This document shows positions 1 through 42,912 of a stretch of 42,912 nucleotides of DNA, piece by piece. The notes below the pieces were generated by a model that was not told where the DNA came from, searched no databases, and saw only the letters and a list, made by a program, of their open reading frames with translations. Each line of letters opens with the position of its first letter. The stretch's first letter is position 1. The position numbers and the translations under genes are program-made. Source of the stretch: Salinivenus iranica. Lineage in GTDB: Bacteria > Bacteroidota > Rhodothermia > Rhodothermales > Salinibacteraceae. The stretch covers positions 1-42,912 of the forward strand of contig NCRB01000062.1 in NCBI GenBank assembly GCA_002894665.1, read 5' to 3'.

Positions 1-923
1 TCGTGGAGCGTCCCCACCCGGCGGCCGAGCACATCGTAGACACGGGCCGTCACGTCCTGCTGCTCCTGCACGGCCAGTTCCACGGTGGCCCGCTCGCGCA
101 CCGGGTTCGGGTAGGCGGACAGCCGGTACGCCTCCTTCATTTCGATCTGCGCCTCGACCGGCTCAGAGGTCCACGCCCGCGGCCCGGCCTGCTCGCCGTC
201 CCCGAGGGTCTGGGCCGGCGCGTCGCCGGCCTCCGCCGAGGGCTCGTAGGCGAGGCGGAACTGGTGAGTTCCGATCTTCAGGTCCGTTGCCTCATAGCGG
301 TAGGTGGGGGCGGCGGACGTGTCGGCGCGCACCGAGTCGGCCGCCTCGACGGTGCCGAGGGTCGTCCAGGCACCCGTCGAGTCCGCGCGGTGCTGGACGG
401 TGAACGCGGAGGTGGGCACGGCCCCACGAACAGTCCAGGCCAGGTGGGCGCTTTCCGGGGCCTGGTCGGGCGGCTGGATCGTTTTCAGCGATACCTGTGG
501 CTTTGCCTTGGAGGGAAAGGTGCAGGGATCCGATCCGCCGCAGCCCGAGCCCGATGGATAGACGGAGACGGACGCGGTCGCGGTATCGGTTTCCGTCCCC
601 TTCGTAACGATGACCCGCACGCTTGCATTATGTAAATACTCCTCGTCGTTGAAAAACGCACGGGAGCAGGACGAGCCCGTGCAGCTGTTCTCGTCCTTCC
701 AGGTTGAGCCAATGCCGGAATCGGCGGAGTCCCAGTCGTAGGAGATCGAGCCAGTGCCGCCGCTGACGGAGGCCGTCCAGGTGCCAATCTCACCGCTCTC
801 CAGGGTGGACGGGCCGGAGAGGGTAGCTTCCAGCGGGGGTGTACCGGGCTCGCCGATGACGGTATACTCGAAACTTCCGTTTCGCTTGTGCACCGTGGGA
901 TCGAACGGGACCCATCCGATCTC
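1..923 (-). pseudogene. C-terminal part of interrupted secreted protease: Ig/PKD-like, Fn3-like and T9SS sorting domain
   Basis: On the minus strand this stretch continues the S8 protease frame (ending at 924) without any further stop or frameshift. It begins EIGWVPFDPTVHKRNGS right after the TAG. A domain with a GGTGSISYDWDS motif follows, typical of PKD/Ig-like modules. Next is a fibronectin-III-like segment (APESAHLAWTVRG, then ADTSAAPTYRYEATDL). The end is a classic T9SS type A sorting domain: LSAYPNPVRERATVEL followed by VYDVLGRRVGTLH. It runs off the left edge, so the true C-terminus is not seen. There is no convincing start codon or ribosome site after the TAG, so it is probably untranslated unless the stop is read through. 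In related proteins this domain directs export through the T9SS and anchoring at the cell surface. Confidence 0.8.
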
Positions 924-2618
924 CTATCCATTCACATTCGATTCAACGTAATAGAAGTACGTCGTCGCCTCCGCCGAGCTTTTCGACACCGACTTTGAAA
1001 GGTATCGGTCCCCGTCGTTCGGGCTGGCCGCCGAGAATCCTTTTTCGGTGACGGGCAGCCAAAACCAGGGTTTTTTCTCGTAATAGAAGTCGGGGGACGA
1101 GACGGAGGCGCTCAGCTTGTAAATGTCGCAGGTGTATTTGCCCGCGCCGTAGAAGGTGCCGTTTTCTGTGGTAAACCCGTTCACGAAATCCACCTTCTCG
1201 TCGTCGTGGATTTTCGTGAAGGAGGCGGTGCCGTGGCTTACTTCGTTCGGCGGCTGGAGCGGCGCTAGCGCCTCGTAGGCGTTGACGCGGCCGTGACCGT
1301 ATTCAGAGTCAAAACCGCCGTCCATCGCCTGGACATCATCGGCCGTCCGCTCCAGAAGGTGCACGATGTCGTTGTTCGACAGGTTGTGGCCTTCGTCCCG
1401 CCCCTCCGACAAGATGAGCCCGGCGACGCCGCTCACGACGGGTGCGGCCTGCGAGGTCCCTCCAAATTTTAGATAGTTCCCATATTGAGCCGTTGTCTCA
1501 AATTCGCTCGGTGCGACAAGGTCGAGCTTTGACCCGTAGTTCGAGAATCCATGTCGGACATCCCCCCTGTCTGTTGCCCCGACGCCGATAGCAGTATGTA
1601 GGGCCGCAGGATAGTTTACCGAGTTTTTGGAATCGTTCCCGGACGAAGAGACGAAGATCATTCCGGATGCGTTTGCATTATACACGGCCTCAGATACAAC
1701 ACCGGAAGGGGACGGACTGCTTATGCTGTAATTTATGATATCTGCGCCATTTACCCGAGCATAGTCGATCGCCTGTGCAGACACCGAGTTTGGAATATCG
1801 CCCGTGCTTGTGACCACTTTTAGCGGCATAATCTGCAAGTCCCACATCAGGCCAGCGACACCTTCGTTGTTGTCTGTGCGAGCGCCAATGGTACCGGCCA
1901 CCGGGGTTCCGTGATCTGCATCATCGCCCGGATTGCTGTCGTCTTCTCCAAAGTCGTAGCCCTGAATAATGCGGCTCCGGTCGCCGGGGTCGAGGTCCGG
2001 ATGATCGAGGTCAACGCCGTCATCGACGACCGCTACCGTCACGTCGCTGCGTCCGGTATTGAGAGACCAGGCCTCGGGAGCATCTACGTCGGTATCATCA
2101 AAGTCGTCATACCCCCACTGCAACGAATATTTCGGGTCGTTGGGCTCCGTCCGGGGCGGGGCGGAGTTGGTCTCTGATGACCTTCGGTCGAGCGACGCAT
2201 TGTAGTCCGGCTCGGCTTTGGTCACCACCGGCAGTTCTTCGAGGCGGGAAGCCAGGGCCTCCACATTCGTCGTGTCGCGGACCGGGAACCGGTACCACCG
2301 TGACAGGTCTTTAAGGCGAACGGGCTCGCCAGTCTGGCGGTGTCGCCCGAGCGTGTCGGCGGGCGTGAAATTGCGGAAGAGCTTCTGTCCCGGCCCGCGC
2401 CGGGCGTTCAGGAGCTGGCGCAGGCGGGCGGCCTGCCGGCCCTGCAGGCCCAGCTCATTCGGGCGGAGCTGCTGCGGGGGCGTCTCCAGGACATCGGGCG
2501 CAAACTTAACGAGAATTACGCCCTCAATCAGACGGGCGTGGTCGGGCGGCCCGGGCTGGGCCGCTGTCGTGGCGGTGAGAAGGAACGCGATAAGGAGGTT
2601 CGTCAGTACAATTCGCAT
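924..2618 (-). CDS. Subtilisin-like serine protease (peptidase S8), truncated by an in-frame TAG
   Basis: Secreted subtilase of 564 residues up to the TAG. I start it at the ATG at 2618, with GAGG a few bases upstream; a TTG at 2624 is possible but less likely. Numbering from that TTG: signal peptide about 1-22, a propeptide-like region about 30-145, then the catalytic domain. The triad is complete: Asp201 in VAVVDDGVDLDHPDL, His238 in DHGTPVAGT and Ser391 in GGTSQAAPVVSG, with oxyanion Asn330 in VSSSGND. After the catalytic domain an extra region of about 130 residues runs to YYVESNVNG and the stop. The reading frame continues unbroken beyond the stop into a T9SS sorting domain, so the product as coded should be active but lacks its secretion/anchoring signal. 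The TAG could be a real nonsense mutation, a sequencing error or a readthrough site. Confidence 0.9.
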   Translation of the reverse strand: MRIVLTNLLIAFLLTATTAAQPGPPDHARLIEGVILVKFAPDVLETPPQQLRPNELGLQGRQAARLRQLLNARRGPGQKLFRNFTPADTLGRHRQTGEPVRLKDLSRWYRFPVRDTTNVEALASRLEELPVVTKAEPDYNASLDRRSSETNSAPPRTEPNDPKYSLQWGYDDFDDTDVDAPEAWSLNTGRSDVTVAVVDDGVDLDHPDLDPGDRSRIIQGYDFGEDDSNPGDDADHGTPVAGTIGARTDNNEGVAGLMWDLQIMPLKVVTSTGDIPNSVSAQAIDYARVNGADIINYSISSPSPSGVVSEAVYNANASGMIFVSSSGNDSKNSVNYPAALHTAIGVGATDRGDVRHGFSNYGSKLDLVAPSEFETTAQYGNYLKFGGTSQAAPVVSGVAGLILSEGRDEGHNLSNNDIVHLLERTADDVQAMDGGFDSEYGHGRVNAYEALAPLQPPNEVSHGTASFTKIHDDEKVDFVNGFTTENGTFYGAGKYTCDIYKLSASVSSPDFYYEKKPWFWLPVTEKGFSAASPNDGDRYLSKSVSKSSAEATTYFYYVESNVNG

Positions 2619-2812
2619 GGCCAACCTCGTTCGGATTTGAAAAAAAAGTCGGAAGAACGAGGGATGCCGGCCGCCTTTCCCTCGCGGGCCAGGCGTACCG
2701 GTTCCCCGATGCTGCTTGATCTTGGCGGATCCAGGTCGGTTGGAAACGGGCGTCGGGCCCGTCGAGGGATTTCTGTGGGGAAGGGTGTTTTCCCCCGATC
2801 CGTGAGGGACGA

Positions 2813-3721
2813 TTAGTTCAAGGGATTGCGAGAAGGAGTGGTAATCTGGCGCAGGTCTGTGCCGTCGCGGCGGATCGTCCAGAGGGCGGTGAGGTCGCTG
2901 TTGCGAGCCGGTTTGGCAAAGACAAGGCGATCAGAGCCGGGGCCCCACGCGGGGAAGCTTCCGCCCTCGGCGAGCCTCCGTTTACCAGACCCGTCGGCGC
3001 GCATGACCCAAAGCTCAAAACCGTTTTCGTCGAGCGGTGACCAGGCAATCCACTGCCCGTTCGGACTCCAGGCTGGGTAGCGGTTGTTTGTAAAGTCGTT
3101 GTCGGTCAGTTGTGTCGAATCGGTGCGGTTCGTGTCGGCGGTCCAGAGCTGATCACGGAAATTGTACACGATGCGCTTCCCGTTCGGGGACCAGTCCGAA
3201 TAGGTCACCCATCCAAACCGAGTGAATGTGGAATCGGAGAGGTGAGCGAACCAGACGCCGACCTCTTCCGTCGAGCCGGAGCGGCCGAAGGCAATGGTTT
3301 GTGCGTCTGGCGACCAGTGCGGACGAAACGAACTCCCGAATTCGGTTATTCGACGCCGTTCGGATCCGTCGGGGCGGATGGTGTAGACGTTGCCGGTAGA
3401 AATAGTGAGGCGCTCCCCGTCGGGCCGCCAGTCGGGGCTTCGGGCCGAACCTTCCATCAGCAGGCGCGTCGAGTCGGTCTCCAGGTTCAAAATGTAGAGA
3501 CCACTTACGTCGGTGGAGTCCTCGGTGCGCCTGGCGTCGTGGTGGTAAGCGATGTGGTTTCCATCTGGACTCCAGGCAGGGGTGTAGTCGACCCGGAAGG
3601 GGCCCGGGTTCGGATCGTGCGTGGGTCCCTCGCTGTCGGTGAGGTCACACCCACTTGTCAGAATCGCAAGTATAAGAAGCGTCGTAAAGAGAGCACGGAG
3701 GGTTCCAGACTGGGAAGACAT
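2813..3721 (-). CDS. TolB-like PD40 beta-propeller lipoprotein
   Basis: Predicted 302-residue exported lipoprotein. The ATG at 3721 is preferred over an upstream start at 3787 because it places a signal peptide at the N-terminus, ending in ILTSGC with Cys25 as the lipid-modified residue. The mature part carries six PD40/WD40-like blades with recurring [ADH]W[SR]P[DN]G motifs: AWSPDGNHIAYHHD, DWRPDGERLTIST, HWSPDAQTIAFGRS, DWSPNGKRIVYNF, AWSPNGQWIAWSP and AWGPGSDRLVFAK. Such propellers occur in TolB and in many surface lipoproteins of Bacteroidota-like bacteria. The lack of the TolB N-terminal domain argues against true TolB. It is in the same orientation as the protease downstream, about 195 bp away, but co-transcription is not shown. 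The partner or ligand is unknown. Confidence 0.8.
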   Translation of the reverse strand: MSSQSGTLRALFTTLLILAILTSGCDLTDSEGPTHDPNPGPFRVDYTPAWSPDGNHIAYHHDARRTEDSTDVSGLYILNLETDSTRLLMEGSARSPDWRPDGERLTISTGNVYTIRPDGSERRRITEFGSSFRPHWSPDAQTIAFGRSGSTEEVGVWFAHLSDSTFTRFGWVTYSDWSPNGKRIVYNFRDQLWTADTNRTDSTQLTDNDFTNNRYPAWSPNGQWIAWSPLDENGFELWVMRADGSGKRRLAEGGSFPAWGPGSDRLVFAKPARNSDLTALWTIRRDGTDLRQITTPSRNPLN

Positions 3722-4096
3722 CGACTCAGGAGCAGGTTTTAGGAGAGAAAAGAGTCCACACTCGCAGAAGGGCCGGTCCGGTCGCACTCAGCCAGAAGTG
3801 CGACTGCGAGGAGCGTCGAAAGAAACGGAGAAAGTAGAGAGAGTAGACGCATCAGATTGCGTAGACCGATCCGGAAGAGTGGCGGCGGTCCGAGAGGAGA
3901 GTTGAAAACACACTCAACATAAGTTGAGGATGAAATGCAGTCCTAAAGTAACCCCCCCCCCTGGGAAAAATGCAAACGTTAGAGAAGTTGAGTTTCTAAA
4001 CATCAGGACGTGTCGCGAGAACACTATGCTCCTTGAGGGTCGCTGGATTCGCAGCTACATTCAGTTGCGACTCACTTCTTATTTGCCTCGTGCATC
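3722..4096. other. Intergenic region with a poly-C tract and a small palindrome
   Basis: This divergent spacer lies between the PD40 lipoprotein and the barrel-protein gene. It is less GC-rich than its surroundings. It holds a short palindrome, CTCAAC-ATAA-GTTGAG (about 3912-3927), and a run of ten C residues at 3952-3961, about 135 bp before the barrel ATG. The open frames here have no recognisable protein features. It probably holds the promoters of both genes, but I cannot place them. Confidence 0.5.
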
Positions 4097-4759
4097 ATGT
4101 TTCTTGTTGAGCGTAGATCCTCTCGCCGATATCATCAATTCGTCTGGGGAATTTTGCCTCTCGTTTTGCTACTCGCAACGTCCACTCCGGCGAACGGGCA
4201 GGCGGTTCGCTGGGGCGCAACGGCCGGCGTGACCACGATGACTGGTGGCGGGACCGGTCTCGGCGATGTGAACCGCTCCACAGGGATCGCCGTCGGCGGG
4301 TTTGCGACGATGGAAGTGGCGGGCCCCTTGGCCGTCCGTTCCGAGCTCCGGTACATTCAGAAGGGCTGAACCTTCGAGGGACGGACTGCGAACGGAGAGA
4401 ATTACACGTCGACCGCCAATCTCGACTACCTGGAGCTCCCGGTTTTGGCAACGGTAAGCGTGCCCGTTGCCCCGTTCCTGTCTGTGGGCGCGGTCGCAGG
4501 TCCCGCGTTTGGCGTTCGGGTGAACAGCTCGATCGACATCGAAGGGCCCGAGTCGCCTCAGCGCACCGATCCGGATGACAGCATCGAGAGGACGGAGATC
4601 GGGGCGATGGCCGGGGCGCGAATGTCCATCGGCCTCGGGGGGCAACGGGTGCAACTGGACGGCCGTTATCAGCGCAGCCTTTCGGATATTGGGGATGGGC
4701 CCGCGGCGGGAGCGGTCCGACACCAGGGCTGGACGATCATGCTGGGCATCGCCTTTTAG
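4097..4759 (+). pseudogene. Outer-membrane beta-barrel (porin-family) protein, interrupted by an in-frame TGA
   Basis: One frame of 221 codons with a single TGA at 4367-4369. The N-terminus is a signal peptide (hydrophobic WGILPLVLLLATSTPANGQA). Then come alternating beta-strand segments typical of small barrels: VRWGATAGVTTMTGG, GIAVGGFATMEVAGPLAVRSELRYIQKG, and after the stop TFEGRTANGENYTS, LDYLELPVLATVSVPVAPFLSVGAVAGPAFG. It ends in GWTIMLGIAF, with the aromatic C-terminal residue usual for barrel proteins. The usual motif at the break is QKGWTFEG or similar, so TGG to TGA (Trp to stop) is the simplest origin. The piece after the stop has no good start of its own. The product as coded would be only 90 residues and could not form a barrel. 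Confidence 0.8.
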
Positions 4760-4791
4760 GCGGTTCCTGGTGCGGGAGGGGAGATTCCGCC

Positions 4792-5634
4792 TCATGCCGG
4801 CTCCAGCGCCCGAAACGCCGTTTGCAGTTTGCGGACGACGGGGCCGGGCGTGCCGTCGCCCACAGTCTCACCCTCCACCTGCACGATGGGCATGACGCCT
4901 GTGGTGGTCCCCAGCAGAAACAGCTCGTCGGCGTCGGAGAGCTCCGCCACCGCAATCGGGCATTCGTTGGTGGGAAGTCCCAGATCGTCGCAGAGCTCCA
5001 GTAGCACCGTGCGCGTAATGCTCGGCAGCACGCGGTTGGTGAGCGGGTGCGTGACCACGGTGCCGTCCACCACGGCGCCCACGGAGGAGTGTGTGCCCTC
5101 CGTCACGAACCCCTCCCGCGTCAGGAGCGCCTCGTAGGCGTCGGCCTCCATCGCGGCCTGGTTGGCGAGCACGTTCGGCAGGTAGTTGAGCGACTTGATG
5201 TCGCAGCGGGCCCAGCGCTGGTCGGGCCGTAGGATCACTTTCACGCCCTGCGCCCACTTCTCGGTCGGCAGGTCGATGGCCTCGGCTCGGGCGTAGACGG
5301 TCGGCTCGACGGGTGGGTTGGGGAAGGCGTGCTGGCGGGGGGCCGCGCCGCGGGTGATCTGCAGGTACACCTTCGCGTCGCCCGTCGTGAGGTCGTTGCG
5401 CGGCAGAAGGCCCTGGACGGCGTCCCACACGGCGTCGGGATCCACAGCGTCCAGCAGGCGAATCTCCGACAGGCTCCGGCGCAGCCGCTCGCGGTGGTCG
5501 TCGAGGCGGAAGAGGGCGCCGTCCGCGGCCCGGACGACCTCGTAGACGCCGTCGCCGAATACGAAGCCCCGGTCGTCGGGAGAGATGGAGACCTCGTCTT
5601 TTGCCACGAAGGCGCCGTTGAAGTAGACCGTCAT
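4792..5634 (-). CDS. dat: D-amino-acid aminotransferase (PLP fold type IV)
   Basis: A 280-residue branched-chain/D-amino-acid aminotransferase-like enzyme, about the usual family length. The start is the ATG at 5634 (MTVYFNGAFV). The PLP-binding lysine is Lys147 in RCDIKSLNYLPN, and Glu179 in VTEGTHSSV fits the cofactor-contacting glutamate. Residues that bind substrate carboxylate in the Bacillus YM-1 D-alanine aminotransferase have counterparts here: Tyr31 (GDGVYEVV), and Arg100 and His102 (RGAAPRQHAFP). This supports D-amino acid rather than branched-chain or aminodeoxychorismate specificity. The reaction would be D-alanine plus 2-oxoglutarate to pyruvate plus D-glutamate, linking to peptidoglycan precursors. 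It is divergent from the OsmC gene at 5767. Confidence 0.85.
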   Translation of the reverse strand: MTVYFNGAFVAKDEVSISPDDRGFVFGDGVYEVVRAADGALFRLDDHRERLRRSLSEIRLLDAVDPDAVWDAVQGLLPRNDLTTGDAKVYLQITRGAAPRQHAFPNPPVEPTVYARAEAIDLPTEKWAQGVKVILRPDQRWARCDIKSLNYLPNVLANQAAMEADAYEALLTREGFVTEGTHSSVGAVVDGTVVTHPLTNRVLPSITRTVLLELCDDLGLPTNECPIAVAELSDADELFLLGTTTGVMPIVQVEGETVGDGTPGPVVRKLQTAFRALEPA

Positions 5635-5766
5635 CGATGCGGGCGTGCTGCTGAAGGGAAGACACGAATCACCAGAGAGGCCAATGGAGTACGGCGGGCA
5701 AAGATTCGGACCGTCGCGCGGGGCCGTCCACACCCTCCCGTTTTTCTCAGATTCACTTTCGACCCC

Positions 5767-6189
5767 ATGTCTGTTCGGATTGACACCACCTACCAGGGCG
5801 ACCTCCGCTGCACGGCCGCGCACGTGCCGAGCGGCGTGACGCTGATCACCGATGCGCCGGAGGACAACCACGGACAGGGCCGCTCCTTTTCTCCCACGGA
5901 CCTGATGGCCACGGCGCTTGGCACCTGCGTGGCCACCATCCTGGGGATTCAGGCGGAGAAGCACGACCTCGACCTGGAGGGGGTGGAGATTTCGGTCGAG
6001 AAGGAGATGGCGTCGGACCCGCGCCGCATCGACACGCTGCGGACGGAGGTCTACATGCCCCGCCCGCTCGGCGAACAGATGCGCACCCGCCTCGAACGGG
6101 CGGCGCGCCACTGTCCGGTGCACGAGAGCCTGCACCCGGACATCGGCGCGCCCGTCCTCTTCCACTGGCCCGACGACGAGGGGGCGTAA
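5767..6189 (+). CDS. OsmC family peroxide-reducing protein
   Basis: A 140-residue OsmC/Ohr-type protein. The two reactive cysteines are present: Cys54 in ATALGTCVATIL and Cys116 in ARHCPVHESL. The conserved SPTDLMATALGTC segment is the family signature. These proteins are cytoplasmic homodimers that reduce organic or fatty acid hydroperoxides using the cysteine pair. The sequence resembles the YhfA/OsmC-like branch more than Ohr, but I cannot settle the subgroup by eye. The ATG at 5767 gives the normal length. It is divergent from dat with a 132-bp spacer that must hold both promoters. Confidence 0.85.
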   Translation: MSVRIDTTYQGDLRCTAAHVPSGVTLITDAPEDNHGQGRSFSPTDLMATALGTCVATILGIQAEKHDLDLEGVEISVEKEMASDPRRIDTLRTEVYMPRPLGEQMRTRLERAARHCPVHESLHPDIGAPVLFHWPDDEGA

Positions 6190-6285
6190 CCAAGGCCCGA
6201 AAGGTTCGCCGCTCGTTCACAACGGCGATGTGGGCGGACAAGTATGGAACGACGCGTCGTTTTTATTCCCAACCGATCCACTGCT

Positions 6286-6663
6286 ATGCCCCCTGCCGTC
6301 GCCGTCGCGCTTGGAGGCGCCTGCGGGGCACTGGCCCGATACGGAGCCGGGCGCCTGGTGGCTGCCGTTGTGGAACAGCCCTTTCCCTGGGGCACCTGGA
6401 CGGTGAACCTCGTGGGATGTCTGCTCATCGGGCTAAGCGTGCCGCTGTTCGGTCAGTTCGGTGGGAGCGACGACGTCAGGCTCTTTCTCGTCGTGGGCTT
6501 TCTCGGCGCGTTCACCACGTTTTCCACCTTCAGTCTCGACACGATGGCCCTCTGGGGCAGCGGGCGGGGGCTGTTGGCCATGTGCAACGCGGCCGGGAGC
6601 GTGGCGATTGGGCTTCTATTTGTGGCCCTCGGGCGGTGGGTCGCCGAGCTTTTCCTTCCGTAG
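6286..6663 (+). CDS. crcB: Fluoride channel FluC/CrcB
   Basis: Small four-helix membrane protein of 125 residues that exports fluoride as an antiparallel dimer. Signature motifs are in order: GGACGALARYG (10-20), WGTWTVNLVGC with Asn41, and the phenylalanine-rich GFLGAFTTFSTFS (71-83) that lines the pore. An upstream ATG at 6244 would add a charged 14-residue tail. The family normally starts just before the first helix, so I choose 6286. No fluoride riboswitch could be fitted to the short leader. It follows the OsmC gene in the same direction by about 95 bp. Confidence 0.9.
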   Translation: MPPAVAVALGGACGALARYGAGRLVAAVVEQPFPWGTWTVNLVGCLLIGLSVPLFGQFGGSDDVRLFLVVGFLGAFTTFSTFSLDTMALWGSGRGLLAMCNAAGSVAIGLLFVALGRWVAELFLP

Positions 6664-6667
6664 CGTG

Positions 6668-7180
6668 CTACGCGTTGGGGGCGGCCCGCTCGATGTCGAG
6701 CGACGTGGCGGTGGGGGGGTCGCGCAGGTAGTCTTGCAGGGCAGAGAGGAACGTCTCTACGAGGGCCCCGCGCTCGGCGGCCGGCAGCGGCTGCTCCGCC
6801 TCGGGGGCGTCGAGGAGGACGAGCCGAAGCGAATGGGGGGTGTCAGACGCGGCTGCAAATGCGAAGTCGACCAGGGACGGCGTGTCGCTGCGCTGGTGCC
6901 GCAGGACGAGTGCGGGGCGGCCCTTCCGGTCGGCGTAGTGGCGCGAGTCGCTTTCCAGGTACGTCCACCCGGGCGTGGCGTCCGCGAAGTCGGACAGCAC
7001 CTCCGACGGGGTGAGCGGGGCGTCCGCGGCGGTGAGGGTCAGTTGGGAGACCGGGGCGTCGGAATGGGGTATGGAGAAGCGGGGTTTCGGTGAGACAATC
7101 GAGCCTATCGGACGAGGAGGAGCGGCCGGTCCAGTTCGTACAAGAATCGCTGAGGGGGGACGGTCGACAGGGGGGCGCAC
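6668..7180 (-). CDS. Uncharacterised acidic protein, start uncertain
   Basis: I do not recognise a family. The convincing part begins around SQLTLTAADAPLTPSEVLSDFADATPGW and ends LDIERAAPNA, about 125 residues. It is a soluble mixed alpha/beta sequence with Trp/Tyr near the start (PGWTYLESDSRHYADRKGRPALVLRHQ). The only ATG/GTG/TTG start is the GTG at 7180, which overlaps the end of the universal stress gene by 76 bp. The first 30 or so residues encoded there are proline-rich and look like a shadow of that gene. A rare start such as ATT near 7096, or translational coupling, is therefore possible. It ends convergently with crcB, four bases away. It is probably co-transcribed with the stress protein. 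Confidence 0.55.
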   Translation of the reverse strand: MRPPVDRPPSAILVRTGPAAPPRPIGSIVSPKPRFSIPHSDAPVSQLTLTAADAPLTPSEVLSDFADATPGWTYLESDSRHYADRKGRPALVLRHQRSDTPSLVDFAFAAASDTPHSLRLVLLDAPEAEQPLPAAERGALVETFLSALQDYLRDPPTATSLDIERAAPNA

Positions 7181-7953
7181 CCGTGCGGGAGCACGACGAG
7201 GCCGCCGCTGGTGTGATGGGCGAGCGCCGCCAACTGGTCAGTTTCTGACGGCGTGAGCGCGTGAACCTCGACCGGTGTGTCCGTGTCGCCGTACCGGGTT
7301 CGGACCGCGTCGCGGAGGCGCGCGAAGGCGTCGTCGGTGCGTGCGGGAAGAAGCACGCGCAGCCGTCCAGCGTCGTTGTGGCGGGCGAGCCGGGCGGCGA
7401 GGGCGAGGGCCCGGTCGCCGGCCGCCGAGCCATCAAAGTACGTGAGCACGGGCTGGCGGAGAGGGGCGGCGGAGCGGAGCACGAGCACGGAGGCGCCACA
7501 CTCGGACAATAGGGCTCGTGCCGTGGACCCGAGCCGGTGGCGGCTGCTGTCCGTGCTGGTTTTGCCCAGGGCCAGCAGGTCGGCCTCCGCCGCGGCCGCC
7601 CGGAGCTCCTGCGTGACGGCTCCTGTTACGACCTGAAACGAGTGGGGAACGTCCAGGGACTCGGCGGTGCGCTGGAGGGCCGCCTCGGCCCGTTCGGCCT
7701 GTCGTCGGAGCTGGCGCTCCATGCGCCGGTCGGAGAGGGGCGTCGGGGGCTGGGAGTGGGTGCGCACCTCGGCCGTGAAGGGAAGGCCAGCGGCGCGGAG
7801 CACCTGCTCGTCCTCCACGAACAGGCCCTCGACCTCGGCCTCCACCGCCGCCGCCAGCTGCACCGCCGCGGCGAGGGCGGCCTGGCTCTGGGGCGACGCA
7901 TCGGCGGCGACGAGGATGCGCTGAACCGGAGGCGGAGACGCGTCATCGCTCAT
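7105..7953 (-). CDS. Tandem-domain universal stress protein (UspA family)
   Basis: A 282-residue cytoplasmic protein with two Usp domains. The first runs from PPVQRILVAADASPQSQAAL to GASVLVLRSA (about 8-160). It carries a glycine/serine loop, LGKTSTDSSRHRLGSTARALL, in the ATP-binding position (compare the usual G-2X-G-9X-G-S/T). The second (PVLTYFDGSAAGDRALALAARL to RPLLLVR, about 168-282) is more degenerate and lacks a clear nucleotide loop. Such proteins are induced by stress and may bind ATP or AMP. It lies 77 bp downstream of the Lon-like protease in the same direction, so the two may share a transcript. The ATG at 7953 fits the domain start. Confidence 0.85.
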   Translation of the reverse strand: MSDDASPPPVQRILVAADASPQSQAALAAAVQLAAAVEAEVEGLFVEDEQVLRAAGLPFTAEVRTHSQPPTPLSDRRMERQLRRQAERAEAALQRTAESLDVPHSFQVVTGAVTQELRAAAAEADLLALGKTSTDSSRHRLGSTARALLSECGASVLVLRSAAPLRQPVLTYFDGSAAGDRALALAARLARHNDAGRLRVLLPARTDDAFARLRDAVRTRYGDTDTPVEVHALTPSETDQLAALAHHTSGGLVVLPHGCAPLSTVPPQRFLYELDRPLLLVR

Positions 7954-8030
7954 GGGACCGGGGCTCTCTGTTGGACGTCAGGGGGGCGGAGCGTCAAGGG
8001 CGCGCGGGCACCGACTTCGTAGGCGGACCC

Positions 8031-10490
8031 CTACGCCTCCTCCGACGCCTCCCCGGCCTGCCCGTTGGTCAGGGCAAACTGGCGGCGGCGGTCGGCGTAG
8101 GTCCGCAGGCGCGCCTCGACCCGTCCATTGATTGTATCGTCCGGGTAGCCCCCCTGTTCGTCCCGTGTGCCGGCCTCGGCGCCGGTGAGAAGCTCAATCC
8201 CCTGGTCGATCGTCTCGACCGGGTAGATGTGAAAGTCGCCGGCCTCAGCGGCCTCGACCACGTCGCGGCGGAGCATGAGCTGGTCCGTGTTCGCGGCGGG
8301 GATGAGCACGCCCTGCTCGCCCGTCAGGCCGCGCGCCTGGCACACATCGAAGAAGCCCTCGATTTTTTCGTTGACGCCGCCGATGGGCTGCACCACGCCG
8401 TGCTGGTTCACCGAGCCGGTGACGGCCAGGCTCTGCCGCAGCGGGACGTCGGCCAGGGAGGAGAGCAGGGCGTAGAGCTCGGCCGAGGAGGCGCTGTCCC
8501 CGTCAATCCCGCCGTAGGACTGCTCGAAGACGAGGCTGGCCGAGAGGGACAGCGGGTACCGCTGGGCAAAGCGCCCCTGCAGAAAGCCGGAGAGGATGAG
8601 CACGCCCTTCGAGTGGAGGGGGCCGCCGAGGGCCGCCTCGCGCTCGATGTCCACAATCTCGCCCTTGCCCAGCCGGGTGCGGGCGGTAATGCGGTTGGGT
8701 TTTCCGAACCCGAAGCCCCCGGCCTCCAGGTAGGCGAGCCCGTTGACCTGCCCCACCGCGGCGCCGTCGGTGTCGATGTACAGCGTGTCGCGCTCGATGG
8801 ACTCCTGCACCCGCTCGCGCATCCGGCTGGCCCGCCGGATCTTTTCGTCGATCGCCGTCTGCACGTGTGTAGCCGTCACCGTGGAGGCGTCGTTCTGGTT
8901 GGCCCAGTAGCTGGCCTCCTCCACCAGGTCGCGAATCCGGTCGATGCGGGCGCTCAGCTTTTCGGTGTCGCTCACCAGGCGCACGCTGCGCTCCATGACC
9001 CGCGCCACGCCCGACGAATCGAACGGCGGCAGGTCGTTCTCCGCAATCATCGTGGCGATGAGGTCGGCGTACTCGGCCTCGTGCACGTCGCTCCGGTCGA
9101 TCTGGTCGTCGAAGTCGGCCATGACCTTGAACAGCCGCTCCATGTCTGGGTCGTAGGCGTCGAGCAGGTAGTAGAGCAGCCGCTCGCCCACGACCACCAG
9201 CTTCACGTCGAGCGGAATGGCCTCCGGCTCCAGTGTGACGGTCCGCATGAGGCCGAGCGCCTGGCCGGGCGATTCAATTTGAATCTTGTCGTTGCGCAGG
9301 GCGCGCTTGAGGCCCTCCCAGGCGTAGGGCTGGGTCAGTAGTTTGCGGGCTTCGACGATGAGGTACCCCCCGTTGGCTTCGTGGAGGGCGCCGGGCTGAA
9401 TGAGGTTGAAGTCAGTGACGAGGGCGCCCATCTGGGCGATCTGCTCCACCTGACCCACGAGGTTCTGATAGTTTGGGTTGTCCTCGTAGACCACGGGCGC
9501 GCCGTCTGTGTCGCAGTTGTCGACGAGCAGGTTCACGCGGTAGCGCCGCCAGAAGGCCCCGCCTGGATCGCCCCCTTGCCCGCCGCCCTGTTGGCCCTGC
9601 TGCAGCATGGGCGGCATCTGTCCCTGTTGGCCGCCGTTCTGGGCCGCCTGCACGAATACGTCGACGTTGTCGAGGAGGTCGGCCCGCACGTCGTCGAGGA
9701 AGTCGAGGACCGCCTCGAGGGTGCTGTACTTTTGTCGAAGGGTGTTGATGCCGTCGTCGATGGCAAAGGCCGCCATTTCCTCGTTCAGCTCCTCGATTCG
9801 ATCGCGGGCCTCGCGCTGGCTCTCGGGCACCTTCTGCAGGATGTTCTGCAGCTCCTCCTGGTACGATTCGATTTTGGACTGCACCGCCTCGCGCTCCTCT
9901 TCGGGCATCGACTCCACCTCGTCGGGAGAGAGGACATCGCCGTCGCGGATGGGGGCGAAGGCGAAGCCCTGGGGAGTGCGGATGAGCGCAATGTCGTCCT
10001 CGCGCGCGTCGTCCTGGAGCTCCTCGAGGGCGGCCTCCTGGCCCTGCTGCGCCTCCTCCTGAATCATCTCGCGCCGGGAGTGATACTCCTCGCTCTCGAA
10101 GGCGGCGGGGAGGGCCGTCTTCAGCTCCTCAATGAGGGCCTCCATGTCCTCCTGCAGGTCGCAGCCGCGGCCGGCCGGCAGTCGCAGGGCGCGCGGCTCC
10201 CGCTCGTCGTCGAAGGTGTTGACGTAGCACCAGTCGGGGGGCGTCTCGTCGTCGGCCGCTTCGTCCTCGAGCAGGTGTTGCACGAGCTCGCGGCGGCCCG
10301 TCCCGGTCGGGCCCAGGGCGAAGACGTTGTGCCCGTCGCCGTCGATGTTCATGCCAAACTCGATCGCGTCGACGGCGCGGTCCTGGCCCACCACCTGGGT
10401 GTTGGCGGGCAGGTCGTCGGTGGTCTCAAAGTCAAAGTCGGAGGGGGCAAAGTGTTGGCGAAGGGCGTCCGGGGAAAGGGCGTCGATCAT
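8031..10490 (-). CDS. Lon-like ATP-dependent protease (AAA plus S16, YcbZ/LonB-like)
   Basis: An 819-residue protein starting at the ATG at 10490 (MIDALSPDALRQHF). An AAA-type N-terminal module carries a P-loop-like GPTGTGRRE (60-68), with Arg where a Lys is usual; I believe this variant is common in the family. A helical, Glu/Gln-rich coiled-coil insertion follows (about 112-282), then a Gln/Gly-rich low-complexity linker (about 285-311) and a second AAA part (QPGALHEANGGYLIVEAR, 365-382). The C-terminal S16 protease domain has the Ser-Lys dyad: Ser666 in GIDGDSASSAE and Lys709 in GGVNEKIEGFF. It lacks the canonical LonA substrate-binding N-domain. It probably degrades unfolded or regulatory proteins. 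It is upstream of a universal stress gene. Confidence 0.88.
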   Translation of the reverse strand: MIDALSPDALRQHFAPSDFDFETTDDLPANTQVVGQDRAVDAIEFGMNIDGDGHNVFALGPTGTGRRELVQHLLEDEAADDETPPDWCYVNTFDDEREPRALRLPAGRGCDLQEDMEALIEELKTALPAAFESEEYHSRREMIQEEAQQGQEAALEELQDDAREDDIALIRTPQGFAFAPIRDGDVLSPDEVESMPEEEREAVQSKIESYQEELQNILQKVPESQREARDRIEELNEEMAAFAIDDGINTLRQKYSTLEAVLDFLDDVRADLLDNVDVFVQAAQNGGQQGQMPPMLQQGQQGGGQGGDPGGAFWRRYRVNLLVDNCDTDGAPVVYEDNPNYQNLVGQVEQIAQMGALVTDFNLIQPGALHEANGGYLIVEARKLLTQPYAWEGLKRALRNDKIQIESPGQALGLMRTVTLEPEAIPLDVKLVVVGERLLYYLLDAYDPDMERLFKVMADFDDQIDRSDVHEAEYADLIATMIAENDLPPFDSSGVARVMERSVRLVSDTEKLSARIDRIRDLVEEASYWANQNDASTVTATHVQTAIDEKIRRASRMRERVQESIERDTLYIDTDGAAVGQVNGLAYLEAGGFGFGKPNRITARTRLGKGEIVDIEREAALGGPLHSKGVLILSGFLQGRFAQRYPLSLSASLVFEQSYGGIDGDSASSAELYALLSSLADVPLRQSLAVTGSVNQHGVVQPIGGVNEKIEGFFDVCQARGLTGEQGVLIPAANTDQLMLRRDVVEAAEAGDFHIYPVETIDQGIELLTGAEAGTRDEQGGYPDDTINGRVEARLRTYADRRRQFALTNGQAGEASEEA

Positions 10491-10725
10491 GTGGTCGAGG
10501 GTGGCCGTCGGTTGGTGGAAGGGACGCCGTGGGGGAGAGGCGCCCCGTCGACGAAGAATTGCAATAGGACATGAATGGTTTTTTAAGCAGTCTCTCGACT
10601 GGAGTTCGGCGCAGGTCGCACCCTCACACAAACATCACCTGCGCCCATACAAGGGGGCGGCGGGGAAAGTGGACAGTCGGCCCCGGGGGATCGGATCGAC
10701 GGCGCTCTGTTCTGGAGGGGCGGGG

Positions 10726-11520
10726 TTACCGGGGGGCGCAGTACGCCGCCGTGGACTGGACGCGGTGCACGACGGCGGAATGGCCGGGGCGCAGAACGAA
10801 CTCGCTGAGGCCCACGTCGTCGGTCGCGGGGTGCCAGTCGTAGGTGTAGCCGAGGCCGGTGAAGGGGTAGCCGTCCGGGCCGTAGGACGTTTGCTTCAGC
10901 GTACGAAACCATTCGCGGTGGGACGCGCTGATCTGGGCGTGCCGGGCGGGGACGGGCGTGCGCAGTTCGCACTCTCGGTCGCTCACCTCGGGGTCGGGGC
11001 AGGGGCGGACGAGGTCCCGGGGGCGCACCCACAGTTCCACGAACCGATCGTAGTCGACGTCGGGCGGCAGGCCGAGGCGCTGGGCGAGGCGGAGGGTGAG
11101 GGCGTCGTCGGAGCGATCCAGCCCGCGGCAGAACTGCCGGAGCTGGGGCGCGGCGGTCACCCACACGTCCGCGTCCGTCGTCACCGTGTCCCCGGCGGCC
11201 GCCTCGGGCCACGTGTCGGCCCCGCCCCACGTCACGACCCGCACGCGCCGTGTCGAGTCCCGCCGATTTTGCCACACCAGATCGTCGTTGTAGGGGGCGA
11301 GGGGCGTGAGCGTCGTCGTGAGGTCCGCCGGTGTGGCGGTGCGGGCATCCGCGATGGCGGCCCGGTAGAGCGAATCCGGCGCGGGGGCGGTCGCCCGGTC
11401 GTCGGTTGCCGCACGATCCGTGCCTCCGCAGCCCGCGATTAGGAGCAGGAGGCCGAGGGCCAGAAGCCCGCGGAGGGCCGGGGCCGTTGCAGTGGTGGGG
11501 AACAGTGTCCGGTTCGTCAT
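10726..11520 (-). CDS. Conserved hypothetical lipoprotein
   Basis: A 264-residue protein with a lipoprotein signal peptide: charged MTNRTL, hydrophobic LLALGLLLLIAGC, and Cys31 as the first mature residue. I start it at the ATG at 11520 rather than 11538 because this gives the normal signal length. The mature protein includes VWVTAAPQLRQFCRGLD, LRLAQRLGLPPDVDYDRFVELWV and RPCPDPEVSDREC, which look like a conserved globular domain seen in hypothetical proteins. I cannot name a family. Three or more cysteines in the mature part (FCRG, RPCPD, DRECE and a C-terminal AAYCAPR) suggest disulfides in the periplasm. It is in the same direction as the Lon-like gene, 235 bp away, and is likely a separate unit. 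Confidence 0.7.
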   Translation of the reverse strand: MTNRTLFPTTATAPALRGLLALGLLLLIAGCGGTDRAATDDRATAPAPDSLYRAAIADARTATPADLTTTLTPLAPYNDDLVWQNRRDSTRRVRVVTWGGADTWPEAAAGDTVTTDADVWVTAAPQLRQFCRGLDRSDDALTLRLAQRLGLPPDVDYDRFVELWVRPRDLVRPCPDPEVSDRECELRTPVPARHAQISASHREWFRTLKQTSYGPDGYPFTGLGYTYDWHPATDDVGLSEFVLRPGHSAVVHRVQSTAAYCAPR

Positions 11521-11556
11521 CCGCTCAACCGATTTCACATTCTGCTTAGTACTTCG

Positions 11557-11907
11557 TCAAGTTAATTCTTCGGGGGCCGAATCGAACTCATAATCCCGAA
11601 CATCCAGCACGTCATGTCGAGCACGGTCGAGACATCTTCCTGGCGAAGCCGCCGCCTTCGGGGAGGCTTCTCGACTGTGCTGGGAGCGAACCACGCGATT
11701 GGAGGTGCTCCGCCCCTCGTCCCCCAGCAGGTCGACGAGCGCGACGAGGTCGAGCACGATGATGAGGGTGCCGCCAAAGCCCCAGTACGGCGAGCTCATG
11801 CGCTCGAACAGGTTGGGCCCGCCGCAGCCGGTGAGGAGGACGGTGAGTGGAGCAAGGGCGGCGAGGAGGAGCGGTCGAAGGGCGAACGAGCGATTCTTGG
11901 CGAGCAT
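11557..11907 (-). CDS. Small lipoprotein with one membrane segment; C-terminus overlaps a repeat
   Basis: A 116-residue ORF starting at the ATG at 11907. A signal peptide ends LTVLLTGC (Cys28). A hydrophobic segment then reads GFGGTLIIVLDLVALVDLLG, the pattern of short membrane lipoproteins with one helix followed by DLLG. From about residue 70 (RSQHSREASPKAAAS onward) the composition changes to charged and unstructured, and the underlying DNA is a palindromic repeat (11620-11681). The present C-terminus is probably repeat-derived, having replaced the original end. Whether the protein is functional is unclear. Confidence 0.55.
   Translation of the reverse strand: MLAKNRSFALRPLLLAALAPLTVLLTGCGGPNLFERMSSPYWGFGGTLIIVLDLVALVDLLGDEGRSTSNRVVRSQHSREASPKAAASPGRCLDRARHDVLDVRDYEFDSAPEELT
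11620..11681. repeat. REP-like palindromic element
   Basis: An imperfect inverted repeat: left arm AGCACGGTCGAGA (11620-11632) pairs with right arm TCTCGACTGTGCT (11669-11681). An inner GAAGCC/GGCTTC pair (11645-11650 and 11665-11670) surrounds a GC-rich loop. The flanking ATGTCGAGCACGGTCGAGACATCTTCC resembles the short palindromic repeats containing GTCGAG and GAGACATC that are scattered between genes in Bacteroidota-like genomes. It lies inside the 3' end of the small lipoprotein ORF. Confidence 0.65.
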
Positions 11908-12058
11908 GGGAGGAGGAGAGGTCAAGGAAAGAGAGGGCCTGCCTCCAACCTACGGATAAACGGTCGGAATGGGTACAGGGGGGGAGAGCGCGGGAGAATG
12001 GGGGAAGAGAGGGCGTGTGTGAATGGGGGAATGGGAAAAGGAGGGATGACAGAAAAAC

Positions 12059-12111
12059 GTTCCAACCTTCAACGTCCTAACCGTCAACCTTCTAACCCCC
12101 AACCTTCCAAC
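12059..12111. repeat. Degenerate heptamer/octamer array ending in AAC
   Basis: Seven consecutive units of alternating length 8,7,8,7,8,7,8: gttccaac, cttcaac, gtcctaac, cgtcaac, cttctaac, ccccaac, cttccaac. The higher-order period is therefore 15 bp. It lies in the 283-bp spacer before dusB. The purine-rich stretch just upstream (11995-12048) repeats gaatggggga twice. No protein features are seen in any frame. Confidence 0.6.
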
Positions 12112-12190
12112 GCACTCCGGGAACCACCGCCCGCAGTGCCCGCGTTTCCCTGGTTCAGACAATCCTGTTGCACGAGCCTCAAGCCTCCGC

Positions 12191-13327
12191 ATGCGCATCG
12201 GTCACCTCGACTTCGACGACCGGCCTCTGTTCCTGGCCCCGATGGAGGACGTGAGCGACCCCCCGTTCCGCATCCTCTGCAAACGGTACGGGGCCGACAT
12301 GATGTACACCGAGTTCGTCTCCTCGGCGGGCCTGCTCCGCGAGCAGGAGCACGAGCAGCAGAAGCTGGAGATCTTCGACGAGGAGCGGCCCATCGGCATC
12401 CAGGTGTGGGGCGGCGAGATCGACGAGGTGAGGAACGCCACGCCGATGGTCGACGCCGCCGGGCCGGACGTGATCGACATCAACTTCGGCTGCCCCGTGC
12501 GCAAGATTGTCCAGAAGGATGGCGGGGCGGGGGTGCTGCGCAACCTCGACAAGATGCGCGACATCACGGCGGCGGTGATGGAGGAGGCCACCCGCCCAGT
12601 GACCGTCAAAACCCGCCTGGGCTGGGACGACGACTCGATTCACATCGTGGAGGTGGCCCGCATGCTCGAGAACATGGGCGTGGCGGCGCTCACGGTGCAC
12701 GCCCGCACCCGCGATCAGAAGTACAAGGGGGACGCGCGCTGGGAGTGGCTGCGGAAGATTAAGGAGGAGGGCACCCGCGACATGCCCTTCATCGGCAACG
12801 GCGACGCGCTGGGCCCGGAGGCCATCGAGGCGATGTTTGAGGAGACCGGCGTGGACGGCGTGATGATGGGCCGCGGCGCGCTGGGCAACCCGTGGATTTT
12901 CGACCGCGCCAAAAAATACATGGAGACCGGCGAGCTGCCCCCGCCGCCCGACTGGGAGGAGCGCGTGCAGGTGGTGGCCGAGCACCTGTCCCTCAAGTGC
13001 GAGTGGCTCGGCGAGCGGACCGGCGTGCTGGAGATGCGGAAGAACTACAGCAGCTACTTCAAGGGCTTCCGCAACGCCTCCACGCTGCGGCACAAGCTCA
13101 TGCAGCCGGAGACGAAGGACGGCGTGCTGGAGGTCCTGCTCAACTTCAAGCCGGATGCGCCGGACATCCAGGTGCCCGCCGCGAAGCTCCCCGAGCAGAC
13201 CGCCGACCCGGACGCGGTGGAGACGACCAAGCCCGACGTGCCGGACGACCTGCCGTCGCCGGGCGGGGATGGCGCGGACGAGGAGGTGGGGACGAAGACG
13301 GCCGAGTTGCCCCCGTCGATGGCGTAA
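12191..13327 (+). CDS. dusB: tRNA-dihydrouridine synthase B
   Basis: A flavoenzyme of 378 residues that reduces specific uridines in the tRNA D-loop with NADPH. The FMN-binding barrel starts at once: PLFLAPMEDVSDPPFR (12-27). The catalytic Cys101 is in DINFGCPVRKIVQKDGGAG. Further matches are VTVKTRLGWDDDS, TVHARTRDQKYKG, PFIGNGDALGPEAI and MMGRGALGNPWIF, all characteristic of DusB/NifR3. The core ends near residue 320. The last 55 or so residues are acidic and proline-rich (PDAVETTKPDVPDDLPSPGGDGADEE), longer than the typical DusB of about 320-330 and consistent with a halophile tail. In E. coli dusB lies upstream of fis; no fis is seen here. Confidence 0.95.
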   Translation: MRIGHLDFDDRPLFLAPMEDVSDPPFRILCKRYGADMMYTEFVSSAGLLREQEHEQQKLEIFDEERPIGIQVWGGEIDEVRNATPMVDAAGPDVIDINFGCPVRKIVQKDGGAGVLRNLDKMRDITAAVMEEATRPVTVKTRLGWDDDSIHIVEVARMLENMGVAALTVHARTRDQKYKGDARWEWLRKIKEEGTRDMPFIGNGDALGPEAIEAMFEETGVDGVMMGRGALGNPWIFDRAKKYMETGELPPPPDWEERVQVVAEHLSLKCEWLGERTGVLEMRKNYSSYFKGFRNASTLRHKLMQPETKDGVLEVLLNFKPDAPDIQVPAAKLPEQTADPDAVETTKPDVPDDLPSPGGDGADEEVGTKTAELPPSMA

Positions 13328-13456
13328 AGGTGTAGGGGCATGGGCACATCCGGTCGTTATAGGCCTCTCGATCTCGCCTACTGCCCGTCCCCCGTCCTCG
13401 CCGATCGACTCCTCGTCGGGCTGGTGTAGGGGATCGATCTCTCCGTCCTGGATGGA

Positions 13457-13509
13457 GCCCCGGCGGCGAGGCACTTGCACGTGGCCAGTGTGCTCCACGT
13501 TGCCGGGGC
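13457..13509. repeat. Nested GC-rich inverted repeat between dusB and the winged-helix gene
   Basis: The outer arms GCCCCGGC (13457-13464) and GCCGGGGC (13502-13509) are perfectly complementary, as are the inner arms ACGTGG (13479-13484) and CCACGT (13495-13500). The transcript would form a two-tier hairpin. No T-run follows on the plus strand, so it is not a standard terminator for dusB. It could be an RNA processing stem or a structured small RNA. Confidence 0.4.
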
Positions 13510-13523
13510 GGGGCGATTGGCAG

Positions 13524-13562
13524 AAAAAACGCCCGCCTCGAGTGAGGTCGAGACGGGCGGGG
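13524..13562 (-). terminator. Rho-independent terminator of the winged-helix gene
   Basis: Read on the minus strand, the hairpin CCCGCCCGTCTCGA...TCGAGGCGGGCG is followed by TTTTTT (13529-13524). It lies about 35 bp past the stop codon of the winged-helix gene (13596). The stem is about 11 bp with one mismatch, and the loop is about 6 nt. Confidence 0.8.
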
Positions 13563-13595
13563 GAGGATCGGGCCGATGGTCCCAGGGCAACCCCG

Positions 13596-13982
13596 TTACT
13601 CCGTAGGGGGGGAGGACACCGTGCGGGTGTGGGCGGACTCACGGTCCGAGGGACGCCGATCCGGGGCCTGCTCCGGCTGCTCCTGGGAGGAGGGAGGGGG
13701 CGCAGGGGTTGTTCCCCGGGCCCGAATTTCCGTGACCCACTGGAAGGAGCCGTCGTACTGCCGCTTCTTTTCCCGGTGGGCGTAGCCGCGCTCCTCCAAC
13801 TCCGTCAGGATGCGGTCGAGCTTGTCGGGCGTACAGGGAGCGGCCTGTGCCAGGTCGTCCATCCGGAGTTCCCAGTCGTTCGGCTTCGAGAGGAGGTAGG
13901 CCAAGAGGCCGCGGGCCTCCCACGAGAGCGTCTCGTCGGTCGGCCAGGTGCGTTGGGTGCGTCGAGTGCGAACAAGAGCCAT
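13596..13982 (-). CDS. Small winged-helix DNA-binding protein, plasmid/phage replication type
   Basis: A 128-residue protein from the ATG at 13982. The pattern LSWEARGLLAYLLSKPNDWELRMDDLAQAAPCTPDKLDRILTELEERGYAHREKKRQ (24-79, quoted in pieces: LSWEARGLLAYLLSKPNDW, then LDRILTELEERGYAHRE) matches winged-helix domains in plasmid and phage replication proteins. There the first helix is usually LS.KAKGLLAYL and the wing is RGY..RE..R. A disordered, proline- and acid-rich tail (APPPSSQEQPEQAPDRRPSDRE) follows. It stands alone: no Rep, integrase or phage genes lie nearby. It may be a domesticated regulator. A strong terminator follows it. Confidence 0.7.
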   Translation of the reverse strand: MALVRTRRTQRTWPTDETLSWEARGLLAYLLSKPNDWELRMDDLAQAAPCTPDKLDRILTELEERGYAHREKKRQYDGSFQWVTEIRARGTTPAPPPSSQEQPEQAPDRRPSDRESAHTRTVSSPPTE

Positions 13983-14361
13983 GCTGTGTGTCTCGGTCGA
14001 TTCTGAAGAAGGGCACGCGGTGCCCGGCGGGGCATCGGGACGGTCTTTCCCCGAGTGCCGCGTTCTCCTATCCCCCTGGACGGCCGCGGTTGTTATTCGA
14101 ATGTGAGGGAAGGGCTTTCTACGCCGCAATTTGTTGAGAACCAGATCCCGCCTTCGTTGAGCGCTCTGTGGTCGCCCCGGACGGCCCGCGCAGGCGGTTG
14201 CAGAACGCGGACCGTGGTTCGGCGAGGGGCCCGGAGGCGGGCCGGGAGAGAGAGGCGTCCGCAACGAACATCCGCCCGGACTGGCAGTGATACGTTGCGA
14301 CACTTCTGCTCGTGAGGAGGTCGGACCCTGCTTCTGTTTCCACACCAACCGCTTTTTTCCG
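13983..14361. other. Divergent intergenic region, no gene seen
   Basis: This lies between the winged-helix gene (minus) and the SCP2-like gene (plus). The open frames are proline/arginine-rich shadows. It must contain two promoters, but none could be placed. No strong palindrome or repeat was seen. Confidence 0.4.
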
Positions 14362-14805
14362 ATGAGTGACGACGCGCCCCGCTACTGGACGCCTGCGTAC
14401 ATCGAACGCTTCGTGGAGGCCCTAAATGGCGACGAGGAGTTCCAGAACACCGCCAGTTCCTTCTCCAAAACCGTGGAGCTGCGCTGCCTCGATACGCCCG
14501 ACGGGGAGGATGTCTCGGCCACCTATACGTTTGAGGAAGGGCGGGTCGTTGACGTAGACCTCTGGATTGACGACGCCCCCTCCGAGGAGATGCGCGAGGA
14601 GCCGGTCGACAAAGACACGGTAATGGCGCGCGCCACAGCCTCCTACGAGGTGTGGACGAAGATGGACCAGGGCGAGATGGGGGCCACCGAGGCCCTTGCC
14701 TCGCCGGACTATAAAATCGAAGGCTCCATGATGCAGATCATGTCCAATATGGGCGTCTTCCGCGGTATGAACAAGGTGGCCGCCAACGTGGAGAAAACAT
14801 ATTAA
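14362..14805 (+). CDS. SCP2 sterol/lipid-carrier domain-like protein
   Basis: A 147-residue acidic cytoplasmic protein from the ATG at 14362 (MSDDAPRYWTPAYIERFVEAL). The pattern fits a stand-alone SCP2 fold: an N-terminal helix, TVELRCLDTPDGEDVSATYTFEEGRVVDVDLWI as paired strands, ATASYEVWTKMDQGEMGATEALASPDYKIEG, and a final helix (MMQIMSNMGVFRGMNKVAANV). SCP2 proteins bind sterols, fatty acids or acyl-CoA in a hydrophobic tunnel. The position next to a phasin and a wax ester synthase suggests lipid binding, which is inference. The DNA gives no sign of a signal peptide. Confidence 0.7.
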   Translation: MSDDAPRYWTPAYIERFVEALNGDEEFQNTASSFSKTVELRCLDTPDGEDVSATYTFEEGRVVDVDLWIDDAPSEEMREEPVDKDTVMARATASYEVWTKMDQGEMGATEALASPDYKIEGSMMQIMSNMGVFRGMNKVAANVEKTY

Positions 14806-14868
14806 CCAGAAAGAGATTCCGTCTTGGACCGCACCTCCCCTCTTGTTCGCATCTCGTTCTGATCCGAC

Positions 14869-15705
14869 ATGGTATATGCTCGGGCGGCCCTCTTCGGACT
14901 GTTGGTTGTTGTTCTCTGTGCCTGCGATTTGGGGGCGGGATCTGAACCGTATCTGCCTGATGGGGTCTCCCCTGCTGTTTTTGAGCACGGGGAGGCCTGG
15001 ACGTACGATGTCGTCGTCACCCAGTCGCCGGTCGACACCAGCGCCGTCGACACCCTCGGAGACGTGACGGCCCGCATGGAGGTGGCAGACATGAATGGGG
15101 CGGCCGGCGGGCGCTCGGGGCTTGTCGTTCTGGATGTGTACCGGCCGGCGGCCCCGGACACCGTCGAGCGCACCTGGTACGACCAGTCGCCCGATTCCCT
15201 CGTCGATGTGGCGTACACCCGGCCGAGGGTCCCCTGGGCCCAGCCGCTTCTTCGCACGGGGCGCGCGGAGGGGACGCCGCCGGAGCGCCTGGCGCGTGGC
15301 GTGGCCGGGCTGCCCGCGCTTGTCCGCCGCCGCCTCGCGTCGTCCGGGACTCGGATGCAGACGACGTCCGACTCGATCCAGGTGCGGGAGGATTCTCGGG
15401 TGGTCCTCCAGGCACCGTTGCGAGAGGGGGAGGCGTGGACTTCTTTTCGGGTGCCCTTCCGGGCGCGGCGATTTGTGGCGGGGCCGGCCACGGTGGAGGG
15501 ACCGGCGGGCATGGTGGAGGCGGTAGAGGTGGTGACCACCCTCCCCGAAACAGCGCCTTCGCTTCGGTGGTCGGACTACTACACGGAGGATGGGCTCGTG
15601 CGCCGCGTCGTGACCGATACGGTCGAGGTGCGGGGGCCGGGTGGGGAGCGGCAGGGATCTGCTGTCACACGGGAGGCATACGACTTGATCACATACGAAA
15701 ACTGA
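14869..15705 (+). CDS. Uncharacterised lipoprotein
   Basis: A 278-residue exported protein. A short signal peptide, RAALFGLLVVVLCAC, places the lipid-modified residue at Cys19 (lipobox VLCAC). The mature part is a beta-rich domain: AVFEHGEAWTYDVVVTQSP, GRSGLVVLDVYRPAAPDTVERTWYDQ, VVLQAPLREGEAWTSFRVPF and SDYYTEDGLVRRVVTD. The repeated pattern of an input value followed by a regression-like YTEDGLVRR strand is common in Bacteroidota lipoproteins of unknown function. I recognise no catalytic motif. It lies between the SCP2-like and phasin genes, all on the plus strand with spacings of 63 and 34 bp, so they may form an operon. Confidence 0.7.
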   Translation: MVYARAALFGLLVVVLCACDLGAGSEPYLPDGVSPAVFEHGEAWTYDVVVTQSPVDTSAVDTLGDVTARMEVADMNGAAGGRSGLVVLDVYRPAAPDTVERTWYDQSPDSLVDVAYTRPRVPWAQPLLRTGRAEGTPPERLARGVAGLPALVRRRLASSGTRMQTTSDSIQVREDSRVVLQAPLREGEAWTSFRVPFRARRFVAGPATVEGPAGMVEAVEVVTTLPETAPSLRWSDYYTEDGLVRRVVTDTVEVRGPGGERQGSAVTREAYDLITYEN

Positions 15706-15739
15706 GTCTCCGTTTCGCTTTCACCATTGCTTCCTCGCC

Positions 15740-16222
15740 ATGAGCGACGAACAGAAGCCCACAATCAACGTCACCCGCGGCCGGAACAAGGAGCGTGGCA
15801 AGTCGGCCCGCGAGGCGGCGCCGGGGGCCGGCGGCCCGGACCTGATGGGGCTGGCCTCCCGGGTCGTCCAGGGCGCCCGGAGCGTATGGCTTGCGGGCCT
15901 CGGGGTGCTGTCGGTGGCGCAGGAGACGGGCGCCCAGGTGTTCGACGCGCTGGTGGAAGAGGGCAAGTCGTGGGAGCAGGCGCGCCGTGAGGAGACCGAG
16001 ACCCGCCGTCGGCGCGTGCAGACGCTGGTCGATCAGGGAGCGCAGACCGTAGAGGCGGTGGAGGACCGGGTGCGTGCCGAGGTCGATGACGCCCTCCGCC
16101 GGGTCGGCGTCCCGCGCCGCAGCGACCTCGACGACCTTCGGGGGCGCGTGAACGACCTCGCCCAGAAGCTGGATCGTCTGTCGCGGGCCGTGGAGGCGGA
16201 GCGCCCGAACGACGAGGCGTAA
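15740..16222 (+). CDS. Phasin family (polyester/lipid granule-associated) protein
   Basis: A 160-residue protein. The family core is residues 36-82: LMGLASRVVQGARSVWLAGL, GVLSVAQETGAQVFDALVEEGK. It matches PhaF/PhaI-type phasins, which have VWLAGLGAY.KAQ.EG..VFD.LV.EG. The rest is a highly charged coiled coil (ETETRRRRVQTLVDQGAQTV to LAQKLDRLSRAVEAE). Phasins coat intracellular polyhydroxyalkanoate or neutral-lipid granules. No PHA synthase is in the window, but a WS/DGAT gene is convergent with it 12 bp away, so it may coat triacylglycerol or wax ester bodies; that part is inference. Confidence 0.8.
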   Translation: MSDEQKPTINVTRGRNKERGKSAREAAPGAGGPDLMGLASRVVQGARSVWLAGLGVLSVAQETGAQVFDALVEEGKSWEQARREETETRRRRVQTLVDQGAQTVEAVEDRVRAEVDDALRRVGVPRRSDLDDLRGRVNDLAQKLDRLSRAVEAERPNDEA

Positions 16223-16234
16223 GGAGCGGGCGGC

Positions 16235-17614
16235 CTACTCGGGCGCAGGGAGCAGGGCCTGCGCGAGGGCGTCGAACTCGTCCTCAAAGCCCTCGACGAT
16301 CGTGTCGGGATTGGGGACGAGGTGGGCGTCGCAGGCAATGCCGATGCGCACCTCCCCGTCGTAGCTGAAGATGCTGACGCCCAGCCCGATGCGCCCGGCG
16401 CGGGGCACCCACGGCATCACGTGCTGCACGCGCCGCCCGGCCATGTGGAGCTCCTCCTGCGGGCCCGGCACGTTCGTCATCACCGCGCTGGCCTTCCGGC
16501 CAAAGAAGCGAACGGCCTGCTCTTCCACCTCCACCGGCAGGTGCCCGAGTCCCTCCAGCACGCCCAGGGCCGTGACGGCCTCCGAGGAGCCCTTGATCTC
16601 ATCCATCTGCGTTTTGACCGACAGCACGCGCGCCAGCCGATCGCCCATGCCCACCGGCAGGTCGAGGTAGACGAGGCCGAACCGGTTGCCCAGCCGGAAC
16701 GCCTGCTCCGGGGGCCGCAGGTTGACCGGAATGAGCGCCCGCACCACGACGCCGTCGGTCGATTCATTCTGGGCCTCCAGGTAATGGCGAAGCGCCCCGG
16801 CCACCGCGCCGAGGAGCACGTCGTTCACCTTGGCGTCGAGGGCGCGGGCGATGCGCTTGACGCGGGTGAGGGCCAGGGGCCCCGACCACGTGGCGCGCTG
16901 GGCCACCTGCAGCTCGCCCTTGAGGGACGTCTCGCTGTCGCGCCCCAGGAGCAGAAACTTCGACAGGGCCGCGCCGAGGCTCATCCCCTGCTTGGCCCGA
17001 TGCAGGCCGTGCGACGGGTTCAGGATCGACTCCACCCCCTCCTCCAGCAGGCGACTGCCGGCGCGCACAGTGTGGCCGACGGCCCGCAGGGCGCCCCGCA
17101 CCACGCCGGGGAGCAGGGAGCGGGAGGCGCGGTCGGGAGGGAAGCGCGACGGGTCGAAGTGCTCGTCCGTGAGGGACAGGAGCACCTGCACCAGCGCCAT
17201 GCCGTCGCCAATGGCGTGGTGCAGCCGCGCGATGAGGGCACTTCCGCCCTGGTAGTCCTCAATGAGCTCCATGTGCCAGAGCGGCTTGGAGCGGTCGAGG
17301 GGCGTACTCATCAGTTCGCCCACCCGCGCTTTCAGCTCCGCCGGCCCGGCCGCGCCCGGCAGGGCGGCCCGGCGCACGTGCTGGTCGAGGTCGAAGTGCG
17401 GGTCGTGCTCCCAGGCCGGGGCACGGTCCGGGGTGCGCACCCGCTGCCGAAACCGCGTAAACCCGAGCAGCCGCTCCTCCAGCAGCGACTTGAAGGTGCC
17501 CACGTCGATCGGGTCCTCCAGGACGAGCACCGCCGTGATCGTCATCAGGTTCGTCGGGTCGTCCATCCGCAGCCAGGCCGCGTCGACGCCGGACAGCGGT
17601 TCGCGAGTGCTCAT
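16235..17614 (-). CDS. Wax ester synthase/diacylglycerol O-acyltransferase (WS/DGAT)
   Basis: A 459-residue enzyme of the usual family length, from the ATG at 17614 (MSTREPLSGVDAAWLRMDDP). The catalytic HHxxxDG motif is RLHHAIGDGMAL, with His132, His133, Asp137 and Gly138. Further family motifs are PLDRSKPLWHMELIEDYQGG (105-124), KVNDVLLGAVAGALRHYL, NRFGLVYLDLPVG and MTNVPGPQEELHMAGRRV. It would join fatty acyl-CoA to diacylglycerol or to a fatty alcohol at the membrane, making storage lipid. It is the last gene of a minus-strand run that starts with mlaE. It lies 66 bp after the DUF445 gene. Confidence 0.92.
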   Translation of the reverse strand: MSTREPLSGVDAAWLRMDDPTNLMTITAVLVLEDPIDVGTFKSLLEERLLGFTRFRQRVRTPDRAPAWEHDPHFDLDQHVRRAALPGAAGPAELKARVGELMSTPLDRSKPLWHMELIEDYQGGSALIARLHHAIGDGMALVQVLLSLTDEHFDPSRFPPDRASRSLLPGVVRGALRAVGHTVRAGSRLLEEGVESILNPSHGLHRAKQGMSLGAALSKFLLLGRDSETSLKGELQVAQRATWSGPLALTRVKRIARALDAKVNDVLLGAVAGALRHYLEAQNESTDGVVVRALIPVNLRPPEQAFRLGNRFGLVYLDLPVGMGDRLARVLSVKTQMDEIKGSSEAVTALGVLEGLGHLPVEVEEQAVRFFGRKASAVMTNVPGPQEELHMAGRRVQHVMPWVPRAGRIGLGVSIFSYDGEVRIGIACDAHLVPNPDTIVEGFEDEFDALAQALLPAPE

Positions 17615-17679
17615 GGGCACAGGGAGAAGGAAAAGCAGAGCGAGAGGGGACGGGAAGGTGACCGCCGGGCGCGACAGAA

Positions 17680-18867
17680 TCAAGAAGAGGCGCCGGGCGG
17701 CTCGGCGGAGCGGGCGCGGTACAGCAGCTCGTCCGCGGCGTAGATGGCGAGGCCGAGGACAGAGAAGGTGGCGAGCGCGGCGGCCGGGGCCCAAATGATG
17801 AGCCCGCCCCCGATGCCCAGGACCGCCCCCAGGTACTTGATGTAGTTGAGCTGCTCGTTTGTGGTGCGACGCAGCAGAAGTTCGAGCTGCTCTTCGTCGT
17901 AGGCCCGCACGTTGTCGAAGACAATGCGCTTGATGTCGAGCGTATCGACGAGGCGCAGGATGAGCTCGGTGAGAAGCTCCTCGAGGGCCTCTCCGTGTCG
18001 GTCCAGGTGGGCGGGCACGCGGTCGAGCGCCGGGTCGAGCTGGTCGAGGAGCGGCTCGACGGCCTCCGGCAGGCGTTCCACGGCGGTTCGCAGCTGGTCC
18101 TGAAACTCGTCCTCCCGGAACAGGCGATAGGTCCGCAGGGCCACGCCCGAGAACCCGTCGGCGTGCCGGTCCATCTGTTCGGCCGTGAAGGTCACGACGC
18201 GCTCCTGCACCTCCGGGGCCGACAGCAAGTCGTGCAGGAGGTCGCGCAGGACGGCCTTCAGGTCGTGGCGCACGTCCTCGTCCGTCACCACGTCGCCGGC
18301 CAGGCCCACCAACAGGTCGCGGTACTGGGCCGCGAGGCCGCTTTTGCGGACGGTCTGCATGATGATGCGCTTGTTGATGAGCTCATCGCTCACGGCCTGG
18401 GCGAGGCGGTAGGCCACGCGCTCGCGCTGGGCGGGCACCAGCCCCTGCCCCACGATGGGGCGCGCCTCGCGGGGACGAAACAGCATCGTGATGGCGAGCC
18501 AGTTCGTCCCGAAGCCGATGAGGCCGCTGACGGTGACGTAGCGGAGCAGGTTCTCGAGCTCCACCGTGTAGCCGGCCACGGAGAGGGCGACGCCGGGAAA
18601 GTCCCAGACGAACGACAGGGCGAACAGGCCCCCCAGGATCCAGGGAAGGGCGCGGAGCACGGGCAGCCAGCGGGCGTACCCGCCGGTTTGCTTCGGCGGT
18701 GGGGGAATGGGGGCCCCGTTGGAGTCGGCCGCCGGCAGGTGACGGGAGAGGGTGACCGTGAGGCGGCGGCGCAGACGACTCCACGACGAGCGAGGCGCAG
18801 CGGCAGTGGCGTCGCGGTCGGGGCCGTCGCTGGAGGGCGGGGGGGCGGACGCAGGGGGAGAGCTCAT
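17680..18867 (-). CDS. DUF445 family membrane protein
   Basis: A 395-residue protein. A disordered proline/alanine N-terminus (about 1-65) precedes two helices (WLPVLRALPWILGGLFALSF about 67-90; YVTVSGLIGFGTNWLAITMLF about 108-132). The GFGTNWLAITMLFRPREARP segment is the DUF445 signature. A long amphipathic middle (about 140-335) follows, with a KRIIMQTVRKSGLAAQYRDLL stretch. Two C-terminal helices (LGAVLGIGGGLIIWAPAAAL, TFSVLGLAIYAADELLY) close it. Function is unknown. It lies 32 bp downstream of mlaD in the same direction, suggesting a role in envelope lipid handling, but only by context. Confidence 0.85.
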   Translation of the reverse strand: MSSPPASAPPPSSDGPDRDATAAAPRSSWSRLRRRLTVTLSRHLPAADSNGAPIPPPPKQTGGYARWLPVLRALPWILGGLFALSFVWDFPGVALSVAGYTVELENLLRYVTVSGLIGFGTNWLAITMLFRPREARPIVGQGLVPAQRERVAYRLAQAVSDELINKRIIMQTVRKSGLAAQYRDLLVGLAGDVVTDEDVRHDLKAVLRDLLHDLLSAPEVQERVVTFTAEQMDRHADGFSGVALRTYRLFREDEFQDQLRTAVERLPEAVEPLLDQLDPALDRVPAHLDRHGEALEELLTELILRLVDTLDIKRIVFDNVRAYDEEQLELLLRRTTNEQLNYIKYLGAVLGIGGGLIIWAPAAALATFSVLGLAIYAADELLYRARSAEPPGASS

Positions 18868-18898
18868 GGCACGAGGAGACGCGCGGTCGGGAGGGCGG

Positions 18899-19831
18899 CT
18901 AAAACACCTTCACGAGCGTCATGTCCTCGAGGTATCGGCTGGGGTTTTCCTGAAAGTCGAGGAGCAGGCGGTTGGTGCGGGCGGCGGCCGAGTCGGCCCG
19001 GTTGTAGAGGGACGGGTCGTTGATGAGGCGGCCCATTGTGCCCTCGCCCTCGTTGAGCTTGGTGGTCAGCGTGTCGAGCGTGGCGGTCGACCGTTCGAAC
19101 GAGGCGAGGCTGCGGTCGAGCCGCGTGAGCGAGCGATTGAGGCGATCGACGGCCAGCGAGAGCGAGTCGCCCCGCGTGCCCGTGAACTCCCGAAGGTCGC
19201 CGGAGACGGCCTCCAGGTTGTCGAGAAATTGTCGGATGGTTTCTTTTTCGGCCTCCGTAATCGACTCCACATCCTCCATCGTGCGGCGAAAGGCCTGCAG
19301 GGTGGTCCGAACGTCGCTGTCGGGGTTGCTGAGTTGGTCGCTCAGGGCGCGCATCGTCGTGTTGGTGGAATTGAGTACGCTATCGGCCTTGGAGGCGAGG
19401 GCCGGGGCCTGGTCGGACAGGCGTTCCAGCACGGTGCCTTGTGGAGGCGGGGACAGGGTGGCGCCGGCGGTGACGGGCGGGTTGTCCGCGGGGCCGGGCT
19501 TGATGACGAGGCGCACGCCCGTGACGCCGCTGAAGCCCGTGACCCGCACGGTGGACCCTTCCGGCACACGAATATCCTCGTTGATGCGCATCTGCACGCG
19601 CACCACCTGGTCGTTCTGGTCGAGGCGGACGGACTCCACGGTCCCCACGCTCACCCCTTTCATCTCGACGGGGTTTCCTTCCCCAAGTCCGCTCGCCTCC
19701 TCAAACGTGGCGTTTAGCATGTAGCTTCCCTGAAAGAGGGGAAGGTCCTGGAAGAACCGAAAGCCGACAAAGAAAATGATGACCGACAGAATCAGGGCGG
19801 CGCCGACTTTGAGTTCGTTGCTGTACTGCAT
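18899..19831 (-). CDS. mlaD: MlaD-like MCE-domain phospholipid transport protein
   Basis: A 310-residue protein. One N-terminal helix (LKVGAALILSVIIFFVGFRFF, about 7-27) anchors it in the inner membrane. The MCE domain follows (YMLNATFEEASGLGEGNPVEMKGVSVGTVESVRLD, 37-71, through STVRVTGFSGVTGVRLVI, 93-110). A long helical, coiled-coil-like tail runs from about 120 to 275 (LSDQLSNPDSDVRTTLQAFRR, LDRSLASFERSTATLDTLTT). MCE hexamers form a hydrophobic channel for lipids across the periplasm. The tail is longer than in E. coli MlaD, closer to the MCE proteins that form tubes. It is encoded 51 bp after mlaF. Confidence 0.9.
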   Translation of the reverse strand: MQYSNELKVGAALILSVIIFFVGFRFFQDLPLFQGSYMLNATFEEASGLGEGNPVEMKGVSVGTVESVRLDQNDQVVRVQMRINEDIRVPEGSTVRVTGFSGVTGVRLVIKPGPADNPPVTAGATLSPPPQGTVLERLSDQAPALASKADSVLNSTNTTMRALSDQLSNPDSDVRTTLQAFRRTMEDVESITEAEKETIRQFLDNLEAVSGDLREFTGTRGDSLSLAVDRLNRSLTRLDRSLASFERSTATLDTLTTKLNEGEGTMGRLINDPSLYNRADSAAARTNRLLLDFQENPSRYLEDMTLVKVF

Positions 19832-19882
19832 GCAGGGCGGGAGGGAGCGTGAGCAGGGTGGGCGGAGAGACGAGCGGGACGG

Positions 19883-20656
19883 TTACGAGTCCTGAGTCAG
19901 GGGCACGGAGGCGGACGGGTCGCCCAGGTGGTATTCGCTGGCCCGCACGAAGGCGTCGAGCACGGGGTCGGGGCGGTCGTGGAGGGCGTCCACGGGCCCA
20001 ATCCAGTGGAGGTTCGTGTCGTGGAGGAAGGCCACGCGGTCCGCACTCGTCAGCACCGAGTGCATGTCGTGCGTCACGACGACGCTGGTGACGTTGAGTT
20101 CGTCGCTCAGGTGGCTAATCAGCTGGTCGATCGTGTTGGACGTTTCGGGGTCGAGGCCGCTGGTGGGCTCGTCGTACAGGATGTACTGTGGCTCCAGGGC
20201 AATGGCCCGGGCCAGGGCGACGCGTTTGCGCATGCCCCCCGAGAGCTCCGACGGCTTCTTGGCCCCCACGCCTTCGAGGTTCACGAGGGACAGGCACTCC
20301 TCCACCCGCGCCTCCACCTCACTCGACGTGAGATCGGAAAAATATTCGAGCGGAAAGGCGATGTTATCGAATGTATCCATCGAGTCGAAGAGGGCTCCGC
20401 CCTGGAAGAGCACCCCAAATCGCTTGCGCAGTTTGCGCAGCTCCCCGTACTCGGCGCAGCACAGGTCGCGGCCGTCCACGTGAACGTGGCCGGCGTCGGG
20501 CTTGAGGAGGCCCACCATGTGCTTCATGAGCACGCTCTTTCCGGACCCCGAGCGTCCAATGATCGCGAGCGTCTCCCCGTCGCGCACCTCGAACGAGATG
20601 TCATTCAAGACCTCGAGCGACCCGAAGCCTTTCGACAAGTGCTCAATGCGAATCAT
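19883..20656 (-). CDS. mlaF: MlaF-like ABC transporter ATP-binding protein
   Basis: A 257-residue ATPase with all core motifs: Walker A GRSGSGKS (34-41), Q-loop in GVLFQGGALFDSMDTFDNIAFPLE (81-104), signature LSGGMRKR (138-145), Walker B ILYDEP (159-164) and switch His196 in VVVTHDMHS. The GGALFDSM..F.N..FPL pattern is distinctive of the Mla/TtgA-type lipid ABC ATPases. It sits between mlaE and mlaD on the same strand and powers the transporter. Confidence 0.92.
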   Translation of the reverse strand: MIRIEHLSKGFGSLEVLNDISFEVRDGETLAIIGRSGSGKSVLMKHMVGLLKPDAGHVHVDGRDLCCAEYGELRKLRKRFGVLFQGGALFDSMDTFDNIAFPLEYFSDLTSSEVEARVEECLSLVNLEGVGAKKPSELSGGMRKRVALARAIALEPQYILYDEPTSGLDPETSNTIDQLISHLSDELNVTSVVVTHDMHSVLTSADRVAFLHDTNLHWIGPVDALHDRPDPVLDAFVRASEYHLGDPSASVPLTQDS

Positions 20657-20751
20657 CGGACGGGAAGAAAACGGACAATCGGAGAACGAACCGACAACGC
20701 GACAAGGGAATCAATACTCGTTGTTGGCATCCCAGTTCGGCGGCGGGGCCA

Positions 20752-21513
20752 CTACAGGAGCGTGACGGCGAGGATGAGGTCCGCCACGAGAATGAACACG
20801 CAGCTGAGCACGGCCGCCTCCGTGGTGCTGTCGCCCACCCCCTCGGCCCCGCTGGTCGTGTAGTATCCCTTGTAGCAGGCGATGGAGGTGACAATGAAGC
20901 CGAACGTGACGGCTTTAATGAGGCCGAAAAACGGGTCGAAGGGCTTGAAGAACTGGCGCGCCCCGTCCATGAACTCGCCGGCGGTAATGAAGCCGCCAAA
21001 GTGCCCGACGGCGACGCCGCCGCCGATGCCGATGGCGCAGGAGGCGACGTACAGCACCGGAAACATGAGGACGCCGGCCAGCACACGCGGCAGCACAAGG
21101 AAGCCGACGGAGTTGAGCCCCATGACCTCCAGCGCGTCGATCTGCTCCGACACGCGCATGGTGCCGAGCTCGGCGGCGATCCGGGCCCCCACGCGCCCGG
21201 CCAGGATGAAGCCCATCACCACCACACTCAACTCCAGCATCATGGACGGCACCACGATGGAACCGATGATGGACCGGGGGATGAAGGGGCTTTCCAGCTG
21301 GTAGGAAGTCTGTACCGTGAGGACGGCGCCGGAGAACGCCCCGGCCAGCGACACGATCGGAATCGAGTCGATGCCGATGCGCACCATCTGGTCGAACAGG
21401 TTGCTCCAGTACGTCCGAATCTCGTCGAGCGAAGCCGCGGCGCGCGCCATTAGAATGGAGTACCGACCGAGCGCGCGCAGGGGGGAGAACAAAAACTCGA
21501 GGAGGGAAGACAC
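20752..21513 (-). CDS. mlaE: MlaE-like ABC transporter permease
   Basis: A 253-residue membrane protein of MlaE type. Helices and motifs in order: QMVRIGIDSIPIVSLAGAFSGAV (42-64), SVVVMGFILAGRVGARIAAELGTMRVSEQIDALEVMG (about 96-132), the permease core, then VLPRVLAGVLMFPVLYVASCAIG and GLIKAVTFGFIVTSIACYKGYYT. The segment ELGTMRVSEQIDALEVMG is the conserved family signature. The first codon is GTG at 21513; an ATG at residue 22 would remove the first amphipathic helix, so I keep GTG. It heads the minus-strand set mlaE-mlaF-mlaD-DUF445-WS/DGAT and is divergent from radA. Confidence 0.9.
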   Translation of the reverse strand: MSSLLEFLFSPLRALGRYSILMARAAASLDEIRTYWSNLFDQMVRIGIDSIPIVSLAGAFSGAVLTVQTSYQLESPFIPRSIIGSIVVPSMMLELSVVVMGFILAGRVGARIAAELGTMRVSEQIDALEVMGLNSVGFLVLPRVLAGVLMFPVLYVASCAIGIGGGVAVGHFGGFITAGEFMDGARQFFKPFDPFFGLIKAVTFGFIVTSIACYKGYYTTSGAEGVGDSTTEAAVLSCVFILVADLILAVTLL

Positions 21514-21777
21514 TGCGGCGAGGCAAGCGCTGGGTGCGGAAGAGACGCGAGAGGCGCCCCCGACGAAGAGGCGAACCCGCCCGGCGGGGGCGTTGGGTCG
21601 ATCGGGGCAACAACGCGCCGGCGTGCGAATTCAACCGTCGACCGCGTAGTGCACACGAAAATTGAGGCCGAGGTTCCTTTGCGACTGTGCGGCTCGTCCG
21701 AAGATGGGCGACGGATACGCGTCGCCCCCCTCGGTCCGTTCTCGGCGTTCTTCGCTCATCCACGCCCCCTTGTCCCG

Positions 21778-23169
21778 ATGGCCTCCTCCAATCCCCGATA
21801 CGTGTGTCAGGAGTGCGGGCACGAGGCGCACAAGTGGATGGGCAAGTGTCAGGGCTGTGGCGCCTGGAATACGCTCGTGCGGGAAGAGCCCAAGTCGGAG
21901 GTGGAGGCGCGCGTTCCGAAAACGTCGTCGAATGGCGCGTCCGGGGGGGCATCTGGGGGCGCAGGGGAGCACGGCCAGCCCGAGCGGCTGACGGAGGTGG
22001 AGCTGGGGACGGACGCCCGCCTTCAAACCGGCAGTGCGGAGTTCGACCGGGTGATGGGAGGCGGCATCATGCAGGGCTCGTTCAGCCTGATTGCGGGGGA
22101 CCCCGGCATCGGCAAAAGTACGCTCATGACCGAGCTGGGCGGCTACCTGCCCGAGCGCGACATCCTATACGTGACGGGCGAGGAGTCGAAGCGGCAGGTA
22201 AAGCTGCGGGCCCAGCGCCTCGGGGTCGATTCCGATCACCTGTATCTGCTGGCCGAGACGAACGTAGAGCAGATCGGCGATGCGGTGCAGGAGGTGACGC
22301 CGGACCTGCTGGTGGTCGACTCCATCCAGACCATCTATCGCCCGGACCTTTCGAGCGCGCCCGGCTCGGTGAGCCAGGTGCGCGAGAGCACGGCCTCGCT
22401 CCTCAAGATGACGAAGGAGCAGGAGTTTTCCACCTTTCTGGTGGGGCACGTCACCAAGAAGGGCACGATTGCCGGGCCGCGCGTGCTGGAGCACATGGTA
22501 GACACGGTGTTGTATTTCGAGGGCGATCAGCACCACGCCTACCGCATCCTGCGCAGCGTCAAAAACCGGTTCGGCGCGGCCAATGAGATCGGCGTCTTCG
22601 AGATGCGGGAGGACGGCCTCCACGAGGTCCCCAACCCGAGCGAGCTGTTCCTGTCGGAGCGCGGCTACGGCGTGAGCGGCTCGACGGTCGTCTGCTCGCT
22701 GGAGGGGACGCGGCCCATCCTGGTAGAGATCCAGGCGCTCGTCACGCCGACCTCCTACAACACGCCGCAGCGCACCGTCACCGGCTTCCCGTCGCAGCGG
22801 CTGCAGATGCTTCTGGCCGTGCTGGAGAAGCGGGCCGGCCTTGCGTTCAGCGACCACGACGTGTTCGTGAACGTAGCCGGAGGAGTGACCCTCGACGAAC
22901 CCGCAGTCGACGTGGGTGTGGCCCTGGCCGCGGCGTCCTCGTTCCGCGACATCCCCGCGGATACCGGCTCGGCCCTCATCGGCGAGGTGGGCCTGGGCGG
23001 CGAAATCCGCACCGTCAGCCAGATCGAGCCGCGCCTCAAGGAGGCCGCCAAGCTCGGCTTCGAGCGGGCCGTGATTCCCGAAAACAACCTTGAGCGGGTG
23101 GCCGGCGAGCACGACCTCGACGTCACCGGGGCGGCCGACCTCCGCGACGTGTTGGATCTCGTCCTGTAG
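21778..23169 (+). CDS. radA: DNA repair protein RadA/Sms
   Basis: A 463-residue protein; the ATG at 21778 gives a normal RadA start (MASSNPRYVCQECG). The zinc finger uses Cys10, Cys13, Cys24 and Cys27. The RecA-like ATPase has Walker A GDPGIGKS (107-114) and Walker B LLVVDSIQT. The RadA-specific KNRFG motif is at 262-266. A Lon-like C-terminal domain runs from SQRLQMLLAVLEKRAGLAF to the end. RadA is a branch-migration helicase that extends D-loops in recombination together with RecA. A glycine-rich linker (NGASGGASGGAGEHG, about 52-66) joins the zinc finger to the ATPase. Confidence 0.95.
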   Translation: MASSNPRYVCQECGHEAHKWMGKCQGCGAWNTLVREEPKSEVEARVPKTSSNGASGGASGGAGEHGQPERLTEVELGTDARLQTGSAEFDRVMGGGIMQGSFSLIAGDPGIGKSTLMTELGGYLPERDILYVTGEESKRQVKLRAQRLGVDSDHLYLLAETNVEQIGDAVQEVTPDLLVVDSIQTIYRPDLSSAPGSVSQVRESTASLLKMTKEQEFSTFLVGHVTKKGTIAGPRVLEHMVDTVLYFEGDQHHAYRILRSVKNRFGAANEIGVFEMREDGLHEVPNPSELFLSERGYGVSGSTVVCSLEGTRPILVEIQALVTPTSYNTPQRTVTGFPSQRLQMLLAVLEKRAGLAFSDHDVFVNVAGGVTLDEPAVDVGVALAAASSFRDIPADTGSALIGEVGLGGEIRTVSQIEPRLKEAAKLGFERAVIPENNLERVAGEHDLDVTGAADLRDVLDLVL

Positions 23170-23211
23170 CCCGGGGCCGGAAGCGGAGAGGCTAGCTCCG
23201 GGGCCGGGCTC
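23169..23211. repeat. GC-rich inverted repeat after radA
   Basis: AGCCCGGGGCCGGA and TCCGGGGCCGGGCT flank a central AGCGGAGAGGCTAGC-like loop; the arms pair except for two central bases. It starts at the radA stop codon. No T-run follows, so it may help end transcription or protect the 3' end rather than act as a full intrinsic terminator. Confidence 0.4.
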
Positions 23212-23339
23212 CGAGAGGCGGGTGGTCCGCTTCTTGCGTATCCCCTGGTAACCGCGGGGCGTCCATAATAATCGCGCCGGGTGGCCCGTTACCTCTCACA
23301 CCATGCCCCGCTGCTTCCCGGCCACGGTCAACGAGCAAA

Positions 23340-23948
23340 TTGCGCGTGCAACCGACTACCGACGAGGAACTGGTGACGGCATACCTGGACGAGGGCGACG
23401 AGGCGGCCTTCCGCCGGCTCGTCGAACGACACCAGGACCGTATCTTTGGCTACCTGATGGGCATGGTGAAGGATCGGGCGACGGCCCACGACCTGTTTCA
23501 GGACACCTTCGAGCGGGTCATCGATGCGATGCAGAACGGGGATTATAGCCAGCAGGGACAGTGGCTAAGCTGGGTGATGAGCATTGCCCGCAACGCCACA
23601 ATCGACCACACCCGCAAGCAGAAGAAATGGGCGGACATGCCCCACGATGTGGACGAGGGCCGTTCATTTTGGGACACACTGGAGGACGATGCGCCGCCCG
23701 CCGATGAGGAACTCCATCGCGCCGAGCAGCGGGAGTGGCTCGACGAGCACATCGAGCAGCTGGCCCCCGAGCAGCGCGAGGTGCTGCTCCTGCGCCAGGA
23801 AACCGACCTCACCTTCCGAGAGATCTCGGAGCTCCAAGACGTGTCCATCAACACCGCCCTCGGCCGTATGCGCTACGCCCTTAAGAACCTGCGCAAGATG
23901 ATGAAGAAGTCCGATAAGACGTCCCTTGCGGGCACCCCGAATGCGTAG
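23340..23948 (+). CDS. ECF-type RNA polymerase sigma factor
   Basis: A 202-residue alternative sigma factor. The start is TTG at 23340 or, two codons on, GTG at 23346; neither has a strong ribosome site. Region 2 is FRRLVERHQDRIFGYLMGMVKDRATAHDLFQDTFERVIDA (about 25-64) with the LFQDTF core-binding motif. It continues through QGQWLSWVMSIARNATIDHTRKQKK. Region 4 contains the helix-turn-helix LTFREISELQDVSINTALGRMRYALKNLRK (about 158-187). The linker is very acidic. A putative anti-sigma factor follows 45 bp later, the usual arrangement for a membrane-controlled ECF pair. I could not identify an autoregulated promoter. Confidence 0.9.
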   Translation: MRVQPTTDEELVTAYLDEGDEAAFRRLVERHQDRIFGYLMGMVKDRATAHDLFQDTFERVIDAMQNGDYSQQGQWLSWVMSIARNATIDHTRKQKKWADMPHDVDEGRSFWDTLEDDAPPADEELHRAEQREWLDEHIEQLAPEQREVLLLRQETDLTFREISELQDVSINTALGRMRYALKNLRKMMKKSDKTSLAGTPNA

Positions 23949-23993
23949 GGGTCGGCCCTCACTCCTTTCGTGCAGACGACAGCTTCCCCCCCC

Positions 23994-24569
23994 ATGGACG
24001 ATCGGTTACGCCTCATTCAGTCGCTTTACGACCCCGACGGCCTCTCTCCGGATCTCCGGCGGCGCCTGGCCGACGACGAGACGCTCCGCTCTGAATACGA
24101 GGCCCTGCGCGACACGAAGGACGCCCTCGACCAGCGCCCGTCGCAGACGCCCGACGCCGAGGTGCTCGACCGGGTGGTGGCCCGTGCGAAGGCCGCCGCG
24201 GACCCCGAACCGCCGGAGCCCGGATCCTCGGCCCGGACGCCCGCCGCGGATCGGTCGCCCCGTCGGCCGAGTGCGGAATGGACGCGTCGGCTGCAGGGGG
24301 TGAGCGCGGCCATCGCCGTCGTGCTGATGGCCGGGATCGGGTGGTGGGCCGTGGGGGGAGACCTGGACGGAGAGGGTGCGGTATCGAACGGCGTGTCGGG
24401 AGCGACAACGTCGCAGACCGAGGCGGCTCCGGACGATGAGCAGGCCATGCCCGCCTGGGACGATCGTGACGAGCTCGTTCGCCTGCACCGCCGCATCGAA
24501 CAGCTACAGTCACAGGACCAAATGGCCGGCTGGGAGGGACAGTCCCAACCGGTCCAGTCCACCCCGTAG
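23994..24569 (+). CDS. Putative anti-sigma factor, single membrane helix
   Basis: A 191-residue protein from the ATG at 23994 (MDDRLRLIQSLYDPDGLSPD); a GTG at 23970 would add 8 residues. The N-terminal 60 or so residues are helical and acidic/basic, like an anti-sigma domain, but lack the zinc HxxxCxxC motif. A proline-rich linker (66-95) leads to one membrane helix (102-120, VSAAIAVVLMAGIGWWAVGG) and a short periplasmic tail ending VRLHRRIEQLQSQDQMAGWEG. Position right after the ECF sigma gene is the main support. A run of eight C residues (23986-23993) abuts the ATG in place of a ribosome site. Confidence 0.7.
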   Translation: MDDRLRLIQSLYDPDGLSPDLRRRLADDETLRSEYEALRDTKDALDQRPSQTPDAEVLDRVVARAKAAADPEPPEPGSSARTPAADRSPRRPSAEWTRRLQGVSAAIAVVLMAGIGWWAVGGDLDGEGAVSNGVSGATTSQTEAAPDDEQAMPAWDDRDELVRLHRRIEQLQSQDQMAGWEGQSQPVQSTP

Positions 24570-24615
24570 CCCCCCACTTCCGCATTTTTCGGTGACCGAC
24601 CGACGTTCTTGTGTA

Positions 24616-25362
24616 ATGGCTTTTCCTGTCGTGCTTTCTCGTCGTTTGCACTCTCGGCTCGGCCTCGTCCTCCTCGCGGGGGCGATGCTGTGGGCCGGGG
24701 GCGGAAGCCCCGCCGCGGCCCAACAGACCCGCACGCTTGATATTCGGGACGGCACGGTCTACGTCGACGGCCGGGCCGTGGCCGACGAGCAGCTGCCCGC
24801 GGGGCTCAACCTTGACGGCGTGAACGCGCACTACCAGTTCGTGGGCATCCAGCGGCCGGTCGTGGAGCTGAGCGGGCAGCTCGTGGCGATTGCGGACAGT
24901 GGCCTAACGGCCGTGACGGACGCGGACGTGCAAAGCACGAACGCCGCCGTCGTGATGCAGGGCGGCACGGCCCGCGCCGGGTCGGCCCAGCCCGTGGCTG
25001 GGGATGACGCGGCTGAACGCGAGCGGTCCGCACAACAGCAGTACCTTCGCGACGTGCAGCAGTCGAGCCGCGAACTCTACGAACGACTGCAGCGCGAGCG
25101 CCGCATGGGGCAGGAGGCGCAGGACCTGGCGCGCGTCATCCGGATGCTCCCCGAAGGCGAGGCCCGAGAGGCCAAAACCGACACCCTTCGCGCCATGCTC
25201 AACCGGATCTTCGAGATTAAACAGGAGAATCACCGGCGGGAGATTGAACGCCTGCAACGGAAAATCCAGGAACTACAGCGGCGACTCCAGAAGCGGAGCG
25301 AGATGCGACAGCCGATGATCGAGCACCGGCTGCAACAACTCGTGAGTTCGTCTAGCCCATGA
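24616..25362 (+). CDS. Exported coiled-coil protein of unknown function
   Basis: A 248-residue protein from the ATG at 24616. The signal peptide is residues 1-35 (LHSRLGLVLLAGAMLWAGGG, cleavage near AAAQQ). A beta-rich part (TLDIRDGTVYVDGRAVADEQLPAGLNLDG to VVELSGQLVAIADSG) precedes a long charged coiled coil (about 140-240, QQYLRDVQQSSRELYERLQRE, then ENHRREIERLQRKIQELQRRL). It follows the anti-sigma gene by 46 bp, so it is likely the third gene of that operon. It may be a sensor or effector of the envelope stress that this sigma factor answers. No family was recognised. Confidence 0.65.
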   Translation: MAFPVVLSRRLHSRLGLVLLAGAMLWAGGGSPAAAQQTRTLDIRDGTVYVDGRAVADEQLPAGLNLDGVNAHYQFVGIQRPVVELSGQLVAIADSGLTAVTDADVQSTNAAVVMQGGTARAGSAQPVAGDDAAERERSAQQQYLRDVQQSSRELYERLQRERRMGQEAQDLARVIRMLPEGEAREAKTDTLRAMLNRIFEIKQENHRREIERLQRKIQELQRRLQKRSEMRQPMIEHRLQQLVSSSSP

Positions 25363-25720
25363 TGGGCCGTCGCGCAGAGGGACGAACGCCCCGGAATCCG
25401 GATCGGCGTGTCGGCTTCGTTTCCCAGGTCCCGTCGGAAACAACACGGCGTACGCGGGCGTCGGCCCCGCATGTGAGGCCGGACGGTGCGCGCCGACGCA
25501 GACTGACGGCATGCTCGTTTGGGGGGACGTCACCTCATCCTTTACTTTAAGTGCGCGGGTTCGCATCATATAGAGGCCGTGGCCAACAGATCCGTTGCCG
25601 CGATGGCCGTCTTTGGTGTTCTGCCGGAGCGGCTGCCTCGTTCTTCTCCGTGGGTTTCTTCGAGTCATGATTCGTTTTGATGGTGCAGCGTTGCTCAGGA
25701 GACTCCGTTCGAGGAGCCAG
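25363..25720. other. Spacer before the amidase gene, promoter-like AT-rich island
   Basis: A gap of 358 bp. Most of it is GC-rich with no protein features. An AT-rich island at 25541-25575 (ctttactttaag, then catcatatagag) stands out. TTTAAG and TATAGA lie 17 bp apart and could be -35 and -10 elements for the amidase, about 145 bp upstream of its ATG. The match is loose, so this is a guess. Confidence 0.3.
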
Positions 25721-26932
25721 ATGCGAGTCCGCATCATCGTATGGGGGCTGTTGGTGGGCGTGCTGGCGGGGGCGGCGCCGGTGCAGGCGGAGACGCTGCT
25801 AACCAATCTCTCCGTCACGGCCCGCGCCGACGGGCAAGGGTACGTGGTCCGGGCCCAAACGACGACCCCGGTGAAGGCCTACAGCATGCCCCGGCGGACC
25901 GGGGAGAAGACCCTGGAATGGCGGCTGTACAACACCCGCCGGCACGCCGACTTTAACCCGCCCGAGCCGGTCGGCCCCGTGACGCGCTACAGCGTGGTGC
26001 AGGAGGACGAACACCTCGTGCTTCGTTTCCATCTGACGGCCGACCGTTCCCTGTCCCTGGAAGCGTATCGCGATGGGGCGTCCAGCGACCTCCTCCTGAA
26101 CCTGGCCTACGAGAACGGACCGCCGATTGCCGAGGCGTCCTCGTCGTCGCAGTCGCCGCCCGTGCAGACGGCGTCCTCCCGCTCCAGGTCGACCGAGCGG
26201 GGCGCCTCGAAGGAGGCCCGGGAGCGATGGCAACTCGACACCGTCGTCATCGACGCCGGGCACGGGGGCAAAGACCCGGGCGCGGTCGCCAACGGGCTGT
26301 ACGAGAAAGACATTGTGCTCGACGTGGCCCTCCAGGTGGGCGAGTACATTGAAAACCGATTGGGGGTCAACGTGGAATATACGCGCACCGGCGACCGCTT
26401 CATTCCACTGGAGAAGCGCGGCCACATGGCCAACCAGGCCGAGGCAAAGCTCTTTCTCTCGCTTCACGTGAATGCGGCCCGGGCCTCCTCGGCCCAGGGC
26501 ACGGAGACCTACTTTCTCGGCCCCTCAAAGAGCGATGCGGCCCGCAAGGTGATGGAGCGGGAGAACAGCGTGATCCGCTTTGAGGAAAATACCGATCGGT
26601 ACGAACAGTACGACGAACAGGCGCTTGTTCGGCAGACGCTCACGCAAAGCGCGAACATGCGGCAGAGTGAGCGGTTGGCGTCCCTGGTGCAGGGCCAGTT
26701 CGAGGAGCGGGTGCACCGAAAGAATCGGGGCGTGCACCAGGCCGGATTCTATGTGCTTTGGAGTGCGTCCATGCCGGCGGTGCTCGTAGAACTCGGGTTT
26801 TTAAGCAACCCGGAGGAGGCCCGGTACCTGAGCAGCGACCAGGGGCAGACCTACCTGGCCAGCGCGCTGTTCCGCGCCGTTCGCGCCTACAAGAAGCAGT
26901 ACGAGAAGGGGATCGTGGCGCGGAGCGAGTAG
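25721..26932 (+). CDS. N-acetylmuramoyl-L-alanine amidase (Amidase_3) with AMIN-like domain
   Basis: A 403-residue exported cell-wall hydrolase. The ATG at 25721 has GAGGAG six bases upstream and begins a clean signal peptide (MRVRIIVWGLLVGVLAGAAP, cut near VQAE), so I prefer it to the ATG at 25667. Residues about 25-130 form an AMIN-like beta domain for peptidoglycan targeting, followed by a serine-rich linker (136-165). The catalytic domain runs from 170 on. Zinc ligands: His181 (DAGHGGKDPGA), Glu195 (YEKDIVLD) and His249 (LSLHVNAA). Glu357 in VLVELGFLSN is the catalytic glutamate. It cleaves the amide bond between MurNAc and the stem peptide, typically in cell separation. Confidence 0.92.
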   Translation: MRVRIIVWGLLVGVLAGAAPVQAETLLTNLSVTARADGQGYVVRAQTTTPVKAYSMPRRTGEKTLEWRLYNTRRHADFNPPEPVGPVTRYSVVQEDEHLVLRFHLTADRSLSLEAYRDGASSDLLLNLAYENGPPIAEASSSSQSPPVQTASSRSRSTERGASKEARERWQLDTVVIDAGHGGKDPGAVANGLYEKDIVLDVALQVGEYIENRLGVNVEYTRTGDRFIPLEKRGHMANQAEAKLFLSLHVNAARASSAQGTETYFLGPSKSDAARKVMERENSVIRFEENTDRYEQYDEQALVRQTLTQSANMRQSERLASLVQGQFEERVHRKNRGVHQAGFYVLWSASMPAVLVELGFLSNPEEARYLSSDQGQTYLASALFRAVRAYKKQYEKGIVARSE

Positions 26933-27236
26933 TCGGATTGGGGGCGGGCGTCCGACGCGTGTGACGTGCAGCCCCGTCGAGGCGGCTTCTTCGATCAACC
27001 TTCTCTCTATGAATGTCTACCACTCCGCCCCCGATGCAGGGCAATCGCACCACGCGTACAACGGAGAAAACACGTTTGCTCATATCGTCATTCCGGGCGA
27101 GACGTCCCGACCGCCGTCGGGACGTCGGAGTCGAGGAATCTCTTCGAAGACAGGCGGAAACGCTCCACAGCACTGCTTTCGCCGAATTCAAAGAGATTCC
27201 CCCCGGGAGCACTCGGTCACTGCGTTTGCCTTCACG
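26933..27236. other. Spacer after the amidase gene containing a palindromic REP-like element
   Basis: This gap holds the repeat at 27101-27200. Its plus-strand frame 26961-27236 is open into the following lipoprotein gene, but the residues (SRPPSGRRSRGISSKTGGN) are repeat-encoded and look unlike a protein. Only the last few (SVTAFAFTMGGC) resemble the end of a lipoprotein signal peptide. Confidence 0.45.
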
Positions 27237-27788
27237 ATGGGCGGGTGCGACTCGGGCGGCCCCGGGACCGTTGTGCTGAACGCAAATTCGCCCAAACCGC
27301 CGACCGTCGAGTACGCGTTCCGATACACGTCGGACGACCTGAGCGGAAACGACGAGGTGGAGGTCGTGTCCCAGGCCGCCGACAACCTCACGTCGGTGCT
27401 GCAGAGCAACGGTTTTGCCCGGAGCGACGTGGTCTCCGCCCGGGTCGACAGCGTGACACTGGAGCGCATTTCGGCGTCGACGCCGGGGACGGCGTCCCGG
27501 CGACGGGCCCGACCGGAGCCCCAGGTGTTCCAGTACCTCCTCGGGGCGTCGGTCTACCTTGGCGAGAGCGATTCGGGGCCGCGCATTGCCGGGGGGCAGT
27601 TCCAGACGGACCAGCGGTTCGTGTCCCTTCCCGTGACGACCCCAACCGTCACCCCCGTCGTGCGGGCCGGAGCGACGCCCGCCTTCCTGCGCCTTGAGGT
27701 GGAGGAGGCGAACAACGTCCCGGAGCCGCCCAACGAAGATGCCGTGGAGGTGCGCGTGTACTACCGGATTGAGGTGGAGGGGGTGTAG
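27009..27788 (+). CDS. Putative lipoprotein with a repeat-disrupted N-terminus
   Basis: The convincing part starts around 27237: MGGCDSGGPGTVVLNANSP, where GGCDSGG resembles the first residues of a mature lipoprotein. About 175 residues of mostly beta sequence follow (TVEYAFRYTSDDLSGNDEV, VFQYLLGASVYLGES, VEVRVYYRIEVEGV). There is no full signal peptide. The frame upstream (SVTAFAFTMGGC) keeps only its tail, then runs into a palindromic repeat. Starts at 26961 (GTG), 27009 (ATG) and 27237 (ATG) are all possible; the last gives a protein with no export signal. I think a repeat insertion removed the original N-terminus, so this may be a pseudogene. It ends 8 bp from ridA, convergent. Confidence 0.5.
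   Translation: MNVYHSAPDAGQSHHAYNGENTFAHIVIPGETSRPPSGRRSRGISSKTGGNAPQHCFRRIQRDSPREHSVTAFAFTMGGCDSGGPGTVVLNANSPKPPTVEYAFRYTSDDLSGNDEVEVVSQAADNLTSVLQSNGFARSDVVSARVDSVTLERISASTPGTASRRRARPEPQVFQYLLGASVYLGESDSGPRIAGGQFQTDQRFVSLPVTTPTVTPVVRAGATPAFLRLEVEEANNVPEPPNEDAVEVRVYYRIEVEGV
27101..27200. repeat. REP-like element with two perfect inverted repeats
   Basis: GACGTCCCGAC (27101-27111) and GTCGGGACGTC (27116-27126) are perfect 11-bp inverted arms with a 4-base loop. A second pair, GGAATCTCTT (27135-27144) and AAGAGATTCC (27191-27200), is also perfect. The context CGTCATTCCGGGCGA...GAGTCGAGGAATCTC resembles the CGTCATTCCGAGCG...GAGGAATCTC repeats known from many bacterial genomes. Confidence 0.75.
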
Positions 27789-27796
27789 CCTCGACG

Positions 27797-28192
27797 CTAT
27801 CGCACGGCGATGCAGGAGATCTCGACGCGCGCCCCGCGGGGAAGCTCGGCAACCTCCAGGGCCTGGCGGGCGGGGGGCAGCTCGTTGAAGTAGCGGCCGT
27901 ATACCTCGTTGATCTGGGCGTAGTCGTCCATGTCGGCCATGTAGACCTCACAGCGCACGACATTTTCGAATGTCATGCTCGCGGCCTTGAGCACAGCCTC
28001 CACGTTTTCGAGAACGCGCTCGGTTTCTTCCTCCACGCTCCCGTCGATCATGCTCCCGGTTTCCGGGTCGATGGCAATTTGGCCGGACACGTAGAGGCGG
28101 TCGCCCACCAGGATGCCCTGGCTGTAGGGGCCGATGGCGGCCGGGGCGAGCGGGGTCGTAACGGTGCTGCGAGACGTAGACGTTGAGGCCAT
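27797..28192 (-). CDS. ridA: RidA family reactive intermediate/imine deaminase
   Basis: A 131-residue protein of the YjgF/YER057c/UK114 family. Conserved positions: IGPYSQGILVGDRLYVSGQIA (20-40), RVLENVEAVLKAASMTFENVV, and ELPPARQALEVAELPRGARVEI, with Arg109 and Glu124 matching the substrate-binding Arg105 and Glu120 of E. coli RidA. It hydrolyses reactive enamine/imine intermediates formed by PLP enzymes such as threonine dehydratase. The ATG at 28192 gives about the normal length with a short Ser/Thr-rich N-terminal extension. It is divergent from mnmA. Confidence 0.93.
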   Translation of the reverse strand: MASTSTSRSTVTTPLAPAAIGPYSQGILVGDRLYVSGQIAIDPETGSMIDGSVEEETERVLENVEAVLKAASMTFENVVRCEVYMADMDDYAQINEVYGRYFNELPPARQALEVAELPRGARVEISCIAVR

Positions 28193-28396
28193 GGAGAGAG
28201 AGCGGATCGGGAAAAGAGAAGAAGAGGATTATAACATCCCTCTGTTCGCCGCGCGGTACAAGCGAATATTATCTAAAGAGCGTCCGTAGAGGCGTGGGGC
28301 CGGCGGACATGCGTTGTTGGCGGAACGCCCGTCTAAAAAAGGCGGTTCAACCCCGTCAAACAGATTTCCACTTCAATTGAGACAACGCCCGTCGTT

Positions 28397-29554
28397 ATGA
28401 GCAACAAAGGCCGTGTGCTCGTCGCCATGAGTGGCGGCGTCGACTCCTCCGTCACCGCCGTGCTGTTGAAAGAGCGCGGCTACGACGTCGTCGGTCTCAC
28501 CATGAAGACGTGGGACTACTCCACCAGTGGGGGGCAGGGCGACAAGGAAGTGGGCTGCTGCTCCATCGAGTCGATGAACGACGCCCGCGTGGTGGCCACC
28601 ACGCACGACTTCCCGCACTTCGTGGTTGACCTGCGCGACGAATTTGGCGACTGGGTCATCGAGCGCTTTACCAGCGAGTACTTATCCGGCCGCACGCCGA
28701 ACCCCTGTGTGCTCTGCAATACCCACATCAAGTGGGACGCCCTGCTCCAGCGGGCCGACGACCTGGACTGCGAGTACATCGCCACCGGGCACTACGCCAA
28801 CGTCCGGTACGACGAGGACCGGGAGCGCTACGTGCTGAGCCGCGGCCTCGACCGCAACAAGGACCAGAGCTACGCCCTCTGGGGCCTGCCGCAGGAGCAC
28901 CTGGCCCGCTCCATCTTTCCGCTCGGCGAGTACGAGAAGCCCGAGATCCGCGAAATGGCCGCCGACTTTGGGCTCGACAACGTGGCCGACAAGCCGGACT
29001 CCTACGAGATCTGCTTCATTCCGGACAACGACTACCCGCGCTTCCTGAAGGACCGGGTCGACGGGCTCGAGGAGGAGGTGGACGGCGGCGACTTTGTGCT
29101 GAGCGACGGCACCGTGGTGGGCGAGCACGACGGCTACCCTTTCTACACCATCGGCCAGCGGCGCGGCCTCGACCTGGCCCTCGGCGAGCGGGTGTACGTA
29201 ACCGACATCGATCCCGAGACGAACACGATTACGGTGGGGCCGAAGGACGAACTCATGGAGCAAACCCTGACGGCCCACGAGATTAACCTCGTGAAGGAGC
29301 CGACGATTGAGGAGGAGCGGCCCGCCTGGGGCACCATTCGCTACAACGACGACGGGGCCGGCTGCCTCGTGTGGCAACCCGACGACGACACGCTCAAGGT
29401 GGCCTTCGCGGAGCCGCGACGGGCCATCACGCCGGGGCAGAGCGTGGTTCTCTACGACGGGGACGACGTGCTGGGGGGCGGATGGATCCACGAGGTCGGG
29501 GCGGCGGACGCCGAGACGGACGCGGCGGAATCGACGGTCCCGGCGCACGCGTAG
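28397..29554 (+). CDS. mnmA: tRNA-specific 2-thiouridylase MnmA
   Basis: A 385-residue enzyme that thiolates U34 of tRNAs for Lys, Glu and Gln. PP-loop SGGVDSS (12-18). Catalytic cysteines are Cys104 in TPNPCVLCNTHIKW and Cys206 in DSYEICFIPDNDY, matching E. coli Cys102 and Cys199. Other motifs: ATGHYANVRYD, GLDRNKDQSYALWGLPQEHL and YPFYTIGQRRGLDLALG, the last being a hallmark of the central domain. A beta-barrel C-terminus follows, with a short acidic tail (AADAETDAAES) typical of halophiles. The 204-bp spacer shared with ridA holds the promoters. Confidence 0.96.
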   Translation: MSNKGRVLVAMSGGVDSSVTAVLLKERGYDVVGLTMKTWDYSTSGGQGDKEVGCCSIESMNDARVVATTHDFPHFVVDLRDEFGDWVIERFTSEYLSGRTPNPCVLCNTHIKWDALLQRADDLDCEYIATGHYANVRYDEDRERYVLSRGLDRNKDQSYALWGLPQEHLARSIFPLGEYEKPEIREMAADFGLDNVADKPDSYEICFIPDNDYPRFLKDRVDGLEEEVDGGDFVLSDGTVVGEHDGYPFYTIGQRRGLDLALGERVYVTDIDPETNTITVGPKDELMEQTLTAHEINLVKEPTIEEERPAWGTIRYNDDGAGCLVWQPDDDTLKVAFAEPRRAITPGQSVVLYDGDDVLGGGWIHEVGAADAETDAAESTVPAHA

Positions 29555-29633
29555 CCCCATCCCAATCCACACGATTCCCGCCCCAACTGGCAGCACGCAG
29601 GGGAGACACAGGAACACTGAAATTCCCACCCCG

Positions 29634-29664
29634 GTTCAAAAATTCCTGTTGCTGTTATACAAAA
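29634..29664 (+). promoter_or_regulatory. AT-rich promoter-like site before the RtcB gene
   Basis: An AT-rich island in GC-rich surroundings about 70-95 bp before the RtcB ATG: TTCAAA (29635-29640), a 15-bp spacer, then TATACA (29656-29661) within TGTTATAC, followed by AAAAAA. The spacer is shorter than the usual 17, so confidence is low. Confidence 0.25.
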
Positions 29665-29730
29665 AAGATACGACGTGGCGCAGACGGCTGCCGTTTCCCG
29701 TCAGTCCTGTGCGTACGCGAGTGTGAGCCT

Positions 29731-31164
29731 ATGGAACGTACGGACGTAACGCGGATCGACGACTTCACCTGGGAAATTCCGGAGTCGTTCCGAGAGGACA
29801 TGCGCGTTCCGGTGCGCATTATCGCGAACGAGGACCTCATTGGCGACATCCTTGGCGGGGACGCCATCGGACAGGCCATCCAGACGGCCATGCTGCCGGG
29901 ACTGGTGGGGCACCTTGTGGTGATGCCCGATGTGTACAGCGGGCAGGGGGCGCCGGTCGGCATCGTCGCGGTGTCGAAGTGGCCGGTCGGGAGCATTGCG
30001 CCCGGGGCCATCGGGCACGACATCAACACGGGCGTGCGACTGCTCGGCTCCGATATTGACCTGGAAGAGGCACAGGGCAACTTCGAGGTCCTGGCCGATG
30101 CCCTGAAGGAGCACATCCCCAGTGGCACCGACGCGGAGGGCAGTCTGCAAATCGGACGCAGCGAGGTGGACCACGTGGCACAGTCCGGCGCGCAGTGGGC
30201 CCTGCGGAAGGACATGGCCCAGCAGGACGACCTGGTGCGGGCGGAAGAGGGCGGGCGCCTCAACGACGCGGACCCGGGCAAGGTGAGCGACACGGCCCGG
30301 GCCCTGGGGGCACAGCAGCTCGGCACGCTGGGCGGGGGCGAGCACTTCATTGAGATCAACGCGGTGGAGGAAGTATTCAACCGCGCCGCCGCCGTGACCA
30401 TGGGCTTGAAGGAGGGCACCCTGGTTGCCCAGATTCACTGCGGCTCGCGGGGCTACGGCCGCCAGGTGTGCGCCGACTACATTGAGAAGTTTCAGGAGGC
30501 GGCCCCCTCCTACGACATGTCGTTCCCGCACCCGAACCTCGCCTGTCTACCGCTCGAGTCGAGCGAGGCCGAGGACTACATGGGGGCCATGCGGGCCGCC
30601 GCCAACTACGCCTATGCCAACCGCCAGGTACTGGCGCACCGCGTTCGCGAGGTGTTTGACGACGTGCTCGACGGGGCCGGCCAGCGTCTGAAGACGGTGT
30701 ACGACGTGGCCCACAATCTTGGGCAGGTGGAAATGCACCAGGTGGACGGCAAGCAGATGCGCTGCTATGTGCATCGGAAAGGGGCGGCTCGGGCCTTTGG
30801 TCCCGGCACGCCCGGCATCTCGCTGCCGTACCGCGCCCTGGGCCAGCCGGTGCTCGTGCCCGGAAGCATGGGCGAAACCTCGTGGGTCATGCTCGCCACG
30901 CGCGACGCGATGCAGAAGAGCTTCGGGTCGGCCTGTCATGGGGCGGGCCGCACCATGAGCCGCCACGAGGCCAATCACCAGACGGATCCGGTGCTCGACG
31001 AGGAAATTGAGGAGGGGGTCCACGTGCGCTCGGGGGATGGATCATCCTCGGCCGGGGGCGTCAAGGTCAAAGAAAACATTGACGCGGTTGTGGAAACCGT
31101 GGCGGGGGCGCGCCTGGCCAGCAAGGTGGCACGCCTAAAACCCGTGGCGGTGGTACACGGGTAG
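29731..31164 (+). CDS. rtcB: RtcB-family RNA ligase homologue with altered active site
   Basis: A 477-residue protein clearly homologous to RtcB, which joins RNA 3'-phosphate (or cyclic phosphate) to 5'-OH ends using GTP and Mn2+. Conserved: Asp97 (GHDIN), His205 (GGEHFIEI), His236 (QIHCGSRGYG), His328 (DVAHNLGQVE) and the guanylylated His403 (SACHGAGRTMSR). Changed relative to Pyrococcus horikoshii RtcB: the metal-ligand Cys98 position is Thr100 (DINTGVR), GMP-binding Asn202 is Glu204, the GHQG loop is VYSG (68-71), and Lys480 near the C-terminus is His476 (PVAVVHG). The start is the ATG at 29731. It follows mnmA by 176 bp. It may be an atypical ligase, a related capping enzyme or a pseudoenzyme. 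Confidence 0.85.
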   Translation: MERTDVTRIDDFTWEIPESFREDMRVPVRIIANEDLIGDILGGDAIGQAIQTAMLPGLVGHLVVMPDVYSGQGAPVGIVAVSKWPVGSIAPGAIGHDINTGVRLLGSDIDLEEAQGNFEVLADALKEHIPSGTDAEGSLQIGRSEVDHVAQSGAQWALRKDMAQQDDLVRAEEGGRLNDADPGKVSDTARALGAQQLGTLGGGEHFIEINAVEEVFNRAAAVTMGLKEGTLVAQIHCGSRGYGRQVCADYIEKFQEAAPSYDMSFPHPNLACLPLESSEAEDYMGAMRAAANYAYANRQVLAHRVREVFDDVLDGAGQRLKTVYDVAHNLGQVEMHQVDGKQMRCYVHRKGAARAFGPGTPGISLPYRALGQPVLVPGSMGETSWVMLATRDAMQKSFGSACHGAGRTMSRHEANHQTDPVLDEEIEEGVHVRSGDGSSSAGGVKVKENIDAVVETVAGARLASKVARLKPVAVVHG

Positions 31165-31343
31165 CGGGGCTCGATCGCCTCTGTGGGGCGTGCCGGGGCG
31201 GCCCGAACGTTTCGGAAGCTTTACAGGCTGGCGGGGGGCATAAGGACACACGCATTTGCCCTGGCGTTCACTTCTGGACCCGCCGATGACGTTTCGCGTT
31301 GCAGTCAGTTCCTACACTTTCTCACCCGTCTCCCGTTGGATTC

Positions 31344-32081
31344 ATGGCCGAATCGTCGAAAGGACCCCATCTGCTTGTCGTCGAAGATGATAGCGAACTG
31401 AGCACCAGTCTCGTCCTGTACCTGGAATCGGAAGGCTACGAGGTCACGCTGGCGGAAGATGGCACGACGGGCCAGGAAGAGGCCACCCGGCTCCCGGGAT
31501 ACGATCTAATCGTCCTCGACGCCAAACTGCCGGATCGGAACGGGTTCGAGGTGCTCCGGCGGGCGCGCGAGGATGGGGTGCGCACGCCCGTGCTCATGCT
31601 CACCGGCCTGGGCGACCACGAGCACAAGATCCGTGGCTTTCAGGTGGGCGCCGACGACTACCTCACCAAGCCGTTTGAGACGGAAGAGCTGGTTGCCCGC
31701 ATCGACGCGCTCCTGCGCCGCGAAGCGGAGGTCAATGAGGAAGGCGGCGTATTTGAGGTTGGCGGGCTCCGTGTAAACCTCGACACCGAGGACGTCACGC
31801 GCGACGACGAGCCGGTCGACCTTACGGATCTGGAATACAGTCTGTTGGCTTACCTGCTGCGGCGGCGAGGGCGCACGGCCACCCGCGAGCAGATTCTGCG
31901 GGACGTGTGGGACCTGCCGGCGGAAGTGGAGACGCGCACAATCGACCGCCACGTAAATGCCCTGCGGGATGTGATGGATGGGAGCGATGAGGACTCCTGG
32001 CCCATCCAGAGCGTCTACGGAATTGGGTATAAGCTGGAGGGGGCGACGCACAGTGCCCCGGCGGAAGAGGAGGCGGCGTAG
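31344..32081 (+). CDS. OmpR-family response regulator (orphan)
   Basis: A 245-residue two-domain regulator from the ATG at 31344. The receiver has the acidic pair in LLVVEDDSE, phospho-acceptor Asp59 (LIVLDAKLPDRNG), the Thr87 switch (LMLTGLGD) and Lys109 (DDYLTKPF). A winged-helix output domain follows: DLTDLEYSLLAYLLRRRGRTATREQILRDVW and ETRTIDRHVNALRD, ending VYGIGYKLEG. The tail is acidic. No histidine kinase is adjacent; its partner is elsewhere or shared. It is convergent with another OmpR regulator, 13 bp apart. Confidence 0.92.
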   Translation: MAESSKGPHLLVVEDDSELSTSLVLYLESEGYEVTLAEDGTTGQEEATRLPGYDLIVLDAKLPDRNGFEVLRRAREDGVRTPVLMLTGLGDHEHKIRGFQVGADDYLTKPFETEELVARIDALLRREAEVNEEGGVFEVGGLRVNLDTEDVTRDDEPVDLTDLEYSLLAYLLRRRGRTATREQILRDVWDLPAEVETRTIDRHVNALRDVMDGSDEDSWPIQSVYGIGYKLEGATHSAPAEEEAA

Positions 32082-32094
32082 CGCCCCCCGCTCC

Positions 32095-32808
32095 CTAACT
32101 GTTTTCGAAGCGGTACCCGATGCCGTACACGGTTTCGATGTAGGTAGGAGCCGACGGGTCGGGCTCAATCTTCTTGCGCACCGAGGCCATGTGGCGGTCG
32201 ATGGTCCGGGTGATGATGTTCTCGTCGATGCCCCACACGTCGCGGAGGAGCTGCTTCCGCGTGACGGTGCGGCCCTCGTGCTGGATGAGGTAGCGGAGGA
32301 TGTCGAACTCCAGGGCCGTGAAGTCGATCTCCTCGTCTCCCCGGTAGGCCTCGTGGGTCGTGAAGTTGATTTCCACGTCGCCCACCTCGTACACGTCCAT
32401 CGGCGCCTCGGAGGGGGGCATGGTGCGCTGCAGGATGGCCTTTACGCGGGCAGCCAACTCTTCCACGTTGAAGGGCTTCGTGATGTAGTCGTCCGCCCCC
32501 AGGCCGAAGCCCTTGAGCTTGGACTCCTGTTCGCCCCGCGCCGTAATCATCAGGATGGGGGCACTAAAGCCCATCTCCTGCGACTCCTCGAGCACCTCAA
32601 ACCCGTCCTTTTCGGGCAGCATCACGTCCAGTAAGACCACGTCGCACGCATCGAGGTCCTGCATCTGTTCGAGGGCCGTGACCCCATCCTCGGCGGTCGT
32701 GACCTCGTACCCTTCGAGCTCGAAGTACTCCTCCAGCCCCATAAGAATATCGGGGTCATCCTCCACGATGAGCATGTGATAGGTGCGGTCCGTCGTCTTC
32801 TTCGACAT
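32095..32808 (-). CDS. OmpR-family response regulator (orphan)
   Basis: A 237-residue regulator. Receiver: HMLIVEDDPD, phospho-acceptor Asp61 (VVLLDVMLPEKDG), TARGEQESKLKGF and Lys in DDYITKPF. Winged helix: DFTALEFDILRYLIQHEGRTVTRKQLLRDVW, ITRTIDRHMASVRKKIEPDP, then YIETVYGIGYRF. It is more standard than the convergent neighbour at 31344-32081 and only distantly similar to it, so the two are not a recent duplication. No kinase gene is adjacent. It is divergent from the M42 peptidase gene with a 230-bp spacer. Confidence 0.92.
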   Translation of the reverse strand: MSKKTTDRTYHMLIVEDDPDILMGLEEYFELEGYEVTTAEDGVTALEQMQDLDACDVVLLDVMLPEKDGFEVLEESQEMGFSAPILMITARGEQESKLKGFGLGADDYITKPFNVEELAARVKAILQRTMPPSEAPMDVYEVGDVEINFTTHEAYRGDEEIDFTALEFDILRYLIQHEGRTVTRKQLLRDVWGIDENIITRTIDRHMASVRKKIEPDPSAPTYIETVYGIGYRFENS

Positions 32809-33038
32809 AAGGGGACGAGGCTACGTGAGAAGAGCAGAAAAGCAGGCCCAGAGTCTAAAGGCCTGAGCGCAATATAACCAAAAGTACGATTCTACCAAAC
32901 GGATAGTCGGCCGGAGGTTGTTCGGGATTCGAAACGTTTTGGTGGGCGCCGAAGGATTGGACCTGCAGCCCGAGTGGATTGTATCAGGTCGATGGGGCCT
33001 GCTCACCTTGTCTTGTGTCTCACCACTGCGTTTCGCAT

Positions 33039-34109
33039 ATGACCGACGACGCCCAGTCCTTTCTCTTCGACCTCCTCGACACGCCCAGTCCCACCGGCTT
33101 TGAAACGCCGGGCCAGCGCGTGTGGGCCGAGTACGTGCGCCCGCACGCCGATGCGCTGGAGACGGATGCCTACGGCACGGCCTGGGCCACACTGAATGGG
33201 CAGGACGAGGCGGCCCCCACGCTGATGCTCGACGCCCATGTCGACGAGATTGGCTTCATGGTGCGGCACATCACCGACAAGGGCTTCATCCACGTGGCCC
33301 GCATCGGCGGCTCGGACCGCGCCATCGCCCGCGGGCTGCGCGTTCGCATCCTGGGGGACGACGGACCCGTGACCGGCGTGGTGGGCAACACGGCGATCCA
33401 CATCCGCGACACGACGGACGAATCGGTGCCCAAGGTGCACGAACTGTTCGTGGACATTGGGGCCGAAGACAAAGACGGCGTGCACGACCGCGGCATTCGG
33501 GTGGGGCATCCCATGGTGTTCGACGTGGGCCCGACCGAGCTTACGGGCACCCGCATCACGGGACGCGCCATCGACAACCGCCTTGGCGGCTTCATCATCG
33601 CGCAGGTGATCGAGCGTCTGTCCGATGCGCCGCCGGCGTGGACCGTGCAGGCGGCCAACTCGGTGCAGGAAGAAATTGGCGGGCACGGCGCGGCGATGAT
33701 TTCGCACCGCCTGGCTCCGGATCTGGCCGTGGCCTTCGACGTGACGCACGCCACCGACTCGCCCGGGATTAGCAGCGCGGAGCACGGGCAGGTGACGATG
33801 GGCGGTGGGCCGGCCATCACGCACGGCACCTCCACCCACCCGCAGGTCATGCAGCGTCTCATGCAGGTGGCCGAGGCCGAAGACATTCCCCTGCAACACG
33901 AGCCCAGCGGTCGCCGCACGGGCACCGATACCGACTCCATCTTCAAGAGTCGCAGTGGCGTCCCCAGCGGGCTCGTTTCGGTGCCGCTCCGCTACATGCA
34001 CTCCACCGTGGAGGTGGTGGACACCGACGACATCGAGAAGTGCGTGCGGCTCCTCACCGCGTTCGCCCGCTCCCTCGACGCGGAGGAGGCATTCGGCGTC
34101 TCGCTGTAG
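33039..34109 (+). CDS. M42 family metalloaminopeptidase
   Basis: A 356-residue cytoplasmic aminopeptidase of the tetrahedral (TET/glutamyl aminopeptidase, CelM-like) family, from the ATG at 33039. Metal and catalytic residues by motif: His67 and Asp69 (LMLDAHVDEIG), Asp179 (AIDNRLGG), the EE pair 211-212 (SVQEEIGGHGA), Asp234 (VAFDVTHATD) and a late His in RYMHSTVEVV. The substrate-region segment GTDTDSIFKSRSGVPSGLVSVPLRYMHS is typical. It removes N-terminal residues from peptides after proteasome- or Lon-type cleavage. It stands next to class II DAHP synthase, convergent by 12 bp. Confidence 0.92.
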   Translation: MTDDAQSFLFDLLDTPSPTGFETPGQRVWAEYVRPHADALETDAYGTAWATLNGQDEAAPTLMLDAHVDEIGFMVRHITDKGFIHVARIGGSDRAIARGLRVRILGDDGPVTGVVGNTAIHIRDTTDESVPKVHELFVDIGAEDKDGVHDRGIRVGHPMVFDVGPTELTGTRITGRAIDNRLGGFIIAQVIERLSDAPPAWTVQAANSVQEEIGGHGAAMISHRLAPDLAVAFDVTHATDSPGISSAEHGQVTMGGGPAITHGTSTHPQVMQRLMQVAEAEDIPLQHEPSGRRTGTDTDSIFKSRSGVPSGLVSVPLRYMHSTVEVVDTDDIEKCVRLLTAFARSLDAEEAFGVSL

Positions 34110-34121
34110 GCGGGCGCGTGC

Positions 34122-35480
34122 CTACCGGTGGAGCTGCCGGTACTTGCGGACGATGGAAAAGGCCATCTCCAGCGACTGCTCGTAGTTGAGCCGGGGGTCG
34201 ACGCGCGACTTGTAGGCGTTCTCCAGGTCGTCTACCGTGAGGCCGCGGGCGCCGCCGATGCACTCGGTGACGTTCTCGCCGGTGAGCTCGAAGTGCACGC
34301 CGCCGAGGTGCGACCCCTCCGCGGCGTGCACGTCGAAGGCCTGCTCCAGCTCGCCGAGAATCTTGTCGAACCGTCGCGTTTTGGTGCCGTCCTCGGTCTT
34401 TTCGGTGTTTCCGTGCATCGGGTCGGCAATCCAGAGCACCGAGTGCCCGAGGTCCTGCACGGCCCGCACCAGGGCCGGCAGCTTGTCGCCGATGGCGTCG
34501 GCGCCGAGGCGCGAGATGAGCGTGAGCTTTCCGGGCTCGTCCTCCGGGTCGAGGGTGCGGACGAGCGTCTTGAGGCGCGAGGGCGTCATGTCGGGGCCCA
34601 CCTTCAGGCCGACGGGGTTTTCGATGCCGCGGGCGTACTCAATGTGTGCCTTCTCGGGCTGGTTGGTGCGCTTGCCGACCCACGGCAGGTGGGTGCCGAG
34701 GTTGTACACGCCCTCCTTGTGGGGCACCGTGCGCGAGAGGGCCTCCTCGTAGGGCAGGAGCAGCGCCTCGTGGCTCGTGTAGAAGGTGACGGTCTGCACC
34801 GAGTCGAGCTCCTCCCCGGTCACCGTTTTCAGGAAGTCGAGCGTATCCCCGATGGCGTCGACGATGGCGTGGTATTCCTCCGCCAGCGGCGAGTGGTCCA
34901 TAAAGTCGAGGTCCCAGTACTCGGGGTGACGAAGGTCCGCAAACCCGCCCTCCGCCAGCGCCCGCACGAGGTTGAGCGTCAGCGACGAGCTGGCGTAGGC
35001 TTCCACCATCCGCTGCGGGTCGGGGCGGCGGGCCGCTTCGGTGAACTCGGTCCCGTTGATGATGTCGCCGCGGTAGCTGGGAAGCGTGGTGCCGTCGCGC
35101 GTCTCGGTGTCCGAGGAGCGGGGCTTGGCGTACTGTCCGGCGAAGCGGCCGACCCGCACGACGCGGGTGTCGAGCCCGTAGGTGAGCACCAGGCTCATCT
35201 GCATCAGAATCTTGAGCCGGCTCGTAATGGTCTCCGCCCGACAGTCGGCAAACGACTCCGCACACTCGCCGCCCTGCAGCAGAAACTGCTCCCCCTGGGC
35301 GGCGCGTGCGAGTTCGGTCTTCAGGTTTTCGACCTCCCACGACGTGACGAGCGGGGGCAGGCCGGACACGTGGGTGAGGGCCGCGTCGAGGGCCGCGTCG
35401 TCGGGGTAGGTGGGCTGCTGGAGGGCGTCTTTTTCGCGCCACGAGCGAAGACTCCAGTCCTGGGTTTGTGGGGAGGCCAT
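34122..35480 (-). CDS. aroH: Class II 3-deoxy-7-phosphoheptulonate (DAHP) synthase
   Basis: A 452-residue plant-type (AroA-II) DAHP synthase starting at the ATG at 35480. It condenses phosphoenolpyruvate and erythrose 4-phosphate, the first step of aromatic amino acid synthesis. Motifs: QFLLQGGECAESFADC with metal-ligand Cys73, VVRVGRFAGQYAKPRSS, LPSYRGDIING, DFMDHSPLAEEYHAIV, TSHEALLLPYEEALSR, IADPMHGNTEKT, HFELTGENVTEC and SRVDPRLNYEQSLEMAF. These match the Mycobacterium and plant enzymes rather than the E. coli type. The symbol is uncertain, as class II enzymes are also called aroG or aroF. Transketolase and transaldolase about 5 kb away could supply erythrose 4-phosphate. Confidence 0.95.
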   Translation of the reverse strand: MASPQTQDWSLRSWREKDALQQPTYPDDAALDAALTHVSGLPPLVTSWEVENLKTELARAAQGEQFLLQGGECAESFADCRAETITSRLKILMQMSLVLTYGLDTRVVRVGRFAGQYAKPRSSDTETRDGTTLPSYRGDIINGTEFTEAARRPDPQRMVEAYASSSLTLNLVRALAEGGFADLRHPEYWDLDFMDHSPLAEEYHAIVDAIGDTLDFLKTVTGEELDSVQTVTFYTSHEALLLPYEEALSRTVPHKEGVYNLGTHLPWVGKRTNQPEKAHIEYARGIENPVGLKVGPDMTPSRLKTLVRTLDPEDEPGKLTLISRLGADAIGDKLPALVRAVQDLGHSVLWIADPMHGNTEKTEDGTKTRRFDKILGELEQAFDVHAAEGSHLGGVHFELTGENVTECIGGARGLTVDDLENAYKSRVDPRLNYEQSLEMAFSIVRKYRQLHR

Positions 35481-35503
35481 GGGACAGGCATATTGGATAC
35501 ACA

Positions 35504-35575
35504 AATGAACGCCCCGCTCTACGAATGGGGGCGGGGCGCGTTTCGGGATGAACTCCGCAAGGCGGAGGGCGATTG
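35504..35575 (-). promoter_or_regulatory. Paired hairpins in the leader of the DAHP synthase gene
   Basis: On the minus strand, CTCCGC-CTT-GCGGAG (about 35553-35567) is followed by GCGCCCCGC...GCGGGGCGTT (about 35509-35542), then TTCATTTGTGTAT and the ATG at 35480. Both stems are perfect over at least 6-7 bp. Such tandem stems fit attenuation or RNA-based control. No leader peptide rich in Phe, Tyr or Trp is visible. It may also act as a terminator or insulator between the divergent genes. Confidence 0.4.
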
Positions 35576-35681
35576 AAAAATTACCGCCAAAGAAACACCG
35601 CAGGCCCTCCGTAACACGTTCCATTCGATCGGCACCCATCCTACACAGCCTCGCCTGATCCCGAACGGCTTCCTGGTTTCT

Positions 35682-36419
35682 GTGACCGCTCCGTCCCCAA
35701 AGCGTATTCTGCTCGTCGAAGACGATCCAGACATCGCCGACCTCCTGGCCCTCCACCTCGGCGACGAAGGGTACGAGGCGGAGGTCGTGGACAACGGCGA
35801 CGACGGGCTGGACCGGGCCCTGAGCGGCGATCACGACCTCATTGTGCTCGACATCATGCTGCCCGGCACCGATGGGTTCGACATCTGTCGCCGGGTGCGG
35901 CAGGAGAAGCGCGCCACACCCATCCTTATGGTCACGGCCAAGAGCGAGGAGGTCGACAAGGTGCTGGGGCTGGAGCTGGGGGCCGACGATTACATCACCA
36001 AGCCGTTTAGCGTTCGCGAGGTGCTGGCGCGCGTGAAGGCGATGTTTCGCCGGGTGGCGGTGGACCAGGAGGCGCAGCGCGAGACGGATGAGGAGCGGAT
36101 CGAAATTGGAGACCTCGTGGTCGAACCGCCCAAGCGTCGGGCGACCGTGCGGGGCGAGGCGGTGGACCTGACGAGCAAGGAATACGAACTTCTGCTCCTC
36201 TTCGCCCGCCATCCGGGCCGCGCCTACAGCCGCGACGAACTGCTCGACGAGGTGTGGGGCTACCAGTACAGCGGCTACAGCCACACGGTCAACACGCACA
36301 TCAACCGCCTGCGCAACAAGATTGAGCCGGACCCGTCCGAGCCCCGGTACGTGAAGACGGTGTGGGGGGTGGGGTACCGGTTTGCCGAGCCGAAGGAGTT
36401 GGAGGCGAGCGATGCATGA
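35682..36419 (+). CDS. OmpR/PhoB-family response regulator, paired with the next histidine kinase
   Basis: A 245-residue regulator with a GTG start at 35682. Receiver: ILLVEDDPDIADLL, phospho-acceptor Asp57 (LIVLDIMLPGTDG), TAKSEEVDKVLGLELGADDYITKPFS. Winged helix: TSKEYELLLLFARHPGRAYSRDELLDEVWGYQY, SHTVNTHINRLRNKIEPDPSEPRYVKTVWGVGYRF. The output domain is standard PhoB-like. The histidine kinase gene follows on the same strand 94 bp later, separated by a heptamer palindrome, so the two form a two-component pair. Confidence 0.93.
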   Translation: MTAPSPKRILLVEDDPDIADLLALHLGDEGYEAEVVDNGDDGLDRALSGDHDLIVLDIMLPGTDGFDICRRVRQEKRATPILMVTAKSEEVDKVLGLELGADDYITKPFSVREVLARVKAMFRRVAVDQEAQRETDEERIEIGDLVVEPPKRRATVRGEAVDLTSKEYELLLLFARHPGRAYSRDELLDEVWGYQYSGYSHTVNTHINRLRNKIEPDPSEPRYVKTVWGVGYRFAEPKELEASDA

Positions 36420-36423
36420 AAAG

Positions 36424-36502
36424 TATTGCGTATTTCGTATTGCGTAAACCGGTCGAAAACGCATGCGAACGACGACGCAATACGCAACACGCAACACGCA
36501 AT
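36424..36502. repeat. Inverted array of ATTGCGT heptamers between regulator and kinase
   Basis: The left arm (36424-36445) is ATTGCGT-ATTTCGT-ATTGCGT. The right arm (36475-36502) is the inverse, ACGCAAT-ACGCAAC-ACGCAAC-ACGCAAT. Between them lie 29 bases, including ACGCATGCGAACGACG. The two arms can pair over about 21 bp with two to three mismatches. It is non-coding in context, lying 2-10 bp inside the gap between stop and start codons. Confidence 0.8.
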
Positions 36503-36513
36503 TCCAGACTCCC

Positions 36514-37989
36514 ATGCTCAACAGCTTCTACGCCAAGCTCAGCGCTCTCTTCCTGGTCATGATTGTGGGCCTGGGCGTGGTGTTGGCGATGCTCGGCGTC
36601 CGGGCCGCACGGCAGTACGCCAGCGAAGTCGAGCAGAAGCTCAACCGCACGTTGGCCGAGGAGATGGTGTCCCGCTTCGAGCCCCTTCTGCGAGACAGCA
36701 TTAACACGGGGGCCATCGACGAGAAAATCCAGGACATGACCGGCATCAACCGACGCATTGAGGTCTATCTCCTGGAGCCGGATGGGGATCTGAAAGCATC
36801 CTTCGCCGTGCCCGACCAGCAGGTTGAGCAGCGCCGGGTGGACCTTGAGCCCATCCGTCGGTTCATGCGAGGCGAGGAGCTCCCCATCTTGGGGGACGAC
36901 CCGATGCGTGCCGGGAGCCACAAGCCCTTTACGGTGGCCCACGTCGAGATTATGGGGATGGAGGACTGCTACCTGTACGTCATTCTGAGCAGTGAGCAGT
37001 ACGCGTCCGTCGCCAGCATGGTGGAAGGGAGCTACATTTTGCAGACCACCCTTTGGGGGCTCGGGGCTGTGTTGCTGGCGACGGCGGCCGTAGGCCTTCT
37101 GCTCTTTCGCCGCCTCACGAAGCGCCTGCGGGCCATGCAGTCGGTCGTGGCGGAGTTTGAACAGGGCATGTTCGACCGGCGCGTAGAGGTCACCACCAAC
37201 GACGAACTCGGGCAGCTTGGCGAATGCCTCAACCGCATGGCCGACACTCTCACCGACACGATGGAGGAGCTCCGCCAGGCCGATCGCATGCGGCGCGAGC
37301 TCGTGGCCAACGTGTCGCACGACCTGCGCAGCCCCATCGCGTCCATCCAGGGCTACCTGGAGACAATTGCCATTAAGGACGACGACCTTTCGCCCAAGGA
37401 GCGGCGGCGCTACGTGAAGACCGCCCTCCGCAATACGCAGCGCCTCAATACGCTCGTCAGCGAGCTCTTCGAGCTGTCGAAGCTGGAGACCGAGCAGGTC
37501 GAGCCGACCATGGAGACGTTTCCGGTGGCCGAGCTGGTGCAGGATGTGGTGATGCAGTACCAGCCCCAGGCCGAGGAGCAGGGCATCGACCTCCGGGCCG
37601 AGCTGCCCGCCCAGCGCGTCCACGTCGAGGCGGACATCGGGCTCGTGGAGCGGGCCCTCTCCAACCTCATCGACAATGCCATCCAGTACACGCCGCCCGA
37701 CGGGCGAGTGTGCGTCCGGATCACCAACGAGCAGGCCGAGGTGTGCGTGGCGGTCCAGGACACCGGCCCCGGCATCCCGGACGACGATCTGCCCCACATC
37801 TTCGAACGGTCCTATCGGGTCGACAAGAGCCGGGATCGCGATCGTGGAGGGGGCGGGCTGGGCCTCGCCATTGCGAAGACAATTCTGGAGCTCCACGACC
37901 AGACGTTGGCGGTCGAGAGTACGGTGGGCGAGGGCACGGTCTTCTGGTTTTGCCTTCCCGTAGTGTCGACCGCCGACCGGCGCGCCTGA
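36514..37989 (+). CDS. Sensor histidine kinase (HAMP, HisKA, HATPase_c)
   Basis: A 491-residue membrane kinase from the ATG at 36514. An upstream ATG at 36463 would translate the heptamer repeat, so it is unlikely. First membrane helix about 9-29 (LSALFLVMIVGLGVVLAMLGV). A periplasmic sensor domain (about 32-170) is followed by a second helix (178-198, TTLWGLGAVLLATAAVGLLLF), then a HAMP domain (RRLTKRLRAMQSVV, 199-252). The phospho-accepting His269 is in VANVSHDLRSPIASIQGYLE. The ATPase domain has the N box (LIDNAIQYTPPDG), G1 (DTGPGIPDDD) and G2 (GGGGLGLAIAK). It lacks a PAS domain. It pairs with the response regulator upstream. The input signal is unknown. Confidence 0.94.
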   Translation: MLNSFYAKLSALFLVMIVGLGVVLAMLGVRAARQYASEVEQKLNRTLAEEMVSRFEPLLRDSINTGAIDEKIQDMTGINRRIEVYLLEPDGDLKASFAVPDQQVEQRRVDLEPIRRFMRGEELPILGDDPMRAGSHKPFTVAHVEIMGMEDCYLYVILSSEQYASVASMVEGSYILQTTLWGLGAVLLATAAVGLLLFRRLTKRLRAMQSVVAEFEQGMFDRRVEVTTNDELGQLGECLNRMADTLTDTMEELRQADRMRRELVANVSHDLRSPIASIQGYLETIAIKDDDLSPKERRRYVKTALRNTQRLNTLVSELFELSKLETEQVEPTMETFPVAELVQDVVMQYQPQAEEQGIDLRAELPAQRVHVEADIGLVERALSNLIDNAIQYTPPDGRVCVRITNEQAEVCVAVQDTGPGIPDDDLPHIFERSYRVDKSRDRDRGGGGLGLAIAKTILELHDQTLAVESTVGEGTVFWFCLPVVSTADRRA

Positions 37990-38000
37990 GGGGGGGGCGC

Positions 38001-39506
38001 CTACGACAGGTCGTACAGCGCCCCGAATTTGGTTGTGGCGTACCGCAGCCAGGCGTCGGCCGAGAGGTCCTGTCCGGTCGTGCGCTTCAGCAGCCGAGGG
38101 GCCGTGAGCTTGCGGCCGTGCTGGTGGACGTGGGTCCGCAGCCAGTCGAGCAGGGGGGCGAATGCGCCCTCCGCCATGCAGGGGGCCAGAGACGGCAGAT
38201 CGTCCCGGATGGCCTCCATAAGCTGGGCGGCCATGAGGGTGCCGAGCGTGTAGGTCGGAAAGTAGCCGAAGGCCCCTTGTGCCCAGTGCACGTCCTGCAG
38301 CACGCCGTTCGTGTCGGTGTCGGGCACCACGCCCAGAGTGTCGTCCATGGCCTCGTTCCAGCGGCGCGGCAGGTCGTTCACGGCCAGCGAGCCGTTAATG
38401 AGGCCGCGCTCCAGCTCGAAGCGAAGCATCACGTGCAGGTTGTAGGTGACCTCGTCGGCCTCCACGCGGATGAGGGAGGGCGCCACGCGGTTGATGGCGC
38501 GGTAAAAGGCCTCGGGCGCGGTGTCTCCAAGCGCATCGGGAAAGGCCTCCTGGAGAAGGGGGAAGTAGTGGCGCCAGAACGGGCGACTGCGCCCCACGTG
38601 GTTCTCCCAGAGGCGCGACTGGGACTCGTGGACGCCCAGCGAGGCGCCGTCGGCCAGCGGGGTGCGGGCGAGGTTGGGGGCAATGCCCTGCTCGTACAGC
38701 GCGTGCCCGCCCTCGTGGAGGGTAGAGAAGAGGGCGGAGGGAAGGAACGACTCGTCGTAGCGCGTGGTGATGCGCACGTCGCCGGGGGCGAACGCGGTGG
38801 TGAACGGGTGGGCGCACACGTCCTGCCGCCCCCGGTCGAAGTCGTAGCCCAGGTCGGACAGCACGCGCTCCCCGAACGCCTGCTGCTTCTCTTGCGGAAA
38901 GGAGCCGTGGAGCGGGGCATCGTCGATCTGCGGAGCCTCGGCGATGGCGTCCACGAGCGGCACCAGATCCTCGCGCAGGGTGGCAAACGTCGAGGCCACG
39001 TCCGGGGTGGTGAGGCCGGGCTCGTACTCTGTCAGGAGCGCGTCGTATGGCTCATGCTCGTAGCCAATCGCTTCGGCCTTCTCTACCGTCAGCTCGATAA
39101 GGCGCTCCAGGTGCGGGGCGAACGCGGGAAAGTCGTCCTGCTCCCGCGCCTGTGCCCAGGCCCGCTTGGCCTCCGAGATTGCTCCCGACAACTCCGCCAC
39201 GAGGGACGACGGGACGCGCCGGGCCCGGTCGTATTCGCGCCGTGTGACGCGGACGAGACTGGCGGCCGTATCGAGCGACTCCGGGTCGTCGACGGTCTCA
39301 GCGGCCCGGTCGAGCAGCTCGCCGGTCGTGTCCGAGGCAAACCGCTCGTGTGCCATCGACTGCAGCGTGGAAAGCTGGTGGGCGCGGGCGTCCGCCCCGC
39401 CGTCGGGCATAAAGGTTTCCTGGTCCCACGCCAGGACGGCGGCGGCTGTCTTGAGGTCCTCGATGGGGGCGAGATGATCGCGGAGAGCGGAGAGTGGATC
39501 GGGCAT
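38001..39506 (-). CDS. Carboxypeptidase Taq (M32 family metallocarboxypeptidase)
   Basis: A 501-residue enzyme, about the usual M32 length, starting at the ATG at 39506 ([20 protein letters not shown]). Zinc motif HEGGH at 264-268 ([14 protein letters not shown]), with the third ligand Glu294 in [17 protein letters not shown]. Family marks: [17 protein letters not shown] near the N-terminus, [31 protein letters not shown] and [17 protein letters not shown]. It removes C-terminal residues from peptides, broad specificity except proline. It stands alone, convergent with the histidine kinase by about 11 bp. The M42 aminopeptidase about 4 kb away may act on the same peptide pool. Confidence 0.95.
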
Positions 39507-40202
39507 AGGAAAACGGAAGAAGAAGAGGGCAGCCCGCCGCCGAATGTTGGCGGGGCGGGGGGGACGGGACTGGTGAGGAAAAGGATGAACGAGAGGGGCA
39601 AAGCGCCGGTCCGGGGGGGCACGCTCGATCCCCGCCCCGACGCCGGATGCGAAGCGATTGCCCCCGAGTTCCGACCGACGGCGCCATTTTAGAGGAACCG
39701 GCGGACAGTGGACTGCAGACCGTGGAAAAGAGCGCCTCTCGAACGGTCCGCCGTCCGTGTCGCAGGGGGGCGTAATGTAAGTACAACCGATGGTTCGTGC
39801 ACGTTCAGGGCGTTCTCCGTGGACTGTGCGGAACTCGACATGCTGAGGGAGCCGCGAAGCGCCCTGAGCGGAGCGAAGAAGTGCGCTCGGAGTGAATCTC
39901 TCCAAATTGAGCGTGTCCGCTTCATGCAGCGAGACCTTTCGACTCCGCGTCGCCCCGCCCAAGAGGACTCCAGATGCAACAGAGAGTGCTTCACACCTCA
40001 TTCGGGCACAAACAAAGGCGAGGCGTTCGCCCAAAGCAGGTTCATTGGGACGTCCACCTGACTCGAACGCGGCACGCGCAGGTCTGCGCGCCCCCTTTCT
40101 CCCCTCCAGCGGCAGCGCCCGCCCCGTCCGAGCTTACGATGGAGGCACTGTGACGAGTACAGAGCAGGAGCCGATAGAGCAGGAGCCGCTTGCAGGCGTC
40201 AG
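39507..40202. other. Gene-free region with a degenerate REP-like element
   Basis: Almost 700 bp without a recognisable gene. Frames are short or show repeat-like residues. It includes a REP-like stretch at 39828-39970 (tcgacatgctgagggagccgc, then cggagtgaatctctc and cagcgagacctttcgactcc). An 8-bp inverted repeat, CGGCGGAC/GTCCGCCG, lies at 39699-39706 and 39746-39753. The first 150 bp must hold the M32 gene promoter. Any upstream part of the decayed GH43 gene cannot be recognised here. Confidence 0.5.
39828..39970. repeat. Degenerate REP-like region
   Basis: Several pieces resemble intergenic palindromic repeats seen in related bacteria: TCGACATGCTGAGGGAGCCGC, GAAGCGCCCTGAGCGGAGCG, CGGAGTGAATCTCTC and GCAGCGAGACCTTTCGACTCC. 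The pieces are not in perfect inverted order, as expected for old or nested copies. Boundaries are approximate. Confidence 0.4.
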
Positions 40203-40690
40203 GGTGGGGACGGCTGGACGGATCACGGAAAAGTAATCGAGTCCTACGCGTCCAATTCGTATCATGCCATTGCTCCGAGCGTAACGTTCGACGAACGCAA
40301 TCACTTGTGGATGGCGTTCGGGAACCGGAAGGATGCGGGCATTTTTCTCCGGCGCCTCGATCACTGCTACGACGGCGTGAACAGCAACTACGACGTGCGG
40401 GGGGACGTTCAGGCGTGATCCCCGGGCCGTACGTGGATGCCGACGGCCCCCGATGACGGAGGGCGGGGCCCGCTGGTGATTGAGGGGGGCGCCGCAATGG
40501 AAAGGCACGGGGCACCACTCGGTTCTCCAGGCCGAGGGGGAAACGTACCGCGTGTATCATACCCATTCGGTATAGAACGACGGCCCGCCCTTCCTCTGCA
40601 TCTCGCCCATCGAGTGGGAGGAGGGAGGGCTCGTTGTGCCTCCCGACACGCAGGAGTCGGTGGAGAAAGATCCGCCGGAGCCCGTACACG
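40203..40690 (+). pseudogene. Decayed GH43 arabinan endo-1,5-alpha-L-arabinosidase
   Basis: Fragments of one glycoside hydrolase in different frames. Frame A (about 40209-40415): GWTDHGKVIESYASNSYHAI, then APSVTFDERNHLWMAFG and AGIFLRRLD, ending at TGA 40416. These match the GH43 run WxDHGxVIxS...AIDPxxxxDExGxxWLxFGSxxxGIxL. Frame B (40424 on): [10 protein letters not shown] shift then gives [13 protein letters not shown]. Frame C (about 40499-40683): [21 protein letters not shown], a TAG, then [20 protein letters not shown]. The order and motifs are those of GH43 (GPY.D..G...GGGT.V..G...W.GPGH...V, L.I..I.W). At least two stops and two frameshifts, and no N-terminal half, mean it is non-functional. 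Confidence 0.8.
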
Positions 40691-40736
40691 TTCCCACCCC
40701 ACTGCCCACTTGACTCGACTGCCTCTTTCTCGCTCT

Positions 40737-42752
<2,016 letters not shown>

Positions 42753-42816
42753 CGAACCGGCCGCCTCAACCGCCCCGAACGGCATTCACTATTTCACGAC
42801 GACACACCACAGAGTC

Positions 42817-42912
42817 ATGAAGTTTTTTGTAGACACGGCTGATCTCGACGAGATTCGCGAGGCGACGGACATGGGCATTTTGGACGGGGTGACGACGAAC
42901 CCGTCCCTGGTC
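42817..42912 (+). CDS. tal: Transaldolase (small TalC/F6P-aldolase type), 5' end only
   Basis: The first 32 codons read [20 protein letters not shown] followed by [12 protein letters not shown]. This matches the N-terminus of small (about 215-residue) transaldolases of the TalC/F6PA family, including the MKFFIDTAxxxEI start and GVTTNPSL motif. The rest lies past the window edge. It follows transketolase by 64 bp and is probably in the same operon. Confidence 0.93.

Follow-up and report, generated by a model that had tools for sequence, protein, structure and literature searches.

A divergent RtcB paralogue of the Salinibacteraceae with substituted metal- and GTP-binding residues

Can an RtcB protein still be an RNA ligase when its metal-bridging cysteine, its phosphate-binding asparagine, and its guanine-contacting lysine are all replaced? 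This question is raised by a gene of Salinivenus iranica located at positions 29731–31164 (+) of the window, by which we mean the whole 42,912-nucleotide stretch of DNA that was analyzed. A previous sequence-only reading had offered three roles for its product: a ligase with different metal use, a capping or other nucleotidyl-transferring enzyme, or an RNA-binding pseudoenzyme. The open reading frame and its coordinates are correct, and translation yields a protein of 477 residues (P0001) that we refer to as the window protein.

Fold and active-site residues

The window protein matches the RtcB profile PF01139 over its full length (positions 1–426 of 426) with 456 bits against a cut-off of 27 (E 2e-136). 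Structures are available for three of its relatives, Pyrococcus horikoshii RtcB (PhRtcB; 1UC2, E 3e-121), Thermus thermophilus RtcB, and human RTCB. The AlphaFold2 model, computed for the window protein alone from 64 alignment rows, has a mean pLDDT of 91.2 and superimposes on the GMP/Mn-bound Pyrococcus horikoshii RtcB structure 4dwq over 473 residues (Z 59.1, rmsd 1.6 Å, TM 0.95, 42% identity). The pLDDT falls below 50 at residues 408–410, 418–425, and 437–445. A model built from 15 divergent sequences alone reached a pLDDT of 45 and was set aside. According to the profile score and the predicted fold, the window protein is a member of the RtcB protein family, and we file it as such, not as an RtcB ligase.

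Residues were mapped on PhRtcB (1UC2), the window number being set against the PhRtcB number. The alignment (A3) comprises 12 of the 22 distinct divergent sequences and 56 other RtcBs, of which 32 were taken from viral contigs and 24 from cells, plasmids, and phages. As the viral rows were retrieved by the patterns G[YF]DINCG or PDxH[QW]GYG, they are biased at Cys98 or His67, and unbiased at Asn202 and Lys480. The three replacements proposed from the sequence alone map precisely to PhRtcB Cys98, Asn202, and Lys480. Thr100 (codon at 30028–30030, + strand like all those below) replaces the metal-bridging Cys98, a cysteine in 56/56 other RtcBs, some of the viral rows being biased at this site. 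Glu204 (30340–30342) replaces the phosphate-binding Asn202, conserved in 56/56, and His476 (31156–31158) the guanine-contacting Lys480, found in all 55 other RtcBs with a letter there (one gap). The proposed change of a GHQG loop into VYSG holds for the histidine: Tyr69 (29935–29937) takes the place of His67 in the PDxHxG loop, His in 56/56 others (viral rows biased at this site). The V and the S are ordinary at their positions, as in human DVHSG. Likewise, the statement that each change involves more than one base is true of Thr100 (three), Glu204 (two), and His476 (two), and fails for Tyr69 (one).

The canonical EAPxAY loop (Glu446 to Tyr451) is lost at codons 442–447 (31054–31071). This stretch overlaps the low-confidence segment 437–445 of the model and lies within residues 437–448, where low pLDDT and gaps make the alignment less certain. 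The additional changes from PhRtcB to the window protein are Tyr70 to Gln72, Thr354 to Ala353, Glu446 to Gly442, Tyr451 to Lys447, and Lys452 to Glu448. Tyr451 is presumably part of the base pocket.

Much of the active site is retained, as the sequence-only reading had recognized for the guanylylated histidine and the metal- or GMP-binding histidines: His403, His205, His236, and His328 correspond to PhRtcB His404, His203, His234, and His329. Asp67, Asp97, and Glu208 (PhRtcB Asp65, Asp95, and Glu206) are also present, and Ser384, Glu208, and His403 have nucleotide-binding roles in canonical RtcB. The guanylylated histidine is found in 24/24 genomes encoding the divergent form (G001 being identical to G000, the window's genome, and G025 being read from a second piece).

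These features are shared by the relatives of the window protein. Among 47 positions that are invariant or all-but-one in the 56 other RtcBs, 27 are kept in 12/12 divergent sequences. They include the metal ligands Asp95, His203, His234, and His329, together with Glu206, His349-Arg350-Lys351, His404, and Arg408 (PhRtcB numbering); no member departs from the metal His/Asp set or from HRK/Arg408, not even those of genus g9 at 47% identity. Conversely, nine of the 47 are lost in at least ten of the 12: His67, Tyr70, Cys98, Asn202, Thr354, Glu446, Tyr451, Lys452, and Lys480. Glu446 and Tyr451 are both lost in all 12 divergent sequences compared, and canonical Lys480 and Glu446 occur in 0/12 (one row is gapped at Lys480 and has a serine in the genome reading). 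The replacing residues vary across the 24 genomes. The Cys98 site is T in 11, A in 7, S in 3, C in 2, and V in 1; the His67 site is Y in 17, H in 5, and S in 2; and the Lys480 site is H in 20, R in 2, and S in 2. The canonical asparagine is found in 0/24 genomes at the Asn202 site, which is E in 19, A in 2, G in 2, and Q in 1. The two genomes with Cys98 belong to genus g9; they retain this residue, whereas Asp65, Arg238, and the HGAG motif are missing from them.

Length variants were observed in two genera. The divergent RtcB of genus g3 (L022/L023) lacks about 20 residues equivalent to 424–440 and ends in VVSS, which makes it the most trimmed version at this place. In genus g6 (L024, L031), the G023 copy carries an insertion of about 30 residues near 315–320 and the G025 gene lies in two frames, in assemblies that are both incomplete.

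Distribution, ancestry and genomic context

The divergent form was found in 24 of the 27 Salinibacteraceae genomes searched, and the three genomes without it are 62%, 67%, and 85% complete. When a profile of 15 divergent sequences (A1) was run on 195 genomes of the class, the weakest divergent protein scored 762 bits and the next match 523, leaving a clean gap. Matches below 523 bits were sorted by score, and part of them were examined residue by residue. Among 296 genomes of the phylum, 12 matches passed E 1e-140: four divergent proteins from the window's genus and eight at no more than 507 bits, whose examined rows are canonical. By this score gap, neither the 195 class genomes nor the 296 phylum genomes sampled yielded a divergent form outside the Salinibacteraceae. 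As for mobile carriers, the tblastn matches in plasmids (84 records) and in phages (260 records) all stay below 60% identity, and none of 26 viral-contig stretches matching the A1 patterns encodes a relative of the divergent form.

In a tree of 62 rows, from which low-coverage rows were dropped and L001 and L033 left out, the 22 divergent sequences form a single clade with support 100/100 and a stem of 0.82 changes per site. The four changes noticed in the window protein thus co-occur as marks of one clade. It groups most closely (98/87) with canonical RtcBs from a different family, encoded in two genomes, and not with the canonical form that the Salinibacteraceae themselves carry. A recent duplication of the family's own canonical gene is disfavored, the two forms lying in separate well-supported clades. 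Long-branch joining was flagged in the tree for genus g9; the orthology of the g9 genes is independently supported by their shared gene order. Vertical inheritance is the best reading of these data.

Might the gene be a decaying relic, or its substitutions sequencing errors? In agreement with this, 20 of the 47 near-invariant positions differ in one or more of the 12 divergent sequences, and the G025 gene is split. However, a 100%-identical protein is encoded in the separate assembly of Salinivenus lutea DBO, Salinibacter altiplanensis AN15 encodes one 84% identical (both are Salinibacteraceae), and open reading frames span the whole RtcB length in eight genera, G025 excepted. Genes 47–100% identical to that of the window, with the same sites changed, are present in other assemblies and genera, which bears out the earlier judgment that error is unlikely. 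We also estimated pairwise dN/dS by NG86 with our own script; the values are rough, as dS is often near 1. The median for the divergent gene is 0.075 over 76 of 78 pairs from 13 genomes of genera g1 and g5 (two pairs were excluded for a dS above 2). For the canonical gene, it is 0.097 over 21 pairs from seven genomes, one canonical copy (G009) being shorter. The divergent gene is therefore under strong purifying selection, about as strong as that on the canonical gene, which speaks against a relic in g1 and g5, and decay or error is extremely improbable.

A second RtcB gene, with canonical residues at the sites examined, was found on contig C54 of the window's genome, a check that the sequence-only reading had proposed. 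At its metal cysteine, this gene (L045:3785-6835) is interrupted by an intein of roughly 500 residues (NF038162, 1245 bits); archease is encoded some 0.8 kb upstream of the gene (C54:17657-18064). In G001 (L046), whose divergent RtcB is identical to that of the window, the same canonical gene lacks the intein; split matches at the same site suggest inteins in the canonical RtcBs of G008, G010, and G028 too. Archease is encoded in 12/12 family genomes with a canonical RtcB and in one of the remaining 15. In the latter, G018, archease occurs with the divergent form, and no canonical RtcB was found; its archease gene lies at a contig edge, beyond which the rest may be missing.

Five genomes that are 98–99% complete (G003, G004, G007, G011, and G015) encode the divergent RtcB as their only PF01139 match, so that it is no back-up to a normal ligase in them. 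Archease was found in none of these five, and the divergent protein is therefore not a strict archease client.

The gene is embedded in the recurrent order amiC-ridA-mnmA-rtcB-response regulator (the divergent rtcB being meant), which extends to genus g9. Upstream in the window is mnmA (28397–29554, +), encoding a tRNA 2-thiouridylase (PF03054, 234 bits) and nearby in 18 of 20 other genomes. Downstream is a response regulator gene with a Trans_reg_C domain (31299–32081, +; PF00072 and PF00486), adjoining in 17 of 20. The suggestion that mnmA hints at tRNA metabolism is weak: the two remaining genomes, which belong to different genera, have no mnmA within about 7 kb of the gene. In 9/9 genomes of genera g2, g3, g4, g5, g7, and g9 that encode the divergent form, a gene for an AFG1-like ATPase (PF03969) lies beside the divergent rtcB on the opposite strand (e.g., L082:8914-10074, L083:9272-10378, and L084:6249-7397). 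As a functional partner this ATPase is not firm: in g1, the window's genus, it is encoded elsewhere in 11 of 13 genomes and was not found in the other two. RtcA was also considered as a partner and rejected. The RNA cyclase family RTC (PF01137) was found in just three of the 27 family genomes, and the rtcA-rtcB repair pair is therefore not general in the Salinibacteraceae.

Predicted activity of the divergent protein

In canonical RtcB, Cys98 ligates both metals, one of them together with His234 and His329 and the other together with Asp95 and His203 (PMC10630183, excerpt). For the human C122A mutant, guanylylation was undetectable and there was no ligation (PMC10944509, excerpt). PhRtcB N202A and K480A are each inactive alone, and archease rescues K480A, not N202A (PMC3973293, excerpt). 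In human RTCB, the guanine is touched by Glu230, Ser409, and Lys504, and the phosphate by Asn226; human Glu470 makes no contact with N7, whereas its P. horikoshii counterpart does (PMC8668186, excerpt). Human Glu470 aligns with PhRtcB Glu446 and with Gly442 of the window protein, the human count being two too high there.

The Cys and Asn sites of the window protein are both substituted and its base pocket is partly lost, the equivalents of Glu206 and Ser409 staying. This combination makes GTP-dependent self-guanylylation very unlikely, judging from the residues. Such a protein would form no enzyme-GMP intermediate and would not ligate by the RtcB route. Its metal site would be reduced, probably to a single ion, if metal is bound at all; without GTP, the remaining metal/RNA-phosphate surface may serve to hold or protect RNA ends that carry a 3'-phosphate or a 2',3'-cyclic phosphate. 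That the metal cluster, His403, and the basic residues stay unchanged even at 47% identity suggests that a function dependent on metal and phosphate has been preserved. We give a probability of roughly 0.6 to the reading that the divergent RtcB is a guanylylation-dead, neofunctionalised "pseudo-ligase" of the Salinibacteraceae with a metal/RNA-end-binding core. It would probably act on RNA otherwise than by ligating. The retention of His403, Glu208, and Ser384, and that of Cys98 in the two g9 genomes, count against this reading.

Alternatively, the protein might be a 3'-5' RNA ligase with a rewired site, in which Glu204 and Thr100 would build a hard-ligand (Mg2+-like) metal site and another NTP, or no base-specific pocket, would be used. 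The fold, His403, Asp67, Asp97, and all the metal histidines are kept in the window protein, the divergent form is the sole RtcB in the five near-complete genomes, and K480A PhRtcB with archease gives about twice as much ATP-dependent product as the wild type (PMC3973293, excerpt). However, no replacement ligand is conserved, since position 100 is Ala in 7/24 and Val in 1/24 and position 204 is A, G, or Q in 5/24. Moreover, N202A is not rescued by archease (PMC3973293, excerpt), which the five sole-RtcB genomes appear to lack. We consider this ligase unlikely. Given the variation at position 204, we also rejected the idea that Glu204 takes over a metal-binding role throughout the clade; in part of it, Glu204 and Thr100 could in principle form a new metal site with oxygen ligands.

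Of the three roles proposed from the sequence, the RNA-binding pseudoenzyme is thus the best fit, given the variable Cys98 site, the mostly missing guanine pocket, and the five genomes without archease. A ligase with different metal use meets the difficulty of Ala100 in 7/24 genomes and of E, Q, A, or G at 204. Capping or another nucleotidyl transfer is disfavored, as it would require guanylylation.

A hydrolytic function also deserves consideration. The RtcB pathway might have been cut to its hydrolytic step, leaving a metal-dependent, GTP-independent hydrolase of RNA ends with 2',3'-cyclic phosphate or 3'-phosphate. The invariant metal His/Asp set and HRK/Arg408, g9 members included, would suit such an enzyme. 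Against it stands the reported GTP dependence of RtcB's cyclic phosphodiesterase step, as the title of Chakravarty and Shuman 2012 has it, and we regard the proposal as rather improbable. On a broader reading, an ancient RtcB could have lost the GTP pocket at the base of the Salinibacteraceae and been retained because it acts on RNA ends with metal and no GTP, by holding, protecting, or hydrolysing 3'-phosphate or 2',3'-cyclic-phosphate termini. We see about an even chance of this GTP-free reading.

Comparison with known RtcB systems

A paralogue without the cysteine, the asparagine, and most of the guanine pocket provides a natural separation-of-function series (T/A/S/V/C at one site, E/Q/A/G at the other) that would show what the RtcB scaffold can do without GTP. 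If the GTP-free reading is true, a natural RtcB lineage has rid itself of nucleotide chemistry altogether. PF01139 is described as "tRNA-splicing ligase RtcB," and a ligase annotation taken over from it would then be wrong for the sole RtcB of several Salinibacter-type species. We found no description of the divergent Salinibacteraceae RtcB in a full-text literature search whose reach extended to few subscription papers.

Other paralogues offer points of comparison. Myxococcus xanthus RtcB3 is said, by the title of the report, to perform 5'-capping, and would be a paralogue with altered activity. The two Entamoeba RtcBs keep all active-site residues and both ligate (PMC8718801, excerpt), and binuclear metal sites on the conserved cysteine are described as universal in RTCB biology (PMC13247085, excerpt). 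In another family of the order, genome G055 encodes a remote RtcB-like protein (L064:1432-2871, −) without the Cys98 and Asn202 residues (GPNNDGMG, GTSHF), in which the C-terminal lysine and AFKN are kept. It is apparently an independent loss in the superfamily, to judge from these motifs, and counts against the uniqueness of the divergent clade. The PrfH-associated RtcB (L187, adjoining prfH) is a distant superfamily paralogue on a very distant branch; unlike the divergent form, it keeps Cys98, Asn202, the EAPEAYK loop, and the C-terminal lysine.

The nearest relatives in the tree (98/87), the RtcBs of G060 and G062 from family f16 (L070, L073), share IHCGSRGYG and an SW pair with the divergent form. 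Unlike it, they are canonical at the catalytic residues examined. The canonical paralogue of the same family (L045/L046) occurs in the same organisms with about 43% identity to the divergent form. It has the complete catalytic set, archease in the genome, in some cases an intein before Cys98, and a place in another part of the tree. In contrast to archease-dependent RtcB, the divergent form needs no archease gene in the genome, although the window's own genome has one. Finally, the window protein has in common with canonical RtcB, the GTP-dependent 3'-phosphate/5'-OH RNA ligase (P. horikoshii PH1602, 1UC2/4DWQ; human RTCB, 7P3B/8ODO), the whole-length fold, Asp95, His203, His234, His329, His404, Glu206, and Arg408, and differs from it by the absence of Cys98, Asn202, Lys480, Glu446, Tyr451, His67, and Tyr70.
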